Shown: positions 1 through 64,000 of the stretch, piece by piece | Layout of the letters: each line of letters starts with the position of its first letter | Position numbering within the stretch: position 1 is the stretch's first letter | Translations under genes and position numbers: made by a program | The notes under the pieces: model-generated | The model's database searches: none | The model's input: only the letters and a program-made list of their open reading frames with translations | Told to the model about the DNA's origin: nothing | DNA from: Streptomyces sp. NRRL B-3428 | Lineage (GTDB): Bacteria; Actinomycetota; Actinomycetes; Streptomycetales; Streptomycetaceae | Length of the DNA stretch: 64,000 bases | Assembly (NCBI GenBank): GCA_000721375.1 | Contig: JOGW01000024.1 | Span: forward strand, 1-64,000 | Direction: 5' to 3'

Positions 1-84
1 TACATTCCGAACCCGGAAGCTAAGCCTCACAGCGCCGATGGTACTGCAGGGGGGACCCTGTGGGAGAGTAGGACGCCGCCGAAC
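1..84 (+). rRNA. rrf: 5S ribosomal RNA, 3' part (5' end outside window)
   Basis: The window opens inside a 5S rRNA. The stretch from CCGAACCCGGAAGCTAAG through GATGGTACTGC to the GGACGCCGCCGAAC end is characteristic of actinobacterial 5S rRNA. About 35 nt of the 5' end lie outside the window. A strong terminator follows, so this is the end of an rRNA operon. The exact 3' end is judged by eye and could be 84-86. Confidence 0.95.
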
Positions 85-96
85 TAATATTAAAGA

Positions 97-131
97 AAAG
101 CCCCCGCACCTAACGGTGCGGGGGCTTTTTT
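97..131 (+). terminator. Rho-independent terminator of the rRNA operon
   Basis: A perfect stem of CCCCCGCACC with GGTGCGGGGG encloses a TAAC loop and is followed by six T. A-rich sequence lies on the 5' side, so it may also terminate the convergent operon at 165-3828. Confidence 0.93.
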
Positions 132-164
132 GTGTTCCAGAACAAATTCGGGGCGAATTGCGTC

Positions 165-833
165 TCAGGACGGATTCACCAGGCGGGTGTCATAGGCGAG
201 GATCACCGCCTGCACCCGGTCCCGCGCCCCCGTCTTCGCCAGAATGCGTCCCACGTGCGTCTTCACCGTGGACTCCGCGAGATGGAAGCGCTCGGAGATC
301 TCCGTGTTCGTCCAGCCCTGGCCGATCACCGTGAGGATCTCGCGCTCCCGCTCGGTGAGTTGGGAGAGACGGGAGTCCGCCGCTGCCGATTCCGGCTCTC
401 CCGGCTTCGGGAGTTTGTCGGCGTACGCGTCGAGGAGCCGGCGCGTCAGGCTCGGGGCGACCACGGCGTCACCGGAGGCGACCGCGCGAATGCCCGCGAG
501 GAGTTCCTCGGGCTGGGCGTCCTTGACCAGGAAGCCCGAGGCTCCGGCCCGTAGGCCTGCGTAGGCGTACTCGTCGAGGTCGAACGTCGTGAGGATCAGG
601 ACGCGGGTGCGGTCGCCGGCCGCGACGATGCGGCGGGTGGCCTCGATACCGTCGAGTCCGGGCATGCGGATGTCCATCAGGGCGACGTCCGGGCGGAGTT
701 CGGAGACCATGCGGACCGCTTCGGCGCCGTTGGCGGCCTCTCCCGCGACCGTCAGGTCGTCCTGGCTCTCCAGGAGCATGCGGAAACCGAAGCGCTGCAT
801 GGGCTGGTCATCGACGATCAGGACGGTCGTCAC
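165..833 (-). CDS. NarL/FixJ-type response regulator
   Basis: A 222-aa response regulator that activates or represses target genes after phosphorylation by the adjacent kinase. The receiver domain (about 3-120) has acidic D8/D9, phospho-acceptor D54 and the conserved Lys near 104. A LuxR-type helix-turn-helix occupies about 155-210 (LTEREREIL...TVKTHV). The GTG start at 833 overlaps the kinase stop as GTGA, which argues against the longer ATG reading at 878. It is the last gene of a four-gene operon (ATPase, permease, kinase, regulator) and probably controls that exporter in response to envelope stress or a peptide; the signal is inferred. Confidence 0.92.
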   Translation of the reverse strand: MTTVLIVDDQPMQRFGFRMLLESQDDLTVAGEAANGAEAVRMVSELRPDVALMDIRMPGLDGIEATRRIVAAGDRTRVLILTTFDLDEYAYAGLRAGASGFLVKDAQPEELLAGIRAVASGDAVVAPSLTRRLLDAYADKLPKPGEPESAAADSRLSQLTEREREILTVIGQGWTNTEISERFHLAESTVKTHVGRILAKTGARDRVQAVILAYDTRLVNPS

Positions 834-2092
834 TGCGTGGTGCCTTCCACGAGAGGGATACGGAGACGGACACGCCAACCGCCCTCCGGCCGCGGTCCGG
901 CCTCAAGTGTGCCTTTGTACAGGGCCGTTCGCTCGCGCATGCCCGCGAGACCGCGCCCGCCCCCGGTCACCGCACCGCCGCGACCCGTGTCGGCGACGGT
1001 CGCCGTGACCGCGTCATCCCCGTAGACGAGGGAGACCTCGGCCGTGGCCGAAGGGCCGCCGTGCTTCAGGGTGTTGGTGAGGGCCTCCTGGATCACCCGG
1101 TAGACCGTCAGTTCAAGGCCCGGGGGGAGGTCCGCGGTGGAGCCCTTCACCGTCGTACGGACGGGCAGGCCCGCTGAACGTACGCCTTCGACAAGGGTGT
1201 TGAGGTCCGACAGGGAGGGTGCCGGGGCGAGGTCGGCGGTGGGGGATTCCTCGCGCAGTACGTCCAGGAGGCGGCGCAGTTCGCCCAGTGCTCCGCGGCT
1301 CGTGGTGCCGATGGCTTCCAGGGCCTGTACCGCGCGGTCCGGGTTCTTCTTGGCGGCGTAGGCGCCGCCGTCCGCGAGGCCGGTGATGACGGAGAGGTTG
1401 TGGCCGATGATGTCGTGCATCTCGCGGGCGATACGGGTGCGTTCGGCTGCGGCGGCGAGCTGGGCCTGCTGGTCGCGTTCGATCTCGAGGCGGTGGGCGC
1501 GGTCGACCAGGGAAGCGAGATGTTCCTTGCGGGAGCGGACCGCTATGCCGAGCAGTGCCGACAGGGCGAAGCCCCAGACGGCCGGTCCGAAGGAGCCGTC
1601 CCAGGCGGCGAGCGGGTAGCGCACGGCGCCGGGGATCAGGGGGACGAGACCGATGAAGGCGGCCGGGACCAGTTGCCTCAGTGGCCGGTGCACGGCCAGG
1701 TTGAACACGGCGATCAGCTGGGCGAAGTGCGCCTGGAGGATCGCGCCCGTCAGGCCGTTGGCCAGCGCGAACGGAGCCGTCGCGAGGAGGACGCCCATCG
1801 GGTGCCGGCGCCGCCAGTACAGCGGGATCGTGAAGCCCAGGCTGAGGACGAGCAGTTGCCAGTCCGGGACGTCCAGGTTCTGTGCGATGGCGCGCCAGCC
1901 GCTGCTCGCGTAGTCGGTGAGGGCCGCGCCCACCCAGAACAGGGTGACGACGAGGTCCCACACCCAGGGGCGGCGGCTGTCGAAGGCGCGGATCCATGCG
2001 AGGAGTTGCTGCAGCGGGCGGGTGGACGAGAGGGTGCCCGCGGTGCGGGCACCCTCTCTGTGCTGATCGGTCACGGGATCATCCTCTGTCAC
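830..2092 (-). CDS. Sensor histidine kinase, HisKA_3 type
   Basis: A 420-aa membrane kinase, cognate to the overlapping response regulator. Four to six hydrophobic segments lie between residues 45 and 185 with little extracytoplasmic sequence, as in intramembrane-sensing kinases. The dimerisation/phosphoacceptor helix carries EMHDIIGH with His226, and the C-terminal HATPase domain has N- and G-box features (ALTNTLKHG, ADTGRGGA, GRGLAGMRER). The start lies 6 nt after the permease stop, so the genes are co-transcribed. Kinases of this architecture in Streptomyces often flank ABC exporters. Confidence 0.92.
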   Translation of the reverse strand: MTEDDPVTDQHREGARTAGTLSSTRPLQQLLAWIRAFDSRRPWVWDLVVTLFWVGAALTDYASSGWRAIAQNLDVPDWQLLVLSLGFTIPLYWRRRHPMGVLLATAPFALANGLTGAILQAHFAQLIAVFNLAVHRPLRQLVPAAFIGLVPLIPGAVRYPLAAWDGSFGPAVWGFALSALLGIAVRSRKEHLASLVDRAHRLEIERDQQAQLAAAAERTRIAREMHDIIGHNLSVITGLADGGAYAAKKNPDRAVQALEAIGTTSRGALGELRRLLDVLREESPTADLAPAPSLSDLNTLVEGVRSAGLPVRTTVKGSTADLPPGLELTVYRVIQEALTNTLKHGGPSATAEVSLVYGDDAVTATVADTGRGGAVTGGGRGLAGMRERTALYKGTLEAGPRPEGGWRVRLRIPLVEGTTQ

Positions 2093-2098
2093 AGGAGG

Positions 2099-2902
2099 TC
2101 ATACGTCCCGGCGCTTGAGGAAGAGCGCGGCGACGGCCACCGAGCCGATCGCCCACAGGACCAGGGCGATCAGGGACGCGGCCGGTGAGGGCGCGCCCGC
2201 GATCGGGTCGAGGGCGGCGACGTTGCCGGCGGCCTGGACCGGGAAGTACTCGATCGCGCTGTCCACGGCGTCCACGGGGATCATCGAGATGACCTCGGGC
2301 AGGATCATGACCCCGCCGACGAAGGCCGTGATGCCTCCGGCGACCGAGCGGAGCACGGCGCCGAGACCGAGGGCGAAGACGGACAGCGCGGTGATCCCGG
2401 CGGACACGCCCGCGATGGCGGTGAGCACGCCCGGGTCGGTGAGCGCGGCCTCCTGGTCGGTGCCGGCCAGGAAGGTCTGTGCAAGCGGGTAGGCGACCAG
2501 GCAGGTCACCAGGGTCAGTGGGAAGACGATGGCGGCGAGGACGGCTGCCTTCGACCACAGGACGGGCACCCGCTTGGGCACTGCCGTGAGCGAGGCGCGG
2601 ATCATGCCGCTCGTGTACTCGCCCGCGACGATCAGTACGCCCAGGACGGGCAGCGAGATCTGGGCGATCTGGGTACCGGCCAGGCCGATCCCGATCGGGT
2701 CGACGAACTCCCGGCTTCCCGTGTCGTAGTTGGCCGAGACCAGCAGTCCGAGGCCGAGGATCAGGCCCACCGACGAGAGCAGCGTGATCCACGTGGAGCG
2801 TACCGACCAGAACTTATGCCATTCGGAGCGCAGAACCCGGACGGGGGTCACCGCGTAGGTGGAGGTGGCGCGTGCCGGAGTGGTGATCGTGGCGGTGCTC
2901 AT
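2099..2902 (-). CDS. ABC transporter permease (ABC-2 type)
   Basis: A 267-aa integral membrane protein with about six hydrophobic helices and a short cytoplasmic N-terminus, forming the membrane half of an exporter. ATG at 2902 overlaps the ATPase stop (ATGA), and a GAAGGGA ribosome site precedes it; the upstream in-frame extension reads antisense to the ATPase signature region and is not real. Substrate unknown. Adjacent ATPase plus NarL-type two-component pair suggests resistance to, or export of, an envelope-active compound (inference). Confidence 0.9.
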   Translation of the reverse strand: MSTATITTPARATSTYAVTPVRVLRSEWHKFWSVRSTWITLLSSVGLILGLGLLVSANYDTGSREFVDPIGIGLAGTQIAQISLPVLGVLIVAGEYTSGMIRASLTAVPKRVPVLWSKAAVLAAIVFPLTLVTCLVAYPLAQTFLAGTDQEAALTDPGVLTAIAGVSAGITALSVFALGLGAVLRSVAGGITAFVGGVMILPEVISMIPVDAVDSAIEYFPVQAAGNVAALDPIAGAPSPAASLIALVLWAIGSVAVAALFLKRRDV

Positions 2903-3828
2903 GCTGCGGATCCCTTCAGGGGAGCGACGGAGGCGTTGTACTCGACGGAGTCGCGGGTCAGGTCCATGAAGGCCTGCTCCAACGAGGCGGCCTGCGGGGT
3001 GAGTTCGAAGACCGGGACGGCGTGGGCGGCGGCGGTGCGGGCGATGTCCTCGGCGCTCAGGCCGTGGACCAGTAGCGTGCCGGGGCTCTCGCTGGTGACC
3101 GTGGCCGAAGGTCCCGTCAGGAGCGCGGTGAGCTCGGTGGCCGACGGGGTGACCACCTTGACGGCTCCGGCGCCTGCTTCCCGTACGAACGAATCGACTG
3201 TCGTGTCCGCGAGCAGCCGGCCGCGGCCGATGATGACCAGGTGGTCGGCCGTCAGGGCCATCTCGCTCATCAGGTGCGAGGAGACCAGGACCGTACGGCC
3301 TTCCGCGGCAAGGGACTTGAGGAGGTTGCGGATCCACAGGACGCCCTCGGGGTCGAGGCCGTTGACCGGTTCGTCGAGGATCAGTGTGGCCGGGTCGCCG
3401 AGCAGGGCGGCGGCGATGCCCAGGCGCTGGCCCATGCCGAGCGAGAAGCCCTTGACGCGGCGACGGGCGACCTCGGTGAGACCGGTGAGACCGAGGACGT
3501 GGTCGACGCGGGAGCCCGGGATGCCGTGGGTGAGGGCGAGGGAGAGCAGGTGGTTGCGGGCGCTGCGGCCCGGGTGCACCGAGCGGGCCTCCAGGAGCGC
3601 GCCGACCTCGGTCAGGGGCGCCGGGTGCGCGGCGTAGTGGCGGCCGCCGATCGTCGCGGTGCCGCCGGTGGGGGCGTCGAGGCCGAGCAGCATCCGCATG
3701 GTGGTGGACTTGCCGGCGCCGTTGGGGCCGAGGAAGCCGGTGACGGTGCCGGGGCGTACCTCGAAGGTCAGGTCCTCGACGACCGTCTTGTCGCCGTACC
3801 TCTTGGTGAGTGCGTTGGCTCGAATCAT
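2899..3828 (-). CDS. ABC transporter ATP-binding protein
   Basis: A 309-aa nucleotide-binding subunit of the exporter formed with the next gene. Walker A is GPNGAGKST, the signature is the SLGMGQ-type seen in DrrA/BcrA-like exporters, and Walker B is LILDEPVNGLDP followed by the D- and H-loops (SSHLMSE). A C-terminal extension of about 90 aa ends with LEQAFMDLT, typical of ABC-2 exporter ATPases. ATG at 3828 starts at the first domain strand. It is first in the operon; the promoter must lie in 3829-3972, shared divergently with the acetyltransferase. Confidence 0.93.
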   Translation of the reverse strand: MIRANALTKRYGDKTVVEDLTFEVRPGTVTGFLGPNGAGKSTTMRMLLGLDAPTGGTATIGGRHYAAHPAPLTEVGALLEARSVHPGRSARNHLLSLALTHGIPGSRVDHVLGLTGLTEVARRRVKGFSLGMGQRLGIAAALLGDPATLILDEPVNGLDPEGVLWIRNLLKSLAAEGRTVLVSSHLMSEMALTADHLVIIGRGRLLADTTVDSFVREAGAGAVKVVTPSATELTALLTGPSATVTSESPGTLLVHGLSAEDIARTAAAHAVPVFELTPQAASLEQAFMDLTRDSVEYNASVAPLKGSAA

Positions 3829-3972
3829 GGAGACGACGCTACGGAGCGCGAAGGGCCGTTCCGTCGGACCGGGGGCGGTATCTGACGGCGGGCGGTAGTA
3901 CCTGGGTACCACGCGGGGTGCCAGGCGGATATGACCTTGCGCCGGGCCCTGACCTGCGGCGACGATCTCCGT

Positions 3973-4521
3973 ATGAACTACGAGATACGTCCCGTACGGG
4001 CCGACGAATGGCAGCAGGTCAAGGAGCTGCGGCTGCTCGCGCTCCAGGACCCCGCCGCGCCCATCGCCTACCTGGAGACCTACGAGGCCGCGGTGGAGCG
4101 GCCGGATTCCTTCTGGCAGGAGCGTGCCGCCGGTGCCTCGCACGGCACGGACGCGCGGCAGTTCGTGGCGGTGGCCGAGGACGGCACCTGGGTCGGCGCG
4201 ACGGTCGCGATCGTCGAGCGGGCGGGGACCGAGGACTTCTTCGGTGCCGAACTGCCGGTGACCGGTACACACTTCGTGGGTGTCTATGTGCACCACGAGC
4301 ACCGGGGGAGCGGGCTCGTGCAGCGGCTGTTCGAGGCCGCCGCCGAGTGGTCGTGGACGGTCGAGGGGGTGGAGCGCGCCCGGCTCTTCGTCCACCAGGA
4401 CAACGAGCGGGCGCAGGCCGCGTACAAGAAGATCGGTTTCGTACGCAGCGGAGGGGTCGTCCCCTTGGAGAGCGACCCCTCGAAGCTGGAGTACGAGATG
4501 GAGCTCGACAAGCCCCGGTAG
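3973..4521 (+). CDS. GNAT-family N-acetyltransferase
   Basis: A 182-aa acyl-CoA-dependent acetyltransferase. The fold runs from MNYEIRPVRADEWQQ to the C-terminal LFVHQDNERAQAAYKKIGF block, with the acetyl-CoA loop around HHEHRGSGLVQRL. ATG at 3973 is preferred over an upstream in-frame ATG at 3931 because homology starts there. It ends 4 bases before the convergent FMN reductase. Substrate unknown; the family acetylates amines of small molecules or protein N-termini. Confidence 0.9.
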   Translation: MNYEIRPVRADEWQQVKELRLLALQDPAAPIAYLETYEAAVERPDSFWQERAAGASHGTDARQFVAVAEDGTWVGATVAIVERAGTEDFFGAELPVTGTHFVGVYVHHEHRGSGLVQRLFEAAAEWSWTVEGVERARLFVHQDNERAQAAYKKIGFVRSGGVVPLESDPSKLEYEMELDKPR

Positions 4522-4525
4522 AGCG

Positions 4526-5104
4526 TCAGTTGTACGGGCGCTCCGTGCGGCCCGTGCGCAGGGTCCGGGCCCACCAGTCCAGCTGGTCCAGCATCGTCTT
4601 GGCCGCGCCGGCCGCACCCTGCGGGTCGTGCGCCTTGCCGTCCTCGCCGAAGTGGTCCCAGGCGCCGTGGAAGCTGACGCCGTCGCGGATGGTCACGCAG
4701 TGCACCTCGGCGAAGACCTGGCGCAGGTGCTCGACCGCGCGCAGACCGCCGGAGACGCCGCCGTACGACACGAAGCCGACCGGCTTGGCGTTCCACTCGG
4801 TCTTGTGCAGGTCGATGAAGTGCTTCAGCTGGGCCGGGTAGCTGTGGTTGTACTCGGGGGTGACCACCACGTACGCGTCGGCGGCCTCCACCCGAGCGGC
4901 CAGCTCCGTCAGGGCCGGGGTGCGCTCGGTGCCCCAGTTCGGGTGGCAGGCCGGCAGCTCCAGGTCGGCCACGTCGATCACGTCGAGCTCGGCGCCGGCG
5001 TGCTGCTCGGCCAGCGCGGTGAACCACTGGCCGACCGTCGGGCCGAAGCGGCCGTCGCGGGTGGAGCCGATGATCACGGCGAGGCGGTAGGGCGTGGTGG
5101 ACAT
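4526..5104 (-). CDS. NAD(P)H-dependent FMN reductase
   Basis: A 192-aa flavodoxin-like reductase. The N-terminal phosphate-binding loop reads GSTRDGRFGPTV, followed by the flavodoxin-like core (VVTPEYNHSYPAQLKHFID, GYGGVSGG-like SYGGVSGGLRAV) that binds FMN. It probably reduces flavin, azo or quinone substrates with NAD(P)H in the cytoplasm. It lies 59 nt downstream of the MFS pump on the same strand and could be co-induced with it. Confidence 0.9.
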   Translation of the reverse strand: MSTTPYRLAVIIGSTRDGRFGPTVGQWFTALAEQHAGAELDVIDVADLELPACHPNWGTERTPALTELAARVEAADAYVVVTPEYNHSYPAQLKHFIDLHKTEWNAKPVGFVSYGGVSGGLRAVEHLRQVFAEVHCVTIRDGVSFHGAWDHFGEDGKAHDPQGAAGAAKTMLDQLDWWARTLRTGRTERPYN

Positions 5105-5163
5105 CTCGGTTTCTCCCCGAAGTCAAGAGTGTTCGATATACGGACAGTTGGAGTCGGTGGCGA

Positions 5164-6684
5164 TCAGCGAGTCTGCAGTGTTGTGGCTTTCGCCAGCGGG
5201 ACCGGGTCGGTCTTCGTACGGTCGGCGGTGGTGGCGCGGGAGCGGGTCAGCACCCCCACCACCAGGGCGAGTGCGAGGGTCAGGCCCGCCACCGCCCAGA
5301 GGGTGAGCCGCATCGACTCGGTGAACTGGGTTGCCTGGAGCGCCCCTTGGGCCACTCCCGACGAGATCCGTCCCGCGGTCTCGGCCGATCCGGTGCGTGC
5401 TTCGAGCAGGGCGATGAGCAGGGTGGCGAAGACGGTGAGCATCACCGCTCCCGTGCCGCCGCGGACCGTGTTGAGGAAGCCGGAGGCCATTCCCGTACGG
5501 GAGGGCTCGATCATCGTCAGGGCATGGGCGTCGATGATGCCGAGCGAGAGGCCGATGGCGGAGCCCAGGAGTCCGACCGGGCCCGCGAGTTCGGCCGTGC
5601 CGACACCGGGGTGCAGGGCCGCGCCGAGCCAGAGATTGGCCGTGACGATCAGCGTCAGGGAGGTCAGGAGCAGGGTGCGGGCGGGGACTCCGCGGTTGGC
5701 GAGGCGGGCGCCGAGCTGGGGGAGTACGGCCATCGGGATGCTCAGGAAGAGCAGCACGAGCCCGGCTTCGCGTGCGCTGTAGCCGCTGGTGCCCTGCAGA
5801 TAGGTGGGCAGGAAGATCATGGTTCCGGTCATGCCCACGCCGAGCGCGAAGGAGCCGATGGGCCAGGCGATGAAGCGGCGGTTGCCGGCCAGTGAGATGT
5901 CGAGGATGGGGCGGCCGCCCGCGGCCGAGATCCGCCGTTCGACGCGTACGAAGGTGACGAGCAGGCCGAGGCCGAGGGCCAGCGGAAGCAGGGTGACGGG
6001 TGAGGTCCAGCCCTGTGCGGAGCCCTGGGTGATCGCGAACAGGGTGAGGGCGAGACCCGAGATGAAGGTGGCGGCGCCCGCTTTGTCGACCTTCGGGCGC
6101 ACCGCCGCCCGTGCGTCCGGCAGGACGATGGAGCCGACGAGGATCACGGCGCCGATCGCCGCGTACGCGAGGAAGGTGGCGCGCCAGCCGAGCGTGTCCA
6201 CGATCGTTCCCGAGACCGTCGGGCCGAGCGACACACCGACCGAACCGGTGGTGCCGGCCAGCGCGAACGCCTTGGTGCGGGCGGGCCCTTCGAAGATCGT
6301 GGCGAGCAGCGCGGTGCCGGTTGCCATCACTCCGGCCGCGCCGATGCCGACCATGATGCGGGCGAGGTCGAGCAGCAGGATGTTCTGGGTGGCGGCCGAG
6401 GCGATGGTGCTCACCGTGTAGAGGAGCGCGCCGAGCGAGAAGACCCGGCGGCGGCCGTAGAGGTCGCCGAGCGATCCTGCGACGAGCATGAAGGAGGCGG
6501 CGGCCAGGAAGTAGCCGGTGACCACCCAGTTCAGGGCCGCGCCGCTCGCACCGAGGTCGGCGCCGATCCTGGGCAGCGCGACGGTGGTGCCGGACATGGC
6601 CATCGGGAGGGTGAAGAGGCCGAGGAGGACTACGGCCAGAGTCGTCTTGCCCCTGTGCGCCGGGGTATGCGCTGCGGTTGGCAT
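5164..6684 (-). CDS. MFS multidrug efflux transporter, DHA2 (14-TM) family
   Basis: A 506-aa membrane protein with about fourteen hydrophobic helices; motif A-like GDLYGRRRVF follows TM2 and a motif C-like GPTVSGTIVD occurs near TM5. The family exports hydrophobic drugs by proton antiport. ATG at 6684 faces the TetR gene across an 88-nt divergent region with two operator-like palindromes, the standard arrangement of a drug-inducible pump. Substrate unknown. Confidence 0.92.
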   Translation of the reverse strand: MPTAAHTPAHRGKTTLAVVLLGLFTLPMAMSGTTVALPRIGADLGASGAALNWVVTGYFLAAASFMLVAGSLGDLYGRRRVFSLGALLYTVSTIASAATQNILLLDLARIMVGIGAAGVMATGTALLATIFEGPARTKAFALAGTTGSVGVSLGPTVSGTIVDTLGWRATFLAYAAIGAVILVGSIVLPDARAAVRPKVDKAGAATFISGLALTLFAITQGSAQGWTSPVTLLPLALGLGLLVTFVRVERRISAAGGRPILDISLAGNRRFIAWPIGSFALGVGMTGTMIFLPTYLQGTSGYSAREAGLVLLFLSIPMAVLPQLGARLANRGVPARTLLLTSLTLIVTANLWLGAALHPGVGTAELAGPVGLLGSAIGLSLGIIDAHALTMIEPSRTGMASGFLNTVRGGTGAVMLTVFATLLIALLEARTGSAETAGRISSGVAQGALQATQFTESMRLTLWAVAGLTLALALVVGVLTRSRATTADRTKTDPVPLAKATTLQTR

Positions 6685-6693
6685 GCCGATAAA

Positions 6694-6733
6694 CTACAAC
6701 GAGCGTTGTAGCTATTACAACGGTCACTGTAAT
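6694..6733. promoter_or_regulatory. Paired palindromic operator between MFS pump and TetR regulator
   Basis: A perfect 18-bp palindrome, CTACAACG-AG-CGTTGTAG, lies at 6694-6711. A second site, ATTACA-N8-TGTAAT, follows at 6714-6733. Both share TACAA half-site bases and start 20 bp apart, i.e. about two helical turns. TetR proteins often bind such tandem sites to block both divergent promoters. The AT-rich sequence also probably holds the promoters themselves. Confidence 0.8.
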
Positions 6734-6772
6734 ATTCGGCTCAAGCTAGGTTGAGGTTTGGTGGGGCAGGAG

Positions 6773-7441
6773 ATGGCGAAGTCGGTCGAAGGCGGGCAGG
6801 GGCATGAGCAAAAGCCCCTGCGCAAAGGGATGTTGGAGAAGCGGCAGGCCATCCTGAAGGGCGCCCGTGCCGTGTTCGGGCGCGATGGTTATACGCGGGC
6901 GAGCATCGATGCGATCGCCGCGGAGGCCGGAGTGTCCAGCCGGACGCTCTACAACCACTTCGGTGACAAGGAGGGGCTGTTCCGTGCGGTCCTGATGGAC
7001 AGCTCGGTCGCGGTGACCACCGGTCAACAGGCGCTCCTGGAACGGCACTTCCACAAGTTCCGTGAGCCCGGGACGGACCTCCACGACCTCGCCCGCGAAT
7101 GGGTCGGCGGCACCGAGGCGCACCCCGAGCACTTCGCCCTCGTACGGCAGATCATCGCCGAGGCGAACCGGCTGCCGCTCGACGTGCTGCGGGAGTGGCA
7201 GCGGGTCGGCCCGAAGGCGACGCGAGCGGCCCTGCGGCGGCACCTGTTGGAGGCCGGCCGGGCGGGCCTGCTCGCGATCGACGAGGAGAACGCGGACCGC
7301 GCGACCCGGCACTGGGCGCTGTTCACGGCGGGGGCGGTGCAGGTGGAATCGGCGCAAGGAGCACTGCCGCTGGAGCCCGAGGTCTTCGACCGGCTGGTAC
7401 GCGAAGGGGTGGAGCTCTTTCTGCAGCTGTACGGGACGTGA
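6773..7441 (+). CDS. TetR/AcrR-family transcriptional regulator
   Basis: A 222-aa repressor, predicted to control the divergent MFS pump. The N-terminal HTH covers about residues 20-65 (ILKGARAVFGRDGYTRASIDAIAAEAGVS split across helices, then LYNHFGDKEGLF). The C-terminal domain (70-220), which would bind the inducer, is variable; it resembles the TetR_C extension with RQIIAEANRLP. ATG at 6773 has GGGG 6 nt upstream; in-frame GTG at 6761, with GAGG upstream, or TTG at 6758 are alternatives. Confidence 0.9.
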   Translation: MAKSVEGGQGHEQKPLRKGMLEKRQAILKGARAVFGRDGYTRASIDAIAAEAGVSSRTLYNHFGDKEGLFRAVLMDSSVAVTTGQQALLERHFHKFREPGTDLHDLAREWVGGTEAHPEHFALVRQIIAEANRLPLDVLREWQRVGPKATRAALRRHLLEAGRAGLLAIDEENADRATRHWALFTAGAVQVESAQGALPLEPEVFDRLVREGVELFLQLYGT

Positions 7442-7468
7442 TCGCGCCGCGCCCCGATCGGCACGGTC

Positions 7469-8998
7469 CTAGCCCGGCAGTTCGGCGTGCGGCCAGCGGG
7501 AGCGGCCCTGCTCGCGTGAGCGGAGCAGGGCCAGTGTCACCAGACCCTGGCGCTCCGCGTCGGGGGCAAGGAGCTCCGGGAGCTGGGGAAGCGGAGCCAC
7601 CGCGGCGACGTCGTCGAGAACCAAGGTCAGTGGTGGGTCGAGGCGACCGGCGGATGACCGTTCGGCCATGCGCCGGCCGCGCTCGACCACGCTCGAAACG
7701 AGTGCGGTGAGCAAAGGCATGGCACCGGGCTGCGTCCGTGGATCCTCGATGGCTTCACCCACCACGTAAAGGGTGCCCCCTTCGTCCACGAAGGAATCCA
7801 AGGTGAGTGCATCAGTTCGGTTTGCTGTGCATGCCTCGCGGATGTGGATCGAGAAGAGGGAGGACAGGGCGCGGGCCGTCAACTCCTGTGCCATGTCCCG
7901 GCGTTCGGGATGCGCGGTGAGCTCGGCTTCGAGTTCGCCCGCGGATCCTGGGGCGGCCTTGGCGTGCGTACGCAGGGTGCGTACGGCGTCCTGGACCTGG
8001 CTCCCCTGGGCCCAGCGGTGGACGTGCTTGAAGGCGCGGCCGTCGATGGCGGCGGCGTGCAGATAGCTGCGCAGCAGCGTTTCCGCGGTGGCCGCTGTCG
8101 CCGCGTCCAGCTTGGCGGTCGGGCGGACCGGGGCGAGCAGCGCCTGTGCCCTCTCGCGAGCGGTCGCCTTGTCCTCGCAGCCGACCGCCGGGTTCCAGTG
8201 CATACGGGCCGGGGTGTCGCAGAGGTGGCCCGGGTCGTAGAGGAGGACCGGTCCGAGCTTGGCCCTCGCGTCCTTGGTCTCCTCCCACACCGTGGGGTCG
8301 CTGGTGACGACGACGGCTGCGCCCTCGGCGTCCTGGATCGCCTGTACGGCGAGGGGTTTACGGGTGTGGGGGGCGCCCAGGACGAGAGGGGTCCGTTGCC
8401 GTGGGACGGGGGTGCTGAGCGGCCCCTCCGGGGCCGTCGGTTCCGGCGCCTCCGGCACCAGGGGCTTCGGCTCCTCCGGTACCACGGCCTGCGGCGCCAC
8501 AGCCTCCGGTACCACGGCCTGCGGCGCCACAGTCTCCGGCGCCACAGCCTTCGGCGCCTCCGGCACCACGTGCTGCTCCGCGACTCCGTCGCGGGAAAGA
8601 TCTGATGTGCTCCGAGCCCGCACAGCCCGCCACCGAGTCCAGGTCCCCATGACGAACACCGTCAGGACCACCAGGATCATCGCCTGGCCGATGACCAGCC
8701 CCCAGAACAGCCCGTACCCGGAAAGCTCCGAGGCCGGAGTCGAGGGCCAGGCGCCCGGCAGATCGTGCGGCGCGGCCGCCAAGTGCCTTATCGCCAGGGG
8801 CGTACGGCCGAACGTGACCCCCGTGGGCCACGCCCCCCGCGCCAGCAGCCCCGCGAGCCCGGTCGCCGTCCACACCAGCACGCTGAGGCCGAGCACGAAG
8901 GCGAGCAGTCCCACAAGGAGTCCGTCGGGAATGCCGCCGGAGCCACCGGGGTCGTGCCGCCGGTCCCGGTGATACCCGCGCTCATGCTCGTACCGCAT
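7469..8998 (-). CDS. VirD4/TraG-like coupling protein of a T4SS-like locus
   Basis: A 509-aa protein with two N-terminal TM helices (about 26-50 and 96-120), a proline/alanine/valine-rich linker (145-192) made of VAPxAVxPE repeats, and a C-terminal TraG/TraM-recognition-like domain. The position of Walker A reads GAPHTRKP (208-215), lacking the usual GKT/S, whereas a Walker-B-like strand LTLVLDDVA is present about 50 residues from the end. The protein therefore may not hydrolyse ATP and is shorter at the C-terminus than classical VirD4. It is the last gene of the minus-strand T4SS-like cluster, 14 nt after the VirB4-like ATPase. Confidence 0.8.
   Translation of the reverse strand: MRYEHERGYHRDRRHDPGGSGGIPDGLLVGLLAFVLGLSVLVWTATGLAGLLARGAWPTGVTFGRTPLAIRHLAAAPHDLPGAWPSTPASELSGYGLFWGLVIGQAMILVVLTVFVMGTWTRWRAVRARSTSDLSRDGVAEQHVVPEAPKAVAPETVAPQAVVPEAVAPQAVVPEEPKPLVPEAPEPTAPEGPLSTPVPRQRTPLVLGAPHTRKPLAVQAIQDAEGAAVVVTSDPTVWEETKDARAKLGPVLLYDPGHLCDTPARMHWNPAVGCEDKATARERAQALLAPVRPTAKLDAATAATAETLLRSYLHAAAIDGRAFKHVHRWAQGSQVQDAVRTLRTHAKAAPGSAGELEAELTAHPERRDMAQELTARALSSLFSIHIREACTANRTDALTLDSFVDEGGTLYVVGEAIEDPRTQPGAMPLLTALVSSVVERGRRMAERSSAGRLDPPLTLVLDDVAAVAPLPQLPELLAPDAERQGLVTLALLRSREQGRSRWPHAELPG
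8473..8532. repeat. Exact 30-bp tandem duplication in the VirD4-like linker
   Basis: Two identical 30-bp units (8473-8502 and 8503-8532) are followed by degenerate copies. Each unit encodes ten residues of the VAPQAVVPEA type in the linker of the VirD4-like protein. The identity at DNA level points to recent slippage or unequal crossing-over. Confidence 0.9.
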
Positions 8999-9012
8999 CT
9001 AGGCCACCGTTC

Positions 9013-10446
9013 TCACGCGACCGTGGACTCTGACGACGAACCCATCTGCTGCGACCCCATCTGGTACTCCATGGCCAACGCCCGCTCCTCCGCCTCCCGT
9101 TCGGCGGCGAGCAGCTCCTCCGAAGCGGAGGCCATGGGGTCGACCGACGACTCCGTCATCGCCCGGTCGGTGTACACCAACGGCCGCTCCATCTCCGTAA
9201 CGAGATGCTTCACGACTTGGACATTGCCGTTGACGTCCCACACCGCGATGCCGGGGGTCAGCGTGGGGATGATCTCCACGGCCCAGCGCGGCAAACCGAG
9301 GACCCTTCCTGTGGCCCGTGCCTCATCAGCCTTCTGGGCGTAGATCGTGCGCGTGGAGGCCATTTTCAGGATGGCCGCAGCCTCCTTCGCGGCCGCTCCG
9401 TCCACCACGTCGGAGAGGTGGTGGACGACCGCGACGAACGAAAGGCCGAGCCGGCGGCCGAACTTCAGGAGCCGCTGGAACAGCTGGGCCACGAAGGGCG
9501 AGTTGATGATGTGCCACGCCTCTTCCACCAGGAAGATGCGCTTCTTGCGGTCGGGCCGGATCCACGTGTGCTCCAGCCACACGCCCACGATCGCCATCAG
9601 GATCGGCATCGCGATGGAGTTGCGGTCGATGTGCGACAGGTCGAAGACGATCAGCGGCGCGTCGAGGTCGATGCCCACCGTCGTCGGCCCGTCGAACATG
9701 CCTCGCAGGTCACCGTCCACCAACCGGTCGAGGACCAGGGCGACGTCCAGGCCCCAGGCCCGTACGTCCTCGAGCGCGACGTTCATCGCCTCGGCCGACT
9801 CCGGTTCCGGGTGGCGCAGTTGCTCCACGATGTCCGAGAGGACCGGCTGGCGTTCGACGATCGTCTCGTTCACGTAGGCGTGCGCGACCTTCAGGGCGAA
9901 GCCCGAGCGCTCGTCGAGGCCATGGCCCATCGCCACCTCGATGATCGTCCGGAGCAGGGCGAGCTGGCCGGTCGTGGTGATCGAGGGGTCGAGGGGGTTG
10001 AGGCGGATGCCCATGTCCAGGGCGGCCGTCGGGTCGAGCCGGATCGGCGTTATGCCCAGCTCCTGCGCGATGAGGTTCCACTCACCGACCCCGTCCTCGC
10101 CCTGTGCGTCGAGCACGACCACCTGACGGTCGCGGAATCTCAACTGCCGTAGGACATACGTCTTCTCCAGCGCCGACTTGCCGTTGCCGGACTCCCCGAG
10201 CACCAGCCAGTGCGGAGCGGGCAGCTGCTGCCCGTACAACTGGAAGGGGTCGTAGATGTAGCCCTTGCCGCTGTACACCTCGCGGCCGATGATCACGCCC
10301 GAGTCGCCGAGTCCGGGGGCGGCCGTCGGCAGGTAGACGGCCTGGGCCTGGCCGGTGGAGGTGCGGACGGGCAGGCGGGTCGTCTCCACCTTCCCGAAGA
10401 GGAAGGCGGTGAACGCGTCCGTGACGGCTGTCAGCGGATCTCGCAT
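9013..10446 (-). CDS. VirB4/TraC-like secretion ATPase
   Basis: A 477-aa cytoplasmic ATPase of the HerA/VirB4 type. Walker A is GESGNGKS (84-91), Walker B is within KRIFLVEEAWHII, and an arginine-rich segment (RLLKFGRRLGLSF...HH) follows, as in VirB4 C-terminal domains. It lacks the large N-terminal VirB4 domain; that part appears to be supplied by the upstream SCO6880-type protein. ATG at 10446 is chosen because upstream in-frame sequence overlaps other genes. It should energise assembly of, or transport through, the predicted membrane channel. Confidence 0.85.
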   Translation of the reverse strand: MRDPLTAVTDAFTAFLFGKVETTRLPVRTSTGQAQAVYLPTAAPGLGDSGVIIGREVYSGKGYIYDPFQLYGQQLPAPHWLVLGESGNGKSALEKTYVLRQLRFRDRQVVVLDAQGEDGVGEWNLIAQELGITPIRLDPTAALDMGIRLNPLDPSITTTGQLALLRTIIEVAMGHGLDERSGFALKVAHAYVNETIVERQPVLSDIVEQLRHPEPESAEAMNVALEDVRAWGLDVALVLDRLVDGDLRGMFDGPTTVGIDLDAPLIVFDLSHIDRNSIAMPILMAIVGVWLEHTWIRPDRKKRIFLVEEAWHIINSPFVAQLFQRLLKFGRRLGLSFVAVVHHLSDVVDGAAAKEAAAILKMASTRTIYAQKADEARATGRVLGLPRWAVEIIPTLTPGIAVWDVNGNVQVVKHLVTEMERPLVYTDRAMTESSVDPMASASEELLAAEREAEERALAMEYQMGSQQMGSSSESTVA

Positions 10447-10477
10447 GAAGGGCCCCTTACGACGGCTTCGGCGGCGG

Positions 10478-12028
10478 TCAGCGGCGGATGCCGGTCGCGA
10501 ACGGCAGCGTGTTGACGAAGGCCCGGTGGTGCTCGCGGTCGCACCACTCCAGCTTGAGATAGGACTTGCCGGCCGAGGCACGGATCGTCCGCTTGTCCCG
10601 CGCCAGCGCCTCGGGGTTACGGGAGGAGACGGTGATGTAGCCGACCAGGTTCACCCCGGCCGCACCGCTCGCGAGGTCCTCGCCGCGCTGGTCGAGACGG
10701 GAGTGTGCGGCGATGTCGCGCGGGTCGACCGTGCGGTTCATCTTCATCTGACGGGAGGCTTCCGCCTCGTCGTTGGTCTTCTCCGTCAGCATCCGCTCGA
10801 TGGCGATCTCCGTCGGCTCCAGATCCATCGTCACGGCCACGGTCCGGATGACGTCGGGGGTATGGACGAGCAGCGGCGCAAGGAAGTTGACGCCGACGGG
10901 CGTCATCGGCCACTCCTTCACCCAGGCCGTCGCATGGCACCAGGGCGCGCGCGTCGACGACTCCCGCGTCTTCGCCGTCAGATACGTCGCCTCGCGCGCG
11001 TCCAGCTCGGCCGGCCAGGCATTGCGCTTGGTCATGGCCTGGATGTGGTCGATCGGGTGGTCCGGGTCGTACATCGAGTGCACGAGGGAGGCGAGCCGCC
11101 CCTGCCCGAGCGGCTGCCGTACGCGGATATCGGCTTCCTGCAGACGCGAGCAGATGTCCGTCAGCTCACGCGCCATGACCACCGCGAGCCCGGCGTCCTT
11201 GTCCACCTTGCGGCCCGCGAGCGGGCGCGTGGCGCGGGCCATCGCCGAGGCCTCGGCGGCCAGTTCACGGCTGTAGTGCATGCAGGCGACCAGGTACGCA
11301 CGGTGCTGCTCGCTGCTCGTCGAGACCATCGACTGCAGCTGCTCGTACGAGTCCTGCAGCCACACCGGCGCCCTGTCGTCGCCTCGTACGGTGACGTCCT
11401 TGGCGTGGGCGTCCGGGTCGGCCGGGAGCGTACGGGCCAGCATCTGGATGCGGGTGACGAATCCGTCCCCGTTGGCCACGTGCTTGAGCAGCGTGCCGAA
11501 GCGGTCGACCAGGGCCTCCTGGTCCTCGGAGTCGCGCAGGCCGACGCCCGGCCCCTCGATCTCGATGGCCGCCGTCACCGTCCGGCGGTCCGCATGCAGC
11601 AGCACGGCGATCTCATCAGGCCCGAAGGGCGCGGCGAGCCAGGTGATCCGGCCGATGCCGGGCGGAGGGCCGACCTCGATCTCGCGGCCGTCCATGCGGA
11701 TGCCGGCCTCGGGGGCGCCCGAGCGGAAGGTGGTCCCCGTGCGCAGCGTCCGCTTGTAACTGCGGTTGATCTCGAACCACTTGAAGAAGGTCCGCCCCTT
11801 GTACGGCACGTAGACCATGGCGATCGCGAGCATCGGGAAGCCCATGAGCAGCACGATCCTGAGGCTGAGCACGGGCACGAGCAGCCCGCACATCATCCCG
11901 AGGAACGCGCCCGCGATGATCGTCGCGATCTCGCCGGTCTCACGGTTCTTGCCGATGATCGCGTTCGGCCGGGCGCGGCCGATGAGATAGGTGCGGCGGG
12001 GCGTGACCGTGTGGGACTGGGTCGTCAA
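10478..12028 (-). CDS. SCO6880-family protein (PrgI/VirB3-like plus VirB4 N-domain-like)
   Basis: A 516-aa protein with a cytoplasmic N-terminus, two close TM helices (about 35-80, AFLGMMCGLLVPVLSL... and MGFPMLAIAMVYVPYKGR) and a long soluble domain without Walker motifs. It matches the protein family named SCO6880, which accompanies VirB4-like ATPases in actinobacteria. The start is TTG at 12028, overlapping the stop of the VirB6-like gene as TTGA, so translation is coupled. It probably links the ATPase to the membrane. Confidence 0.82.
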   Translation of the reverse strand: MTTQSHTVTPRRTYLIGRARPNAIIGKNRETGEIATIIAGAFLGMMCGLLVPVLSLRIVLLMGFPMLAIAMVYVPYKGRTFFKWFEINRSYKRTLRTGTTFRSGAPEAGIRMDGREIEVGPPPGIGRITWLAAPFGPDEIAVLLHADRRTVTAAIEIEGPGVGLRDSEDQEALVDRFGTLLKHVANGDGFVTRIQMLARTLPADPDAHAKDVTVRGDDRAPVWLQDSYEQLQSMVSTSSEQHRAYLVACMHYSRELAAEASAMARATRPLAGRKVDKDAGLAVVMARELTDICSRLQEADIRVRQPLGQGRLASLVHSMYDPDHPIDHIQAMTKRNAWPAELDAREATYLTAKTRESSTRAPWCHATAWVKEWPMTPVGVNFLAPLLVHTPDVIRTVAVTMDLEPTEIAIERMLTEKTNDEAEASRQMKMNRTVDPRDIAAHSRLDQRGEDLASGAAGVNLVGYITVSSRNPEALARDKRTIRASAGKSYLKLEWCDREHHRAFVNTLPFATGIRR

Positions 12029-13344
12029 CGCCCTTCACCTCCCGAGCGGTTGCTGGTGCGGCTTGCTGTGTTTCCTGCGGGCCCGGCCCCGCGCGAGCTG
12101 TGGGTGCTCGTGCTCGGGGTCGTACGGGGTGGGGGTGCGGTGGCGCCGCCACCGCTCGACGAGCCCCGGCTGCTGTGGGCGGCCATACCGCCGGCGGCCT
12201 GGTTGGCCGGCCGGGCCTGCTGGCCGCCGCTGTCGCCACCGCGGCCGCGGGAGCTGTGCGTCTTGATGCCCTGGGAGACGAGGGCGGCGGGCGAGGAGAT
12301 GACGGCGGCGGCCTTGCCCTCGGCGCTGCTCATGATGCGGTTGTTGCGGCCCGCGGCGATCTCGTCGCCGAAGCCGGGGACGAAGCGGTAGATCATCGCG
12401 CTGGCGAAGATGGCGAGCAGGATGATGCTCAGTCCGGAGACCACGGCCGAGAAGGCGTTGGGGCCGTCCTCGTCGGCGAGCGCGCCCGCGAGACCGAGCA
12501 CGATCACGATGACCGGTTTGACGAGGATGACGGCGATCATGATCCCGGCCCAACGGCGCACGTGGGTCCAGAGGTTCTTGTCGACCAGGCCCGCGTAGAC
12601 GACGGTGCCGAGCAGGGCTCCCACGTAGAGGAGCGCGGCCCGGATGACCAGTTCGAGCCAGAGGACGCCGGCCGCGAGGATCGACACGAGCGAGACGACG
12701 ATCAGCATGATCGGCCCGCCACCGATGTCCTCACCCTTCTTGAGGGCTTCGGAGAAGGTCCCGAAGAACGTGTCCGTCTGGTTCCCGGTCGACTTCGCGA
12801 TGACATCGGTGATGCCGTCGGTGGCGGAGACGACGGTGTAGAGGATCAGCGGGGTGAAGGCGGAGGCGAGGACCGTCAGCCAGAGGAAGCCGATGGCTTC
12901 GCTGATGGCGGTGGTGAGGGGGACGCCTCGTACGGCCCGCTTGGCGACCGCGAGCAGCCACAGGAGGAGGGTGAGGATGGTGGAGGCGGCGAAGACGACG
13001 GCGTACTGCTGGAGGAACTTGTCGTTGGTGAAGTCGACGTCGGCCGTCTTGGAGACGGCGTCACTGAGCTTTTCGACGGTCCAGCCGGCGGCGTCCGCGC
13101 AGCCTCTGGCGAGGGAGGTCAGGGGGTCGAGGGTGTCTAGGGCGTCGGGGGTTTTGGGTGGGGTGGTGGAGCCGGAGCGGCCGTTTTCGCAGTACTCCTT
13201 GGCGGGCCCGTGGATGAGGTCACACGGGTCGTCGCTCGGATCCGGTGTGGGCGCGGCGAAGACCCGCGTCGCGCCCAGGACCGCTGCTGTCTGAAGTGCC
13301 AGCAGGGCAGCCGTGACGGTGGTCCACTTCCGGTCAGCGCGCAT
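12025..13344 (-). CDS. VirB6/TrbL-like polytopic membrane protein
   Basis: A 439-aa protein: signal-like helix (9-29), an extracytoplasmic segment with paired Cys residues, about six TM helices between 120 and 330, then a disordered Gly/Ser/Thr/Arg tail of about 90 residues containing HSSRG three times. Multi-helix proteins with a large loop next to VirB4 are typically VirB6/TrbL channel components. ATG at 13344 overlaps the previous gene by 11 nt. Its stop overlaps the next start. Confidence 0.78.
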   Translation of the reverse strand: MRADRKWTTVTAALLALQTAAVLGATRVFAAPTPDPSDDPCDLIHGPAKEYCENGRSGSTTPPKTPDALDTLDPLTSLARGCADAAGWTVEKLSDAVSKTADVDFTNDKFLQQYAVVFAASTILTLLLWLLAVAKRAVRGVPLTTAISEAIGFLWLTVLASAFTPLILYTVVSATDGITDVIAKSTGNQTDTFFGTFSEALKKGEDIGGGPIMLIVVSLVSILAAGVLWLELVIRAALLYVGALLGTVVYAGLVDKNLWTHVRRWAGIMIAVILVKPVIVIVLGLAGALADEDGPNAFSAVVSGLSIILLAIFASAMIYRFVPGFGDEIAAGRNNRIMSSAEGKAAAVISSPAALVSQGIKTHSSRGRGGDSGGQQARPANQAAGGMAAHSSRGSSSGGGATAPPPRTTPSTSTHSSRGAGPAGNTASRTSNRSGGEGR

Positions 13345-14182
13345 ACGTGAACCCTCCGTACTGCTCGACGGCGTCCGCGATGTCCTTGGCGCCGGAGGCA
13401 CGATCGTCGCCGGGCACGGGGGTGGGGCCGGGCTTCTGCGAGTGATTCGCGGCCTGCCAGAGACCACCCTCAACCCACTCCAGCTCCATCGTGATGGTGA
13501 ACCAGTCGCTGGTCACGGGATTCTTCGAGCCCTCTCCCGCCAGCCCGAGCAGTCCCGAGCACCAGACCTCGACGGTGGCCTTACCGTCGCCGTACTTGGT
13601 GACCTTCGTGCCGATCGGCGTCGTACGGGAGACGAACGTGAACCCCTGGGGAGTCGTGCCGTCCTCGTTGAGTCCAAGGTTCTTGAACAACTCAGGGGAG
13701 TAGGCCTTGTTGAGCGAGTCCTCAAACCTCTGCACGCTCTGGGGAGCGATCACCACGGCGAGGATGTTGTGCCGCTTGTCCTTGTCGAACATGTCGTATG
13801 AACCCAGAGCTACGGCGTAGTTGGCGGCAGCGCTCTGTGCGCCCGTACGGGACTGTTTGAAGCCCACCGGAATGCCACCGTCCTTGGCGGTGACGGCACT
13901 CTCACCGCTCGCCGCCGTCGGGTTGCCCCCCGGCTTCGAGCCCTCCGAACCGCCACCATCCCCGTCCCCACCCCCCTGATTGGCGAAGGCGATCGCCGCG
14001 ATCAGAAGGACGACCACACCGACGACCGTCACCAGAGAGCGGGAGGACCGCCCTCCACGCCGAGAGGAACCGAATGCGGAACCGTCGCCGTCCGGCAGGC
14101 GGGTGCGGGTCGTGCCCGTGCCGCCGTAGAACTCGTCCTCCGGACCGGGACGTCCGTCTTCGTAACCTCCGCCACCACTCAT
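13334..14182 (-). CDS. VirB8/TcpC-like single-pass membrane protein
   Basis: A 282-aa bitopic protein. A charged N-terminus (1-48, Gly/Asp/Arg-rich) precedes one TM helix (about 49-67, SLVTVVGVVVLLIAAIAFA), then a low-complexity linker (70-100) and a soluble extracytoplasmic domain of about 170 aa. That topology and its place beside VirB4/VirB6-like genes match VirB8/TcpC, whose outer domain has an NTF2-like fold; the fold is inferred, not seen. The stop lies inside the next gene, so expression is coupled. Confidence 0.72.
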   Translation of the reverse strand: MSGGGGYEDGRPGPEDEFYGGTGTTRTRLPDGDGSAFGSSRRGGRSSRSLVTVVGVVVLLIAAIAFANQGGGDGDGGGSEGSKPGGNPTAASGESAVTAKDGGIPVGFKQSRTGAQSAAANYAVALGSYDMFDKDKRHNILAVVIAPQSVQRFEDSLNKAYSPELFKNLGLNEDGTTPQGFTFVSRTTPIGTKVTKYGDGKATVEVWCSGLLGLAGEGSKNPVTSDWFTITMELEWVEGGLWQAANHSQKPGPTPVPGDDRASGAKDIADAVEQYGGFTYAR

Positions 14183-14384
14183 GACGCGTACGCCCCCTCA
14201 ACCGATTGCAGAACCACGCAGTACGACGGTAGCCGTGCCGGTTGCCGCGCGTACGCGGAGTGGTGACTGAACATCAGGGAGACGCAACCTCAGCCGGTGG
14301 GCACGACGGATGAATGGGAAAGTGGCCGGGAACAGTCGGTGGTGCCCCGGCAGGCAACCGTGAACTTGGGTACGGAGACGGTGT

Positions 14385-14693
14385 CTAGACAGCCATCCCG
14401 TACACGATCGTGAAGAGTGTGCCGAGCGAGCCGATGATGAAGACGCCCGTCAGGCCCGCGACGATCAGGCCCTTGCCCTGTTCCGCGCTGAAGGTGTCCC
14501 GCAGGGCCGTGGCGCCGATCCGCTGTTTCGCGGCGCCCCAGATCGCGATCCCCAGACAGATCAGAATGGCGATCGCCATGACCACTTCGATCATCACGCG
14601 CGCTTCGTTGCCCAGGCTCCCGAAGGGCCCCCAGTCTGGGGCGATCCCGCCGATGATGGTGGTGATGTCGCCCTTTTCGGCTGCCAGAAGCAT
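14385..14693 (-). CDS. Small two-helix membrane protein, VirB2/pilin-like
   Basis: A 102-aa protein with two hydrophobic helices (about 30-52, MIEVVMAIAILICLGIAIWGA, and 75-98, IVAGLTGVFIIGSLGTLFTIVYGM) separated by a short polar loop (KQRIGATALRDTFSAEQGKG). This is the layout of VirB2/TrbC-type pilins and small T4SS subunits. The ATG at 14693 (GGTGAG 4 nt upstream) is preferred; an in-frame GTG at 14702 has AAGGGG ahead of it. It is the first gene of the main T4SS-like operon, 202 nt from the VirB8-like gene. Confidence 0.78.
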   Translation of the reverse strand: MLLAAEKGDITTIIGGIAPDWGPFGSLGNEARVMIEVVMAIAILICLGIAIWGAAKQRIGATALRDTFSAEQGKGLIVAGLTGVFIIGSLGTLFTIVYGMAV

Positions 14694-14839
14694 GTAACTC
14701 ACCGCCCCTTTATGGGTAGTTCCGCACCCCCTGCCGCTGCGCAGAGGCCAGGCATCATTGTCTCCGAGATTTGCCCGACGCATGTCGACTTGCGGCCATC
14801 AGTTGTCAGAGTTGCCCCGGAGGCGTGGCGGACCGACGA

Positions 14840-14881
14840 ATACCGCCCGGTGCTCCCCCTTGGAGGAGACCCGGGCGGTAT
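14840..14881. other. Long stem-loop in the intergenic region 14694-14994
   Basis: Perfect 10-bp arms ATACCGCCCG and CGGGCGGTAT enclose an inner CTCC/GGAG pairing. No credible gene lies in this 301-bp gap; ORFs here are short and lack family features. No T-run follows on either strand, so it may be a processing or regulatory structure in the 5' leader of the pilin-like operon or a terminator for the upstream gene at 14995-15651. Confidence 0.6.
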
Positions 14882-14994
14882 ACGACGTTCCGTATGGTCA
14901 CTCTGTGTATCACGCCTGGTCACGTGGGGCAATGAGCTGACGTGGCGCCAGATCTCGTGCCCTTTGCGGCCCTGCCTCGTTACCTGGGGTCGCG

Positions 14995-15651
14995 TCAGCT
15001 TCGTGCGTACGAGCCGAGGCCGACGAGGCAGTAGACGTACTCGTTGATGGTGGCGCCGTTCAGGGTCTGGCGTGAGGAGTACGCGTACTCGGTCTTGGGG
15101 TTCGCGTCGCAGGAGCTCATGTCCGAGGTGAACGGGAAGGTCTGGATCACCTTGTAGTGCGCGTCGGACGCGGAGCAGTCGACTTCCTCGACGCCGCTGG
15201 CGTCCTGCGGGGTGTCCGAGTTCGGCAGTTCCCCGTTCAGGCAGGTGCCCTCGGTGAACGGGTCCGGGGGAGCGCTCTCGGTGGGCGCCTCGGTGCCGGG
15301 GGTCGTGGGTGCGGAGGAGGTGACCGGCGGGGTGGAGGTGCCCCCCTTGCTGGCGGCCGGGTCGTCGTCGTCCCCGTTGGCCATGATGACGGCGCCCACG
15401 ATCACCGCGACGACCACGAGCAGCGCGCCGAGGCAGCCCCAGGCGGGCTTGGGCCTGCCGGTGTTGGGCTGGTTGCCCACCGCGATCTTGAGGAGCACCT
15501 GGTTGCCGGCGAGGTAGGCCGGGATCATGTCGCCGTTCTGGCAGGGCGGTACCTGGATCTGGATGGGTGTGCCCCGGTCGTTCAGGGTGAACGTCACGCC
15601 GGTGGCGGCCTGTTGCGGTGTGAGCGTGATGGGTATGACCTGCGGCGCCAT
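14995..15651 (-). CDS. Membrane protein with DnaJ C-terminal-like head and Cys-containing outer domain
   Basis: A 218-aa bitopic protein. Residues 1-60 (ITLTPQQAATG...GTPIQIQVPPCQNGDMIPA) resemble the substrate-binding strands of a DnaJ C-terminal domain. One TM helix follows (about 74-93, LGALLVVVAVIVGAVIMA), then a Ser/Thr/Pro linker and an extracytoplasmic domain with several Cys (CLNGELP, VDCSASDAHY, SSCDANP, VYCLVGLG), likely disulfide-bonded. Upstream of the T4SS-like genes on the same strand; function unknown, possibly an accessory surface component. Confidence 0.75.
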   Translation of the reverse strand: MAPQVIPITLTPQQAATGVTFTLNDRGTPIQIQVPPCQNGDMIPAYLAGNQVLLKIAVGNQPNTGRPKPAWGCLGALLVVVAVIVGAVIMANGDDDDPAASKGGTSTPPVTSSAPTTPGTEAPTESAPPDPFTEGTCLNGELPNSDTPQDASGVEEVDCSASDAHYKVIQTFPFTSDMSSCDANPKTEYAYSSRQTLNGATINEYVYCLVGLGSYARS

Positions 15652-15795
15652 TGGGTTCCCCCCTGGGATGGTCGTGGTCGACGCGCCGATTGTGGCGGTC
15701 GGGGGGTCGGTTGTCCCGGGAGGTCGGGGAACTGTTGCGGTGTTGCGATCAGGGGGTGGCGAAGTGGTCGAACTCGCCGGCCCGGAGGTTGAGTT

Positions 15796-18549
15796 CTAGC
15801 GGCGGAGTGTGTCCGGCCGTGAGGGGTCGAGCACCCGGGCCAGGCCGGCCCGCGATGTCACCCCCAACTTGGCGGACAGCCGGTACAGATGGCCCTCCAC
15901 CGTACGGACGGAGAGCGTCAGCCGGTCGGCGATCTGCTGGTTGGACAGGCCGGCCGCCGCGAGCAGCGCGATCTCGCGTTCGCGGCGGGTCAGCGGGAGG
16001 GGCCGGGCGAAGGCGAGCAGCGCCGGGGTGCGTAGACCCTGGCAGGAGGCCGCGAGACGGTCGGCGTCCGCCGCCGATGAGCTCGCCGATCCCGCACGCC
16101 CGGCGCGCTGGAACGCATCGGCGGCCTGCGCGTGGGCGTCCGCCGCGGCGGCCGGGGCGCCGCTGTCGAGGAGAGCCAGCGCGGCCGCCCGCAGCTCGTC
16201 CCCCGAGTCCGCGTGCAGGGCCGCGGCATGGCGGGCGGCAGCCTGGGCCGCGGGGCCGTCGACCTGACGGGCCAGCTCCGCGAGCCGCCGGGATGTCAGC
16301 GCGCTCGCGTCCCCCAGCCGCACCGCGCAATGCAGAGCCCACACCTCGTACGCGAAATGCCCGCTCGAAGCCGCCAGTTGGGCGCCCGCGCGCGCATGGG
16401 ACACCGCCTCGCTCAGCGCGCCCTCCGCCGCCGCCGTCCACGCCCGCGTCACCCACAGCTCCGGATCGCGTACGGCGAAGACAGGGCTGTGCACGGATTC
16501 GGCCTGGGTGAGGGTGTGCCGGGCCTGTTCGCGCTGTCCGAGGAGGGCGCGGGCGCGGGCCAGGGCCACCAGGGCGAACTGGAGGAAGCCGCCCGCGGTG
16601 CCGTGTTCGCGCAGTCCGTCGACCGCTTCGCGCAGTATCCGTTCGGCGTCGACGGGCCTGCCCTGTTCGAGTACGGCCTCCGCGACGACGCAGTGCGTCA
16701 GCTCGGGGCCGAAGGGGATGTTGACGTCGCCTTCGCGGTACGTCTCGGCCAGCGCCACCGCCTCGGCCGTGCGGCCGCAGAGCCACTGGCCGACGACCTC
16801 GGCGAGGGACAACGGGATGCGGAGATAGCCCAGTTGCCACGAGCGCGACATCGCGGCGCGCGCCTGGGCCGCCGCTTCCTGCGCGGGGCCTGCGCGGCCG
16901 CTGACGGAGTGGGCGATGGTGCGGGTCAGCTGGCCGAGCAGGACCGGTTCGGGCTCGGCCGCCTCCACTGCCGTATCGGCGTCGCGCAGGGCGGCCGCGT
17001 CCCCGGTCGCGCCGAGGACGCCGAGGTAGGAGCGGATGCCGGCGAGGTGGCGGTGCGCGCCGGGGTCACGCAGCCGGGCGGCGGTCGCCGCGAGCGCGTC
17101 ATGGGCCGCCGGGGCGTCCTGGGTGATGAGCGCCAGACCGATGATCCGGGGTACGGCGGCTTGGACGTGTTCGAGGTCGGTGCGCGCGAGCTGGGCCAAC
17201 TTGCCGAACTCGACGGCGAGTTCCTCCGTACGGGTGTGGGCCGCGACGGCCGTGGCGACGACCAGCTGCGCGGGGAATCCGGCGCCCGCCGCAAGTGCGG
17301 CGCGTGCGAGGCGTTCGGCCAGGGGCATGTCGGCGAGGAGGGCCGCCTGCTGGGCCGAGCGCAGGGAGAGCTCGGCGTCCGGCGGCAGGTCGGAGTCGAG
17401 GCGGAGCAGGGCGCGGCGCAGCCGGGGTGCGGTGGGTTCGTCCCACGGGTCGCCGCCGCTGATGCTGTCGGTGCGGATCGCACCGTACGGGCCGCGGCGG
17501 GCTGCCGCGCGCTCCGGGTCGAGGGCGCGGGCCATGGTGCCGCCGGGTTCGAGTGCGCGGGCCAGCGTGCCGCGCAGGCGGCGGCCGCGCAGGGTGCCGA
17601 GACCGGCGCGGCGGACCTCGCCGTACAACGGGTGAGCGAGGCGGGCGTTGAGCCGGCCGTCCTCGTCCTGGGTGACGGTGACCAGGCCCCGTTCCTCCGC
17701 GGCCTCGACCGGGTCGCTCGCGCCGGTCGGGACCAGGCGGCTCAGGAGGCGGATGTCGAGGGGTTCGCCGAGCGCGAGGAGGTCGATGATCTCGGCCACG
17801 GACTCGGGGAGTTCGCCCATCCGGGCCGCGATCAGGTCGACCAGTGTGGGCGTCACCATCGGGACGCCCTTCCAGCGCCAGGTCTCCCCGGCCTTGTACA
17901 GGCCGCCGGAGGCCCGTTCGCCCTCGACGAGGTGGCGCAGGAAGAGTGCGTTGCCTTCGGTGAGGCGCCACAGCCGCTTCGTCGACACGGAGTCCACCGG
18001 GCCGCCGAGCACGGCGGCGAGCAGCTGTCCGCACTCCGCGAGGTCGAGTGCGGGCAGGTCGAGTCGGTGCAGCTGACCGCTGCGCCACAGCCCGGACACG
18101 GCCTCCGGTACGGGCTCGTCGGAGCGGATCGTCAGGACCAGGCCTGCCGCGCCTTCGAGGGTCAACTGCTGGACGAGGAGGGCGGAGAGGTCGTCGAGGA
18201 GATGGGCGTCGTCGACGCCCAGGACCAGCTGCTTGTTCGCGCCTTGCGATCCTCGGAGCAGCGCTTGGCGTGTGCGGTGCAGGGCCTCGGCCGCCCCGGT
18301 GTCCACGGGGGCGGCCCACGCGGCGAACGCGCCGAGCGGGACGGCCCGGGCGCCCGGGGTGCCGGCGGCCCAGTGCGTGATCGCGCCACGGCGGGCCGCT
18401 TCGGCCACGGCCTCTCTGGCCAGGCGGGTCTTGCCGACACCCGGCGGTGCTATCAGGACGGTTCCGGCGGGGGTGCGCCCCGGCCTGAGCGTTCCCGCGA
18501 TGGTACGTAAGTGTTCGGAGCGGCCGGTAAGCGGCCAATCGGGCGTCAC
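15796..18549 (-). CDS. LAL-type (LuxR) transcriptional regulator with AAA ATPase domain
   Basis: A 917-aa STAND/LAL regulator. The N-terminal ATPase has Walker A APPGVGKT and a Walker-B-like LVLGVDDAHLLDDL; the middle is helical and TPR-like; the last 60 residues are a LuxR HTH (LTRREREIALLAAAGLSNQQ followed by RTVEGHLYRL). These proteins act as large signal-integrating switches that activate secondary metabolism or sugar genes. It lies between the T4SS-like locus and a divergent secreted-protein gene; the 225-bp divergent region contains a perfect palindrome. Confidence 0.92.
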   Translation of the reverse strand: MTPDWPLTGRSEHLRTIAGTLRPGRTPAGTVLIAPPGVGKTRLAREAVAEAARRGAITHWAAGTPGARAVPLGAFAAWAAPVDTGAAEALHRTRQALLRGSQGANKQLVLGVDDAHLLDDLSALLVQQLTLEGAAGLVLTIRSDEPVPEAVSGLWRSGQLHRLDLPALDLAECGQLLAAVLGGPVDSVSTKRLWRLTEGNALFLRHLVEGERASGGLYKAGETWRWKGVPMVTPTLVDLIAARMGELPESVAEIIDLLALGEPLDIRLLSRLVPTGASDPVEAAEERGLVTVTQDEDGRLNARLAHPLYGEVRRAGLGTLRGRRLRGTLARALEPGGTMARALDPERAAARRGPYGAIRTDSISGGDPWDEPTAPRLRRALLRLDSDLPPDAELSLRSAQQAALLADMPLAERLARAALAAGAGFPAQLVVATAVAAHTRTEELAVEFGKLAQLARTDLEHVQAAVPRIIGLALITQDAPAAHDALAATAARLRDPGAHRHLAGIRSYLGVLGATGDAAALRDADTAVEAAEPEPVLLGQLTRTIAHSVSGRAGPAQEAAAQARAAMSRSWQLGYLRIPLSLAEVVGQWLCGRTAEAVALAETYREGDVNIPFGPELTHCVVAEAVLEQGRPVDAERILREAVDGLREHGTAGGFLQFALVALARARALLGQREQARHTLTQAESVHSPVFAVRDPELWVTRAWTAAAEGALSEAVSHARAGAQLAASSGHFAYEVWALHCAVRLGDASALTSRRLAELARQVDGPAAQAAARHAAALHADSGDELRAAALALLDSGAPAAAADAHAQAADAFQRAGRAGSASSSAADADRLAASCQGLRTPALLAFARPLPLTRREREIALLAAAGLSNQQIADRLTLSVRTVEGHLYRLSAKLGVTSRAGLARVLDPSRPDTLRR

Positions 18550-18648
18550 GCACCGAGCATAGGGACAGCGGCCGGTGACGGGAACGGTGCGTCAAATGCC
18601 CTTGTCGCGACCCCGAGGTGAGTACTCGGACGCCCGCCCCCGCGGAAT

Positions 18649-18666
18649 CGAGTAGTCGACTACTCG
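18649..18666. promoter_or_regulatory. Perfect 18-bp palindrome in LAL/secreted-protein divergent region
   Basis: CGAGTAGTC-GACTACTCG is perfectly self-complementary. A related CCGAG-N7-CTCGG site lies at about 18614-18629. It lies 100 bp upstream of the LAL start and 109 bp upstream of the secreted-protein gene, a good position for a dimeric repressor or activator. Confidence 0.65.
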
Positions 18667-18774
18667 CGCCGGGCCCTCGTATCGCGGGAATTCTGAGGGT
18701 GTCCCGAGCAACGGGGACCGGGACATCAGAGCCGGCGGCGCGAAGAGCGCGGCACCTACGGGGGGACCCAAGCC

Positions 18775-19329
18775 ATGAGCGACACGAAGAAGTCGAAGAA
18801 GCTGATGAACCGCCGCACACTCGGCGGCGTCGCCACCCTCGCGGTGGCGGCCGCAACCCTGGGCGTCGCGGTGTCGATGCCGAACCAGGGCGGCGGGAGC
18901 AGCCCGAAGAAGACCGCCGCGTCGGGTGCGACCGAGACGGTCACGGCGAAGCGGGCGACCGACGCGAAGGGGATCAGCACGAAGGCGGGCACGGGCGACG
19001 TCGTGTTCACCTTCAACTCGTCCTCGGCCGGCGACTGCCGTCGGCAGTACGGCGCCACGTGGAAGCTCTCGCCCAACGGCCACGCCTACTTCAAGGGCCG
19101 GTTCTGGAGCAGCAGCGGTGACGACGCCTGGCTGATGTACGCGAAGCTGCTCGACAGCCGCGGCGGCGTGATCGGGTACATCCGGGACTACCGGAACGCC
19201 GGCGACTCGGCCAAGTTCGTCATCGGCCTGCCGAACGCGGGCGAGCTGCGCACCTACGGCCGTAACGCCTCGTTCGCTCCGCACCTGTGGGACGACGTGC
19301 AGTACATCAGCCTGACGCGGCACTGCTGA
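18775..19329 (+). CDS. Secreted protein with a C-terminal two-Cys domain, function unknown
   Basis: A 184-aa exported protein. An N-terminal Lys/Arg-rich segment with NRRTLGG precedes a hydrophobic core (about 17-36), which could be a Sec or Tat signal or an anchor. After a Thr/Ala/Lys linker comes a compact domain from about residue 77 to the end, bounded by Cys at residue 84 and the last residue, probably one disulfide. Residues such as KLSPNGHAYFKGRFWSSS suggest a beta-rich fold. It is monocistronic, followed by a terminator. I do not recognise an enzyme motif. Confidence 0.82.
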   Translation: MSDTKKSKKLMNRRTLGGVATLAVAAATLGVAVSMPNQGGGSSPKKTAASGATETVTAKRATDAKGISTKAGTGDVVFTFNSSSAGDCRRQYGATWKLSPNGHAYFKGRFWSSSGDDAWLMYAKLLDSRGGVIGYIRDYRNAGDSAKFVIGLPNAGELRTYGRNASFAPHLWDDVQYISLTRHC

Positions 19330-19356
19330 CCAGCGGGTTGCGTCGATACACCGAAC

Positions 19357-19393
19357 AGGGGCCGGGCGGCGATGGTTTCGCTGCCCGGCCCCT
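19357..19393 (+). terminator. Terminator after the secreted-protein gene
   Basis: Arms AGGGGCCGGGC and GCCCGGCCCCT, extended by ACAG/CTGT flanks, form a strong hairpin 27 nt after the stop. Confidence 0.8.
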
Positions 19394-19458
19394 TCTGTTG
19401 CGCTCGGGGTGCTGCCGGTTGATGATCGCAACTCACGCTGTTGACAAGGAGATTGACC

Positions 19459-20694
19459 ATGACCAACGGTTCGACCGGCGGCTTCTCCAAGACAGGCCTG
19501 AACCGATTGCACGACGTCCTCGTCCGGCACGTCGACTCCGGCAGGATCCCCGGCCTCGTCGCTCTCGTGAGCAGGGGCGACGAGACCCATGTGGAAGTGC
19601 TCGGCACCTTCGAGCACGGCGGAGGCGGTACGGCGATCGCGCGCGACACCATCTTCCGTATGGCCTCCACCTCCAAGCCCCTCGCCATGGCGGGCGCGAT
19701 GGTGCTGCTCGACGAGTGCCGGCTGCGGCTCGACGACGCGGTGGACGAGTGGCTGCCCGAACTCGCCGACCGCCAGGTGCTGAAGAACTACGACAGCCCG
19801 CTGGACGAGACCGTCCCGGCGCGCCGCCCCATCACCGTACGAGACCTCCTGACCTCGACCTTCGGTCTCGGTATGGACATGACCTCCATAGGCACCCCGG
19901 TCATGAACGAGGTCTTCGCGCAGGGGCTCACCCCCAACCTGCCGACGCCCATGCCGGAACCGGACGAGTTCATGCGCCGCCTGGGCACGCTGCCGCTGAT
20001 GTACCAGCCGGGCGAGCAGTGGCAGTACCAGCTCAGCCACGATGTCGTGGGCGTCCTCGTGTCCCGTATCTCGGGCCAGTCGTACGGCGACTTCCTGCGC
20101 GAGCGGATCTTCGAGCCGCTGGGGATGAAGGACTCGGGCTTCTCCGTCCCCGCCGAGCAGATCCACCGCCTGCCCCCGCTGTACGCACCGGACCCGGCCT
20201 CGGGCGAGTTCCACGTCTGGGACGAGGCGGAGGGCGGCCGGTGGAGCTCGCCCCCGCCCTTCGAGGGCGGCGGTGGCGGTCTGCTCTCGACCGCCGACGA
20301 CTACCACGCCTACTTCCGCATGCTCCTGAACGGCGGCACGCACAACGGCGAGCGCATCCTGTCCCGCCAGGCGGTCGAGCTCATGACCACCAACCAGCTC
20401 GACAACGTCCAGCTGGCGGCCCGCACCAAGCTGGCCAAGGACAACGTCCACATCTCGTTCGGCCAGGGCCAGCACGGGGGCTGGGGCTTCGGCATGGCGG
20501 TCCGCACGTACCGCAGCGACTACGCGCCGATCGGCCAGTTCGGCTGGGACGGCGGCTCGGGCACCTCCACGTATGCGGATCCGGTGAACGGTGTGACGGG
20601 CGTGCTGCTGTCCCAGGTCGGGGCGTCGGCGCCGAACTCGATCCACTTGATGAACGACTTCTGGACGACGGTTTATCAGGCGTTGGAGGACTGA
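19459..20694 (+). CDS. Class C beta-lactamase-family serine hydrolase
   Basis: A 411-aa serine hydrolase of the beta-lactamase/DD-peptidase/EstB superfamily. The nucleophile motif SxxK is S70-T-S-K73 in RMASTSKP; a YQLS motif stands where YxN/YSN is expected, and HGG (in QHGGWGFG) replaces KTG. No signal peptide is visible, so it is probably a cytoplasmic esterase rather than a true beta-lactamase. ATG at 19459 has AAGGAG 7 nt upstream. Two long hairpins follow the gene. Confidence 0.92.
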   Translation: MTNGSTGGFSKTGLNRLHDVLVRHVDSGRIPGLVALVSRGDETHVEVLGTFEHGGGGTAIARDTIFRMASTSKPLAMAGAMVLLDECRLRLDDAVDEWLPELADRQVLKNYDSPLDETVPARRPITVRDLLTSTFGLGMDMTSIGTPVMNEVFAQGLTPNLPTPMPEPDEFMRRLGTLPLMYQPGEQWQYQLSHDVVGVLVSRISGQSYGDFLRERIFEPLGMKDSGFSVPAEQIHRLPPLYAPDPASGEFHVWDEAEGGRWSSPPPFEGGGGGLLSTADDYHAYFRMLLNGGTHNGERILSRQAVELMTTNQLDNVQLAARTKLAKDNVHISFGQGQHGGWGFGMAVRTYRSDYAPIGQFGWDGGSGTSTYADPVNGVTGVLLSQVGASAPNSIHLMNDFWTTVYQALED

Positions 20695-20703
20695 GCGCCC
20701 GCA

Positions 20704-20746
20704 CTCTTCCGTGGGCCGACGCGTACTGCGTCGGCCCACGGAAGAG
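20704..20746. terminator. Bidirectional terminator hairpin 1 (19-bp perfect arms)
   Basis: CTCTTCCGTGGGCCGACGC pairs perfectly with its complement around a GTACT loop. It starts 9 nt after the serine hydrolase stop and sits between convergent genes. Confidence 0.85.
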
Positions 20747-20765
20747 CAGGCGGCGGAAGCGAGAA

Positions 20766-20802
20766 CGCCCTCGTCGTCCACAGCCTGTGGACGACGAGGG
20801 CG
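20766..20802. terminator. Bidirectional terminator hairpin 2 (18-bp perfect arms)
   Basis: CGCCCTCGTCGTCCACAG pairs with its exact complement around one central base. It lies 17 nt before the stop of the convergent small secreted protein gene, so this hairpin likely ends that transcript. The stem contains TCGTCCACA, one base from the Streptomyces DnaA box, probably by chance. Confidence 0.8.
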
Positions 20803-20819
20803 CACAAGGCGGCCAAGAG

Positions 20820-21065
20820 TCAGAGCGAAGCCCCCAACGGCCCGAACTCCGTGTCCGGTTCGTGGTCCGCGGGGTGTCCGGCTGACGCCGGGAGGGTGTC
20901 CGGGGACGGGGCCGTGATGCCCGGGTCGGACGGGGCGAGGATGTCGTGGCCGGAGGGGCCTGCGGCCATCGCGTACGGCATCGTGAGAACCGAGCCGACG
21001 CAGATCAGTCCGCCTGCGAGGCCCGCGCGCAGGCGGCGGTTCGTGGTGGTGGTGCTGGATTCCAT
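20820..21065 (-). CDS. Small secreted Pro/Gly-rich protein
   Basis: An 81-aa protein. The N-terminus (NRRLRAGLAGGLICVGSVLT) is a signal peptide ending near YAMA-A, leaving a mature part of about 50 acidic, proline-rich residues (PSDPGITAPSPDT, HEPDTEFGPLG). ATG at 21065 has GGAGG 6 nt upstream, which beats the in-frame ATG at 21077 with no ribosome site. Function unknown; no Cys in the mature chain. Confidence 0.75.
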   Translation of the reverse strand: MESSTTTTNRRLRAGLAGGLICVGSVLTMPYAMAAGPSGHDILAPSDPGITAPSPDTLPASAGHPADHEPDTEFGPLGASL

Positions 21066-21205
21066 GAGCACCTCCATAGCAGGACGTTTCGGGCTGTTGA
21101 TCTCAACTCGCCGTACGGCAAGGTCAGTTCAGTCCGTTCGCTCAATGGCAGTAACCGCATGGAGTAAGGGTCAAGAGGGGCGGATTGCCCGCCGAATACC
21201 CTCAT

Positions 21206-22684
21206 ATGACGACCAGCACAGAGCCTTTGCTCACGCCTCAGGCCAACGCGGCACTGCGCGATGTACTGACGCAGTACGGCTACACGCGGGACGGGATCGT
21301 CGCGCGGATCGGTCTCGAAGCCGCCCAGGCGCTCAACCGCTACGACCCCGGACCGGCCCTGGCGATGCTCGGCGACGAGGATCCGCTGGGCGTCCTGATC
21401 CGGCTGTTCATGTGCGGGCGCAACGTGCCCATCGTCCAGGTCGAGGAGGCCGTCGTCCCGCTTCTGGAGCCCGCGGGCGAGGGGCAGGTGCGGGCGGCCG
21501 TCTATCTGCATCCGTACGAGAAGTGGTGGGCGGTCTCCGATTTCCCGCTCTTCCTGCGGCCCGAGCCGCGTGACCGGCGGGCGGACAGGGTGCTGCCCAT
21601 CGGGCCCACGGCCACACTTCTGCGGCGCGCGACCCTGAGTCACCGGGTCGAGAGCGCGCTCGACCTGGGGACGGGCTGCGGGGTGCAGGCCCTGCACCTG
21701 TCCGACCAGGCCTCCTCCGTCGTCGCGACCGACCTCTCGCACCGGGCGGCGCGTTTCGCCGCCACGACCGCGGCGCTCAACGGTCTCGACTGGGAGGTTC
21801 TGGAAGGCGATATGGCCCAGCCGGTGGCCGGGCGCCGCTTCGACCTGGTGGTGTCGAATCCGCCGTACGCCGTCGGGCCGGGGACCGTGCACTGCGTGTA
21901 CCGGGACTCCGGGCGCCCGGGCGATGCGATGTGTGCCGAACTCGTCGCCGCCGCACCGGATTTGCTCACCGAAGGCGGCCATCTGCAGTTCCGTGCGAAC
22001 TGGGCCCATGTGGCCGGCGAGGACTGGCGCGAGCGGGTGGCGCACTGGATCCCGGCCGACGCCGGTCTCGACGCGTGGATCGTTCAGCGGGGGGTGACGG
22101 AGGCGCGCGCCTACGTGGACCACTGGCTCGAACAGAGCGGCGGCGAGGAGCACTTGGGCCAGCGGGAGTCGTGGCTGCGGTGGTTCGAGGACCGGAAGAT
22201 CACGGGGGTGGGGACGGGCACGGTGGTGCTGCGGCGCACCGACCGGCACGACCCCGTCGTACGGATCGAGGAACTGTCTTTGGAAGCCGGGGAGTTGACC
22301 GGCGGCCAGGTGGCCGACTGGTTCACCCGCCAGGACTGGCTGCGTGACCATGATCCGCTGACGTCCCGCTTCCAGCCGGGCGCGGGCGTACGGCTGTGGC
22401 AGGAGGCAGGGCTGCGCGCGGACTCCGCGGCGGGCCCCGGCGGCTGGCACCTCAACCAGCAGCTGCTCAAGATCCCCTCGGACGGACTGAACTGGAACGA
22501 CCGGACCACGCCCCTGGGAGTGGCCCTGATCGGTGGCAGCGGCCGCCCTGACGAGACCCTGGGAGATCAGCTGACGCGGCTGGCGGAGGCGGAAGGCACG
22601 GACCGCGGCACCCTGGTCCTGGCCGCGCTGCCGGAGGTCGCGCGGCTGGTGGAGAGGGGTGCGCTGGTGCCGGTCGCGGAGTAG
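21206..22684 (+). CDS. SAM-dependent methyltransferase (NPPY type)
   Basis: A 492-aa methyltransferase. An N-terminal domain of about 140 aa (ALRDVLTQYGYTRDGI...) precedes a Rossmann core with SAM motif I LDLGTGCGVQALHLS and motif IV SNPPYAVGPG, the signature of N-methylation of glutamine or adenine as in PrmC/RsmC-like enzymes. The C-terminal 200 aa look family specific. The start is uncertain: ATG at 21206 lacks a good ribosome site, whereas in-frame TTG at 21185 has GAGGGG upstream. Likely substrate is a protein or rRNA (inference). Confidence 0.88.
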   Translation: MTTSTEPLLTPQANAALRDVLTQYGYTRDGIVARIGLEAAQALNRYDPGPALAMLGDEDPLGVLIRLFMCGRNVPIVQVEEAVVPLLEPAGEGQVRAAVYLHPYEKWWAVSDFPLFLRPEPRDRRADRVLPIGPTATLLRRATLSHRVESALDLGTGCGVQALHLSDQASSVVATDLSHRAARFAATTAALNGLDWEVLEGDMAQPVAGRRFDLVVSNPPYAVGPGTVHCVYRDSGRPGDAMCAELVAAAPDLLTEGGHLQFRANWAHVAGEDWRERVAHWIPADAGLDAWIVQRGVTEARAYVDHWLEQSGGEEHLGQRESWLRWFEDRKITGVGTGTVVLRRTDRHDPVVRIEELSLEAGELTGGQVADWFTRQDWLRDHDPLTSRFQPGAGVRLWQEAGLRADSAAGPGGWHLNQQLLKIPSDGLNWNDRTTPLGVALIGGSGRPDETLGDQLTRLAEAEGTDRGTLVLAALPEVARLVERGALVPVAE

Positions 22685-22708
22685 CGCGCCCACCGCGTGC
22701 GATCCCAC

Positions 22709-22729
22709 GTACACCGCCCCCGGGTGTAC
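22709..22729. promoter_or_regulatory. GTACACC-N7-GGTGTAC inverted repeat
   Basis: A 7-bp perfect inverted repeat 24 nt after the methyltransferase stop and 120 nt before the ABC ATPase. It may be an operator for the ABC operon or a weak terminator; no T-run follows. Confidence 0.5.
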
Positions 22730-22848
22730 CCAGCACCACCCCGATCCGGGCCCCACACCCAATGTGCCGCCGAGCCCCGCTCCCTACCTTCGAAGTACGG
22801 CAAGGGAAACCACGGCGAACAGTGGCGAACCGCGATGAAGGGGCTGAG

Positions 22849-23694
22849 ATGTTTGGGAGCCAGGGGAAGACGGCGGGCGCCTCCGGGCGACAGACCGACG
22901 AGGCGTTGCGCCTGGTCAAGGTGACCAAGAGCTACGGGGAGGGCGAGAGCGCCGTACGGGCGCTCGACGGCGTGAGTCTGTCGCTGCCCCGTGGGACGTT
23001 CACCGCGGTGATGGGTCCGTCGGGATCCGGGAAGACCACGCTGCTGCAGTGCGCGGCGGGTCTGGAGCGGCCCGACAGCGGGATCGTCATGGTGGCCGGC
23101 GAGCAGATGAACCAGGGGAGCGAGGCACAGCTCACCAAGTTCCGCCGGCGGCGCATCGGCTTCGTGTTCCAGCAGTACAACCTGCTGCCGACGCTCACCG
23201 TCGCGCAGAACACGATCCTTCCGCTGAAGCTCGCGGGCAGGAGGATCGACAAGAGCAAGGCGCGCGGCGTCCTCGAGCAGGTTGGCCTCGGCGGACGCCT
23301 CAAGCACCGGCCCGACGAGCTCTCCGGCGGCCAGCGCCAGCGCGTGGCCATCGCACGCGCCCTGGTCACCGAACCGGCCGTCGTCTTCGCGGACGAGCCC
23401 ACCGGCGCCCTGGACATCCGCAGCGCGCGCGACGTGCTGCGGCTGCTTCAGGAGGCGGTACGGGTGCACGGCCGTACGGTCGTCATGGTCACCCATGACC
23501 CGGTGGCGGCCTCGTACGCCGACGCGGTCGTCTTCCTCGCGGACGGGCGGATCGCCGGGCACATGGAGCGGCCGACGGTCGACGCGGTCGCCGAGCGCCT
23601 CGCGCACCTCGGCGACGACCTCAACGGTGACGGGAACGGCGACGGCAACGGGCATGGGCACGGGCACGGCTACGCAAGCCAGCTGGGGGCGTGA
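22849..23694 (+). CDS. MacB-type ABC transporter ATP-binding protein
   Basis: A 281-aa ATPase partner of the next FtsX-type permease. Walker A is GPSGSGKTT, the Q-loop is FVFQQYNLLPTLT, the signature is LSGGQRQR, and Walker B is VVFADEPTGALD, all intact. The C-terminus ends in a low-complexity tail with Asn-Gly-Asp and His-Gly repeats. ATG at 22849 with a GAAGGGG ribosome site is chosen because the upstream extension has no homology. Its stop overlaps the permease GTG as GTGA. Confidence 0.93.
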   Translation: MFGSQGKTAGASGRQTDEALRLVKVTKSYGEGESAVRALDGVSLSLPRGTFTAVMGPSGSGKTTLLQCAAGLERPDSGIVMVAGEQMNQGSEAQLTKFRRRRIGFVFQQYNLLPTLTVAQNTILPLKLAGRRIDKSKARGVLEQVGLGGRLKHRPDELSGGQRQRVAIARALVTEPAVVFADEPTGALDIRSARDVLRLLQEAVRVHGRTVVMVTHDPVAASYADAVVFLADGRIAGHMERPTVDAVAERLAHLGDDLNGDGNGDGNGHGHGHGYASQLGA

Positions 23695-25037
23695 ACGACA
23701 TGTTCACCATGTTCGCTCTGGCCATGCGCTCGATCCGGCAGCGGCCCGGACGGTTCGCCGCCACGCTGTTCTCGTCCTTCCTGGGCGCGCTGATCATCAT
23801 GACCTTCAACTCGATGCACGACACGGCGGCAGGCGCCGGCGTGGACAGCACGAGCAGCGAGACGCTGACGATCGCGGCGAGTGTGGTGGGCGGTTACGGG
23901 AGCCTGCTGGTGTTCTTCGCCGTCGCCTCCACGCTCACCGTCGCGGTGCGCCAGCGCAGCGAGGAGATCGGGCTGCTGAGGACCACCGGGGCGACTCCCG
24001 CGCAGATCAAGCGGATGATCGTCGGCGAGGCCTTCGTGGTCGCGCTGCTCGGCGCCGCGCTGGCCGTCGTGCCGGCGATGTTCGCGGGGCGGCGGCTGCT
24101 CGAACTCTTCCAGGACAGCGGCTCGGTCGCCGCCTCCGTCGAGCACTCCTTCGGACCGATCGCGCTCACCACCGGCTTCGACATCACGCTGCTCGCCGCG
24201 GTGGGCGCGGCCTTCCTCGCGGTACGGCGTGCGGGCCGGCCGACCGCCAAGCAGCCCGGCAGGGCGCGGACCTTCTTCGCCTACGCGGCGCTCGTGGCCG
24301 GCTGTGCGAGCCTCGCGTCGACCTCGGCGTTCGCCGGGGACGCCGAGATGCTCATGGCGCCGCCCGCGTACGGAGCGATCCTGCTCTCGGTCGGCTGCGC
24401 GCTGCTCTCGACCCGCATCCTGCCGGTGGTCCTGACCGTCCTTGAGGGCCCGATCAACGCACTCGCCGGCGCCGGCGGCTATCTGACCCTGCGCAACATG
24501 CGGCAGCGGGCGGCCCAACTCTCCAACGTCCTCATGCCGTTGATCCTCTTCACCGGCGTGGCCGTGGCCACCCTGTACATGCAGGGCGTCGAGAACGACG
24601 CGGTCAAGGCCTCGGGTCTGGTCAAGGCGGCCGACGCCAAGACCCTGGAGACGCTGAACTACGGCGTCGTCGGGATCATCGTGGCCTTCTGCTGCATCAT
24701 GCTGATCAACACCCTGTACGCGGCGACCTCTTACCGCGTACGGGAGTTCGGCCAGCAGCGCCTCGCCGGGGCCACTCCCGGACAGGTGCTCGCGATGGTC
24801 GGCGCCGAGAGCGCCGTCCTGACGGTGACCGGGGTGGCCCTCGGATCGCTGGCCGGCTTCGCGGGCATCCTGGCCTTCACCTCCGCACGGACCGACCGGA
24901 TGCTGCCCGGACAGGGCCTCGGGATCTGGCTGGCCGTCGTCGGGATCGCCGCCGCGGTGACGATCGGCACGAGCATGGGGACCGCGTGGCGACAGCTGCG
25001 GACACCGGCGGTGGACGCGGTGGCCGTGGCGGCGTGA
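23691..25037 (+). CDS. FtsX-like ABC transporter permease
   Basis: A 448-aa membrane protein with an N-terminal TM, then FtsX domain blocks of three TMs at about residues 65-185 (ASTLTVAVRQRSEEIGLLRTTG, the classical FtsX signature) and a second block around 320-445 (TSYRVREFGQQRLAGAT). The absence of a large periplasmic MacB domain between them suggests lipid or peptide handling rather than macrolide export. It starts with GTG overlapping the ATPase stop. Substrate unknown. Confidence 0.92.
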   Translation: MNDMFTMFALAMRSIRQRPGRFAATLFSSFLGALIIMTFNSMHDTAAGAGVDSTSSETLTIAASVVGGYGSLLVFFAVASTLTVAVRQRSEEIGLLRTTGATPAQIKRMIVGEAFVVALLGAALAVVPAMFAGRRLLELFQDSGSVAASVEHSFGPIALTTGFDITLLAAVGAAFLAVRRAGRPTAKQPGRARTFFAYAALVAGCASLASTSAFAGDAEMLMAPPAYGAILLSVGCALLSTRILPVVLTVLEGPINALAGAGGYLTLRNMRQRAAQLSNVLMPLILFTGVAVATLYMQGVENDAVKASGLVKAADAKTLETLNYGVVGIIVAFCCIMLINTLYAATSYRVREFGQQRLAGATPGQVLAMVGAESAVLTVTGVALGSLAGFAGILAFTSARTDRMLPGQGLGIWLAVVGIAAAVTIGTSMGTAWRQLRTPAVDAVAVAA

Positions 25038-25079
25038 AGCGGCCGCCATCGGCGTGAATCCATCGCTCCCACAAGGGAG

Positions 25080-25088
25080 TTATCCACA
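25080..25088 (+). other. Isolated DnaA-box-like 9-mer TTATCCACA
   Basis: An exact E. coli-consensus DnaA box lies alone in the intergenic region. No cluster of boxes and no replication gene is present, so this is not an origin; it could titrate DnaA or be chance. Confidence 0.4.
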
Positions 25089-25099
25089 GGTCCCCGAAC

Positions 25100-25140
25100 G
25101 GAAGTCCGCCCGCCCATACACTGGGGCGCGGCGGACTTCC
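25100..25140. terminator. Strong hairpin between ABC operon and SLT-NlpC/P60 gene
   Basis: GGAAGTCCGCC pairs with GGCGGACTTCC, with an inner CGCCC/GGGCG stem. It sits 62 nt after the permease stop and 22 nt before the next start, so it could terminate the ABC transcript or lie in the leader of the hydrolase gene. Confidence 0.65.
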
Positions 25141-25162
25141 TGTGTGTGAAGGGCGGTGGACG

Positions 25163-26194
25163 ATGCGTAAGGCCTGGCTGGTCACGGCCGCTCTCGTGAG
25201 CGGCGGACTCGGCTTCGTACTGCTGCTCGTCGTCGGCACCTTCATGGTCGCGGGAAACCTGGCGAACGGGGTGGGCAAGGGCGCCGTCGGCCTCGCCAAG
25301 GGCGCCGTACCGGCCGCGTACCAGCCGCTCGTACAGAAGTGGGGCAATCTCTGCCCGGCCATCAACCCGGCGCTGCTCGCCGCGCAGTTGTACCAGGAGA
25401 GCGGCTGGAACCCGAAGGCGCAGAGTCCCGCGGCGGCGCAGGGGATAGCGCAGTTCATCCCCGGCACCTGGGCCACCCACGGTGTGGACGGGGACAAGGA
25501 CGGCGACCGCGATGTCTGGGATCCCAATGACGCGATCCCGTCGGCCGCTTCGTACGACTGCAAGCTCGCGGGCTATGTGAAGGACGCCCCGGGCAACCCG
25601 ACGCACAACATGCTGGCCGCGTACAACGCGGGGGCGTATGCCGTCATCAAGTACGGCGGGGTGCCGCCGTATCGCGAGACACAGAACTACGTGAAGACCA
25701 TCACGACCCTGGAGAAGAGCTTCGCGCGCCCGGTTGGCCGAGTAAGTCCCTCCCGGCAGGCGGCCGGCGCGATCTCGTTCGCGCAGGAGCAGCTCGGTAC
25801 GGAGTATCTGTGGGGCGGTGACGGCACCGCGGCGGACGGCGGACGCTTCGACTGCTCGGGTCTGACGAAGGCCGCGTACGACACGGTCGGGGTGGAGCTG
25901 CCGCGCGTGGCCAACGACCAGTACAACGCGGGCCCGCATCCCAAGCGCAGCGAGCTTCTCCCCGGTGACCTGGTGTTCTTCTCGGACGACCTCACCAATT
26001 CACGGGCCATCCGGCACGTCGGCATCTATGTCGGCGGCGGGTACATGATCGATGCGCCGCGGCCCGGAGCGGTGATCCGTTTCGCGCCGGTCGACACCCC
26101 CGACTACTTCGGTGCGACCCGGGTCACGCAGGACGGCGCGAAGGCGCTCGAGGAGGCTCGCGAGGGGATTGCGGAGGCGTCCTCCAGCACGTGA
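25163..26194 (+). CDS. Bifunctional cell-wall hydrolase: SLT lysozyme-like plus NlpC/P60
   Basis: A 343-aa membrane-anchored enzyme. One TM helix (7-30) is followed by a lytic transglycosylase domain (about 60-175; catalytic Glu79 in YQESGWNP, then AQGIAQFIPGTW, MLAAYNAG) and a C-terminal NlpC/P60 domain (about 198-325; Cys231 in FDCSGL, His285 in RHVGIYVG). The pairing equals CwlT/Tn916 Orf14-type hydrolases, which open peptidoglycan for Gram-positive T4SSs. It is 10 kb from the T4SS-like cluster on the other strand; a functional link is an inference. ATG at 25163 is preferred over GTG at 25142. Confidence 0.92.
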   Translation: MRKAWLVTAALVSGGLGFVLLLVVGTFMVAGNLANGVGKGAVGLAKGAVPAAYQPLVQKWGNLCPAINPALLAAQLYQESGWNPKAQSPAAAQGIAQFIPGTWATHGVDGDKDGDRDVWDPNDAIPSAASYDCKLAGYVKDAPGNPTHNMLAAYNAGAYAVIKYGGVPPYRETQNYVKTITTLEKSFARPVGRVSPSRQAAGAISFAQEQLGTEYLWGGDGTAADGGRFDCSGLTKAAYDTVGVELPRVANDQYNAGPHPKRSELLPGDLVFFSDDLTNSRAIRHVGIYVGGGYMIDAPRPGAVIRFAPVDTPDYFGATRVTQDGAKALEEAREGIAEASSST

Positions 26195-26345
26195 TGTGGC
26201 CGAAACCCTGCGCCAGAACAAGTCTCTGAGCTGCGGCGATGCATCACTCTTCGATAACGTCCGAGTGATCTTTCGGTGGAGAGTGGAACGTAACAAGGGG
26301 AAGTGAACGTTCAGCGGGCGAGGGACAGCAAGACTGATGTGAAAG

Positions 26346-26395
26346 CACCGGACAGCACCGGACAGCACCAGGCAACACCGGACAGCACCAGGCAG
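26346..26395 (+). repeat. Five tandem 10-bp repeats
   Basis: Five contiguous copies of CACCGGACAG or the variant CACCAGGCAR lie in the 295-bp gap between the cell-wall hydrolase and PAP2 genes. No gene was found in the gap. A TGAACGTTCA palindrome lies just upstream at 26304-26313. Confidence 0.85.
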
Positions 26396-26489
26396 CAGAC
26401 GCACTGACCAAGCTCTGAAGCACGGGGGTTGAGACAACGGGGCGCGGACATGAGCGCGCGCCCACGACGAGACAAGGGGCCGCAGCACC

Positions 26490-27215
26490 ATGGCTGGAAT
26501 GGAGAGCGCCGTCGACGGCGCGTCCAACCCCGATGTCGATCTTCTCTACGACATCAACGGGCTCACCAAGTCCACCCCCGAGTGGCTCGACCGTGCGATC
26601 GGCTTCACCGGTGAGTACGGACTCCTGATCGCCCTCGTCGTTCTCGTGCTGTGGTGCTGGACCTCCGTGCGCCGTCGCCCCGATCCGGAGAGCGCAGAGG
26701 TCGCAGTCGCCGGTCTCGTATGGGCGCCGCTGGCCGCGGGGATCGCGGTGCTGATCAACATTCCGATACGGGACTTCGTCGAGCGTCCCCGGCCCTTCGT
26801 CGACCACAGCGGGCTCCACCTGCTCGTCGACGGCAAGAGCGACTACTCCTTCGTCAGCGATCACGCCACGCTCGCGATGGCGCTCGGCACCGGACTCTTC
26901 GTCGCCAACCGCAAGTTCGGGCTCATCGGCATCGGGCTCGCGCTGGTCGAGGGTTTCTGCCGGGTGTTCATGGGCGTGCACTATCCGACGGACGTGGTGG
27001 GCGGCTTCGCGCTCGGCACGGCGACCACGCTGTTGCTCGCACCGCTCGCGATGGCCCTGCTCACCCCGCTCACGACGGCGATCGCCCGTTCGTCCCGGGT
27101 CGGTTTTCTCGTACGGGCCCGGCGGGCGCGGCTCACGCACGACACCCTGGACCTTCCGGAACCGCGGGCGGCGGACGAGTCGCCGGAGTCGGAGCGGAAG
27201 GATCTGGCAGCCTGA
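26490..27215 (+). CDS. PAP2-family membrane phosphatase
   Basis: A 241-aa phosphatase with five or six TM helices. The three active-site motifs are present: RDFVERPRPF (KxxxxxxRP-like), SFVSDHATLA (PSGH-like, with SDH) and CRVFMGVHYPTDVVGG (SRxxxxxHxxxD-like). Members dephosphorylate undecaprenyl pyrophosphate or other lipid phosphates on the outer membrane face. The start at 26490 is chosen; a second Met lies three codons on. It ends 5 nt from a convergent small gene. Confidence 0.93.
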   Translation: MAGMESAVDGASNPDVDLLYDINGLTKSTPEWLDRAIGFTGEYGLLIALVVLVLWCWTSVRRRPDPESAEVAVAGLVWAPLAAGIAVLINIPIRDFVERPRPFVDHSGLHLLVDGKSDYSFVSDHATLAMALGTGLFVANRKFGLIGIGLALVEGFCRVFMGVHYPTDVVGGFALGTATTLLLAPLAMALLTPLTTAIARSSRVGFLVRARRARLTHDTLDLPEPRAADESPESERKDLAA

Positions 27216-27220
27216 GGCGC

Positions 27221-27541
27221 TCAGCCTGCCGCCGAGTTGACCGGCTCAGGAGCCAACTGATCCTCGGGGGACACCTGTTGGGCGGTGATCTGCCCTCCGG
27301 TGGCAACAGTGTCCTGTGCTGCCCGGTGCCTGCGCATCAGTTTCAGGCCGTACCCCCCGGCGACCGCGGCGACCGCGGCGGAGGCGAGGGCCAGCGGGCC
27401 CGCTTCGGGGTGGGCGGCGGCGAACTCGCCGGTGCCCGAGGCGGCGGCCGCGGGACTCGCGCCGGCGGCGATCAGCATCGCGGCGGCGGCGACGGAACCG
27501 AGCGGGGCTATTCGGGTACGGGTCCTTCTTGCGCTCTTCAT
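27221..27541 (-). CDS. Small exported membrane protein, function unknown
   Basis: A 106-aa Ala-rich protein. A signal peptide (about 12-33, LGSVAAAAMLIAAGASPAAAA) is followed by a short loop, one hydrophobic helix (48-67), a basic stop-transfer LMRRHRAA and a polar tail. The topology is that of a surface protein with a C-terminal anchor. Weak AGGTCACC ribosome site. No recognised family. Confidence 0.65.
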   Translation of the reverse strand: MKSARRTRTRIAPLGSVAAAAMLIAAGASPAAAASGTGEFAAAHPEAGPLALASAAVAAVAGGYGLKLMRRHRAAQDTVATGGQITAQQVSPEDQLAPEPVNSAAG

Positions 27542-27716
27542 GGTGACCTGCCCTCGGGTTGCGGGTGCGTCCGGTGCATACAGGGCAACCCCGAGGTGGG
27601 GTCTGGGCCACTTGAGGGCGTGTCGGGTGGGCCGTACGAGGGGTTGGTTGGGCTGTCCGGGGTAGGGGCGCGGTCCCGCTGCCGCGCGCGGGCCGGATCG
27701 CCTGCGGCGGGCGGGA

Positions 27717-29297
27717 TCACAGCGCCTGCGGAAACGTGAACACGCCGGCCGGGTCGTACCGCCGCTTCAGCTGCGAAAGACGCCCGGCCGCCGGACCGTA
27801 GTACGCCTCCCGCCAGTTCTTCAGCGCCGGGTCCGTGTAGTTCTGGTACGCCGAGCCCGACACGAAGGGCCGCATCGACTTGAGGGTCGCGTCCAGCCAG
27901 GACTTGGCCGGCGCAGCGGAGGCACCCTCGCGCCATGACGCCAGATACTGCACGAGCACCCGCTCGCGCCGGTGCACGAAGGCCGTCGCCGTGGGGTCGA
28001 CCCGGTTCACCGCACCGCCGAGCGCCGTCAGCGCGATCGTTCCGGCCCGCAGGTCCCGCACCCGGGAAACGGCACCGAGAAGTGCCGTGATCCCCTGCGG
28101 CGGCAGCTCGCGCGCGAGGAAGTCCGAGCGTGCTTCGTACGTTTCGCGCCGCAGCTCACCCGAACCGGTCCGCCCCGGTGTCCCGCCCGGCAGATGGCAC
28201 TGCTCGTCCGAGTCGAAGCCCGAGCAGCCGGCGGAGATCTCCATCGCCTCCTCGTACGACCTGCGGCGCAGCGAGACCGAGGAGGCCGAGGCGCCGATCG
28301 CGTCCGCGAGCCGGTCGACGGCGTTCTGCAGGTCGCCGTAGGTGCCGAGCGAGTACGCGATCACCTCCACATGAGGCGTACCGCCTTCCTCGACACCGAG
28401 GTTGCAGGCCGACCAGATCTCGTCCGGCTGCCCGGGCCCCCACGCCTGCCACGCGCGGACCACGTCGGCGGCGCGCCGCCACGGCCAGCGCATGAAACAG
28501 GTGACGACCTGAGGCGCTGGATGCGTACGGAAGCCGAGGTCGGTGACCACGCCGAACTGCCCGTTGCCCGCCCCGCGCAGCGCCCAGAACAGGTCGGTGT
28601 TCTCCTCGGCGGAGCAGAGCAGTTCCTTGCCCTCGGCGGTGACGAGCGTCACCGAGGTGAGGCTGTCGCAGGTGAGCCCGTAGCCACGGGAGGTCACCCC
28701 GTGGCCGCCGCCGAGCGCCAGCCCCGTGATGCCGACGCTCGGGCACGAACCCGCCGGGATCGTGGCCCCCTTGGCGGCCAGCGCGCGGTAGACATCGATC
28801 AGCCGGGCCCCCGCGCCGACCGATGCGGTGCCTCCGCCTGCCCGTATCGACGCGAGAGCGGAGACGTCGAGGATCAGCCGGCCGTTGCCCGAGGACCAGC
28901 CCGCGTACGAGTGCCCGCCGCTGCGGATCGCCACCGCGGTGCCGGACGCGCGCGCGAAGGCCAGCGCGGTGCGTATGTCCGCGGCGCCCGAGACATACGC
29001 GACGGCGGCGGGCTTCAGGCTGTCGAAGCGGGTGTTGTAGAGCTGCCGGGCCGTGTCCCAGTCCGCGTCACCGGGGCGTATCAGCCTGCCGTCGAGGTCC
29101 TCGGCGAGAGCGGACCAGTCCGCGGCCGTACGCGAGGGGCGGGGCTTCGCGTCGGTGGACGACGGGGCGTCCGAAGGTGGAAGGTCCGACGGCGGCGGGG
29201 ACTCGGTCCCGCCGTCGGACTCACTGCAGGCCGCCGTCGCCGAGAGGGCCAGTGCGGCCCCGCCGATGATGGCCGTACGCCGGTCCATGTGCCCCAT
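27717..29297 (-). CDS. Exported FAD-linked oxidase (berberine-bridge type)
   Basis: A 526-aa flavoprotein. The N-terminus DRRTAIIGGAALALSATAACSES carries twin Arg and a lipobox-like ATAAC, so it is a Tat substrate and probably a lipoprotein. The FAD_binding_4 domain (about 85-250) includes AIRSGGHSYAGWSSG, where the His commonly carries covalent FAD, and GITGLALGGGHG; the BBE domain closes the protein (YYGPAAGRLSQLKRRYDPAGVF). It oxidises unknown alcohols or sugars on the outer face. ATG at 29297 has GGAGGG 7 nt upstream. Confidence 0.9.
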   Translation of the reverse strand: MGHMDRRTAIIGGAALALSATAACSESDGGTESPPPSDLPPSDAPSSTDAKPRPSRTAADWSALAEDLDGRLIRPGDADWDTARQLYNTRFDSLKPAAVAYVSGAADIRTALAFARASGTAVAIRSGGHSYAGWSSGNGRLILDVSALASIRAGGGTASVGAGARLIDVYRALAAKGATIPAGSCPSVGITGLALGGGHGVTSRGYGLTCDSLTSVTLVTAEGKELLCSAEENTDLFWALRGAGNGQFGVVTDLGFRTHPAPQVVTCFMRWPWRRAADVVRAWQAWGPGQPDEIWSACNLGVEEGGTPHVEVIAYSLGTYGDLQNAVDRLADAIGASASSVSLRRRSYEEAMEISAGCSGFDSDEQCHLPGGTPGRTGSGELRRETYEARSDFLARELPPQGITALLGAVSRVRDLRAGTIALTALGGAVNRVDPTATAFVHRRERVLVQYLASWREGASAAPAKSWLDATLKSMRPFVSGSAYQNYTDPALKNWREAYYGPAAGRLSQLKRRYDPAGVFTFPQAL

Positions 29298-29405
29298 GTA
29301 CCCGCCCTCCGCCCAAGGGACGTGCCCGTCGCAGGTACGGACGGGTTCGGGGGCGTAAGGGTTCCGCGACGCCAAAGGGGCGCGCGGGTGACGGAGTTGG
29401 ACCGG

Positions 29406-29579
29406 TCAGCCGCCCGCGTGCTCCAGGGCGTCCGATCTGGCCTTGGACCGCGCTCTGCGTGCGGGACCGCGCCAGCCGCACGTGCAGTGCGCGATACAGA
29501 ACTTGCCCTGCTCGACGGTGCTGGTGTGGTGTGCCGCGGTAGGGGTGGTTTCGCCTGGATGCGGAGGCTTTTGTTGCAC
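29406..29579 (-). CDS. 57-aa Cys-containing small protein
   Basis: A short reading frame in the otherwise empty region between the FAD oxidase and the lipoprotein gene. It starts with GTG, encodes 57 aa, and has a polar His/Thr/Pro N-terminus, a core FCIAHCTCGWRG with three Cys and a His that could bind zinc, and a basic tail PARRARSKARSDALEHAGG. From memory, small proteins with a CxCGWxG core and an Arg/Ala-rich tail recur in Streptomyces; not checked. Ribosome site weak. If real it is probably a nucleic-acid- or metal-binding protein. Confidence 0.62.
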   Translation of the reverse strand: MQQKPPHPGETTPTAAHHTSTVEQGKFCIAHCTCGWRGPARRARSKARSDALEHAGG

Positions 29580-29699
29580 GTTTCAACCGTAACCGCCGAC
29601 GGCCCGTGCTCAAGCCCCGTGACGGGGGCGGTTACCCGTCGTTAAGGGGAATGCAAGGGGGCCCGCGTACGGACGGCCAGTGTTGGGGGTAGGCAGGCG

Positions 29700-30590
29700 A
29701 TGGTGGTGCAGCAGCTCGAGGAGCGTCGAAGCGGTGGGGCTCGGCGCTTTCTGGCCGCTCCGGTGGGTGCGGGCCTGGCCTCGCTGATCCTGGCCACGAC
29801 CGGCTGTTCCCCGGGCGGCGCGGTCGCCGACGACGCGGGGGGCGATCCGCACGAGATCCTGCGGCGCGCGGCCGCCGAGCTGATCGACGCCCGTACGGCC
29901 CGTGCGCGCACCTCGATGGAGATGGCCTCGGGCGGCACCCGCGTCACGATTCGCGGCGCCGGTACATACGACTTCGTACGCCGGGTCGGCGAGCTCAAGG
30001 TGCAGCTGCCGCAGGACCCCTCGGGCGCGGAGGGGCAGGGCCCGATCACCGAGATGCTCGCGCCCGGCGCGCTGTACATGAAGAACCGGGGCGCGGGCGT
30101 CCCCGCCGACAAGTGGGTTCGTATCGACACCGCGACCCTCCCCGACGGCAACCTCGTGACGGGCGGCGCCACCGACCCGCTGACCGCCGCGGAGCTGCTG
30201 CGGGGCGCGAGTTCGGTGGAGTACGTGGGGCCCGACAAGGTGGACGGCACCGCCGTACGGCACTACCGCGGGGTCGTCGATCTGGCGCGCGCGGCCGAGT
30301 TGGCGCCCGCGGAGAACAGGGCGGTGCTGCGGGCGGCGGCGAAAGGGTTCACCAAGGACACCGTGCCGTTCGACGCGTATCTCGACGACCACGGGCGGCT
30401 GCGCAAGATCAGCCATGAGTTCAGCTTCGCCAACGGCCAGGCCGGAGGCGGCAGTTCCGGTGCGGACGGCGAGGGCGGCAAGCCGGTGGCGGTGATGTCG
30501 ACTACCTGGCTCGACGCGTTCGGCACGAAGGCGGCGGCGAAGCTGCCCGCGGCCGGGGACATCTACGCGGGGAAGATCGCGCAGCGCTGA
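29700..30590 (+). CDS. Lipoprotein, LppX/LprG-like fold suspected
   Basis: A 296-aa secreted lipoprotein. The signal ends in a lipobox LATTGC at about residue 37. The mature protein has the repeated strand pattern of LolA/LppX-like lipid-binding domains (TSMEMASGGTRVTIRGAGTYD, VEYVGPDKVDGTAVRHYRGV, DAYLDDHGRLRKISHEF). It may shuttle or hold a lipid in the envelope; the fold is inferred from pattern. Monocistronic. Confidence 0.82.
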   Translation: MVVQQLEERRSGGARRFLAAPVGAGLASLILATTGCSPGGAVADDAGGDPHEILRRAAAELIDARTARARTSMEMASGGTRVTIRGAGTYDFVRRVGELKVQLPQDPSGAEGQGPITEMLAPGALYMKNRGAGVPADKWVRIDTATLPDGNLVTGGATDPLTAAELLRGASSVEYVGPDKVDGTAVRHYRGVVDLARAAELAPAENRAVLRAAAKGFTKDTVPFDAYLDDHGRLRKISHEFSFANGQAGGGSSGADGEGGKPVAVMSTTWLDAFGTKAAAKLPAAGDIYAGKIAQR

Positions 30591-30695
30591 CGCGGTCGGC
30601 CGGCGCCCGAACTCGCCCCGGCGGGGCCCGAATTCACAACCCGAAATGGTCCGTACGTGCCATGCGCGTTCCGTAGACCGCTCCCTACTCTAGGA

Positions 30696-30760
30696 AGTCG
30701 GGCCTCGGGGAAGCGGAGGCTCTGTGGAGGCTGCTCGGAGCCGAACCCAGGCAGCCGACT
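30696..30760 (+). ncRNA. Possible structured leader RNA (three-way junction)
   Basis: An outer stem AGTCGG/CCGACT encloses a GCCTC/GAGGC hairpin and a GGCT/AGCC hairpin; GGCTGC/GCAGCC gives an alternative pairing. It lies in the 210-bp gap 40 nt before a small ORF. It does not match a riboswitch class that I recognise. Confidence 0.3.
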
Positions 30761-30800
30761 CGTAAGGAAGGCGTGCGACCGCCGCCGGTGGAAAGAGGTG

Positions 30801-30998
30801 ATGTACGTGGCTCGGGCCCAGGGCAGGGGAGCGGTTCAGGACCACGTCGCCCTCGCCGAGATCGAACTGTGCGGCGACCTCATCATCGCGGCGTCGGCCG
30901 CGGACGAGGAGCGGCTCAGCGCGGACCGGATCGACGAGGTGCTGAGAGTGGCCGGGGGCGCCGGGGGCGACGAAGAGGAGCCCCCGGAACCCCGGTGA
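30801..30998 (+). CDS. Small conserved-looking protein, function unknown
   Basis: A 65-aa protein with an amphipathic helical middle (DHVALAEIELCGDLIIAASAA, DEERLSADRIDEVLRVAGG) and an acidic tail EEEPPEPR. ATG at 30801 or GTG at 30807 are possible; AGAGGTGA lies just upstream of both. It may be preceded by a structured leader. Convergent with csoR, 52 nt away. Confidence 0.72.
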   Translation: MYVARAQGRGAVQDHVALAEIELCGDLIIAASAADEERLSADRIDEVLRVAGGAGGDEEEPPEPR

Positions 30999-31050
30999 GC
31001 AGCCCTCGAACGCAGACGCCCACGTCCCCGCACGTACGCCCACTCACATC

Positions 31051-31419
31051 TCAAGTCCGAAGCAACCGGGCAATCGCCTTGGTCGCCTCTTCCACCTTCG
31101 CGTCGATCTCCTCGCCGCCCTTGAGGGCCGCGTCCGCGACGCAGTGGCGCAGATGCTCCTCCAGGAGCTGGAGCGCGAAGGACTGCAGGGCCTTCGTCGA
31201 GGCCGAGACCTGGGTGAGTATGTCGATGCAGTAGACGTCCTCGTCGACCAGGCGCTGCAGACCGCGGATCTGGCCCTCGATCCGGCGCAGGCGCTTGAGG
31301 TGCTCTTCCTTCTGCTTGTGGTAGCCGTGGACCCCGCGGTCGTGGTCCGTCACGACCGCTGCGCCCGTCACCACAGCAGCGGGCTCCGGCGTGGTCGCTC
31401 CGGCCTCGGTGGTGGTCAT
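31051..31419 (-). CDS. csoR: CsoR-family copper-sensing repressor
   Basis: A 122-aa DUF156 all-helical repressor. The Cu(I) ligands of CsoR are all present: Cys64 (DVYCIDIL), His89 and Cys93 (EEHLRHC), with the conserved RRIEGQIRGLQRLV helix. Apo protein would bind the GC-flanked operator at 31457-31473 and release it with Cu(I). ATG at 31419 with GGAGG is used; a longer in-frame start would read through the operator. No copper pump or chaperone is adjacent, so targets may be elsewhere. Confidence 0.88.
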   Translation of the reverse strand: MTTTEAGATTPEPAAVVTGAAVVTDHDRGVHGYHKQKEEHLKRLRRIEGQIRGLQRLVDEDVYCIDILTQVSASTKALQSFALQLLEEHLRHCVADAALKGGEEIDAKVEEATKAIARLLRT

Positions 31420-31456
31420 CCCGTCCTCCTCGTCGCGTATCCCGGTTTCCCTCGGG

Positions 31457-31473
31457 ATACCCCTGGTGGGTAT
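31457..31473. promoter_or_regulatory. CsoR-type operator
   Basis: ATACCC-N5-GGGTAT, an inverted repeat of the known CsoR/RcnR type, lies 38 bp upstream of csoR, over the likely promoter. It suggests autoregulation. Confidence 0.75.
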
Positions 31474-31652
31474 ATGGTACCCGACACGCCCGTATCGGAC
31501 AGAGGTCTTTGCCTGCCCTGGGCGGGGGTGGCACACCCAGCGTGCTCATCACTGTGCCCGATGGGCGACACTGGGGAGCGGCCGGTTAGCCGTGGCCGGT
31601 TGATGCGCCTAGCATCAGCCTCACCGAATCCGAAGCACCCCGAGGACCCCAC

Positions 31653-32273
31653 GTGCGATTTCGTCTGACCCCCAGGGAGACGAGCTTCTACGACATGTTC
31701 GCCGCGTCCGCGGACAACATCGTCACAGGCTCGAAGCTCCTGATGGAACTGCTCGGGGCTGATTCCTCCGCCCGGGCCGAGATCGCAGAGCGTATGCGGG
31801 CCGCGGAGCACGCGGGAGACGACGCCACGCATGCGATCTTCCACCAGCTGAACTCCTCGTTCATCACGCCCTTCGACCGCGAGGACATCTACAACCTCGC
31901 GTCGAGCCTCGACGACATCATGGACTTCATGGAAGAGGCCGTCGACCTTGTCGTCCTCTACCAGGTCGAGGAGCTGCCCAAGGGCGTCGAGCAGCAGATC
32001 GAGGTGCTCGCCCGAGCCGCGGAGCTCACCGCCGAGGCCATGCCGCACCTGCGGACCATGGACAACCTCACGGAGTACTGGATCGAGGTCAACCGTCTGG
32101 AGAACCAGGCCGACCAGATCCACCGCAAGCTGCTCGCCCAGCTCTTCAACGGCAAGTACGACGCCATGGAGGTGCTGAAGCTGAAGCAGATCGTCGATGT
32201 GCTCGAGGAGGCGGCCGACGCGTTCGAGCATGTCGCCAACACCGTGGAGACCATCGCGGTCAAGGAGTCCTGA
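31653..32273 (+). CDS. DUF47/PhoU-like protein, partner of PiT transporter
   Basis: A 206-aa all-helical protein of the DUF47 family, PhoU-like, typically encoded directly before PiT phosphate transporters and thought to regulate them in the cytoplasm. It starts with GTG at 31653. The pattern FYDMFAASADNIVTGSKLLMELLG and EHAGDDATHAIFHQLNSSFITPFDRED is characteristic. The stop is 6 nt before the transporter start, so the two are one operon. Confidence 0.92.
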   Translation: MRFRLTPRETSFYDMFAASADNIVTGSKLLMELLGADSSARAEIAERMRAAEHAGDDATHAIFHQLNSSFITPFDREDIYNLASSLDDIMDFMEEAVDLVVLYQVEELPKGVEQQIEVLARAAELTAEAMPHLRTMDNLTEYWIEVNRLENQADQIHRKLLAQLFNGKYDAMEVLKLKQIVDVLEEAADAFEHVANTVETIAVKES

Positions 32274-32279
32274 GGCTTC

Positions 32280-33278
32280 GTGGACACCTTTGCTCTGGTC
32301 GTCACCATTGGTGTCGCCCTCTTCTTCACGTATACGAACGGCTTCCACGACTCCGCGAACGCCATCGCCACGTCGGTCTCCACGCGTGCGCTGACGCCTC
32401 GTGCGGCGCTCGCGATGGCCGCGGTGATGAACCTGATCGGCGCCTTCCTGGGCAACGGGATCGCGAAGACCGTCTCCGAGGGCATCATCGAGACGCCGCA
32501 CGGCAACAGGGGTATGTGGATCCTGTTCGCCGGACTGGTCGGTGCGATCGTCTGGAACCTCATCACCTGGTACTTCGGACTGCCCTCGTCGTCCTCGCAT
32601 GCCCTGTTCGGCGGACTCGTGGGTGCGGCGCTCGCCGGCGGGATCGGGGTCATCTGGTCCGGGGTGATCGAGAAGATCGTCATCCCGATGTTCATCTCGC
32701 CGGTCGTCGGTCTGATCGCGGGCTATCTGGTGATGGTCGCGATCATGTGGATGTTCCGGAAGTCCAACCCGCACAAGGCCAAGCGCGGCTTCCGTATCGC
32801 GCAGACGGTGTCCGCGGCCGGTATGGCGCTCGGGCACGGTCTGCAGGATGCGCAGAAGACCATGGGCATCGTGGTGATGGCCCTGGTCATCGCCGATGTC
32901 GAGGCCCCCGGCGACCCGATCCCCATCTGGGTGAAGGTCTCCTGTGCGCTGATGCTGTCGCTCGGTACGTACGCGGGTGGCTGGCGCATCATGCGGACGC
33001 TCGGCCGCAAGATCATCGAGCTGGACCCACCGCAGGGGTTCGCGGCCGAGACGACGGGCGCGGGCATCATGTTCACGACCGCGTTCATCTTCCACGCGCC
33101 GATCTCGACGACGCATGTGATCACGTCCGCGATCATGGGTGTCGGCGCGACGAAGCGGGTCAACGCGGTGCGCTGGGGTGTCGCGAAGAACATCATCCTC
33201 GGGTGGTTCATCACGATGCCGGCGGCTGCGCTGGTGGCGGCGTTCTCGTTCTGGCTGGTCAACATGGCGTTGCTGTAG
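32280..33278 (+). CDS. pit: PiT-family inorganic phosphate transporter
   Basis: A 332-aa low-affinity phosphate symporter. About ten TM helices carry two PD001131-like repeats: FTYTNGFHDSANAIATSVST and a C-terminal GAGIMFTTAFIFHAPISTTH with the GLPSS-like motif FGLPSSSSHALFGGL between. GTG start at 32280 with GAGG upstream. The operon with the DUF47 protein lies close to pstSCAB; both routes import phosphate. Confidence 0.94.
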   Translation: MDTFALVVTIGVALFFTYTNGFHDSANAIATSVSTRALTPRAALAMAAVMNLIGAFLGNGIAKTVSEGIIETPHGNRGMWILFAGLVGAIVWNLITWYFGLPSSSSHALFGGLVGAALAGGIGVIWSGVIEKIVIPMFISPVVGLIAGYLVMVAIMWMFRKSNPHKAKRGFRIAQTVSAAGMALGHGLQDAQKTMGIVVMALVIADVEAPGDPIPIWVKVSCALMLSLGTYAGGWRIMRTLGRKIIELDPPQGFAAETTGAGIMFTTAFIFHAPISTTHVITSAIMGVGATKRVNAVRWGVAKNIILGWFITMPAAALVAAFSFWLVNMALL

Positions 33279-33303
33279 CGCCGGCTTTCTCTCGTACGGC
33301 TTC

Positions 33304-33336
33304 GGGGCCGGTCCTTCCGCTGGAAGGGCCGGCCCC
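33304..33336 (+). terminator. Terminator of the pit operon
   Basis: GGGGCCGGTCCTTCC pairs with GGAAGGGCCGGCCCC (one G-T wobble) 26 nt after the transporter stop. Confidence 0.8.
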
Positions 33337-33452
33337 GCCGCGTACTCCCTCGGGAGTAGCTGAACGGCCGCTGTCCGTACGACGATCCGGACCCCTGTCC
33401 GTTCGTAGTGTCCATGGCAACGCACCAGTCGGCAGATGACGAGGAGCACGCC

Positions 33453-34079
33453 ATGAGCAGCAGCACCGCAGTGTCCGCCCCCGCCTCCACCACCGTCTCC
33501 CCTGTGCGGGCCGGGGCGTGGTTCGCCGGACTGTTCGTGGGCGGGCTCGTCCTCGCCGGGCTCCTTGGGACGGGGACCTATCCGTCGCCGCTCGACTCCG
33601 AGGCCGCGGCCGCCGAGTACTTCGCCGACAACGGGGCGGTCGTCCTCGTTCAAGGGCTGCTGCACTTCCTGGCCGCACTCCCGCTGGCCCTGTTCGCGGG
33701 CGGGCTCACGGACCGACGGGCGCGGATCGCAGGGTGGGGTGCGGCGACCGCGCTGGCCGTGTCCGGGCTGATCAACATCGCCATCCCGGTGCTCGACGCC
33801 GGCGGCGACACCCTGCACGCGCTGCACTACGGGACCTTCCTCGCGGGCGGTCAGATCCATGTGCCGCTCCTTGGCGTCATGGTGCTCCTCGGCGTGCGGT
33901 CGCTCAGGGCCACGGCTCCTCGGTGGACCACGGTTCTCGGTGCGGTCGCGGGCTCGCTCGCGGTGCTCTCGCTCGCGTCCTTCGCCACGGAGGCGGTCAT
34001 GCTGCTTCTGCCGCTGGGCCGCTTCACCTCGATCCTGTGGATCACTGTCACCGCGGTGCGGGCCTACCGCGGCAAGTGA
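33453..34079 (+). CDS. Four- to five-TM membrane protein, function unknown
   Basis: A 208-aa membrane protein with hydrophobic helices at about 17-40, 65-85, 95-115, 130-150 and 165-190, and a Ser/Thr-rich N-terminus. ATG at 33453 has GAGGAG upstream and is preferred to the in-frame ATG at 33408. No catalytic motif. Convergent with pstB, with a terminator between. Confidence 0.78.
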   Translation: MSSSTAVSAPASTTVSPVRAGAWFAGLFVGGLVLAGLLGTGTYPSPLDSEAAAAEYFADNGAVVLVQGLLHFLAALPLALFAGGLTDRRARIAGWGAATALAVSGLINIAIPVLDAGGDTLHALHYGTFLAGGQIHVPLLGVMVLLGVRSLRATAPRWTTVLGAVAGSLAVLSLASFATEAVMLLLPLGRFTSILWITVTAVRAYRGK

Positions 34080-34112
34080 GCGACGTACGGGAAGGCAAGT
34101 GATCGACGTACA

Positions 34113-34154
34113 GGAAAAAAGAGGACCCGCCCCCGGAGAACCGGGAGCGGGTCC
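34113..34154 (-). terminator. Rho-independent terminator of pstSCAB
   Basis: Read on the minus strand, GGACCCGCTCCCGG and CCGGGGGCGGGTCC form a hairpin around TTCT, followed by CTCTTTTTT. It lies 56 nt after the pstB stop. Confidence 0.88.
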
Positions 34155-34209
34155 GTGCCGTGCGGTGGCACCGCCATGCAGCACCGCGCGGCAGATCTGG
34201 AGGGGTGGC

Positions 34210-34986
<777 letters not shown>

Positions 34987-35063
34987 GTCAATCACTGCTT
35001 CTTTCGAAAGTCTTGCGAGAGGGGTCGCTGATCGGCTCCGTCGTGTGGAGCCTCATGGCCGCT

Positions 35064-36128
35064 TCAGCGGCCCGTCTTGGGGGCCTTCCAGCGGGCGATG
35101 CCGCGGGCCACCAGGTTGAGGATCATGATGAGGATGATCAAGGTCAGGGCCGCTGCCCATGCCCGGTCGTACGCCGCGGGGGAGCCGGCGCTGTTCGCGT
35201 ACTGCTGGTAGATGTACAGCGGCAGCGAGGCCTGCGGGCCTTCGAACGGGTTGGTGTTGATCAGCGGGGTGCCCCAGACCAGGAGCAGCACGGGGGCCGT
35301 CTCACCGGCGATACGGGCTACCGCCAGCATCACACCGGTCGTGATGCCGCCGATCGAGGTCGGCAGGACCACCTTGAGGATCGTGCGCCACTTCGGGACA
35401 CCCAGGGCGAGGGAGGCCTCGCGCAGCTCGTTGGGGACGAGCTTGAGCATCTCCTCGGTGGAGCGGACGACCACCGGCATCATCAGGATCGCCAGGGCCA
35501 TGGCACCGGCGAAGCCGGAGTAGCCCATGTCCAGGATCAGGATCCAGAAGCTGAGGATGAACAGACCGGCGACGATCGACGGGATACCCGTCATGACGTC
35601 GACGAAGAACGTGACGGCCGCGGCGAGCTTGCCCCGGCCGTACTCGACCAGGTAGATCGCGGTCAGCAGACCGACGGGGACGGCCATCAGGGTGGCCAGA
35701 CCGATCTGCTCCAGGGTGCCGATCAGGGCGTGGTAGATACCGCCGCCGACGTCGGTGTCCGCGAGGACGCCCATGGAGTGGGTCAGGAAGTAGACGTCGA
35801 GGACCTTGACGCCGCGCGAGACCGTCTCCCAGATCAGGGAGACCAGCGGGATCACGGCGAGCAGGAACGCGACCCAGACCATGCTGGTGGCGATCCGGTC
35901 CTTGGCCTGGCGCTTGCCCTCGACCTTGGCACCCAGGATGTAGGTCACCAGGACGAAGAGCAGGGCGGCGATCAGGCCCCACTGGATACGGCTGTCGAGA
36001 CCGCCGGCCAGACCGATGGCGCAGCCCGCCGCGATCGAGCCTGCGGCGATGACGTACGGGGCCCACTTGGGCAGCCGCGCTCCGCGAAGGCTGTTCGCGG
36101 GCTGCTTGGTGTCGATGGCGTGGCTCAT
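35064..36128 (-). CDS. pstA: Phosphate ABC transporter permease PstA
   Basis: A 354-aa permease, PstA half of the phosphate channel. The MetI-type domain (about 110-345) has the EAA-like loop ELREASLALGVPKWRTILKVVLP; it is preceded by two TM helices and about 30 cytoplasmic residues. ATG overlaps the pstC stop (ATGA), so translation is coupled. Confidence 0.96.
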   Translation of the reverse strand: MSHAIDTKQPANSLRGARLPKWAPYVIAAGSIAAGCAIGLAGGLDSRIQWGLIAALLFVLVTYILGAKVEGKRQAKDRIATSMVWVAFLLAVIPLVSLIWETVSRGVKVLDVYFLTHSMGVLADTDVGGGIYHALIGTLEQIGLATLMAVPVGLLTAIYLVEYGRGKLAAAVTFFVDVMTGIPSIVAGLFILSFWILILDMGYSGFAGAMALAILMMPVVVRSTEEMLKLVPNELREASLALGVPKWRTILKVVLPTSIGGITTGVMLAVARIAGETAPVLLLVWGTPLINTNPFEGPQASLPLYIYQQYANSAGSPAAYDRAWAAALTLIILIMILNLVARGIARWKAPKTGR

Positions 36129-37135
36129 GCGTTGGCCCCCGAGTACTCCTTGCGGCGGGCGATGATCGCGCGGGCCGCGCCGTTGACCACCAGCGTGATG
36201 ACGAAGAGCACGAGACCGGAGGCGATCAGCGCGTCACGGCCCTGCTCGCTCGCCTCGGCGAACTTGCTGGCGATGTTCTGAGCGAAGGTGCCGCCGCCCG
36301 GGTCGAGCAGGCTGGCGTTGATGAGGAAGCTCGGGGAGAGCACGGTGGCGACGGCCATCGTCTCGCCCAGCGCGCGGCCGAGGCCGAGCATCGAGGCGGA
36401 GATGACACCGGAGCGGCCGAAGGGCAGCACCGACATCCGGATGACCTCCCAGCGGGTCGCGCCGAGCGCGAGCGCCGCTTCCTGGTGCATCTGGGGCGCC
36501 TGGCGGAAGACCTCGCGGCTCACGTTGGTGATGATCGGCAGGATCATGATCGCGAGCAGGATGCCGACCGTGAGCAGCGAGCGGGGGGCGCCGCCCTGCC
36601 ACTCGAGGATGCCGGTCCAGCCGAAGTAGTCGTTGAGCCAGCTGTAGAAGCCGGTCAGATGCGGTACGAGGAAGAGCGCGCCCCACAGGCCGTACACGAT
36701 GGACGGCACGGCGGCGAGCAGGTCGACCACGTACGCGATGGGCCCGCTGAGCTTGCGCGGCGCGTAGTGCGTGATGAAGAGCGCGATGCCGACGGCGATC
36801 GGGACGGCGATGGCCATCGCGATGATCGACGAGACGATCGTGCCGAAGACCAGGACCGCGATGCCGAAGACCGGCGGGATGTTGTTCGCGTCCCACTCGA
36901 AGGTGGTGAGGAAGTTGCCCTCGTTCTTCGACAGGACGATCGAGGCGCGGTAGGTCAGGAAGGCCGCGATGGCGGCCATGATCAGCAGGAGCAGGATGCC
37001 GGACCCGCGGGAGAGACCGAGGAAGATCCGGTCACCCGCTCGGGTGGCGCCGCGCGGGGCGGCCTTGTGCGAGGCGGGGGTCGGCCTCGCGTCCTGCGGT
37101 GGGGGAGGTGCTGTCGTGGAAGGTGATATGTCCAT
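36125..37135 (-). CDS. pstC: Phosphate ABC transporter permease PstC
   Basis: A 336-aa permease, PstC half of the channel. Six TM helices and the EAA loop QMHQEAALALGATRWEVIRM identify it. The N-terminus has a Pro/Ala-rich cytoplasmic extension. It starts 144 nt after the pstS stop; a GC-rich hairpin in that gap probably reduces read-through so that the receptor PstS outnumbers the channel. Confidence 0.95.
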   Translation of the reverse strand: MDISPSTTAPPPPQDARPTPASHKAAPRGATRAGDRIFLGLSRGSGILLLLIMAAIAAFLTYRASIVLSKNEGNFLTTFEWDANNIPPVFGIAVLVFGTIVSSIIAMAIAVPIAVGIALFITHYAPRKLSGPIAYVVDLLAAVPSIVYGLWGALFLVPHLTGFYSWLNDYFGWTGILEWQGGAPRSLLTVGILLAIMILPIITNVSREVFRQAPQMHQEAALALGATRWEVIRMSVLPFGRSGVISASMLGLGRALGETMAVATVLSPSFLINASLLDPGGGTFAQNIASKFAEASEQGRDALIASGLVLFVITLVVNGAARAIIARRKEYSGANA

Positions 37136-37230
37136 GGGAGTCTCCGGTCTGCGGAGCAGCAGTGCGGTCTGCGGGCTGTCTGCTCCTGGAGCAGCAGTAC
37201 TGGCTGCTCCTGGCGGCGGTGCACCGGACG

Positions 37231-37270
37231 GTGCGGCCGGCGGTCACATGGCGTGACCGGCCGGCCGCAC
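37231..37270 (-). terminator. Intercistronic hairpin between pstS and pstC
   Basis: GTGCGGCCGGCGGTCAC pairs with GTGACCGGCCGGCCGCAC (one bulge) 10 nt after the pstS stop. No T-run follows, consistent with partial termination or 3'-end protection. Confidence 0.7.
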
Positions 37271-37279
37271 ACGGTTCCA

Positions 37280-38404
37280 TTAGCTCAGGGCGGCGATGGT
37301 CTCGCGAACCTTGGCGTTGATCTCGGCCGGGATCGGGGCGTAGCCCTGGTCCTTCAGGAGCGCCTGGCCGTCATCGCTGGCGGCGAAGCCGAGGAAGGAC
37401 TTCGTGGCGGCCAGGGTCTCGGCCTTGTTGCCCTTCTCGCAGAGGATCTCGTACGTCACCAGGGTGATCGGGTACGCGCCCTCGGCCTTGGTGGTGTAGT
37501 TCAGCGACAGTGCGAGGTCCTTGCCGGTGCCCTTGATCTTGGCGTCGGCGATGGCCTTGCTGGCGTTGTCCGAGGTGGCCTCGACCGGGGCGGAGGCGCC
37601 GGTGTCGATCGCGACGGTCTTGATGCCGTCCTTCGCGTACGAGAGCTCCATGTAGGAGATCGAGCCCTCGGTCTGCTTCACCTGCTGGGCGATACCGGAG
37701 GAACCCTGAGCGGACTGGCCGCCCTTCGGGGCCCAGGCCTTCGCCGGCTCGTACGGCCAGGCGTCGGGGGCGGCGGCCTTCAGGTACTTGGTGAGGTTGT
37801 CGGTGGTGCCGGACTCGTCCGAACGGTGGAACGCCTGGATCTTGGTGTCCGGGAGCTTGGCGTCGGCGTTGAGCTTGGCGATCGCCGGGTCGTTCCACTT
37901 GGTGATCTTGTTGTTGAAGATGTCGGCGACGGTCTTGGCGTCCAGGACCAGCTTGTCGACACCCGGAACGTTGTAACCGATCGCGATCGGGCCGCCGACC
38001 ATCGGCAGGTCGATGGCCTGGCTGTCCTTGCAGACCTTCGCGGACTCGGTGATCTCCTCCGGCTTGAGGGCGGAGTCCGAACCGGCGAACGCGGTCTGAC
38101 CCTGCAGGAACGCGGTGACACCCGCGCCGGAACCCTCGGCCTTGTAGTTGATCTGCACGCCCTTGCAGGCCGCCGTGTACTGCTTGATCCAGGTCTGGAT
38201 CGCGTTGGCCTGGGCGGAGGAGCCGTTGGCCAGGATCTGGCCCTTGGCGTCGTCGCACTTGATGTTCGAGGGGGCGGCGGAGGTGTTCGTACCGCCGCTG
38301 CCACCGCTCGTGTCGTCCGAGCCGCACGCCGTGAGGGCCAGGGCGCCGGAGACGGCGAGAGCACCGAGGGCGAGGGCTCGCCGGTTCATGCGCTGAAGCT
38401 TCAC
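37280..38404 (-). CDS. pstS: Phosphate-binding lipoprotein PstS
   Basis: A 374-aa substrate-binding lipoprotein. Signal peptide with lipobox LTAC at about residue 25, then a Gly/Ser/Thr linker, then the PstS fold with phosphate-ligand segments NGSSAQANA, GSDSALK and HRSDESGTTD. GTG at 38404 is chosen; ATG at 38389, five codons in, is possible. It is headed by a PHO box. Expected to be strongly induced by phosphate starvation through PhoP (known for the family). Confidence 0.96.
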   Translation of the reverse strand: MKLQRMNRRALALGALAVSGALALTACGSDDTSGGSGGTNTSAAPSNIKCDDAKGQILANGSSAQANAIQTWIKQYTAACKGVQINYKAEGSGAGVTAFLQGQTAFAGSDSALKPEEITESAKVCKDSQAIDLPMVGGPIAIGYNVPGVDKLVLDAKTVADIFNNKITKWNDPAIAKLNADAKLPDTKIQAFHRSDESGTTDNLTKYLKAAAPDAWPYEPAKAWAPKGGQSAQGSSGIAQQVKQTEGSISYMELSYAKDGIKTVAIDTGASAPVEATSDNASKAIADAKIKGTGKDLALSLNYTTKAEGAYPITLVTYEILCEKGNKAETLAATKSFLGFAASDDGQALLKDQGYAPIPAEINAKVRETIAALS

Positions 38405-38587
38405 TTTCGGGTGTTCCTTCCAGGAGCCGCCGGTCGTCTCGACGGCGTGCGTATGTCGGGTGACATATGAGGGTCTGTATGCGGCCCGCTGGAGGGCCCG
38501 TGCTGCTGAATGTCCAGCTGTCCCGGCGGGGTGTCCGACGCATTTGTCGGCGACACGCACCGCGTAATCCCGAAATTAGGCAGGACA

Positions 38588-38628
38588 GGTGAAGCGGCAA
38601 ATGGTCGAGAGTGAACGGAAGGTGAACC
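38588..38628 (-). promoter_or_regulatory. PHO box (PhoP direct repeats) upstream of pstS
   Basis: On the minus strand GTTCAC units start at 38627 and 38616 and CTTCAC at 38594; all fit a strict 11-nt pitch, with one degenerate unit at 38605. Spacing and sequence match the Streptomyces PHO box. It lies about 185 nt upstream of the pstS start, so the leader is long. The rest of 38405-38822 shows no gene. Confidence 0.85.
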
Positions 38629-38822
38629 TACGCAGTCCGTGTGGTTAGGTCACGGACGGATTACGCCTCAATCGGCACAGGGGGTGCGCTGGGTCACATC
38701 CGGGGGTGTCTGTCCCGGTGGCTCCGAGGCACGGGCTTCGAGGCACCTGGTGCCCGTCCGCCGCTCGACCGCTGAGGTCCGCTCTGCCAGGGTGGCCGAA
38801 AACCGCGGGCGGGGAGGGGCGA

Positions 38823-38936
38823 ATGGCAGGACGGACGGCCGTGGGGCGGGTCCTCGTAGTGGACGACGACGCGGCGATACGCCGCTCGCTGGAGCGCGGG
38901 CTGCGGCTCGACGGGTTCACGGTGACGCTCGCCGAC
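38823..38936 (+). pseudogene. Truncated OmpR/NarL-type response regulator (receiver N-terminus only)
   Basis: ATG at 38823 opens a frame with a clear receiver start: VGRVLVVDDDAAIRRSLERG then LRLDGFTVTLAD (about 38 residues). Beta-1 with the acidic DDD pocket and helix alpha-1 are present; homology stops at 38936 and the frame runs on without similarity into the next gene. The phospho-acceptor Asp, rest of the receiver and DNA-binding domain are missing. A deletion fused the beginning of the regulator gene to the upstream edge of the lipoprotein gene. Confidence 0.75.
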
Positions 38937-38952
38937 AGGGGGTCGAAGCGTC

Positions 38953-39138
38953 ATGAGCGGGATACGAGGCCGTGCCGCCCTGGCCGTCCTTGCCCTCACC
39001 GGTGCCTTGCTCCTGACGGCGTGCGGTGACAAGGAGCAGGGCCGGGCCCCCGCGGGGGACATCACGAAGATGCAGAAGGCGGTGGACGAGGCCGAATCGG
39101 CGGCGGACGCCGCCGATCGGGACAGCCGGGAGAACTGA
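38953..39138 (+). CDS. Small lipoprotein
   Basis: A 61-aa lipoprotein with signal peptide ending in lipobox LLTAC (about residues 19-23) and a short, charged helical mature part (ITKMQKAVDEAESAADAADRDS). It sits directly after the truncated response regulator. Function unknown; could be an accessory of the lost two-component system (inference). Confidence 0.78.
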   Translation: MSGIRGRAALAVLALTGALLLTACGDKEQGRAPAGDITKMQKAVDEAESAADAADRDSREN

Positions 39139-39151
39139 GGAGCGCGGCCGC

Positions 39152-39580
39152 TCAGCGCAACGAGCCGAGCAGCCCGATGAGTTCGTCGATCAGTGTGCGG
39201 TCCCGCGGCTGTGTCACACGGGCGCGGGCCGCCGACGGGGAGAGCCAGAGGATCCGGTCGACCTCGCGGTTCGGTGCGAAGCGGCCGCCGGTCGCCTCGG
39301 CCGCCCAGTAGTGGACGACTTTCGGGCGGCCGCCCGTGAAGTAGCTGACCGAGGGGAGGCGGGGGCCCACCGTGCAGGTGTGGCCCGTCTCCTCCTCGAC
39401 CTCGCGCAGGGCGCCGGCCAGGGCCTCCTCGCCGCGCTTCAGCTTCCCTTTCGGGTGCGACCAGTCGTCGTACTTGGGCCGGTGGACCAGGCAGATCTCC
39501 AGGGACTCGTCCACCGGCGAGATCCGCCACAGGACACAGCCGGCGGCGCGGATCAGTTCGTCCATGGGGGAGGAGGTCAT
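39152..39580 (-). CDS. Nudix hydrolase
   Basis: A 142-aa Nudix enzyme. The Nudix box is complete: GKLKRGEEALAGALREVEEE then TG (about residues 44-66), GX5EX7REUXEEXGU. The type with an RxxPKGK-like SHPKGKLKRGE sequence is seen in (di)nucleoside polyphosphate and diphosphoinositol polyphosphate hydrolases and MutT1-like proteins. ATG overlaps the stop of the CHAD gene (ATGA). With ppk and CHAD upstream, a role in polyphosphate or nucleotide-polyphosphate metabolism is likely (inference). Confidence 0.92.
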   Translation of the reverse strand: MTSSPMDELIRAAGCVLWRISPVDESLEICLVHRPKYDDWSHPKGKLKRGEEALAGALREVEEETGHTCTVGPRLPSVSYFTGGRPKVVHYWAAEATGGRFAPNREVDRILWLSPSAARARVTQPRDRTLIDELIGLLGSLR

Positions 39581-40596
39581 GACGTACTCACCGCCGAATT
39601 CGTCCCCGTCCGCTGCCACGTCCCCTTGAAGGCGAAGCGCGCCGCTTCGACCTCGTGGCGCTGGTCGGCGTGCAGGACGCCGAGGGCGTAGGCCGTCGCG
39701 GGGGCGATACGGGGAGTGCGGGCCGCGGAGGCCGCCGCCGCTGCCGCTTCGGCCGCGTCGCGGTGGCGGTCGAGCGCGTGGCTCGCCGTGCGGAGCCGGG
39801 TGTCGAAGTCCCGTACGCCCAAAGTCTCCTGGGCATAGCGGTGCAGGCGCAGCAGGAGGCGGGCCTGGTGCCAGGGTGCGTCCTGGGTCTCGGGTGCGAC
39901 CTCGGAGGACAGGCCGTGGACCAGGGCCTCGGCGTTGTAGGGATGACCCGCCCGTACGAGAGGAAGGGTCTTCACCGCGTCGGTGAGCCGGGCCTCGACG
40001 TCCGAGGCGAAGGGCGCGAGGCGGTGGGCCGTCGCGTCCCTGCGCAGCGGGACATCGCTGGCCAGGACCGCGACCCCGTCCGCGACCGCGTGGAAGCGCG
40101 AGGAACCGAGCGCCTGGAGCGCGGTGGAGTGGGCGCGGGTGCGGGCCAGGGTGAGCTGGCGGTCGAGCAGCGCGCCCGCCTTGGCGGCGCCCACCGTGAG
40201 CTGGCCGGTGGCGGACGCGGAGGCCTGCGCGGGGACGGGGGCGCTGGAGCCCGCGAGCCGCTGCAGCGCGGTCAGGAGCCGGTCGAGCCGCTCCGCGTAG
40301 GCGTGCTCGCGGGCCAACGTGCCGGAGAGCCAGGCGAGTTCGGTGCGCAGCTCGTCCGACCACGTGGCGTCGAGCAGCGGCCGGAACGTGTGCAGGGTGC
40401 CGCTGATCCGGCGGGCCGCGCGGCGCAGCGCCATCGCCGGGGTCGAGGCGTCCTCGACCCCGCTCTCACGGTGCTGGCGCAGCGCGCGCAGAAATTCCGT
40501 CGCCTGTGCCCGCAGATAGCGGGCAAGGTCGTCCGCCCCGCCCCCCGACGGGGCGGACGCCAGGGATTCGCTGCGGTCAGGGTTTCGCTGAGCCAC
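39577..40596 (-). CDS. CHAD-domain protein (polyphosphate-associated)
   Basis: A 339-aa helical protein rich in conserved His and Arg, the CHAD pattern: two four-helix repeats ([20 protein letters not shown]..., [21 protein letters not shown]). CHAD proteins bind polyphosphate granules. GTG at 40596, with GGAGG 7 nt upstream, overlaps the ppk stop by 20 nt; the stop overlaps the Nudix start. Confidence 0.9.
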
Positions 40597-42802
40597 GCCG
40601 GCGCCTCCGCGCGTCGATGAGCATCTCCTGCACATTGCGCAGGGGCTGTCCTTCGGAGTCCAGGGCGTGCCGGGTCCAGTCGCCGTCGGGGCCCAGGTGC
40701 CAGGACGAGGTCGTGTCGGACATGCCGGTCTCCAGGAGACGGTTCAGTGCTGCCCGGTGGGCCGGGTCGACGACCCGGACGAGTGCCTCGATACGGCGGT
40801 CGAGGTTGCGGTGCATCATGTCGGCGCTGCCGATCCACACCTCGGGTTCGCCGCCGTTGCCGAAGGCGAACACCCGGGAGTGCTCGAGGAAGCGACCGAG
40901 GATCGAGCGGACCCGGATGTTCTCCGAGAGGCCCTCGACACCGGGGCGGATCGCGCAGATCCCGCGCACCCAGACATCGATGGGCACGCCCGCTTGCGAC
41001 GCGCGGTAGAGCGCGTCGATGAGGGCTTCGTCGACGATCGAGTTCACCTTGATACGGACGTGGGCGGGGCGTCCCGCGCGGTGGTGCTTGACCTCGTCGT
41101 TGATCCGCGAAATGAGGCCGTCCCGAAGGGACTTGGGGGCCACGAGCAGCCGGCGGTAGGTCTCGCGGCGCGAGTAGCCGGAGAGCCGGTTGAAGAGGTC
41201 GGAGAGATCCGCGCCGACCTGCGAGTCCGCGGTCAGCAGGCCCAGGTCCTCGTACAGGCGGGCCGTCTTCGGGTGGTAGTTGCCGGTGCCCACGTGCGAG
41301 TAGCGCCGCAGGGTGTCGCCCTCCTGGCGTACGACGAGCGACAGCTTGCAGTGCGTCTTGAGGCCGACGAGCCCGTACACGACATGGCAGCCCGCCTCCT
41401 CCAGCTTGCGGGCCCACTTGATGTTGGCCTGTTCGTCGAAGCGCGCCTTGATCTCGACGAGGACGAGCACCTGCTTGCCGGACTCGGCGGCGTCGATCAG
41501 GGCGTCCACTATCGGCGAATCGCCCGAGGTCCGGTACAGCGTCTGCTTGATCGCGAGGACGTCCGGGTCGGCCGCGGCCTGCTCAAGGAAAGCCTGCACG
41601 GAGGTCGAGAACGAGTCGTACGGGTGGTGGAGCAGTACATCGCGCTCACGCAGCGCCGCGAAGATGTCGGGCGCGGAGGCGGACTCCACCTCGGCGAGGT
41701 CGCGGTGCGTACCGGCCACGAACTTCTGGTACTTGAGCTCGGGGCGGTCCAGGGACGACACATTGAACAGACCCGTCAGGTCCAGGGGACCGGGCAGCGG
41801 ATAGACCTCCGCCTCGGAGATCTTCAGCTCGCGGATCAGCAGATCAAGGACGTACCGGTCGATGGACTCCTCGACCTCGAGCCGCACCGGCGGCCCGAAG
41901 CGGCGCCGCATGAGCTCCTTCTCCAGGGCCTGGAGCAGGTTCTCGGCGTCGTCCTCCTCGACTTCCAGGTCTTCGTTCCTGGTCACGCGGAACATGTGGT
42001 GCGCGCGCACCTCCATGCCGGGGAACAGCTCCTTGAGGTGGGCCGGCGCCGAGATGACGTCCTCGATGGGGACGTAGCGGCCGGGAGATGCCTCCAGGAA
42101 ACGGTTCAGCAGCGGCGGCACCTTGACCCGCGCGAAGTGGTTGTGGCCGCTGACGGGGTTGCGCACGACGACCGCGAGATTCAGCGAGAGACCCGAGATG
42201 TACGGGAAGGGGTGGGCCGGGTCCACGGCCAGCGGCGTCAGTACGGGGAAGATGCGCTGGCGGAACAAGGTGAAGAGGCGGGCCTGCTCCTTCTCGGTGA
42301 GATCGCCCCAGCGGATGATCCCGATGCCCTCCTCCGCGAGCGCCGGACCCACGTCCTCCTGCAAGCACGCCGCGTGCCGGGCCATCAGCTCGCGGGTGCG
42401 GTTCCAGATCAGGTCGAGGACCTCGCGCGGCTGGAGGCCGGAGGCGGAGCGGGTGGCCACGCCCGTGGCGATACGGCGCTTGAGGCCGGCCACGCGGACC
42501 ATGAAGAACTCGTCCAGGTTGCTCGCGAAGATCGCCAGGAAGTTGGCGCGCTCCAGGAGCGGGGTGTTCGGGTCCTCGGCGAGTTCGAGAACCCGCTCGT
42601 TGAACGCCAGCCAGCTGCGCTCACGGTCCAGGAAACGCCCCTGCGGCAGCTCCGCGCCCTCGCCGTCCTCCTCGTAGCCGTCGAGATCGGCGTCGAGATC
42701 GGGTTCGAGGTCGGAGACCACGGCGGCCACGGTGTGCGGTCGGTGCGCGGCTATGGAGCCGACGGAGGGCTGGGCGTGCACGGGGACCTGGGGCGTGTTC
42801 AT
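40577..42802 (-). CDS. ppk: Polyphosphate kinase Ppk1
   Basis: A 741-aa polyphosphate kinase that reversibly transfers the ATP gamma-phosphate to polyphosphate. It has the N domain ([20 protein letters not shown]), H domain, and two PLD-like C domains; the catalytic His region reads [10 protein letters not shown] followed by [24 protein letters not shown] at 42802 is preceded by an acidic extension [19 protein letters not shown] inside the protein. First gene of ppk-CHAD-Nudix. No clear PHO box was seen upstream. Confidence 0.97.
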
Positions 42803-42975
42803 GTACTCATTGTTCCCGCTCGACGATGGCACGACGATTCCAGCCGCCGCGTCATCGGAGGTGGAGCGAAGGTGTTGCGAGCGTGGGGTGGTGGGGGTGG
42901 CCGAGCTCTCTGCGGGGGCCTGCATCCACAGAGCGTCGCAAGGTCGTCTGAATCGTTGGTTACGGCGACATGACG

Positions 42976-43040
42976 TGCAGGACATCGTGGGGCGACCCGG
43001 AGGTTCACTTTCCGGGCCGCCCCACGTGTGTACGTCCTGC
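42976..43040 (-). terminator. Nested hairpin terminator after the ABC permease
   Basis: Three nested stems (GCAGGAC/GTCCTGC, CGTGGGG/CCCCACG, CCCGG/CCGGG) lie directly downstream of the permease stop at 43050. The remaining region up to ppk holds no gene. Confidence 0.7.
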
Positions 43041-43049
43041 CCCCTGTGA

Positions 43050-44015
43050 TCAGGGCGTACGTTTCCGGAGGAGCCAGAAGGCGGTGGCGGTGAGGACCCC
43101 GGCGAGGGCGAGGACGATGCCGGCCTCGACCAGTTGGATCGGCCAGAAGTGGGACTCGGGGTGGAACTCGCGGTAGTGCCGGACGGAGCCGCGGGCCATC
43201 CACCCGATCTCGTTGCCGTCGGCATCCCAGGAGCGGTTCGCGAGCTGGAGCGCACTGTGCGGGACCGCGTGGTAGCTGGTCTCGTACCGGGTGACCGGCG
43301 GCCACAGGCTCATCCGGACGTATTCGTTCGCGTACACGATCGCGCCCGTCATCAGCACGCCCGTGACGGCCAGGGCGGGCAGCATCCGGCGCACGAGCAG
43401 GGCCACGAGCACGCCGACGGCCAGGGCGAGCAGCGCGTACGCGAAGGTGACGACGCCGGTCGAGCGGAAGACGTCGGCTGCGTACCAGTCGGTGCCCAGG
43501 CCCTCGGGGTGCGCGGCGCGTGCCCAGCGGTCGAGGAGGATCAGCGGTACGAAGCCCAGCATGGTGAGCAGCGCGGCGGGCGCCAGCTTCATGGCCAGCC
43601 AGCGGGCCGGCGAGATCGCCTGGGTCCACAGGAGGGCGTGCCGGCCGGACTGCTGCTCGTGCAGGACCAGCGCCCCGGCCGCGTACAGGGCGAGGACCAC
43701 GGGGAGGTACGCGATCAGGGCCTCGGCCAGGCCGATGTAGGTGCTGTAGTAGTCGGTCTGCCCGAACAGTGCGTGCCAGTTCTCGTCGCACGGTGGCAGA
43801 CCGTCGTGCGGTGGGCTCGCGCAGGCCGTGCCGATGGCCGCGGACTCCTCGCCGAGACGCCGTACCTGGAAGAGACCGATGCCGCCGAGCGCGACGAACG
43901 CGGCCCAGACCACGAGCGCGCCGCGGTGCAGACGCAGAGCCGCGCGCAGGGGACCGCCGCGCGTACCCGACTTCTTCACCTCGGGGACCGCCGGAGGTGC
44001 GGCGAGTGCGGTCAT
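43050..44015 (-). CDS. ABC transporter permease of a GntR-regulated operon
   Basis: A 321-aa membrane protein with about six TM helices and one outer loop with two Cys ([17 protein letters not shown]). ATG at 44015 overlaps the ATPase stop. Together with the ATPase it resembles YtrBC-type exporters controlled by YtrA-like GntR proteins, which respond to cell-wall antibiotics (family knowledge). Substrate unknown. Confidence 0.88.
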
Positions 44016-44944
44016 GCTCCTGCCTCCTCGGCGGACGGCGTCGACGACGCTGCGGGGGTGAGTGCGGGCGGCAGGGCGAAGGCCGGTGCCGAAGGGTTGC
44101 GCAGATGGGCGAGGACCAGTTCCTCCAGGGTCGGCTCGCTGCTCTCCCAGCCCGGCGGGAGCGCGGCCCCCGCCCGTACGAGAGCGGTCCTGCCCCGCCC
44201 CGAGACCTGCTCCTCGACCACGCTGCCCGCTTCGAGTTCCCCGCCGGTGCCCGTGGCCAGGGTGTGCGCCGAGACCAACTCGTCGGCCGGGCCGTCCAGT
44301 TGCATCCGTCCGTTCGCAAGGAGGAGCAAGTGGTCGCAGGCGCCGTGCAGTTCGGGCAGGACGTGCGAGGCGAGCACGATGGTCGTGCCGTGCTCGGCGG
44401 CCTCGGCCATCAGCGTGCCCATGAGCTGGTGCCGTATCAGCGGGTCCAGATCGGCCATCGGCTCGTCGAGCAGCATCAGCTCGGCGCGCTTGCCGAAGGC
44501 CAGGGCGAGCGCGACCCGGGTGCGCTGACCGCCGGAGAGCGAGCGGATCCTGGCCTTCGGGTCCAGACCCCCGGTCCGGTACGCGATGCGCTCGGCGGCC
44601 TCGGCCGACCACCGGCCCGAAGGCTGGTTGAGCTCGGCGCCCAGAAGCAGGGTCTGGGCCACGGTGAGCTGAGGCGGCAGCGGTTTGTCCTGCGCCACGT
44701 ACGCGATGTGGGCGCGGGCCTCGGACGGGGTCCGGCCCAGGACGCGCACCGTGCCCGCGGTCGGGCGCAGGAGGCCGGCGGCCAGGGCGAGCAGGGTCGA
44801 CTTGCCGGCCCCGTTCGGACCGACCAGGGCGCAGACCCGGCCGGCCGGGAGCCGGAAGGTGCAGTCGGCGAGCACCGGTGCTCGCCGCCTCCCGTAACGC
44901 ATCTCGAGCCCAGTGGCCTCAAGTGCCAAGTCCGGCGCGCTCAT
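44012..44944 (-). CDS. ABC transporter ATP-binding protein
   Basis: A 310-aa ATPase with Walker A GPNGAGKST, Q-loop VAQDKPL, signature LSGGQRTRVALALA and Walker B LMLLDEPMADLDPL. The C-terminal 90 residues are specific. ATG at 44944 overlaps the GntR stop, and its stop overlaps the permease start: a tightly coupled three-gene operon. Confidence 0.93.
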   Translation of the reverse strand: MSAPDLALEATGLEMRYGRRRAPVLADCTFRLPAGRVCALVGPNGAGKSTLLALAAGLLRPTAGTVRVLGRTPSEARAHIAYVAQDKPLPPQLTVAQTLLLGAELNQPSGRWSAEAAERIAYRTGGLDPKARIRSLSGGQRTRVALALAFGKRAELMLLDEPMADLDPLIRHQLMGTLMAEAAEHGTTIVLASHVLPELHGACDHLLLLANGRMQLDGPADELVSAHTLATGTGGELEAGSVVEEQVSGRGRTALVRAGAALPPGWESSEPTLEELVLAHLRNPSAPAFALPPALTPAASSTPSAEEAGA

Positions 44945-45342
44945 CGCTCCACCTGCCCGTTGTGTGACCCCTGCGGAAAATGCTCGTCGAGTACGGAGCC
45001 GAAGAGCGCCTCGATGTCCTCGCGCTCCAGACCTTCTGTACGGGCCTGCCCGGCCCATGCGGCCAGGGCGGCACGCAGCTCGGCGTGGTCCGCGCGGCCC
45101 AGCGTGCGGCGGATGAAGGTGCCCTGGCCCCGTCGCGCCTCGACCAGGTCTTCGCGTTCCAGCTCGCGGTACGCCTTGAGGACGGTGTTGGGGTTGATCG
45201 CCGTCGCCTCCACCACCTCGCGGGCCGTGGGCAGTTGGTCGCCGGGGACCAGGAGGCCCAAGCGGATCGCCTGTTTCGTCTGCTGGATGATCTGGACATA
45301 AGTGGCGACGCCACTGCGCCGGTCGATCCGATAGGCGAACAT
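44941..45342 (-). CDS. GntR-family regulator, YtrA subfamily
   Basis: A 133-aa repressor: winged HTH (about 10-75; YVQIIQQTKQAIRLGLLVPG, LPTAREVVEATAINPNTVLK) with only a short C-terminal dimerisation part of about 50 residues, the YtrA layout. First gene of the operon and likely autoregulated through an inverted repeat 17 bp upstream of its ATG. Confidence 0.93.
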   Translation of the reverse strand: MFAYRIDRRSGVATYVQIIQQTKQAIRLGLLVPGDQLPTAREVVEATAINPNTVLKAYRELEREDLVEARRGQGTFIRRTLGRADHAELRAALAAWAGQARTEGLEREDIEALFGSVLDEHFPQGSHNGQVER

Positions 45343-45356
45343 GCGCTCAACCCCCT

Positions 45357-45377
45357 TTCACTAATTGAGTAGTGGAA
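45357..45377. promoter_or_regulatory. Likely GntR/YtrA operator
   Basis: TTCACTA-N6-TAGTGGAA, an imperfect palindrome with perfect CACTA/TAGTG half-sites, lies 17-35 bp upstream of the regulator start, where the promoter must be. Confidence 0.7.
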
Positions 45378-45386
45378 GGGTGATAC

Positions 45387-45420
45387 AAAAAGGGGGCCGC
45401 GTCAATAGGCGCGACCCCCA
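45387..45420 (-). terminator. Rho-independent terminator of mshD
   Basis: On the minus strand GGGGGTCGCG and CGCGGCCCCC flank a CCTATTGA loop and are followed by TTTTT. Confidence 0.9.
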
Positions 45421-45442
45421 AGGGAGTTGGGAGCTCGGTGGC

Positions 45443-46360
45443 TCAGCTCTCCGTGCGGTACATCAAGTCCGTTTCGTACGTGGTGAAGCCGAGGCGCTCG
45501 TACACGGAGACCGCCGCCTTGTTGTCGGCGTCGACGTAGAGCATCGCGGTCGGCAGACCCGCGGCGTCCAGGTGGCGCAGACCGATCGCGGTGAGCGCCT
45601 TGCCGAGGCCGCCGCCCTGGGCGCCGGGGCGTACGCCGACCACGTACACCTCGCCGATCCGCTCCTGCGCGTGCACCTTCGTCCAGTGGAAGCCGATCAG
45701 CTCCTCGCCGCGGAAGGCCAGGAAGAAGCCGGCCGGGTCGAACCACGGCTCGGCCTTGCGGTCGTCGAGGTCGCGCTGGGTGAGGGAGCCCTGCTCGGGG
45801 TGGTGGGCGAAGGCCTCGGAGTTCACCCGCAGCCAGGCCTCGTCGTCCTGGCCGGGGACGAAGGTGCGGACCGTGACGCCCTCGGGGAGCGCCGGCTCGG
45901 CGAAGGCCGAGGGGTCCAACGGGCGGCGCATCTGGCGCAGTTCACGGAACAGGGACATGCCCAGGAGCTGGGCGAGATGGCGGGCCGCCGCGTGCCCGCC
46001 GTGCGCCCACACCCGCAGCCGCTTGCCGGTCGCGGCGAGCAGCGCCTGGCCGAGCGCACGGCCGTGGCCGCGTCCGCGGTGGGCGGGGTGCACGACAAGT
46101 TCGCCGGCCGGGGCCTCGACGGGGTCGGTGTCCTCGAGCTGGGCGTAGCCCACGAGTTCACCGTTCATGGAGAGGAGGAGATGACGCACTCCCTCGCGGG
46201 CGCCCCCGCGCAGTTGCAGCCTGCCCTGCTCGGAGACGGCCTGCTGGCCGTCGCTGCGGGCGGCCTCGGCGATCAGCCGCGACACGGCGTCGATCTGCTC
46301 GGGAGCGAGAGCGTCCAGGGTGTCGAGGGAGCGGGCGGGCGGGGTGGCTGCGTCAGTCAT
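45443..46360 (-). CDS. mshD: Mycothiol acetyltransferase MshD
   Basis: A 305-aa protein with two GNAT domains that transfers acetyl from acetyl-CoA to Cys-GlcN-Ins, the last step of mycothiol synthesis. The N-terminal domain is degenerate; the C-terminal one has the CoA loop VVGVRPGAQGGGLGKALTA and the end block YVDADNKAAVSVYERLGFTTYETDLMY, close to known MshD. Length fits. The gene stands alone with its own terminator. Confidence 0.92.
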   Translation of the reverse strand: MTDAATPPARSLDTLDALAPEQIDAVSRLIAEAARSDGQQAVSEQGRLQLRGGAREGVRHLLLSMNGELVGYAQLEDTDPVEAPAGELVVHPAHRGRGHGRALGQALLAATGKRLRVWAHGGHAAARHLAQLLGMSLFRELRQMRRPLDPSAFAEPALPEGVTVRTFVPGQDDEAWLRVNSEAFAHHPEQGSLTQRDLDDRKAEPWFDPAGFFLAFRGEELIGFHWTKVHAQERIGEVYVVGVRPGAQGGGLGKALTAIGLRHLDAAGLPTAMLYVDADNKAAVSVYERLGFTTYETDLMYRTES

Positions 46361-46398
46361 GTCCTGAGCCTAAACGGCGACGCGCCACCCCTGGGGGC

Positions 46399-46926
46399 TC
46401 AGCGGGCTTCCAGCTCCGCACGCCACGCCGGGCTGTCCACGTAGTGGTTGTCGTAGAGCTCGGAGGAGTCCTTGATCTCCTGCGGGCTCGCCTCCCCGCG
46501 CAGCACGCGGCCGAGCAGACGCAGGTAGTCGAAGCGGGGCATCCCGGGGGTGAAGAGGAAGAGGACGTCCGCCTCGGAGCCGGTCGCGGCCGCGAACGCG
46601 TGCGGGGTGCGCGGCGGTACGTGCAGGAAGTCGCCGGCCTCCAGGACCTCGACCTTGTCGTCGAGGAGCACCCGAAGCCGGCCGCTGATGACGAAGAACA
46701 ACTCGGAGGCACGCGTGTGGAAGTGGGCCGGCGCCCCGACGGCCCCTTCGGTGAAGACGGAGCGGTAGCTGGTGACCGGGCTGCCGTCGGTTCCGTAGTC
46801 GGCGAGCAGCGTCATGACGGCGCTGGGGTCGCTGGTGGTCTCGGCGGTCGCGGCGCGGGTGAGCAGGGGATTCACGGTCTGGATCGCGGTCTGGGGCTGC
46901 GTGTTCTGCGTGCTCTCGGTGTTCAT
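46399..46926 (-). CDS. Cupin-domain protein
   Basis: A 175-aa cupin. The two cupin motifs are visible: HFHTRASELFFVISGRLRVLL and the second GDFLHVPPRTPHAFAA, with His/Glu metal ligands HxH-E-H. Metal-dependent enzymes (quercetinase-like) and sugar or small-molecule binders share this fold. ATG at 46926 is used; an in-frame ATG at 46980 would add 18 residues with no cupin homology. Confidence 0.88.
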   Translation of the reverse strand: MNTESTQNTQPQTAIQTVNPLLTRAATAETTSDPSAVMTLLADYGTDGSPVTSYRSVFTEGAVGAPAHFHTRASELFFVISGRLRVLLDDKVEVLEAGDFLHVPPRTPHAFAAATGSEADVLFLFTPGMPRFDYLRLLGRVLRGEASPQEIKDSSELYDNHYVDSPAWRAELEAR

Positions 46927-47109
46927 GAGTATGAGCTTAGGGCCGGGAGAGACCTCGTGGAGGGTGCATTTGATGGCCATTATTCGAGGTCAATTCCTGC
47001 GGCGTCCAGACCCGTCACCTCGGAGATACCCACACGTAACTTTCAACCCTCTGTTGCTCTACGCGCGTTGACTCTAAGCTGCGGCCCACTGGAGATCAGA
47101 GGGGACCAG

Positions 47110-48921
47110 ATGTCAGTGACACCACAACGCCACCGTGCCCGCGGCCGGATGCTCGCGGGCGTGACCGCGCTCGCCGCGGCCGCCACCGTCGCGGCCGCCC
47201 TGCCCGCAGGGGCCGAGGACGCGCCGAGTGCGAGCCGCCACGGGAACGGTCACGGCCGCACCGTCGACGTACAGCTGCTGTCGTTCAACGACTTGCACGG
47301 CAATCTGCAGCCCCCGGCGGGCTCTTCGGGCCGGGTCACCGAGACACAGCCCGACGGCACCACCAAGACCATCGACGCGGGCGGCGTCGAGTACCTGGCC
47401 ACGCATCTGCGCGAGGCGCGCGAGGGCAAGCGGTACTCCGTGACCGCCGCCGCCGGTGACATGATCGGCGGCTCCCCGATGCTGTCGGGGCTCTTCCACG
47501 ACGAACCCACCGTCGAGGCCCTGAACAAGCTCGACCTCGATGTCTCCAGCGTCGGCAACCACGAGTTCGACGAGGGCCGCACCGAGCTCGCCCGTATGCA
47601 GAACGGCGGCTGCCACCCCAAGGAGGGGTGCTACGAGGTGGGCAAGGAGTTCGAGGGCGCCGACTTCCCGTATCTCGCCGCGAATGTGACGGATGAGAAG
47701 ACGGGCAAGCCGATCCTCAAGCCGTACACCGTCTGGAAGAAGGACGGCGTCAAGATTGGCTTCATCGGTGTGACCCTGGAGGGCACTCCGGACGTCGTGA
47801 CGGCCGAGGGCGTCAAGGGCCTGAAGTTCCACGACGAGATCGAGACGATCAACAAGTACGCCAAGGAACTGGACCGCCAGGGCGTGAAGTCCATCGTGGC
47901 CCTGATCCACGAGGGCGGGGAGCCGGCCTCGACCGCGTACAACTACAACTGCGACAGCCCGGGCGCGGGCGACGGCATCTCGGGTCCGATCACCGATATC
48001 GCCAAGGGCGTCACGTCCAAGGTCGACGCCATGGTGACCGGCCACACCCACGAGGCGTACGTCTGCACCATCCCGGACCCCTCGGGCAAGCCGCGCATGG
48101 TGACCTCGGCCTCGTCCTTCGGCAAGGTCTACACGGACACCACGCTGACCTACGACCGCCGTACCCGGGACATCGTGCGTACGTCGGTGGCGTCCGCGAA
48201 CCACGTGGTCAGCCGGGACGTGGCCAAGGCCGCCGACATGACCTCGCTCATCGAGCGCTGGGGCACGCTGGCCGCGCCGATCGCCAACCGCCCCGTGGGG
48301 TTCATCGCCGGTGACATCCCCGGCCGTGGCGCCACCACCCTGGAGCAGCCGCTCGGCGATCTGATCGCCGACGCGCAGCTCGCGTACGCCAAGACCCTCG
48401 ATCCCGGGACCGACTTGGCGCTGATGAACACCGGCGGTATCCGCTCCGACCTCGTCCACAAGGCGAGCGGCAGCGAGGGCGACGGCGTCGTGACCTACGG
48501 CGAGGCCTTCACGGTCCAGCCGTTCGGCAACACCGTGAACCTGATCGACCTCTCCGGCGCGCAGCTGATCACCGCGCTGCAGCAGCAGGTCAGCGGTGCG
48601 AACGAGGCCTCCCCGCGGATCCTGCAGATCTCCCAGGGCCTGACGTACACCCTCGACATGACCAAGACGGGCGCCGCCCGGGTGGTCGTCGACTCGATCA
48701 AGCTGAACGGTGCGCCGCTCGACCCGGCGGCCACGTACCGCGTCGCGCTCAACCAGTTCCTCGCGGGCGGCGGCGACGGCTACACCGAGCTGGGCAAGGG
48801 TGCCAACACGCTGGTCGGCGGCGACGACCTGCTGGCCTTCGAGCAGTACCTGAAGGCCAACTCCTCGGCGGCTGCTCCGCTTCCGGTGCCGAAGGCGGAC
48901 CGCATCACCGTCATCAAGTAG
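47110..48921 (+). CDS. Secreted 5'-nucleotidase/2',3'-cyclic phosphodiesterase (UshA-like)
   Basis: A 603-aa exported enzyme. Signal peptide (about 14-37), then a metallophosphatase domain with dinuclear-metal motifs SFNDLHGN, GNHEFDEG, GHTHE, and a C-terminal 5_nucleotid_C domain that binds the nucleotide (NTGGIRSD, VTYGEAFTVQPFGN). It dephosphorylates extracellular nucleotides and so yields nucleoside and phosphate, consistent with a nearby phosphate island. GAGGGG ribosome site. No PHO box seen. Confidence 0.93.
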   Translation: MSVTPQRHRARGRMLAGVTALAAAATVAAALPAGAEDAPSASRHGNGHGRTVDVQLLSFNDLHGNLQPPAGSSGRVTETQPDGTTKTIDAGGVEYLATHLREAREGKRYSVTAAAGDMIGGSPMLSGLFHDEPTVEALNKLDLDVSSVGNHEFDEGRTELARMQNGGCHPKEGCYEVGKEFEGADFPYLAANVTDEKTGKPILKPYTVWKKDGVKIGFIGVTLEGTPDVVTAEGVKGLKFHDEIETINKYAKELDRQGVKSIVALIHEGGEPASTAYNYNCDSPGAGDGISGPITDIAKGVTSKVDAMVTGHTHEAYVCTIPDPSGKPRMVTSASSFGKVYTDTTLTYDRRTRDIVRTSVASANHVVSRDVAKAADMTSLIERWGTLAAPIANRPVGFIAGDIPGRGATTLEQPLGDLIADAQLAYAKTLDPGTDLALMNTGGIRSDLVHKASGSEGDGVVTYGEAFTVQPFGNTVNLIDLSGAQLITALQQQVSGANEASPRILQISQGLTYTLDMTKTGAARVVVDSIKLNGAPLDPAATYRVALNQFLAGGGDGYTELGKGANTLVGGDDLLAFEQYLKANSSAAAPLPVPKADRITVIK

Positions 48922-48945
48922 CCGTTCGCGTTCGCGCGTATACGA

Positions 48946-48975
48946 GGGGGTCCGGGGCAGCAGCCCCGGACCCCC
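48946..48975. terminator. Bidirectional terminator between nucleotidase and alpha/beta hydrolase
   Basis: GGGGGTCCGGGGC pairs perfectly with GCCCCGGACCCCC around AGCA, between two convergent genes. Confidence 0.88.
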
Positions 48976-48983
48976 TCCGCCGT

Positions 48984-49772
48984 TCACAGACCGGCCAGGA
49001 ACTCCCGTACCGCCCGGTGAAATCCCTCCGGGTCCTGCGCCTGTACGAAGTGGTCCGTGTCGAGGCGGACGAGCGTGGTCCGGGGGCGGCGGGCGGCCAT
49101 CTCCTCGGCCGTCTCACCGGGCAGGGCCTGGCTCTTGCGGCCGTTGATCAGGAGGGTGGGCAGGTCGCTGCCGACCCAGGCGTCCCAGTGCTCGCCGTGC
49201 ACGGCCTCCTCCGAGTCCACCGTGTCCTGTGGGTGGAAGGGCAGCCGCCAGCTGCCGTCCGGGTTCTGGCGCACGCCGCGGGCGATCATCGGGCCGATGG
49301 GGCCCGCGCCCTCGATCACTTCCTCGCGTGTGGGCGCCGTGTAGGGGAAGTTGAGGACGAAGGCGAGCGGGCTCGGTCCGTCCGGCATCACCACCGGACC
49401 GTCCACGTTGACGAAGGCCGCGACCAAGTCGGGCCGCCGGGCCGTCAGATACATCAGGTTGATCCCGCCGAGCGAGTGCCCGAGGACGACGACCGGGCCG
49501 AGCGCGAGGTCTTCGAGCAGGGCGATCAGATCGTCCACGTACCCCTCGCGGCTGTACTCCGCGGTCCGGTCCGAGTCGCCGTGCCCGCGCTGGTCGGGGG
49601 CGATCACCCGCCATTCCGGGCCGAGTTCCTCGGCGAGCCGCGTGAACGAGGCGCCCTCGGCGAGATGCCCGTGCAGGGCGAGCAGCGGGCGGCCGGTGCC
49701 GCCGGAGTCCAGGTAGGAGAGGCGGCGGCCGGCGAGGTCGAGGGTGTGGCGGGTGAGGGTGGTGGTGGGCAT
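48984..49772 (-). CDS. Alpha/beta hydrolase
   Basis: A 262-aa hydrolase. Oxyanion region LALHGHLAEG, nucleophile elbow GHSLGG, acid INGRKS region and catalytic His in DTDHFVQ give a full triad pattern. ATG at 49772 with GAGGAG about 7 nt upstream is used. No signal peptide. Substrate unknown; the family includes haloperoxidases, esterases and epoxide hydrolases. Confidence 0.92.
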   Translation of the reverse strand: MPTTTLTRHTLDLAGRRLSYLDSGGTGRPLLALHGHLAEGASFTRLAEELGPEWRVIAPDQRGHGDSDRTAEYSREGYVDDLIALLEDLALGPVVVLGHSLGGINLMYLTARRPDLVAAFVNVDGPVVMPDGPSPLAFVLNFPYTAPTREEVIEGAGPIGPMIARGVRQNPDGSWRLPFHPQDTVDSEEAVHGEHWDAWVGSDLPTLLINGRKSQALPGETAEEMAARRPRTTLVRLDTDHFVQAQDPEGFHRAVREFLAGL

Positions 49773-49971
49773 GGCTGGCTCCTCGGGTGGTGGGTCGGCG
49801 GTGCGCCGGGTACTGCCCGGTGCGACACGTTGAACTATACGCACGTCATATACGGCCGTACAAGACAACTGTTTAAATCTTTTCACCGACCACAGCAACG
49901 CACCAACCACCGCAGGACGCAAGACACTTGGCTGTCTATCTCCCGTCCGCCGCATCCGCTTCCCTGGCCCC

Positions 49972-50853
49972 ATGAGCATCGACCGACGGAGTGTTCTCAG
50001 GGGTGCGGCGGCCGTCTCCGCCGCGGGACTTCTCTCGTACGCGGGTACGGCGCCGGCGCGCGCCCGCACCGCGAGCACGGCCGACTGGATGGCAGGACAG
50101 GCCGACGGAACAGCGCTGACCAGGCTCTCCATCCCCGGCACCCACGATTCGGGGGCCCGTTTCGGGGGCCTGTGGGTGCAGTGCCAGAGCTGGACGATCG
50201 CCCAGCAACTGGACGCCGGCATCCGCTTCCTGGACATCCGCTGCCGGGTCACCGGCGGCTCGTACGCCATCCATCACGGCGCCTTCTATCAGAACCTGAT
50301 GTTCGGCGACGTCCTCATCGCCTGCCGGAACTTCCTCGCCGCGCATCCCTCTGAGACGGTCCTGATGCGGGTCAAGCAGGAGTACTCGGAGGTGGGCGAC
50401 GCCGAGTTCCGCGCCGTCTTCGACGACTACCTCGACAACCGGGGCTGGCGATCGCTCTTCCACATCGGTGCCGGCTGGCCCTCGCTCGGCACGGCCCGCG
50501 GCAAGGTGGTCCTGATGGCCGACAACGGCGGACTGCCCGGCGGCATCCGCTGGGGTGACTCGTCCCTGTTCTCGATCCAGGACGACTACAACGCCGAACC
50601 CTTCGGCAAGTGGCCCAAGATCCGCGACCACTTCCGCCGGGCGGCGGCCTCACCGGGCCCGCAGTACATCAACTTCGTGAGTACGGCGGCGGGCCTGCCG
50701 CCCGACTGGAACGCGGACCGCCTCAACCCGCAGACCAGGGACTTCCTCAACAGCGGCGAGGCGGCGGGCTGGAAGGGGCTCGGCATCGTGCCGATGGACT
50801 TCGTGGACGCGACCGGCGGGCTGATCGGGTCGGTCCTGGCCCGCAATCCCTAG
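49972..50853 (+). CDS. Secreted phosphatidylinositol-specific phospholipase C
   Basis: A 293-aa exported PI-PLC. The signal peptide carries twin Arg (IDRRSVLRGAAAVSAAG) and is cleaved near ARA, so export is probably through Tat. The catalytic His pair is His58 (SIPGTHDSG) and His102 (AIHHGAF), with DIRCR between. It cleaves PI to diacylglycerol and cyclic inositol phosphate. The stop TAG at 50851-50853 is shared with the convergent gene. Confidence 0.93.
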   Translation: MSIDRRSVLRGAAAVSAAGLLSYAGTAPARARTASTADWMAGQADGTALTRLSIPGTHDSGARFGGLWVQCQSWTIAQQLDAGIRFLDIRCRVTGGSYAIHHGAFYQNLMFGDVLIACRNFLAAHPSETVLMRVKQEYSEVGDAEFRAVFDDYLDNRGWRSLFHIGAGWPSLGTARGKVVLMADNGGLPGGIRWGDSSLFSIQDDYNAEPFGKWPKIRDHFRRAAASPGPQYINFVSTAAGLPPDWNADRLNPQTRDFLNSGEAAGWKGLGIVPMDFVDATGGLIGSVLARNP

Positions 50854-51620
50854 GAGAACTCCGGATACAGGTCCGCGTCCGAGCCTGCGGGCAGCACCTT
50901 GGAGGCGTCCGGCGTGACCGGCTCGACCGGTACGCCGGGCTCCGTCAGATCCATCAGGACCGGGTTGTCGAGCTTCGTGTACTCGAGCCGGATCGGGGCC
51001 ACCGGGCCCTTCGCCGGAACATACACCGTCACCTCGTCTCTGGCCCTGGGCAGCTGAACCAGGCGCAGGACCTGCTTGCCGTCGAGGTCCGTCGGGAAGC
51101 GCTCGGCCTGCTTCACGGAGGAGGGGAACGGTGAGAACCCTCGGTCCAGATCGCACAGCTCCATCACCGGTTCCTGCGCCATCTTCTTGCGCGGGACCTC
51201 GATGTACTTCCCCTTGACGGAGCGGGCGGTGCGGTCGAAGAGCGGCAGCCGCTCCGTCTGCCCGGCCTTCGTCAGGAGATCCCGCAACCACGTGATGGAC
51301 CCGTCGGTGTACCGGGTCCACGCCTGGCGGCCTTCCTTGACGAGGATCTCCTGCTCGAAGGTGCCGTTGTAGGTGAACGTCCCGGTGCAGTTGCCCTCGC
51401 GGTCCGCGCTCAGATCGAAGTGGACGATGTCGTCCTCATGGAGTTCGCCGATCATGTGGACCGAGCTGTACCCCCGCAACAGCCCCAGCGCCTCGTTCAT
51501 CGACCGGACCTCCGGCGCCGCCTTCTTCTCCGGCCCGTTCGCCGGACCACCGCACGCGGTCAGTCCGGCCATGCCCACCGCCACGCACAGCGCGGCGGCG
51601 CGCCACCCCTGCTTCCCCAC
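50850..51620 (-). CDS. Lipoprotein, function unknown
   Basis: A 256-aa lipoprotein with lipobox LTAC at about residue 23. The mature part has a LolA/LppX-like alternation of strands (YSSVHMIGELHEDDIVHFDLS, GTFTYNGTFEQEILVKEGRQ). No enzyme motif seen. It is encoded convergently with the PI-PLC, the two stops sharing a CTAG, and lies upstream of the two-component system on the same strand with a 93-nt gap to it. Confidence 0.82.
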   Translation of the reverse strand: MGKQGWRAAALCVAVGMAGLTACGGPANGPEKKAAPEVRSMNEALGLLRGYSSVHMIGELHEDDIVHFDLSADREGNCTGTFTYNGTFEQEILVKEGRQAWTRYTDGSITWLRDLLTKAGQTERLPLFDRTARSVKGKYIEVPRKKMAQEPVMELCDLDRGFSPFPSSVKQAERFPTDLDGKQVLRLVQLPRARDEVTVYVPAKGPVAPIRLEYTKLDNPVLMDLTEPGVPVEPVTPDASKVLPAGSDADLYPEFS

Positions 51621-51712
51621 CCGAGAACGCCCTTCAGATCATGGATCTTGTGTCGCGACATGGTGGATCACGGGTGACACGGCTTTCAAGAGCGTTTTGC
51701 GAGGTCAGTCGG

Positions 51713-53113
51713 CTACGCGGGGTGTTCCGGCGGTGGGGTGGGCGCGCCGGGGAGCTTGACCACGGCGACCGTGCCGCCGCCCTCCGCCGCGCGCAGTGCG
51801 ACCTCGCCGCCGCTGTGCTGCACCGTACGGGCCACGATCGATAGACCGAGACCCGAGCCGGGCAGTTGGCGGGCGGTGGGGGAGCGCCAGAAGCGGTCGA
51901 AGACGTACGGGAGTTCGTCGGCGGGGATGCCGGGGCCGTGGTCGCGGACGGTGAGGGTGCCGCGGTCGAGCTTGATCTCGACGGCGCCCCTCGGCGGGCT
52001 GAACTTCACGGCGTTGTCGAGGATGTTGACCAGCGCACGCTCCAGGGCGGCCGCGTCGGCCCGTACGTACCAGGGGGCCAGCTCTGCGCCGATCTTCAGC
52101 TCCGGGCCCCTCAGACGGGCGCGGTCCACGGCCGTCTGGACGATCTGGTGGAAGCCGACGACCTCGACCTTGGCCGCCGGGGTCGTGTCCGGCCTGGCCA
52201 GCTCCTGCAAGTCCCCGATAAGAGCGGCCAGTTCGGTCATCTGCGCCTTCACGCTGGCGAGCAGGGCCTTGCGGTCATCGGGCGGAATGGCCCGCCCGGT
52301 CTCCTCGCTGCGGGCGAGGAGTTCGATGTTCGTACGCAGGGAGGTCAGGGGCGTGCGCAGCTCGTGCCCGGCGTCGGCGATGAGCTGCGCCTGGCGTTCC
52401 TGGGAGTTCTCCAGGGCGGCGGTCATGGCGTTGAAGGAGCGCGAGAGACGGGCGATCTCGTCGTCGCCTTCGGCGGGGATGCGGACGGTGAGGTCTTCGG
52501 TTCTGGCTACGTGTTCGACGGTGTCGGTGAGCTCGTCCACCGGTTTCAGGCCGGTGCGGGCCACGAGGAGGCCGGCGGCGCCGGCGCCCAGTACGCCGAT
52601 TCCGGTGACCAGACTGAGGACCAGGGTGAGGGTGCTGAGAGTGCCCGTGACCTCGCCGAGGGGACGGGCCACGGTCACCGCGCCCTGGTAGCCCTGGATG
52701 GGATAGGTGTACGCCCGGTACTCGACGCCGTCGTCCGACTTGGCGTTGCGGAGCACCCCGGTCGACTCGCCCTTGGCCACAGCGATGTCCGAGGAGGAGA
52801 CCTTGATCGCCTGTTGACCGTTGATGATGCAGCTGTTGCCCGAGGCATCCACGATCTGGATCGTCTCCAGCCCGAACCGGTTCGGTGGGCTCTTGATGCA
52901 CTCCCCGCTCCGAGTGACGTGAGAGGCAGCCTCCGGCGTAGACATGACGCTTCTCTGCAGTGCGGTGTCGAGGGAGTCGTACAACGTGTCGCGTACGAAG
53001 AACCAGCACGTCACCGCGCACGCGGCCACCGCGAAGGCCACCGCTGTGGCAACGAGAAGCGCGATCCTGGAGCGAAGCGGCAGTGCCCGTGCCCGCTCGG
53101 TCAAGGAGCTCAC
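51713..53113 (-). CDS. Sensor histidine kinase, MprB-like
   Basis: A 466-aa kinase. TM helices at about 18-40 and 160-185 enclose an extracytoplasmic sensor of 120 aa with two Cys (72 and 95) likely forming a disulfide. HAMP (186-238), HisKA with His250 in [10 protein letters not shown], and HATPase_c (330-455; [25 protein letters not shown]) follow. ATG overlaps the regulator stop. Architecture and context match actinobacterial MprB, which senses envelope stress. Confidence 0.93.
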
Positions 53114-53844
53114 TCCGCCCCGCCCGCCCTCAACGCATACCCCACACCCCGAACCGTGTGGACGAGCCGAGGCTCACCCCCCGCCTCCGTCTTCCGCCGC
53201 AGATACATCACATACACATCAAGCGAGTTGGACGAGGGCTCGAAGTCGAAGCCCCACACAGACTTCAGGATCTGCTCACGCGTGAGCACCTGCCGAGGGT
53301 GGGCGAGGAACATCTCAAGGAGCGTGAACTCGGTACGGGTGAGCTCGACAGCGCGCGCTCCCCGTACGACCTCCCGCGTAGCGAGGTTCATACGGAGGTC
53401 CGCGAAGGACAGCACATCGTCTTCGACCTGATCCCCAGCCACCGTCGCCGCATACGAGCTGCGCCGCAGCAACGCGCGGATACGGGCGAAGAGTTCGTCC
53501 AGCTCGAAGGGCTTGACCAGATAGTCGTCCGCCCCCGCATCGAGCCCCGTGACCCGGTCGCCCACCGTGTCACGGGCCGTCAGCATCAGGATCGGCGTCG
53601 TCGAGCCGGAGGCCCGAAGGCGGCGCGCGGCCGTGAGCCCGTCCATCCGCGGCATCTGGATGTCGAGCACGACCAGGTCGGGCGATGTGGCCGCCGCCTT
53701 GTCCAGCGCCTCCAGACCGTCGCCGGCCACCTCGGTCAGATACCCCTCGAACGCGAGGCTGCGCTGCAGCGCCTCGCGCACGGCGGGCTCGTCGTCGACG
53801 ATCAGGATGCGCTGGGCTTCGCCTTCGGCAGGAGCGGGACTCAT
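53110..53844 (-). CDS. OmpR-family response regulator, MprA-like
   Basis: A 244-aa regulator with receiver domain (12-125; acidic D17/D18, phospho-acceptor D61 in VVLDIQMP) and a C-terminal winged HTH (145-240; [28 protein letters not shown]). It pairs with the overlapping kinase. The protease and small gene upstream on the same strand are probable targets or operon members. Confidence 0.94.
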
Positions 53845-53909
53845 CGGTCTTCGTGTCCTCGGTGGTCAGGGCTGGTGGGAGGCTCGGGGCCAAGGGCTCG
53901 TGGCCGCTA

Positions 53910-54164
53910 TCAGCCTCGCACGGTGTGCGTGGTCGCGTGGCGGGCTCGGCCGCGATGGACGGATGCGGCGGATGTGGCGGATACGGCGGACACCACGGTC
54001 GTGGCGGGCGAGGCGGCCACCTCCGGCGCCCGTCCGACCGGCGGGTGCAGGACGCCGGCCAGGGCGAGCGCCCCGGACACGTCCGAGGGACGGCCCCAAC
54101 CGAGGGCTTCGGCGAGGGTGTGGCGCAGACGGTTCACGGTCACGGTCACGCTGGGCACAGCCAT
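53910..54164 (-). CDS. Small protein, function unknown
   Basis: An 84-aa protein with Val/Ala-rich, mildly hydrophobic sequence and an N-terminal stretch MAVPSVTVTVNRLRHTLAEA. A near-perfect AGGAGG lies 5 nt upstream of the ATG at 54164, which supports translation. It sits between the protease and the MprA-like regulator on the same strand. No family recognised. Confidence 0.65.
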   Translation of the reverse strand: MAVPSVTVTVNRLRHTLAEALGWGRPSDVSGALALAGVLHPPVGRAPEVAASPATTVVSAVSATSAASVHRGRARHATTHTVRG

Positions 54165-54221
54165 GGGAACCTCCTGGGGTGATCGGCCGGCGCGGGGGTG
54201 TCGGGCCGCCGGCCCGGGATG

Positions 54222-55415
54222 TCAGGTCGTGGACCCGGAGCGCAGCGTGTCGAGGTCGGCCTTGACGTCGTTGATCGGGATTGCGAAGCCCAGGCCCACG
54301 CTGCCGGCCGAGGAGCCGGATCCCGCGCCCGAGGTGGGGGAGTACATCGCCGAGTTGATGCCGATGATCTCGCCGTTCATGTCGATCAGCGCGCCACCGG
54401 AGTTGCCCGGGTTCAGGGACGCGTCGGTCTGCAGCGCCTTGTACGTGGTGGTGGACGAGCCGGTGTCGCCGTTGAACTGCTGACCGCCGAACTCGAACGG
54501 CCACTGGCCCTGCCCCTGCTGCCCCGGCGACTGCTGCTCCTCGGTGGAGACGGTCACGTCGCGGTCGAGCGCGGAGATGATGCCGCTGGTGACCGTGCCG
54601 GTCAGGCCCTCGGGGGAGCCGATCGCGACGACCTCGTCGCCGACACCGACCTTGGAGGAGTCGCCGAGCGTCGCGGCCTTGAGGCCCGAGGCGTTCTCCA
54701 GCTTGATGAGCGCCAGGTCCTTCTTGCTGTCGGTGCCGACGACCTTGGCCTTGTACTTCTTGCCGTCGTTCGTCTGCACCGTGACCTCGCTCGCGCCCGC
54801 GATCACGTGGTTGTTGGTGATGATCTCGCCGTCGCCGGTGATGATCACGCCCGAGCCGGTGGAGGTACCGCTGCCGGTGGTCGCCTGGATCTCCACGATG
54901 GAGTCGCTGACCATGTTGGCCACGCCGGCGACGGTGCCCTTGCTGCCGGCCGAGGCGTTGGTGCCGTTGATGCCGGTGGGGGTGCCGCCGTTCGTACCGA
55001 AGAGCTCCTGGGCGGCGTACGCGGTGCCGCCGCCGACGGCCGCGGCGACCAGGGCCACGGCGGCGAGCACGGCCACCGGGCCGCGGGCGCGCTTCTTGTG
55101 GGCGGGGGCCGGGTGCGCGGCGGGCTCGGCGCCGAAGGCGGCCCAGCCGTTCCCCGTGCCGTCGTTCCCGTTCCCGTTCCCGTTCCCGTCACCGCCGGCG
55201 GCGGTGACCGGTGCCTCCTGGCCGCCGGGCCAGACGGTGGTGCCGGGGGCGACGGTGACCGGTGCCGCGGGGGCGTGCTGCGGGGGCGGCGGGTAGGAGC
55301 CGTGCGCGGGGGGAGCCGGGTTGCCGTACGCGGGGGGCGTCGGGCTGCCGTACGCCGTGTCGTAGGAGGGCTGCTGCTCGGGGTGGTTGCCGCTCTGGCG
55401 GTAGCTCTCGGTCAT
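54222..55415 (-). CDS. Membrane-anchored trypsin-like serine protease (PepD/HtrA-like, no PDZ)
   Basis: A 397-aa protease. A cytoplasmic Gln/Gly/Pro-rich region (1-100) with a Gly-Asn repeat precedes one TM (about 106-130) and an outer trypsin domain with triad His (NNHVIAG), Asp (KKDLALIKLE) and Ser (LNPGNSGGAL). It ends just after the protease domain, so the PDZ domain of HtrA/PepD is missing. In mycobacteria PepD is regulated by MprAB; here the kinase-regulator pair lies two genes downstream. Confidence 0.92.
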   Translation of the reverse strand: MTESYRQSGNHPEQQPSYDTAYGSPTPPAYGNPAPPAHGSYPPPPQHAPAAPVTVAPGTTVWPGGQEAPVTAAGGDGNGNGNGNDGTGNGWAAFGAEPAAHPAPAHKKRARGPVAVLAAVALVAAAVGGGTAYAAQELFGTNGGTPTGINGTNASAGSKGTVAGVANMVSDSIVEIQATTGSGTSTGSGVIITGDGEIITNNHVIAGASEVTVQTNDGKKYKAKVVGTDSKKDLALIKLENASGLKAATLGDSSKVGVGDEVVAIGSPEGLTGTVTSGIISALDRDVTVSTEEQQSPGQQGQGQWPFEFGGQQFNGDTGSSTTTYKALQTDASLNPGNSGGALIDMNGEIIGINSAMYSPTSGAGSGSSAGSVGLGFAIPINDVKADLDTLRSGSTT

Positions 55416-55529
55416 GTCTCAGAGCATTGGCTCCGATGATGAGAGGTTCCTGAGCGCCCGCTGAGAAGCACCGGAGAACCCTGTATGTCCGGTATAAAGA
55501 CGCCCGGTGCGAAGCCGCGGCCCTGAGGG

Positions 55530-56552
55530 CTAGCCGCACCCGCAGGAGCGCCGCACGACCAACCGCGCCGGGAACTGCCGCAGCCGCTCGCGCCGCGAAC
55601 CCGCGACCCGCAGGGCGTCATCGAGCACCAGGTCCACCGCCGCCCGCGCCATCGCAGGACGGTCCGAGGCGATGGTCGTCAGCGGCGGATCCGTGAGCGC
55701 CGCCTCCTTGACGTCGTCGAAGCCGGCGACCGCCAGCTCGCCGGGGACGTCGATACGGAGCTCGCGCGCCGCGCGCAGCACACCGATCGCCTGGTCGTCC
55801 GTCGCGCAGACAAGCGCCGGCGGCCGATTCGGTCCCGCCAGCAGGGACAGCGCCACCTGATACGCGTCATAGCGGTTGTACGGCGCCTCGAAGAGCCGGC
55901 CCTCCGTGGAGATCCCCGCCTCCTTCATCGCGCGGCGCCAGCCCTCGACGTGATCGGTGACCGGGTCGCCGACGACCGGGGTGTCCTCGACACCGCCGAG
56001 ACAGGCCACGTACGGGTGGCCGTGCTCGAGAAGGTGACGGGTCGCGAGCTGCGCGCCGCCGATGTCGTCCGTGACGACCGCGACGTCGTCGAGCGCCTCG
56101 GGGCGGCGGTGCAGCAGCACCACCCGGGCGTCCCACGCGTCGATCTCGGTGGCCGCGTGCTCGCTCGGACCCTGGCTGACCAGGATCAGGCCGGAGACCC
56201 GCATCCCGAGGAAGGCCCGCAGATAGTGCACCTCGCGCTCGTCGAGGTAGTCGGAGTTGCCGACCAGGACCATCTTTCCGCGCTCGGCGGCGGCCTGTTC
56301 GACGGCGTGCGCCATCTCCGCGAAGAACGGCTGCCGCGCGTCCGGGACGATCATGCCTATGAGATCCGTACGGCGGGACGCCATGGCCTGCGCCACCCGG
56401 TCCGGGCGGTAACCCAGCTCCTTGATGGCGGCGAGTACCCGCTCGCGCGTGGCCGGGGCGACCGGCCGGGGTCCGTTGTTGATGACATAGCTCACGACGG
56501 CGGTGGAAGTCCCCGCCAGTCGCGCCACATCGTCCCGCGTCACCTTGGCCAC
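55530..56552 (-). CDS. LacI-family transcriptional regulator
   Basis: A 340-aa repressor: N-terminal LacI HTH (1-50; [20 protein letters not shown] followed by NNGPRPV) and a periplasmic-binding-protein-like effector domain (60-330). The C-terminus RRSCGC is Cys-containing. No transporter or sugar gene is adjacent, so its targets are unknown. Confidence 0.93.
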
Positions 56553-56576
56553 GCGCGGCAGTCTACGCGGGAAGAG

Positions 56577-57368
56577 TCACCTCTTGGCAGGCCGTACGGC
56601 AGCTTCCGTACGCTCATTCGCAGGGTCCCCGACACCCTCGGAGCCCTTGTCCGCAGCGGCTTGTGCCTTGGCGGCGGCCTCCGCCGCACGCTCCACTTTC
56701 TCCGGCGTAACAAAGCGATAACCAACGTTGCGGACGGTTCCGATCAACGCCTCGTGCTCGGGTCCGAGCTTCGCCCGCAGCCTTCGTACGTGGACATCGA
56801 CCGTCCGCGTACCGCCGAAGTAGTCGTAGCCCCAGACCTCCTGCAGCAACTGGGCGCGGGTGAAGACGCGGCCCGGGTGCTGGGCGAGGTACTTGAGGAG
56901 CTCGAACTCCTTGAAGGTCAGGTCCAGGACCCGGCCCTTGAGCTTGGCGCTGTAGGTCGCCTCGTCCACCGAGAGATCACCGTTGCGGATCTCCATCGGG
57001 GAGTCGTCTCCGGTCAGGCTCTGGCGGCCCATCGCCAGCCGGATCCGCGCCTCGACCTCGGCCGGACCGGCCGTATCGAGCAGAACGTCGTCGATGCCCC
57101 AGTCCGCGGTGACCGCGGCGAGACCGCCCTCGGTGACGACGAGGATGAGAGGACAGCCGGGTCCGGTGGAGCGGAGCAGCTGGCAGAGGCTGCGGACCTG
57201 TGGGAGGTCACGCCGCCCGTCGATCAGGATGACGTCGGCACCAGGGGTGTCGACGAGAGCCGGGCCCTCGGCCGGGGCGACCCGCACGTTGTGGAGCAGC
57301 AGTCCGAGGGCGGGGAGCACCTCCGTCGACGGCTGGAGGGCATTGGTCAGGAGCAGCAGAGAACTCAT
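56577..57368 (-). CDS. glnR: Orphan nitrogen regulator GlnR
   Basis: A 263-aa OmpR-type regulator without a kinase gene. The receiver domain (1-120) lacks the usual acidic DD pocket near residue 10 ([11 protein letters not shown]) but has Asp50 ([11 protein letters not shown]); the winged HTH (130-225) has [20 protein letters not shown] and [14 protein letters not shown]. The degenerate receiver and length are typical of GlnR, the global nitrogen regulator of actinomycetes. Confidence 0.9.
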
Positions 57369-57620
57369 CGCCGCTCACCTGCCCGGGTCTGACGGTTGTC
57401 GTGCTCGGTTCGCTCGCCCATAACGTCTGGTTCCTCCTCGGTCCCTGCGAGGACGTTTACGGCACTGCTGGTGGTGCTCTGTTGCTCTGCGGGCCCGCGC
57501 CCTGGGCCCGCTGTGCGCGACTGCCGGCCTTCAGGTGTTCAACCCTTAAACCCTGCAGAAAAGCACAAAAGGACCCGGGGGCTACGCTGCCCGGATCCTC
57601 CGAGAAGGAGAATAGCCCAC

Positions 57621-58511
57621 ATGAGTTCACCTCCGGCAGGTCAAACGGCACGATCTTCTGTGCTACCGATCACGCGTGGGAGGCGCCGGACCACGCTGCG
57701 TACCGCCGACGGGGTGGTCGTCGAGGCGGCCTACGAGCCGTGTGCCGCCGGTCCCACGGACCTCGCGATCGTCGTCGCGCACGGGTTCACTGGGGATCTC
57801 CTCAAGCCTCATGTACGCCGGGCGGCAAGGGTGTTCGCCCAGGTGGCAGGCGTGATCACCTTCTCCTTCCGTGGGCATGGCCGCTCCGGCGGACGCTCCA
57901 CGGTGGGCGACCGCGAGGTGCTCGATCTCGATGCGGCGGTGTCCTGGGCGCGCTCGCTCGGCTACACCCGCGTCGTGACCGTCGGCTTCTCGATGGGCGG
58001 CTCTGTGGTGCTCCGGCAGGGCGCGTTGCACGGGGGGCGCACGGAAGCGCGACCCGATGCGGTCGTCTCGGTCAGTGGACCGGCCCGCTGGTACTACCGG
58101 GGTACGCCCTCGATGCGGCGCCTTCACTGGGTGATCACACGGCGTACGGGACGTGCGGTAGGCCGCCACTTCCTGGGCACCCGCATCCACCACGAGGACT
58201 GGGACCCGATCCCGCTGTCTCCGGTGGAGTCGGTCCCGCTCCTCGCCCCGGCCCCGTTGCTCGTGGTGCACGGGGACAGGGACCCGTACTTCCCGCTGGA
58301 CCACCCGCGGATGCTCGCGGCGGCGGCGCCGGGGGTGGAGCTGTGGGTGGAGCCGGGGATGGGGCACGCGGAACATGCGGCGAGCGATGAGCTGTTGGGG
58401 CGGATCGGGCAGTGGGCCGCCACGGCTCAACCCACAGCTCCACCCCCACCGGACCCGCACACGACTGCGCACTTCCCACGGGCGGGCATCATGGATGCCG
58501 ACCGAACGTGA
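57621..58511 (+). CDS. Alpha/beta hydrolase
   Basis: A 296-aa hydrolase of the lysophospholipase/esterase type. VVAHGFTGD forms the oxyanion loop, GFSMGGS is the nucleophile elbow, and HGDRDPYFP plus GMGHAEHA supply the acid and His. ATG at 57621 with AAGGAG is preferred. It is followed 13 nt later by a MoaD-like gene; the two could form an operon with the next membrane protein. Confidence 0.9.
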   Translation: MSSPPAGQTARSSVLPITRGRRRTTLRTADGVVVEAAYEPCAAGPTDLAIVVAHGFTGDLLKPHVRRAARVFAQVAGVITFSFRGHGRSGGRSTVGDREVLDLDAAVSWARSLGYTRVVTVGFSMGGSVVLRQGALHGGRTEARPDAVVSVSGPARWYYRGTPSMRRLHWVITRRTGRAVGRHFLGTRIHHEDWDPIPLSPVESVPLLAPAPLLVVHGDRDPYFPLDHPRMLAAAAPGVELWVEPGMGHAEHAASDELLGRIGQWAATAQPTAPPPPDPHTTAHFPRAGIMDADRT

Positions 58512-58524
58512 AAGGAGGCCGAAC

Positions 58525-58779
58525 ATGGCCAACGGCACCATCCGCTACTGGGCCGCAGCAAAATCCGCTGCCGGCCTCGCAGAAGAGCCCTACGACGCCG
58601 AGACCCTCGCGGAGGCCCTCGACGCGGCAAGGACCCGACACCCCGGCGAACTCGTCCGCGTACTGCAGCGATGCTCGTTCCTCATCGACGGCGACCCCGT
58701 GGGTACCCGAGGACATGAGACCGTACGCCTTGCCGAGGGCGGCACGGTCGAGGTGCTCCCGCCGTTCGCAGGAGGGTGA
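58525..58779 (+). CDS. MoaD/ThiS-like ubiquitin-fold protein
   Basis: An 84-aa beta-grasp protein that ends in Gly-Gly (LPPFAGG), the site adenylated and thiocarboxylated in MoaD and ThiS sulfur carriers. AAAGGAGG ribosome site. No molybdopterin or thiamine gene is nearby, so it may be an orphan sulfur carrier; the E1-like enzyme would be elsewhere. Confidence 0.9.
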   Translation: MANGTIRYWAAAKSAAGLAEEPYDAETLAEALDAARTRHPGELVRVLQRCSFLIDGDPVGTRGHETVRLAEGGTVEVLPPFAGG

Positions 58780-58789
58780 CCCGTACACG

Positions 58790-60094
58790 ATGAGCGATCA
58801 GCACAACCATCAACCGGGCCAGGGCCACGCACAGGGTCAGAGCCAGTACGACCCGTACCGGCAGCAGCCCGAGCAGCAGTGGCCGACGGGCGCGACCGGT
58901 TACGACGAGGCCCCGCACACCCAGCGCTGGCAGGGCCAGACCTGGGAGACGCAGACGCACCCGCACACCCAGGGCGCGGCCTCCGACACGGCCTATCTGC
59001 CGCCGCAGAACGCGCAGGCCCCGCAGCCGCAGACCTACGGCGGCCCACTCCCTCCGGAGACCCACGCCGGCCAGGCGTACGCGCAGGACTCCTACGCGCA
59101 GCAGCCCTACGCGCAGGACCCGTACGCCCAGCAGTCCCAACCGCAGCAGCCCGCGGACCCGTACGCCGAACCGCAGCCCGGCTCCGCATACCCCTACGAC
59201 GAGCGCGCCGCCGACGCGTACGCCTACAGCGCGGCGCCCGCCCAGGGGCAGCAGCCGACGTACACCCCGGCCCCCGCCGAGCCGACCCCCGAGAGCGGAC
59301 CCGCCTACGGGCCCGCGACGGTCGTCGGCAACCAGCGGATCACCGACGCCCAGCGTGCCCGCGCCGAGGGCCGTTCGCCGATCATCGCGCCGGGCATCCA
59401 GCCCGCCGGGATCACCGCGGGGATCGGTCTGCTGCTCGCGGGCGGCGCGGCCGTCGGCGAGTACGCCCTGCTCGTACCGCTGCTCGTGCTGCAGGCGCTC
59501 ACCGCAGCGGGCTGGTTCCGGCTGAACGGGATGTGGCCCGCGCGCCAGGGCATCGCCCTCGCCTTCGCGGGCGCGCTCACCGCGGACGTCGTGCTGCTCG
59601 GGGTCGGCCGGGAGAACGCGCCCGCCGCGATCATCGGCACGCTCGGCGTCTGGGTGCTGCTCACGCTGGTGCTCCAACTGCGCTCCCACGCGGGCGCGGA
59701 CGAGCGGATGCAGGGCCTGATGGCCACGGTCGCCTCGGCGGCGCTCGCGATCGTCGCGGCCGGATTCCTCGGAGCGTCCGCGGACGCGGCGGTCGTGGGT
59801 GCGCTCGCGGTGGCCGTCGCCACGCTCGCCCGTGCGCTGCCGTTGCCCGAGATCGCCTCGGTGGTGGTCTCGCTGCTCGCGGCGGCCGGCGCCGGGATCG
59901 CGGCCGGCGGTCTGACGGACATCGGCTCGGGCGGTGCGCTGCTCGGGTTCGGCGCCGGGGTCTGCGCGCTGATCGGCCTGCGGGTCGCCAGCTACGACTA
60001 TCCGTCGCGCTTCGTGCACATGACGGCCGGTGTCGCACTGCCGCTCGCGGCGGCCGCGCCCGCGGTCTACCTGCTGGGGCGGGCCATCGGCTGA
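58790..60094 (+). CDS. Multi-TM membrane protein with Gln/Tyr-rich N-terminal domain
   Basis: A 434-aa protein. Residues 1-175 are low complexity, rich in Gln, Tyr, Pro and Ala, with a YAQxx repeat (YAQDSYAQQPYAQDPYAQQ). From about 195 the chain has around eight to nine hydrophobic helices, Ala/Gly-rich. No transporter signature recognised. The start lies 11 nt after the MoaD-like stop. Confidence 0.85.
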   Translation: MSDQHNHQPGQGHAQGQSQYDPYRQQPEQQWPTGATGYDEAPHTQRWQGQTWETQTHPHTQGAASDTAYLPPQNAQAPQPQTYGGPLPPETHAGQAYAQDSYAQQPYAQDPYAQQSQPQQPADPYAEPQPGSAYPYDERAADAYAYSAAPAQGQQPTYTPAPAEPTPESGPAYGPATVVGNQRITDAQRARAEGRSPIIAPGIQPAGITAGIGLLLAGGAAVGEYALLVPLLVLQALTAAGWFRLNGMWPARQGIALAFAGALTADVVLLGVGRENAPAAIIGTLGVWVLLTLVLQLRSHAGADERMQGLMATVASAALAIVAAGFLGASADAAVVGALAVAVATLARALPLPEIASVVVSLLAAAGAGIAAGGLTDIGSGGALLGFGAGVCALIGLRVASYDYPSRFVHMTAGVALPLAAAAPAVYLLGRAIG

Positions 60095-60110
60095 GGCCGG
60101 ATTCTCCGCC

Positions 60111-60161
60111 ACGAGGCCGGGGTCGGCGTCTCCCGCTACGGGGCGGCGACCCCGGCCTCGT
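60111..60161 (+). terminator. Terminator after the Gln-rich membrane protein gene
   Basis: ACGAGGCCGGGGTCG pairs perfectly with CGACCCCGGCCTCGT; the loop is 21 nt. No T-run. Confidence 0.75.
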
Positions 60162-60256
60162 ACGTCACAGCCTTTCGACAAGATCCCCGGCCCTCGGCGC
60201 CGCCGCGGACACCCGGGTTAGGCTCCCCCGAACGACACAGAGGCGGGGGCAACACC

Positions 60257-60991
60257 GTGCGCGGACTGCGAATATTCCTGATCATCGCCGTGATCCTGGG
60301 CGGACTCTTCGTCGCGGCCGACCGCATCGCCGTGGGCTTCGCCGAGGACGAGGCGGCGGACAAGATCCGTATCAGCGAGGGTCTCGCCGAGAAGCCGGAC
60401 GTCTCCATCAATGGCTTCCCCTTCCTCACCCAGCTCGCCGGCGGTGAGCTCGACGACGTGTCGATCGGCATCGACGACTACGAGGCCCCCGCCGAGAACG
60501 GCCGGAAGATCCGGATCGCCGAACTGAACGCCACGATGCACGGCGTCGCCTTCTCCGACGGCTACAGCTCGGCCACCGCCGACAGCGCCGAGGGCTCGGC
60601 GCTCATCGCGTACGACGAACTCCTGAAGGCCGCGAAGGTCGAGGCCGTCGATATCGCCCCGGGCGTGACGGGCAAGGTCGTGGGTCTCTCGCAGGGCGGC
60701 GGCGGCAAGATCAAGGTCTCCATCCAGCCCACCGTCTTCGGCAAGAAGCTCCCGCCCATCGGCGTCACGAGCACCGTCACCGTGGAGAACGGCAACACGG
60801 TGTACGTGCACGCCGACGCGATGCCCAAGCTCGCCGGTGTCTCCGTCGCGGACCGCAAGATGCGCGAGGTCACCGACTTCAAGCAGAAGATCGACGGCCT
60901 TCCGGCGGGCATCGACCTCAAGTCGGTCCAGGCGGGCGACGAGGGCGTGGAGATCGCGGTGACGGGATCGCAGCTCAAGCTCGTCGGGTGA
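60257..60991 (+). CDS. DUF2993-family envelope protein
   Basis: A 244-aa protein: N-terminal TM or signal (LRIFLIIAVILGGLFVAA) and a DUF2993 domain with the family pattern SINGFPFLTQLAGGELDDV and IDLKSVQAGDEGVEIAVTG. Family members occur in mycobacterial envelopes (LmeA, lipomannan elongation), so a lipid-binding or envelope-assembly role is likely. GTG start at 60257. Confidence 0.9.
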   Translation: MRGLRIFLIIAVILGGLFVAADRIAVGFAEDEAADKIRISEGLAEKPDVSINGFPFLTQLAGGELDDVSIGIDDYEAPAENGRKIRIAELNATMHGVAFSDGYSSATADSAEGSALIAYDELLKAAKVEAVDIAPGVTGKVVGLSQGGGGKIKVSIQPTVFGKKLPPIGVTSTVTVENGNTVYVHADAMPKLAGVSVADRKMREVTDFKQKIDGLPAGIDLKSVQAGDEGVEIAVTGSQLKLVG

Positions 60992-61067
60992 GATTGAGTC
61001 CCTCCGTCCCGCACTGCGAGACACTCCCGTCCGAAACGGCTGTGTGACGGGCGCGACACCCCCTCCC

Positions 61068-61089
61068 CGGGCCCGGAACGCCGGGCCCG
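61068..61089 (+). terminator. Terminator after the DUF2993 gene
   Basis: CGGGCCCGG and CCGGGCCCG flank an AACG loop 76 nt after the stop. A TCTCGTATC direct repeat follows at 61095-61103 and 61119-61127, 24 bp apart. Confidence 0.7.
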
Positions 61090-61143
61090 ACCCCTCTCGT
61101 ATCCCATGATCTGGACGATCTCGTATCACCATACGGACAACCG

Positions 61144-61173
61144 GTGACACGGCGACCGATACGTCCCTACGAT
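61144..61173 (+). promoter_or_regulatory. Promoter of the cysteine leader peptide and sulfurtransferase
   Basis: A -35 element GTGACA (61144-61149) and a -10 element TACGAT (61168-61173) are separated by 18 nt. The -10 lies 7 nt before the leader ATG, so transcription should start at or next to the A of the ATG, giving a leaderless mRNA. Confidence 0.7.
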
Positions 61174-61180
61174 CGGGCCC

Positions 61181-61264
61181 ATGAAGCAACAGGCGGCGGA
61201 TTTCACGAAGCGGCGGGCAGTAGACCTGTGCCGCGTCGCCGCCATGCTCTGTCGCACTGTCTGA
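61181..61264 (+). CDS. Cysteine-containing leader peptide (27 aa)
   Basis: A 27-aa ORF, too short for standard gene callers. The core TKRRAVDLCRVAAMLCR with two Cys (codons TGC and TGT) near the C-terminus matches, from memory, peptides annotated as putative leader peptides upstream of sulfur genes in Streptomyces. Promoter position suggests leaderless translation. Ribosome stalling at the Cys codons when Cys-tRNA is low would change folding of the 176-nt spacer, which contains a GAGCCG-CGA-CGGCTC hairpin and a GACCCCG/CGGGGTC pair. Confidence 0.8.
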   Translation: MKQQAADFTKRRAVDLCRVAAMLCRTV

Positions 61265-61440
61265 GCGGGCACCCAGGCCTCCCCGGTCACCGACCCCGCT
61301 TTCCCCGGACCTCTTGAGCCGCGACGGCTCGGGGTCACCCCGTGCCTCCAGCACCTGCACGTGCGCACCCGTATTCGCATGCCCTGCCGCATCGCCTTCC
61401 CTGCCGTAACTGCCCCGAACTGCCCCGGAGGAGACAGCAC

Positions 61441-62283
61441 ATGAGCCGCACCGACGTCCTGGTCGACGCAGACTGGGTCGAGGCCAACCTCGACAACCCC
61501 CAGGTCGCCATCGTCGAGGTCGACGAGGACACCTCGGCCTACGAGAAGAACCACATCAAGAACGCGATCCGGATCGACTGGACCAAGGACCTCCAGGACC
61601 CGGTCCGCCGTGACTTCATCGACCAGGAGGGCTTCGAGAAGCTCCTGTCGGCGAAGGGCATCGGCAACGACACGACCGTCGTCCTGTACGGCGGCAACAA
61701 CAACTGGTTCGCCTCGTACGCCTTCTGGTACTTCAAGCTCTACGGCCACCAGGACGTGAAGCTCCTCGACGGCGGCCGCAAGAAGTGGGAGCTCGACTCC
61801 CGCGACCTCGTCGACGGCGACCAGGTGCCCAGCCGCCCGGCCACCGAGTACAAGGCCAAGGCCCAGGACACTTCGATCCGCGCCTTCCGCGACGACGTCG
61901 TGAACGCGATCGGCAGCCAGAACCTGGTCGACGTCCGTTCCCCCGACGAGTTCAGCGGCAAGCTGCTCGCCCCGGCGCACCTTCCGCAGGAGCAGTCGCA
62001 GCGTCCGGGCCACGTCCCGTCCGCGCGCAACATCCCGTGGTCCAAGAACGCCAACGACGACGGCACCTTCAAGTCGGACGAGCAGCTCAAGGAGCTCTAC
62101 GCCGCCGAGCAGGTCGACCTCGCCAAGGACACCATCGCGTACTGCCGTATCGGCGAGCGCTCGGCCCTGACCTGGTTCGTCCTGCACGAGCTGCTCGGTG
62201 TCGAGAACGTCAAGAACTACGACGGCTCCTGGACCGAGTACGGCTCCCTCGTCGGCGTGCCGATCGAGCTCGGCGCCAACTGA
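61441..62283 (+). CDS. Thiosulfate sulfurtransferase (rhodanese)
   Basis: A 280-aa two-domain rhodanese. The first domain (1-125) is inactive; the second (150-280) has the active-site loop AYCRIGERSALTW with catalytic Cys235. It transfers sulfur from thiosulfate to a thiophilic acceptor; related genes are called cysA/sseA in actinobacteria. ATG at 61441 has GGAGGA 8 nt upstream. Expression is probably set by the leader peptide upstream; co-transcribed with DUF1416. Confidence 0.94.
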   Translation: MSRTDVLVDADWVEANLDNPQVAIVEVDEDTSAYEKNHIKNAIRIDWTKDLQDPVRRDFIDQEGFEKLLSAKGIGNDTTVVLYGGNNNWFASYAFWYFKLYGHQDVKLLDGGRKKWELDSRDLVDGDQVPSRPATEYKAKAQDTSIRAFRDDVVNAIGSQNLVDVRSPDEFSGKLLAPAHLPQEQSQRPGHVPSARNIPWSKNANDDGTFKSDEQLKELYAAEQVDLAKDTIAYCRIGERSALTWFVLHELLGVENVKNYDGSWTEYGSLVGVPIELGAN

Positions 62284-62317
62284 CCACCCGCTGACCTCAC
62301 TTCGAAAGGACCGACCC

Positions 62318-62605
62318 ATGTGTGGAGCAAAGGCCGGCGGCCCCGACGCCTCGTCCATCAAGCCCGGTGAGACCACCATCCAGGGCCAGGTGACCCGCGA
62401 CGGCGAGCCCGTCAGCGGTTACGTGCGCCTCCTGGACTCGACCGGCGAGTTCACCGCCGAGGTGCCCACCTCGGCGACCGGACAGTTCCGCTTCTACGCG
62501 GCCGAGGGCACGTGGACGCTGCGGGCACTCGTGCCCGGCGGCACCGCGGACCGCACGGTGGTCGCGCAGACCGGCGGCCTCGCCGAGGTCGCGATCGCGG
62601 TCTGA
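62318..62605 (+). CDS. DUF1416 protein
   Basis: A 95-aa protein of the family DUF1416, a beta-sandwich/Greek-key-like domain (TTIQGQVTRDGEPVSGYVRL, GEFTAEVPTSATGQFRFYA) starting with MCGAKAGGPD; Cys2 may be functional. The gene is always reported next to the sulfurtransferase in actinobacteria, so it likely serves the same sulfur pathway. AAAGGA ribosome site. Confidence 0.9.
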   Translation: MCGAKAGGPDASSIKPGETTIQGQVTRDGEPVSGYVRLLDSTGEFTAEVPTSATGQFRFYAAEGTWTLRALVPGGTADRTVVAQTGGLAEVAIAV

Positions 62606-62645
62606 GCACCGCGCCCACGGTGGCCTGAGGGCCACCTCGCTCACG

Positions 62646-62705
62646 GCCGGAGGGCCGCACCCCTGGGGGTTGGACGCCAACAGGAACCGGGTGCGGTCCT
62701 CCGGC
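62646..62705 (+). terminator. Terminator of the sulfurtransferase operon
   Basis: GCCGGAGGGCCGCACCC pairs with GGGTGCGGTCCTCCGGC (one wobble) and is followed by TCTTTG. A smaller GGTGGCC/GGCCACC hairpin lies just before it. Confidence 0.8.
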
Positions 62706-62752
62706 TCTTTGCGTCCGGGTGCTTCCGTGCGCCCGCGGCCTACGCTGGAGGT

Positions 62753-63016
62753 ATGTACGCGCGAAGGCGGCACGTCTACTTCGCCATGATGGGGTCCTGC
62801 CTGACCCTGTTCGTGCTGGCGTGGGCCGTCGTACGGCTCTGGTCGATCCCGGTCGCCGTCGGGATGTGTGTGGTCGCGATGGTGATCCCACCACTCGCCG
62901 CGATGGTCGCCAACCGGCGCGGGCCCGAGGACCGCTGGTGGGACGACCCCTCGGGGGACACCAAGTCCGACGAGTGGTGGGACGAGCTCGACGGCAAGCG
63001 CAAGCCGCCTTCGTGA
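62753..63016 (+). CDS. DUF3099 membrane protein
   Basis: An 87-aa membrane protein with two TM helices (about 8-28 and 32-52) and an acidic, Trp-rich C-terminus (EDRWWDDPSGDTKSDEWWDE). This is the DUF3099 layout. Function unknown. Confidence 0.88.
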   Translation: MYARRRHVYFAMMGSCLTLFVLAWAVVRLWSIPVAVGMCVVAMVIPPLAAMVANRRGPEDRWWDDPSGDTKSDEWWDELDGKRKPPS

Positions 63017-63025
63017 CGGGCCTGT

Positions 63026-63451
63026 TCAGGCCTCACAGTGCGCGGCCAGCCCCGCCAGGATCATCTCGCTGCCCTCGCGCGCCTGGTCGTGAGCCTCCTG
63101 GGTGGCGCAGGTCTGGCTGAGCGTGACCTTCGAACCGGCCCCGTTCGCCGCGAAGTGCACCGCCATGACCTCGGCCTCGGCGCCCGGCACATCCATCGTG
63201 AGCACGATGCGCTCACCCTCGACGACCTCGCGGAACTCACCGCTGAGCGGGAACTGCCCGCCGTCCGGCAGCCCGAGCGTCGCCTTCCAGGGACCGCCCG
63301 CCCGTACGTCGATCTCCACGGTGCCCTCGACGGCGCCGAACCAGGCCGGCCACTCGGCGGCGTTCGTGTACGCCTGCCACACGCGCGCCACGGGGGCGGC
63401 GATCTCGCGGGAGACGGAGTAGGAGAAACCGGTGGTGTTCTGCTCGCTCAT
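63026..63451 (-). CDS. SRPBCC/AHSA1-family protein
   Basis: A 141-aa helix-grip domain: SREIAAPVARVWQAYTNAAEWPAWFG starts the fold and VTLSQTCATQEAHDQAREGSEMILAGLAAH ends it. Such proteins bind hydrophobic ligands or act as co-chaperone-like proteins. ATG at 63451 with GAGAGG is used; an in-frame ATG at 63568 has no ribosome site. The upstream stretch 63452-63827 holds no other credible gene. Confidence 0.88.
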   Translation of the reverse strand: MSEQNTTGFSYSVSREIAAPVARVWQAYTNAAEWPAWFGAVEGTVEIDVRAGGPWKATLGLPDGGQFPLSGEFREVVEGERIVLTMDVPGAEAEVMAVHFAANGAGSKVTLSQTCATQEAHDQAREGSEMILAGLAAHCEA

Positions 63452-63762
63452 GGTCGTATGCCTCTCATCGGTCGTTACGTCGCCGGTGCGGTCCGAGTGG
63501 ACTTCGCCGGTGCGGCCCATCTGGCCGCTGGTGACGAGGTGTTGACGTACGAGGGGGAGGAAACTCATCGCGGAATCACCGGAAGCCTACTGTGGCCTGG
63601 GTCACAATGGCCGTGCTTTCGGGTCCGGTTGGCTGGTTGTGTGCCGGTGGCGCAGGGTGCGAGTGGTTCTGCGGTGAGATGGTTCCTCGCAGGTCAGGCG
63701 GTGTCCTAACCGTTATCCGCAGCCGTACAACTCCTGCTGTTGCCTGTGGGTCTTCTGTGCGC

Positions 63763-63800
63763 GCCGATACGGAATCGGCACTTCGGGTTCTGCGAACCCG
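63763..63800 (+). other. Two small hairpins just before the last gene
   Basis: GCCGAT-N5-ATCGGC (63763-63779) and CGGGTTC-TGC-GAACCCG (63784-63800) lie directly upstream of a GTG at 63801. They may form the 5' leader or limit access to that start. Confidence 0.45.
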
Positions 63801-63827
63801 GTGAGCACCAAGAGCCCTGGGGGGATC

Positions 63828-64000
63828 GTGGAACCAGCAGCACCGCCGATGCCGGAGTTCCGGCCGGCGACCGAAGAGCCACCGCCGACAGCGCCGGAGT
63901 CTGAGCCGAGCGCGACGCCTGAGCGCCCGAAGCGCCGGCGCGGGCGCACGACGCTGCTCGTTCTTGCGGCGGCAGTGCTCGGAGTCTCGGGCGGCGCGGC
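63828..64000 (+). CDS. Proline/arginine-rich membrane protein, N-terminal part
   Basis: A frame that runs off the window. A cytoplasmic Pro/Glu/Ala-rich segment of about 38 residues ends in a basic patch (PKRRRGR) before a hydrophobic helix (TTLLVLAAAVLGVSGGA), as in membrane-anchored transcription or signalling proteins. GTG at 63828 has GGGGGGA upstream; GTG at 63801 is in frame. Function cannot be told from this part. Confidence 0.7.
   Translation, partial: MEPAAPPMPEFRPATEEPPPTAPESEPSATPERPKRRRGRTTLLVLAAAVLGVSGGA

Follow-up and report, generated by a model that had tools for sequence, protein, structure and literature searches.

The conjugative T4SSs of Streptomyces and other Gram-positive bacteria, such as the transfer genes SLP2.19-23 and the minimal systems of the pIP501/pCF10 type, contain VirB4, VirB8 and VirB1-type parts together with a VirD4-family protein. 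Parts of the same kinds occur in and beside cmdABCDEF (SCO4126-4131), an operon first described in 2009 in S. coelicolor, and the published similarity between SLP2.21-23 and SCO4127-4129 is 22-33%. The authors of the 2009 work had already raised both the similarity to VirB4 and the idea of a "type IV-like channel". Clusters of the SCO6871-6884 type are also related, in that SCO6878, SCO6880 and SCO6881 resemble CmdB, CmdC and CmdD; null mutants of SCO6878 or SCO6881 have no visible defect, according to unpublished data cited in the published work. TraB/FtsK-type conjugation, found in Streptomyces plasmids and AICEs, likewise places a membrane ATPase in mycelial actinobacteria, but TraB is an FtsK-like dsDNA pump, whereas CmdB is a VirB4-type ATPase with its N-domain in a separate protein.

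The cmd genes are needed for normal sporulation in S. coelicolor, S. lividans and S. avermitilis, and their loss upsets branching, septation, chromosome distribution and the timing of antibiotic production. Delta-cmd strains form collapsed hyphae and 6-8% anucleate spores and show uneven nucleoids. Deletion of cmd leaves transfer of pQC542 unchanged. The accessible part of the published work reports no transport by Cmd, no later paper on the mechanism was found among the matches listed in the open-licence literature, and the text of a 2025 review of T4SS nomenclature does not contain "Cmd", "SCO" or "Frankia" as whole words.

Here, we analyze a copy of this locus in a 64,000-nucleotide stretch of a Streptomyces genome (the window). 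A sequence-only reading had described a run of seven T4SS-like genes at 7469-15651; six of these are the cmdABCDEF operon, which that reading did not recognize as a published locus. The six collinear genes occupy 7469-14783 in a single minus-strand run and are orthologues of SCO4126-4131, and cmdB and cmdD start at 10446 and 13344 as read in this analysis. Gene order, the CmdB motifs and a divergent hydrolase gene are all as in S. coelicolor cmdABCDEF and tgdA (SCO4132); in the window, however, cmdF and the hydrolase gene are some 10 kb apart, with ordinary chromosomal genes in between, unlike in S. coelicolor. The seventh gene of the supposed run (14995-15651, minus strand) lies outside the conserved operon. 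Its product, earlier called a DnaJ-C-like part of the machine, matches LppU/SCO3897 (42.4 bits, cut-off 25) and has no Pfam match, and we rejected it as an operon member because tblastn found no match to it in 59 named cmd loci.

The VirB4-like parts are the products of cmdB (9013-10446, minus strand) and cmdC (10478-12028, minus strand). CmdB, a VirB4-type C-terminal ATPase, exceeds the profile cut-offs for AAA_10 (47.7 bits) and P-loop_TraG (31.4 bits), while its matches to the VirB4-type NCBIfam models fall far under their cut-offs. CmdC belongs to the SCO6880 family (179.6 bits, cut-off 60), and a fold test models it as a predicted two-helix hairpin followed by the N-terminal half of VirB4. 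Comparison of CmdC with PDB sequence profiles gave nothing meaningful, and a profile comparison with EccE, made with single sequences, gave no support. Since CmdC is modelled as the missing half, CmdC and CmdB together look like a split VirB4, much as the sequence-only reading had proposed. The CmdB Walker A motif reads GESGNGKS, with its lysine at residue 90 as in S. coelicolor, and the P-loop is kept in 92 of 92 sequences; published mutants in this lysine do not complement. Conservation of the P-loop and failure of the lysine mutants together imply that the machine performs ATP-driven work.

CmdA (7469-8998, minus strand), with two predicted membrane segments and a VirD4/TraG-type domain, presents a different picture. 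Compared by hhalign with a VirD4-family protein that passes both T4SS-DNA_transf and TraG-D_C, and whose own motif reads GPPRSGKG, CmdA aligns with a probability of 100 (E 2.8e-50, 349 columns). Its direct match to TraG-D_C is under the cut-off (13.4 versus 22 bits), and the best rows against PDB sequence profiles are unrelated, with TrwB appearing weakly (E 0.064). The relationship to VirD4 thus holds over the motor domain, but the earlier reading missed that the motor is degenerate: the P-loop reads GAPHTRKP, the Walker B motif is altered (LDD), and a GK[ST] P-loop is found in none of 57 cmd-locus sequences, a few rows of the alignment retaining GK followed by R. The single sister sequence, L133, does have a GK[ST] P-loop; in the tree, the cmd clade (19 rows) has support of 100/96, and the position of L133 as its sister is weak (93/52), with long branches meeting. 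CmdA is, judged from its motifs, a VirD4-family coupling-protein remnant that has lost ATP binding. Such a disarmed protein may account for the published observation that deletion of cmdA alone has no apparent phenotype.

The remaining membrane proteins are CmdE, CmdD and CmdF. CmdE (13334-14182, minus strand) has one membrane helix and models as a VirB8-type bitopic scaffold, the fold test giving a VirB8-type fold in agreement with the original suggestion, and its relatives carry PF26526/DUF8175. Sequence profiles from the PDB gave nothing meaningful for CmdE, nor for CmdD and CmdF, and a profile comparison of single sequences did not support a relationship between CmdE and a protein of 695 aa encoded in the f18 locus. 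CmdD (12025-13344, minus strand) is a polytopic protein with six predicted membrane segments and C-terminal HSSRG repeats. It occupies the VirB6 position and is homologous to a protein of one cluster from another family; its likeness to VirB6 rests on this homologue, on topology and on gene position, profile searches having returned no VirB6 match. Similarly, the small protein CmdF (14385-14783, minus strand) resembles VirB2 in its two predicted membrane helices and its gene position, while profile searches found no VirB2 match. The sole hint of a pilin is a sub-threshold T4SS_pilin match in a CmdF relative (16.0 bits, cut-off 26.6), and a profile comparison of CmdF with DUF6112 gave no support. 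The sequence-only reading would have fallen had its VirB6-, VirB8- and VirB2-like proteins shown no similarity to T4SS parts; the modelled fold of CmdE supplies such similarity for VirB8, and the VirB6 and VirB2 labels are putative.

An additional component is encoded at 25163-26194 on the plus strand, starting at 25163 as read here. Its product combines SLT and NLPC_P60 domains with an N-terminal hydrophobic stretch recognized by eye, and it is named tgdA (SCO4132) from position and annotation rather than sequence comparison. Among the genomes of the window strain's own family (Streptomycetaceae) that carry both on one contig, the hydrolase gene is divergent from cmd in 135 of 135 and lies within 15 kb of it in 133 of 135, and tgdA mutants share the antibiotic phenotype of cmd mutants. 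The tgdA product is therefore a VirB1-type wall hydrolase and a conserved divergent partner of cmd, which bears out the earlier proposal that a CwlT-type hydrolase belongs with the locus. A third gene, SCO5677, has the same antibiotic phenotype; a literature search for it returned only the paper that reports this.

Could the locus be a decayed or cryptic conjugative element? The question is a fair one, given that its genes belong to the same family as the transfer genes of plasmid SLP2, that a cmd-like copy with a 48%-identical CmdB and a P-loop-bearing coupling protein lies about 48 kb from TrwC on a 366-kb contig, and that one survey assigns VirB4 loci to the defective ICEs when the relaxase, the coupling protein or the integrase has been lost. 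Conservation across the family speaks strongly the other way: cmdB is present in 149 of 150 Streptomycetaceae genomes, and in none of the 54 that carry TrwC does it lie within 100 kb of that relaxase. On this basis we rejected an ICE or plasmid remnant, although distance from TrwC is not decisive as a general test of domestication, because TrwC is distant from the majority of SCO6880-type copies as well. The window strain's genome has no TrwC (MOBF) relaxase, and its one match to Relaxase (PF03432) is on another contig (C6). No integrase, relaxase or phage protein was found among the products of the 24 larger of the 30 ORFs listed for the first 32 kb, and the window contains no tRNA gene. In 2-kb bins, GC content is 0.67-0.70 over the operon and 0.66-0.76 window-wide. 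These results support a chromosomal, vertically inherited locus, as the sequence-only reading held on the grounds that no relaxase or mobile genes were seen and that base composition matched the neighbours. With the nearby hydrolase gene, the invariant CmdB P-loop and the clear mutant phenotypes also weighing against it, the ICE reading is largely refuted and, in our judgment, very improbable. Screens for ICEs based on VirB4 may nevertheless label this core locus a defective element.

Outside this family, a distant cmd homologue with the same divergent hydrolase occurs in another mycelial family, inferred to be Frankiaceae. This occurrence, together with the VirB8, VirB4-N and VirB6-position parts and the wall hydrolase, would also suit a fixed channel, sited at cross-walls or hyphal junctions, through which small molecules or signals would pass and which would have no dedicated cargo. 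The evidence for ATP-driven work in CmdB makes such a conduit quite unlikely.

What, then, does the machine do? Xie et al. suggested a DNA pump, in which Cmd, as a T4SS-derived translocase, would work alongside FtsK and ParAB at sporulation septa to clear or segregate chromosomal DNA. The anucleate spores and uneven nucleoids of the mutants fit this idea, as does the RecA/FtsK-type motor domain that the 2009 authors predicted in CmdB. However, the coupling protein, which is the DNA loader of T4SSs, here lacks a P-loop, the tgdA, branching and collapsed-hypha phenotypes indicate the envelope, and septation defects can themselves give rise to segregation defects. We regard the DNA pump as unlikely, though less so than the conduit.

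The reading that we favor, with somewhat better than even confidence, is that cmdABCDEF and tgdA encode a T4SS-derived envelope machine, vertically inherited in mycelial actinobacteria and probably no longer loading DNA. Since no relaxase was found in the vicinity and no coupling ATPase is recognizable as a working one, the machine has most likely stopped loading DNA; both features, along with chromosomal location and near-universal presence in the family, set cmd apart from the conjugative T4SSs. In the proposed arrangement, CmdC would use its membrane hairpin and VirB4 N-domain to anchor the ATPase ring formed by CmdB at the inner face, CmdD would form a VirB6-like channel part, CmdE would extend into the wall as the VirB8-like part, and CmdF would be a VirB2-like small subunit. 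TgdA would cleave peptidoglycan, letting the complex cross the wall, and CmdA would persist as a coupling-protein remnant. The machine probably acts in aerial hyphae, on the envelope rather than on DNA, where it probably exports or assembles an envelope component; this could be a protein, or CmdF could itself form a filament or pore. We infer this architecture and cargo, and also that the segregation defect is secondary. Sequence motifs and fold models suggest that cmd is a DNA-transfer machine retained for the cell's own development, its DNA-loading parts lost. More tentatively, and with rather less than even confidence, cmd may represent a distinct functional T4SS class that resides on the chromosome and is uncoupled from DNA, having no relaxase and a coupling ATPase that is either dead or absent. 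At least two families of mycelial, sporulating actinobacteria would have retained such a machine to shape their aerial hyphae; TgdA would open the wall, and the product exported or assembled would be CmdF or another protein.

That cmd shapes sporulation and antibiotic timing has been known since 2009; the roles assigned here make the loose channel idea testable. New in this work are the fold-based assignments of VirB8 (CmdE) and split VirB4 (CmdC/CmdB), the contrast between P-loop loss in CmdA and retention in CmdB, the tie of tgdA to cmd by conserved divergent placement, the near-universal cmdB away from TrwC, and the second-family homologue with its divergent hydrolase.

The single, near-universal cmdB also differs from the SCO6880 family at large, which is patchily distributed and multi-copy, with 105 places above 250 bits spread over 67 of the 150 Streptomycetaceae genomes. 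An apparent second cmd copy in the window strain's genome (C28, SCO6880 20.8 bits) proved to be EccE (PF11203, 103.5 bits), accompanied, by eye, by an EccC-type ATPase and WXG-like proteins in a T7SS-like locus; neither an EccC-type ATPase nor WXG proteins occur among the 24 scanned window proteins. An AAA_10 match on C2 appears by eye to be a separate VirB4/VirD4 pair.

The six minus-strand genes at 7469-14783, read in the order cmdF to cmdA, are the sporulation operon cmdABCDEF (SCO4126-4131), which is expressed as a single transcript of six genes; alongside CmdB, a membrane-bound ATPase, it encodes five proteins predicted to lie in the membrane (PMC2782261). Changes of the CmdB lysines at 90 and 404 abolish complementation (PMC2782261). 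As read here, two mutagenesis primers from that study encode ESGNG-R-SALE and VQVV-R-HLIT, with primer labels and positions seemingly swapped; CmdB of the window carries ESGNGKSALE, with Lys at residue 90, and VQVVKHLVT, with Lys at 413. A 31-base pattern taken from one primer matches in 59 named genome records (S. coelicolor A3(2) is not among them), and gene order and relative strand are as in the window in all 59 loci, for the cmd genes within the fetched stretch. All six genes are visible in 20 of these loci, and two (L031 and L066) also show the divergent hydrolase gene upstream of cmdF. It is the CmdB motifs, the primer pattern and this common gene order that lead us to the identification.

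Neighbouring coding regions from cmdE to cmdA overlap or lie no more than about 30 bases apart, with cmdF about 200 bases upstream of the rest. The sequence-only reading had counted a seventh, DnaJ-C-like gene upstream of these (14995-15651), but its domain match is to LppU/SCO3897 rather than DnaJ, and such a gene finds no match across the 59 named loci. Directly upstream of it, an AAA/LuxR-type regulator (15796-18549) resembles AbsR2, at 220.8 bits far below the cut-off of 850. The C-terminal tail of CmdD (12025-13344) has three HSSRG repeats, and HS.RG-like motifs recur in the alignment consensus.

The proposal of vertical inheritance is supported by the presence of CmdB in 149 of 150 genomes of the family, the single exception being 71% complete. 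The SCO6880-family profile likewise scores above cut-off in 149/150; matches under about 210 bits were assigned to cmd copies by comparison of places. A second class, over 250 bits, is patchy and multi-copy (105 places in 67 family genomes); these clusters are common and mostly not close to a TrwC relaxase, which lies within 50 kb of 8 of the 105. Among 296 genomes of the class, CmdB reaches at least 77% identity in the window's family and, outside it, solely in G156, a genome from another family; a second copy, in G048, is 50% identical, and the remaining listed matches 37% or less. In the CmdB tree, 18 family rows (window included) and G156 form one short-branched clade (support 100/96). The CmdB match at G104:C23:2416-3873 is split in two pieces, 54 bases apart within one open frame, which suggests that some 18 codons were inserted in frame, not that the gene is broken.

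The hydrolase at 25163-26194, earlier described as CwlT-type, indeed combines SLT and NlpC/P60 domains, and corresponds by position and annotation to SCO4132, tgdA. Homologues (E<=1e-60) occur in 146/150 family genomes. The gene shares a contig with cmdB in 135 of the 145 genomes compared, is divergent in all 135, and lies within 15 kb in 133 (median 4.6 kb). The distance in the window is 14.7 kb because ordinary genes intervene, encoding LppU-like, LuxR-type regulator, DUF6294, beta-lactamase-fold, methyltransferase, ABC transporter and FtsX products. According to PMC6585502, which cites an earlier tgdA paper from 2013, tgdA mutants overproduce actinorhodin at a level equal to that of mutants in cmdBCDEF and in SCO5677. 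Adjacency and shared phenotype make TgdA a likely VirB1-type partner of cmd.

A second actinobacterial family, f18, is by inference Frankiaceae, given the 97% identity between one of its CmdC-like proteins (L139) and a protein from Pseudofrankia. CmdB matches occur in 32 of its 35 genomes. Among 31 core copies the hydrolase is on the same contig in 21, divergent in 21/21 and 7.7-9.5 kb away, and none has TrwC within 100 kb; TrwC lies within 25 kb of five of nine second copies. These core copies show that another family has a relaxase-distant homologue with the same hydrolase partner. The four f18 stretches with a CmdB match (L137, L139, L140, L141) gave no CmdA match.

CmdA had been called VirD4-like. 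The family relationship holds (349 aligned columns, hhalign probability 100, against a VirD4/TraG protein, from a different actinobacterial cluster, that exceeds the T4SS-DNA_transf and TraG-D_C cut-offs and has the P-loop GPPRSGKG), but the loss of the P-loop had been missed: [AG]xxxxGK[ST] occurs in none of 57 cmd-locus CmdA sequences, a few rows keeping GK followed by R. Walker B reads LDD in 45/57, and the part of CmdA that begins there is short, its median length being 48 residues in the sequences where it was found, versus 167 in the sister. The CmdB P-loop is kept in 92/92 sequences. These motif counts are not independent, because many rows are close relatives. P-loop loss fits the report that single deletion of cmdA made no apparent difference (PMC2782261).

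The sister is a single sequence, the coupling protein of a cmd-like cluster (L133) on the 366-kb contig C7 of G048, which exceeds both Pfam cut-offs and retains [AG]xxxxGK[ST]. Gene order is F-E-D-C-B-A as in cmd, CmdB is 48% identical to that of the window in alignment, and a divergent protein has weak, below-cut-off NlpC and SLT matches. A TrwC relaxase lies about 48 kb away; the P-loop-keeping cmd-like coupling protein and TrwC share one contig (L148:14308-19137 and L133:10008-11822). The cluster, which still looks conjugative, is a plausible picture of the cmd ancestor, weakly placed in the tree, and should serve well as an outgroup to the domesticated operon.

In strains lacking cmd, sporulation is delayed and poor, branching is abnormal, aerial hyphae are collapsed and 6-8% of spores are anucleate (0.1% in the wild type); actII-orf4 transcription is early, cmdB transcription rises at aerial growth, and plasmid pQC542 transfers equally with and without cmd (PMC2782261). 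The most economical reading is that Cmd would be an envelope machine of aerial hyphae, driven by ATP and derived from a T4SS that has lost its DNA-loading end. T4SSs without a coupling protein are known elsewhere, in Bordetella Ptl and Brucella VirB. As to what such a machine might do, our first choice is the export of a protein or filament, ahead of a chromosome pump, with a passive conduit in third place. Both the operon and the suggestion of a type IV-like channel have been published before (PMC2782261); judged by the matches listed in open-licence literature, what appears new is the assignment of parts at fold level, the loss of the coupling ATPase, the pairing with the hydrolase throughout the family and the counterpart in Frankiaceae.

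An ICE survey describes a defective mid-chromosome ICE in 11 of 11 closely related Streptomyces strains (PMC9513070); as a guess, this may be the cmd locus. The genome from which the window comes also carries a separate candidate T4SS-type mobile element (C2:763500-783400; L011:6769-11042); inspection by eye shows genes for a VirD4-like protein of 800 aa and a VirB4-like protein of 627 aa, with P-loop motifs.
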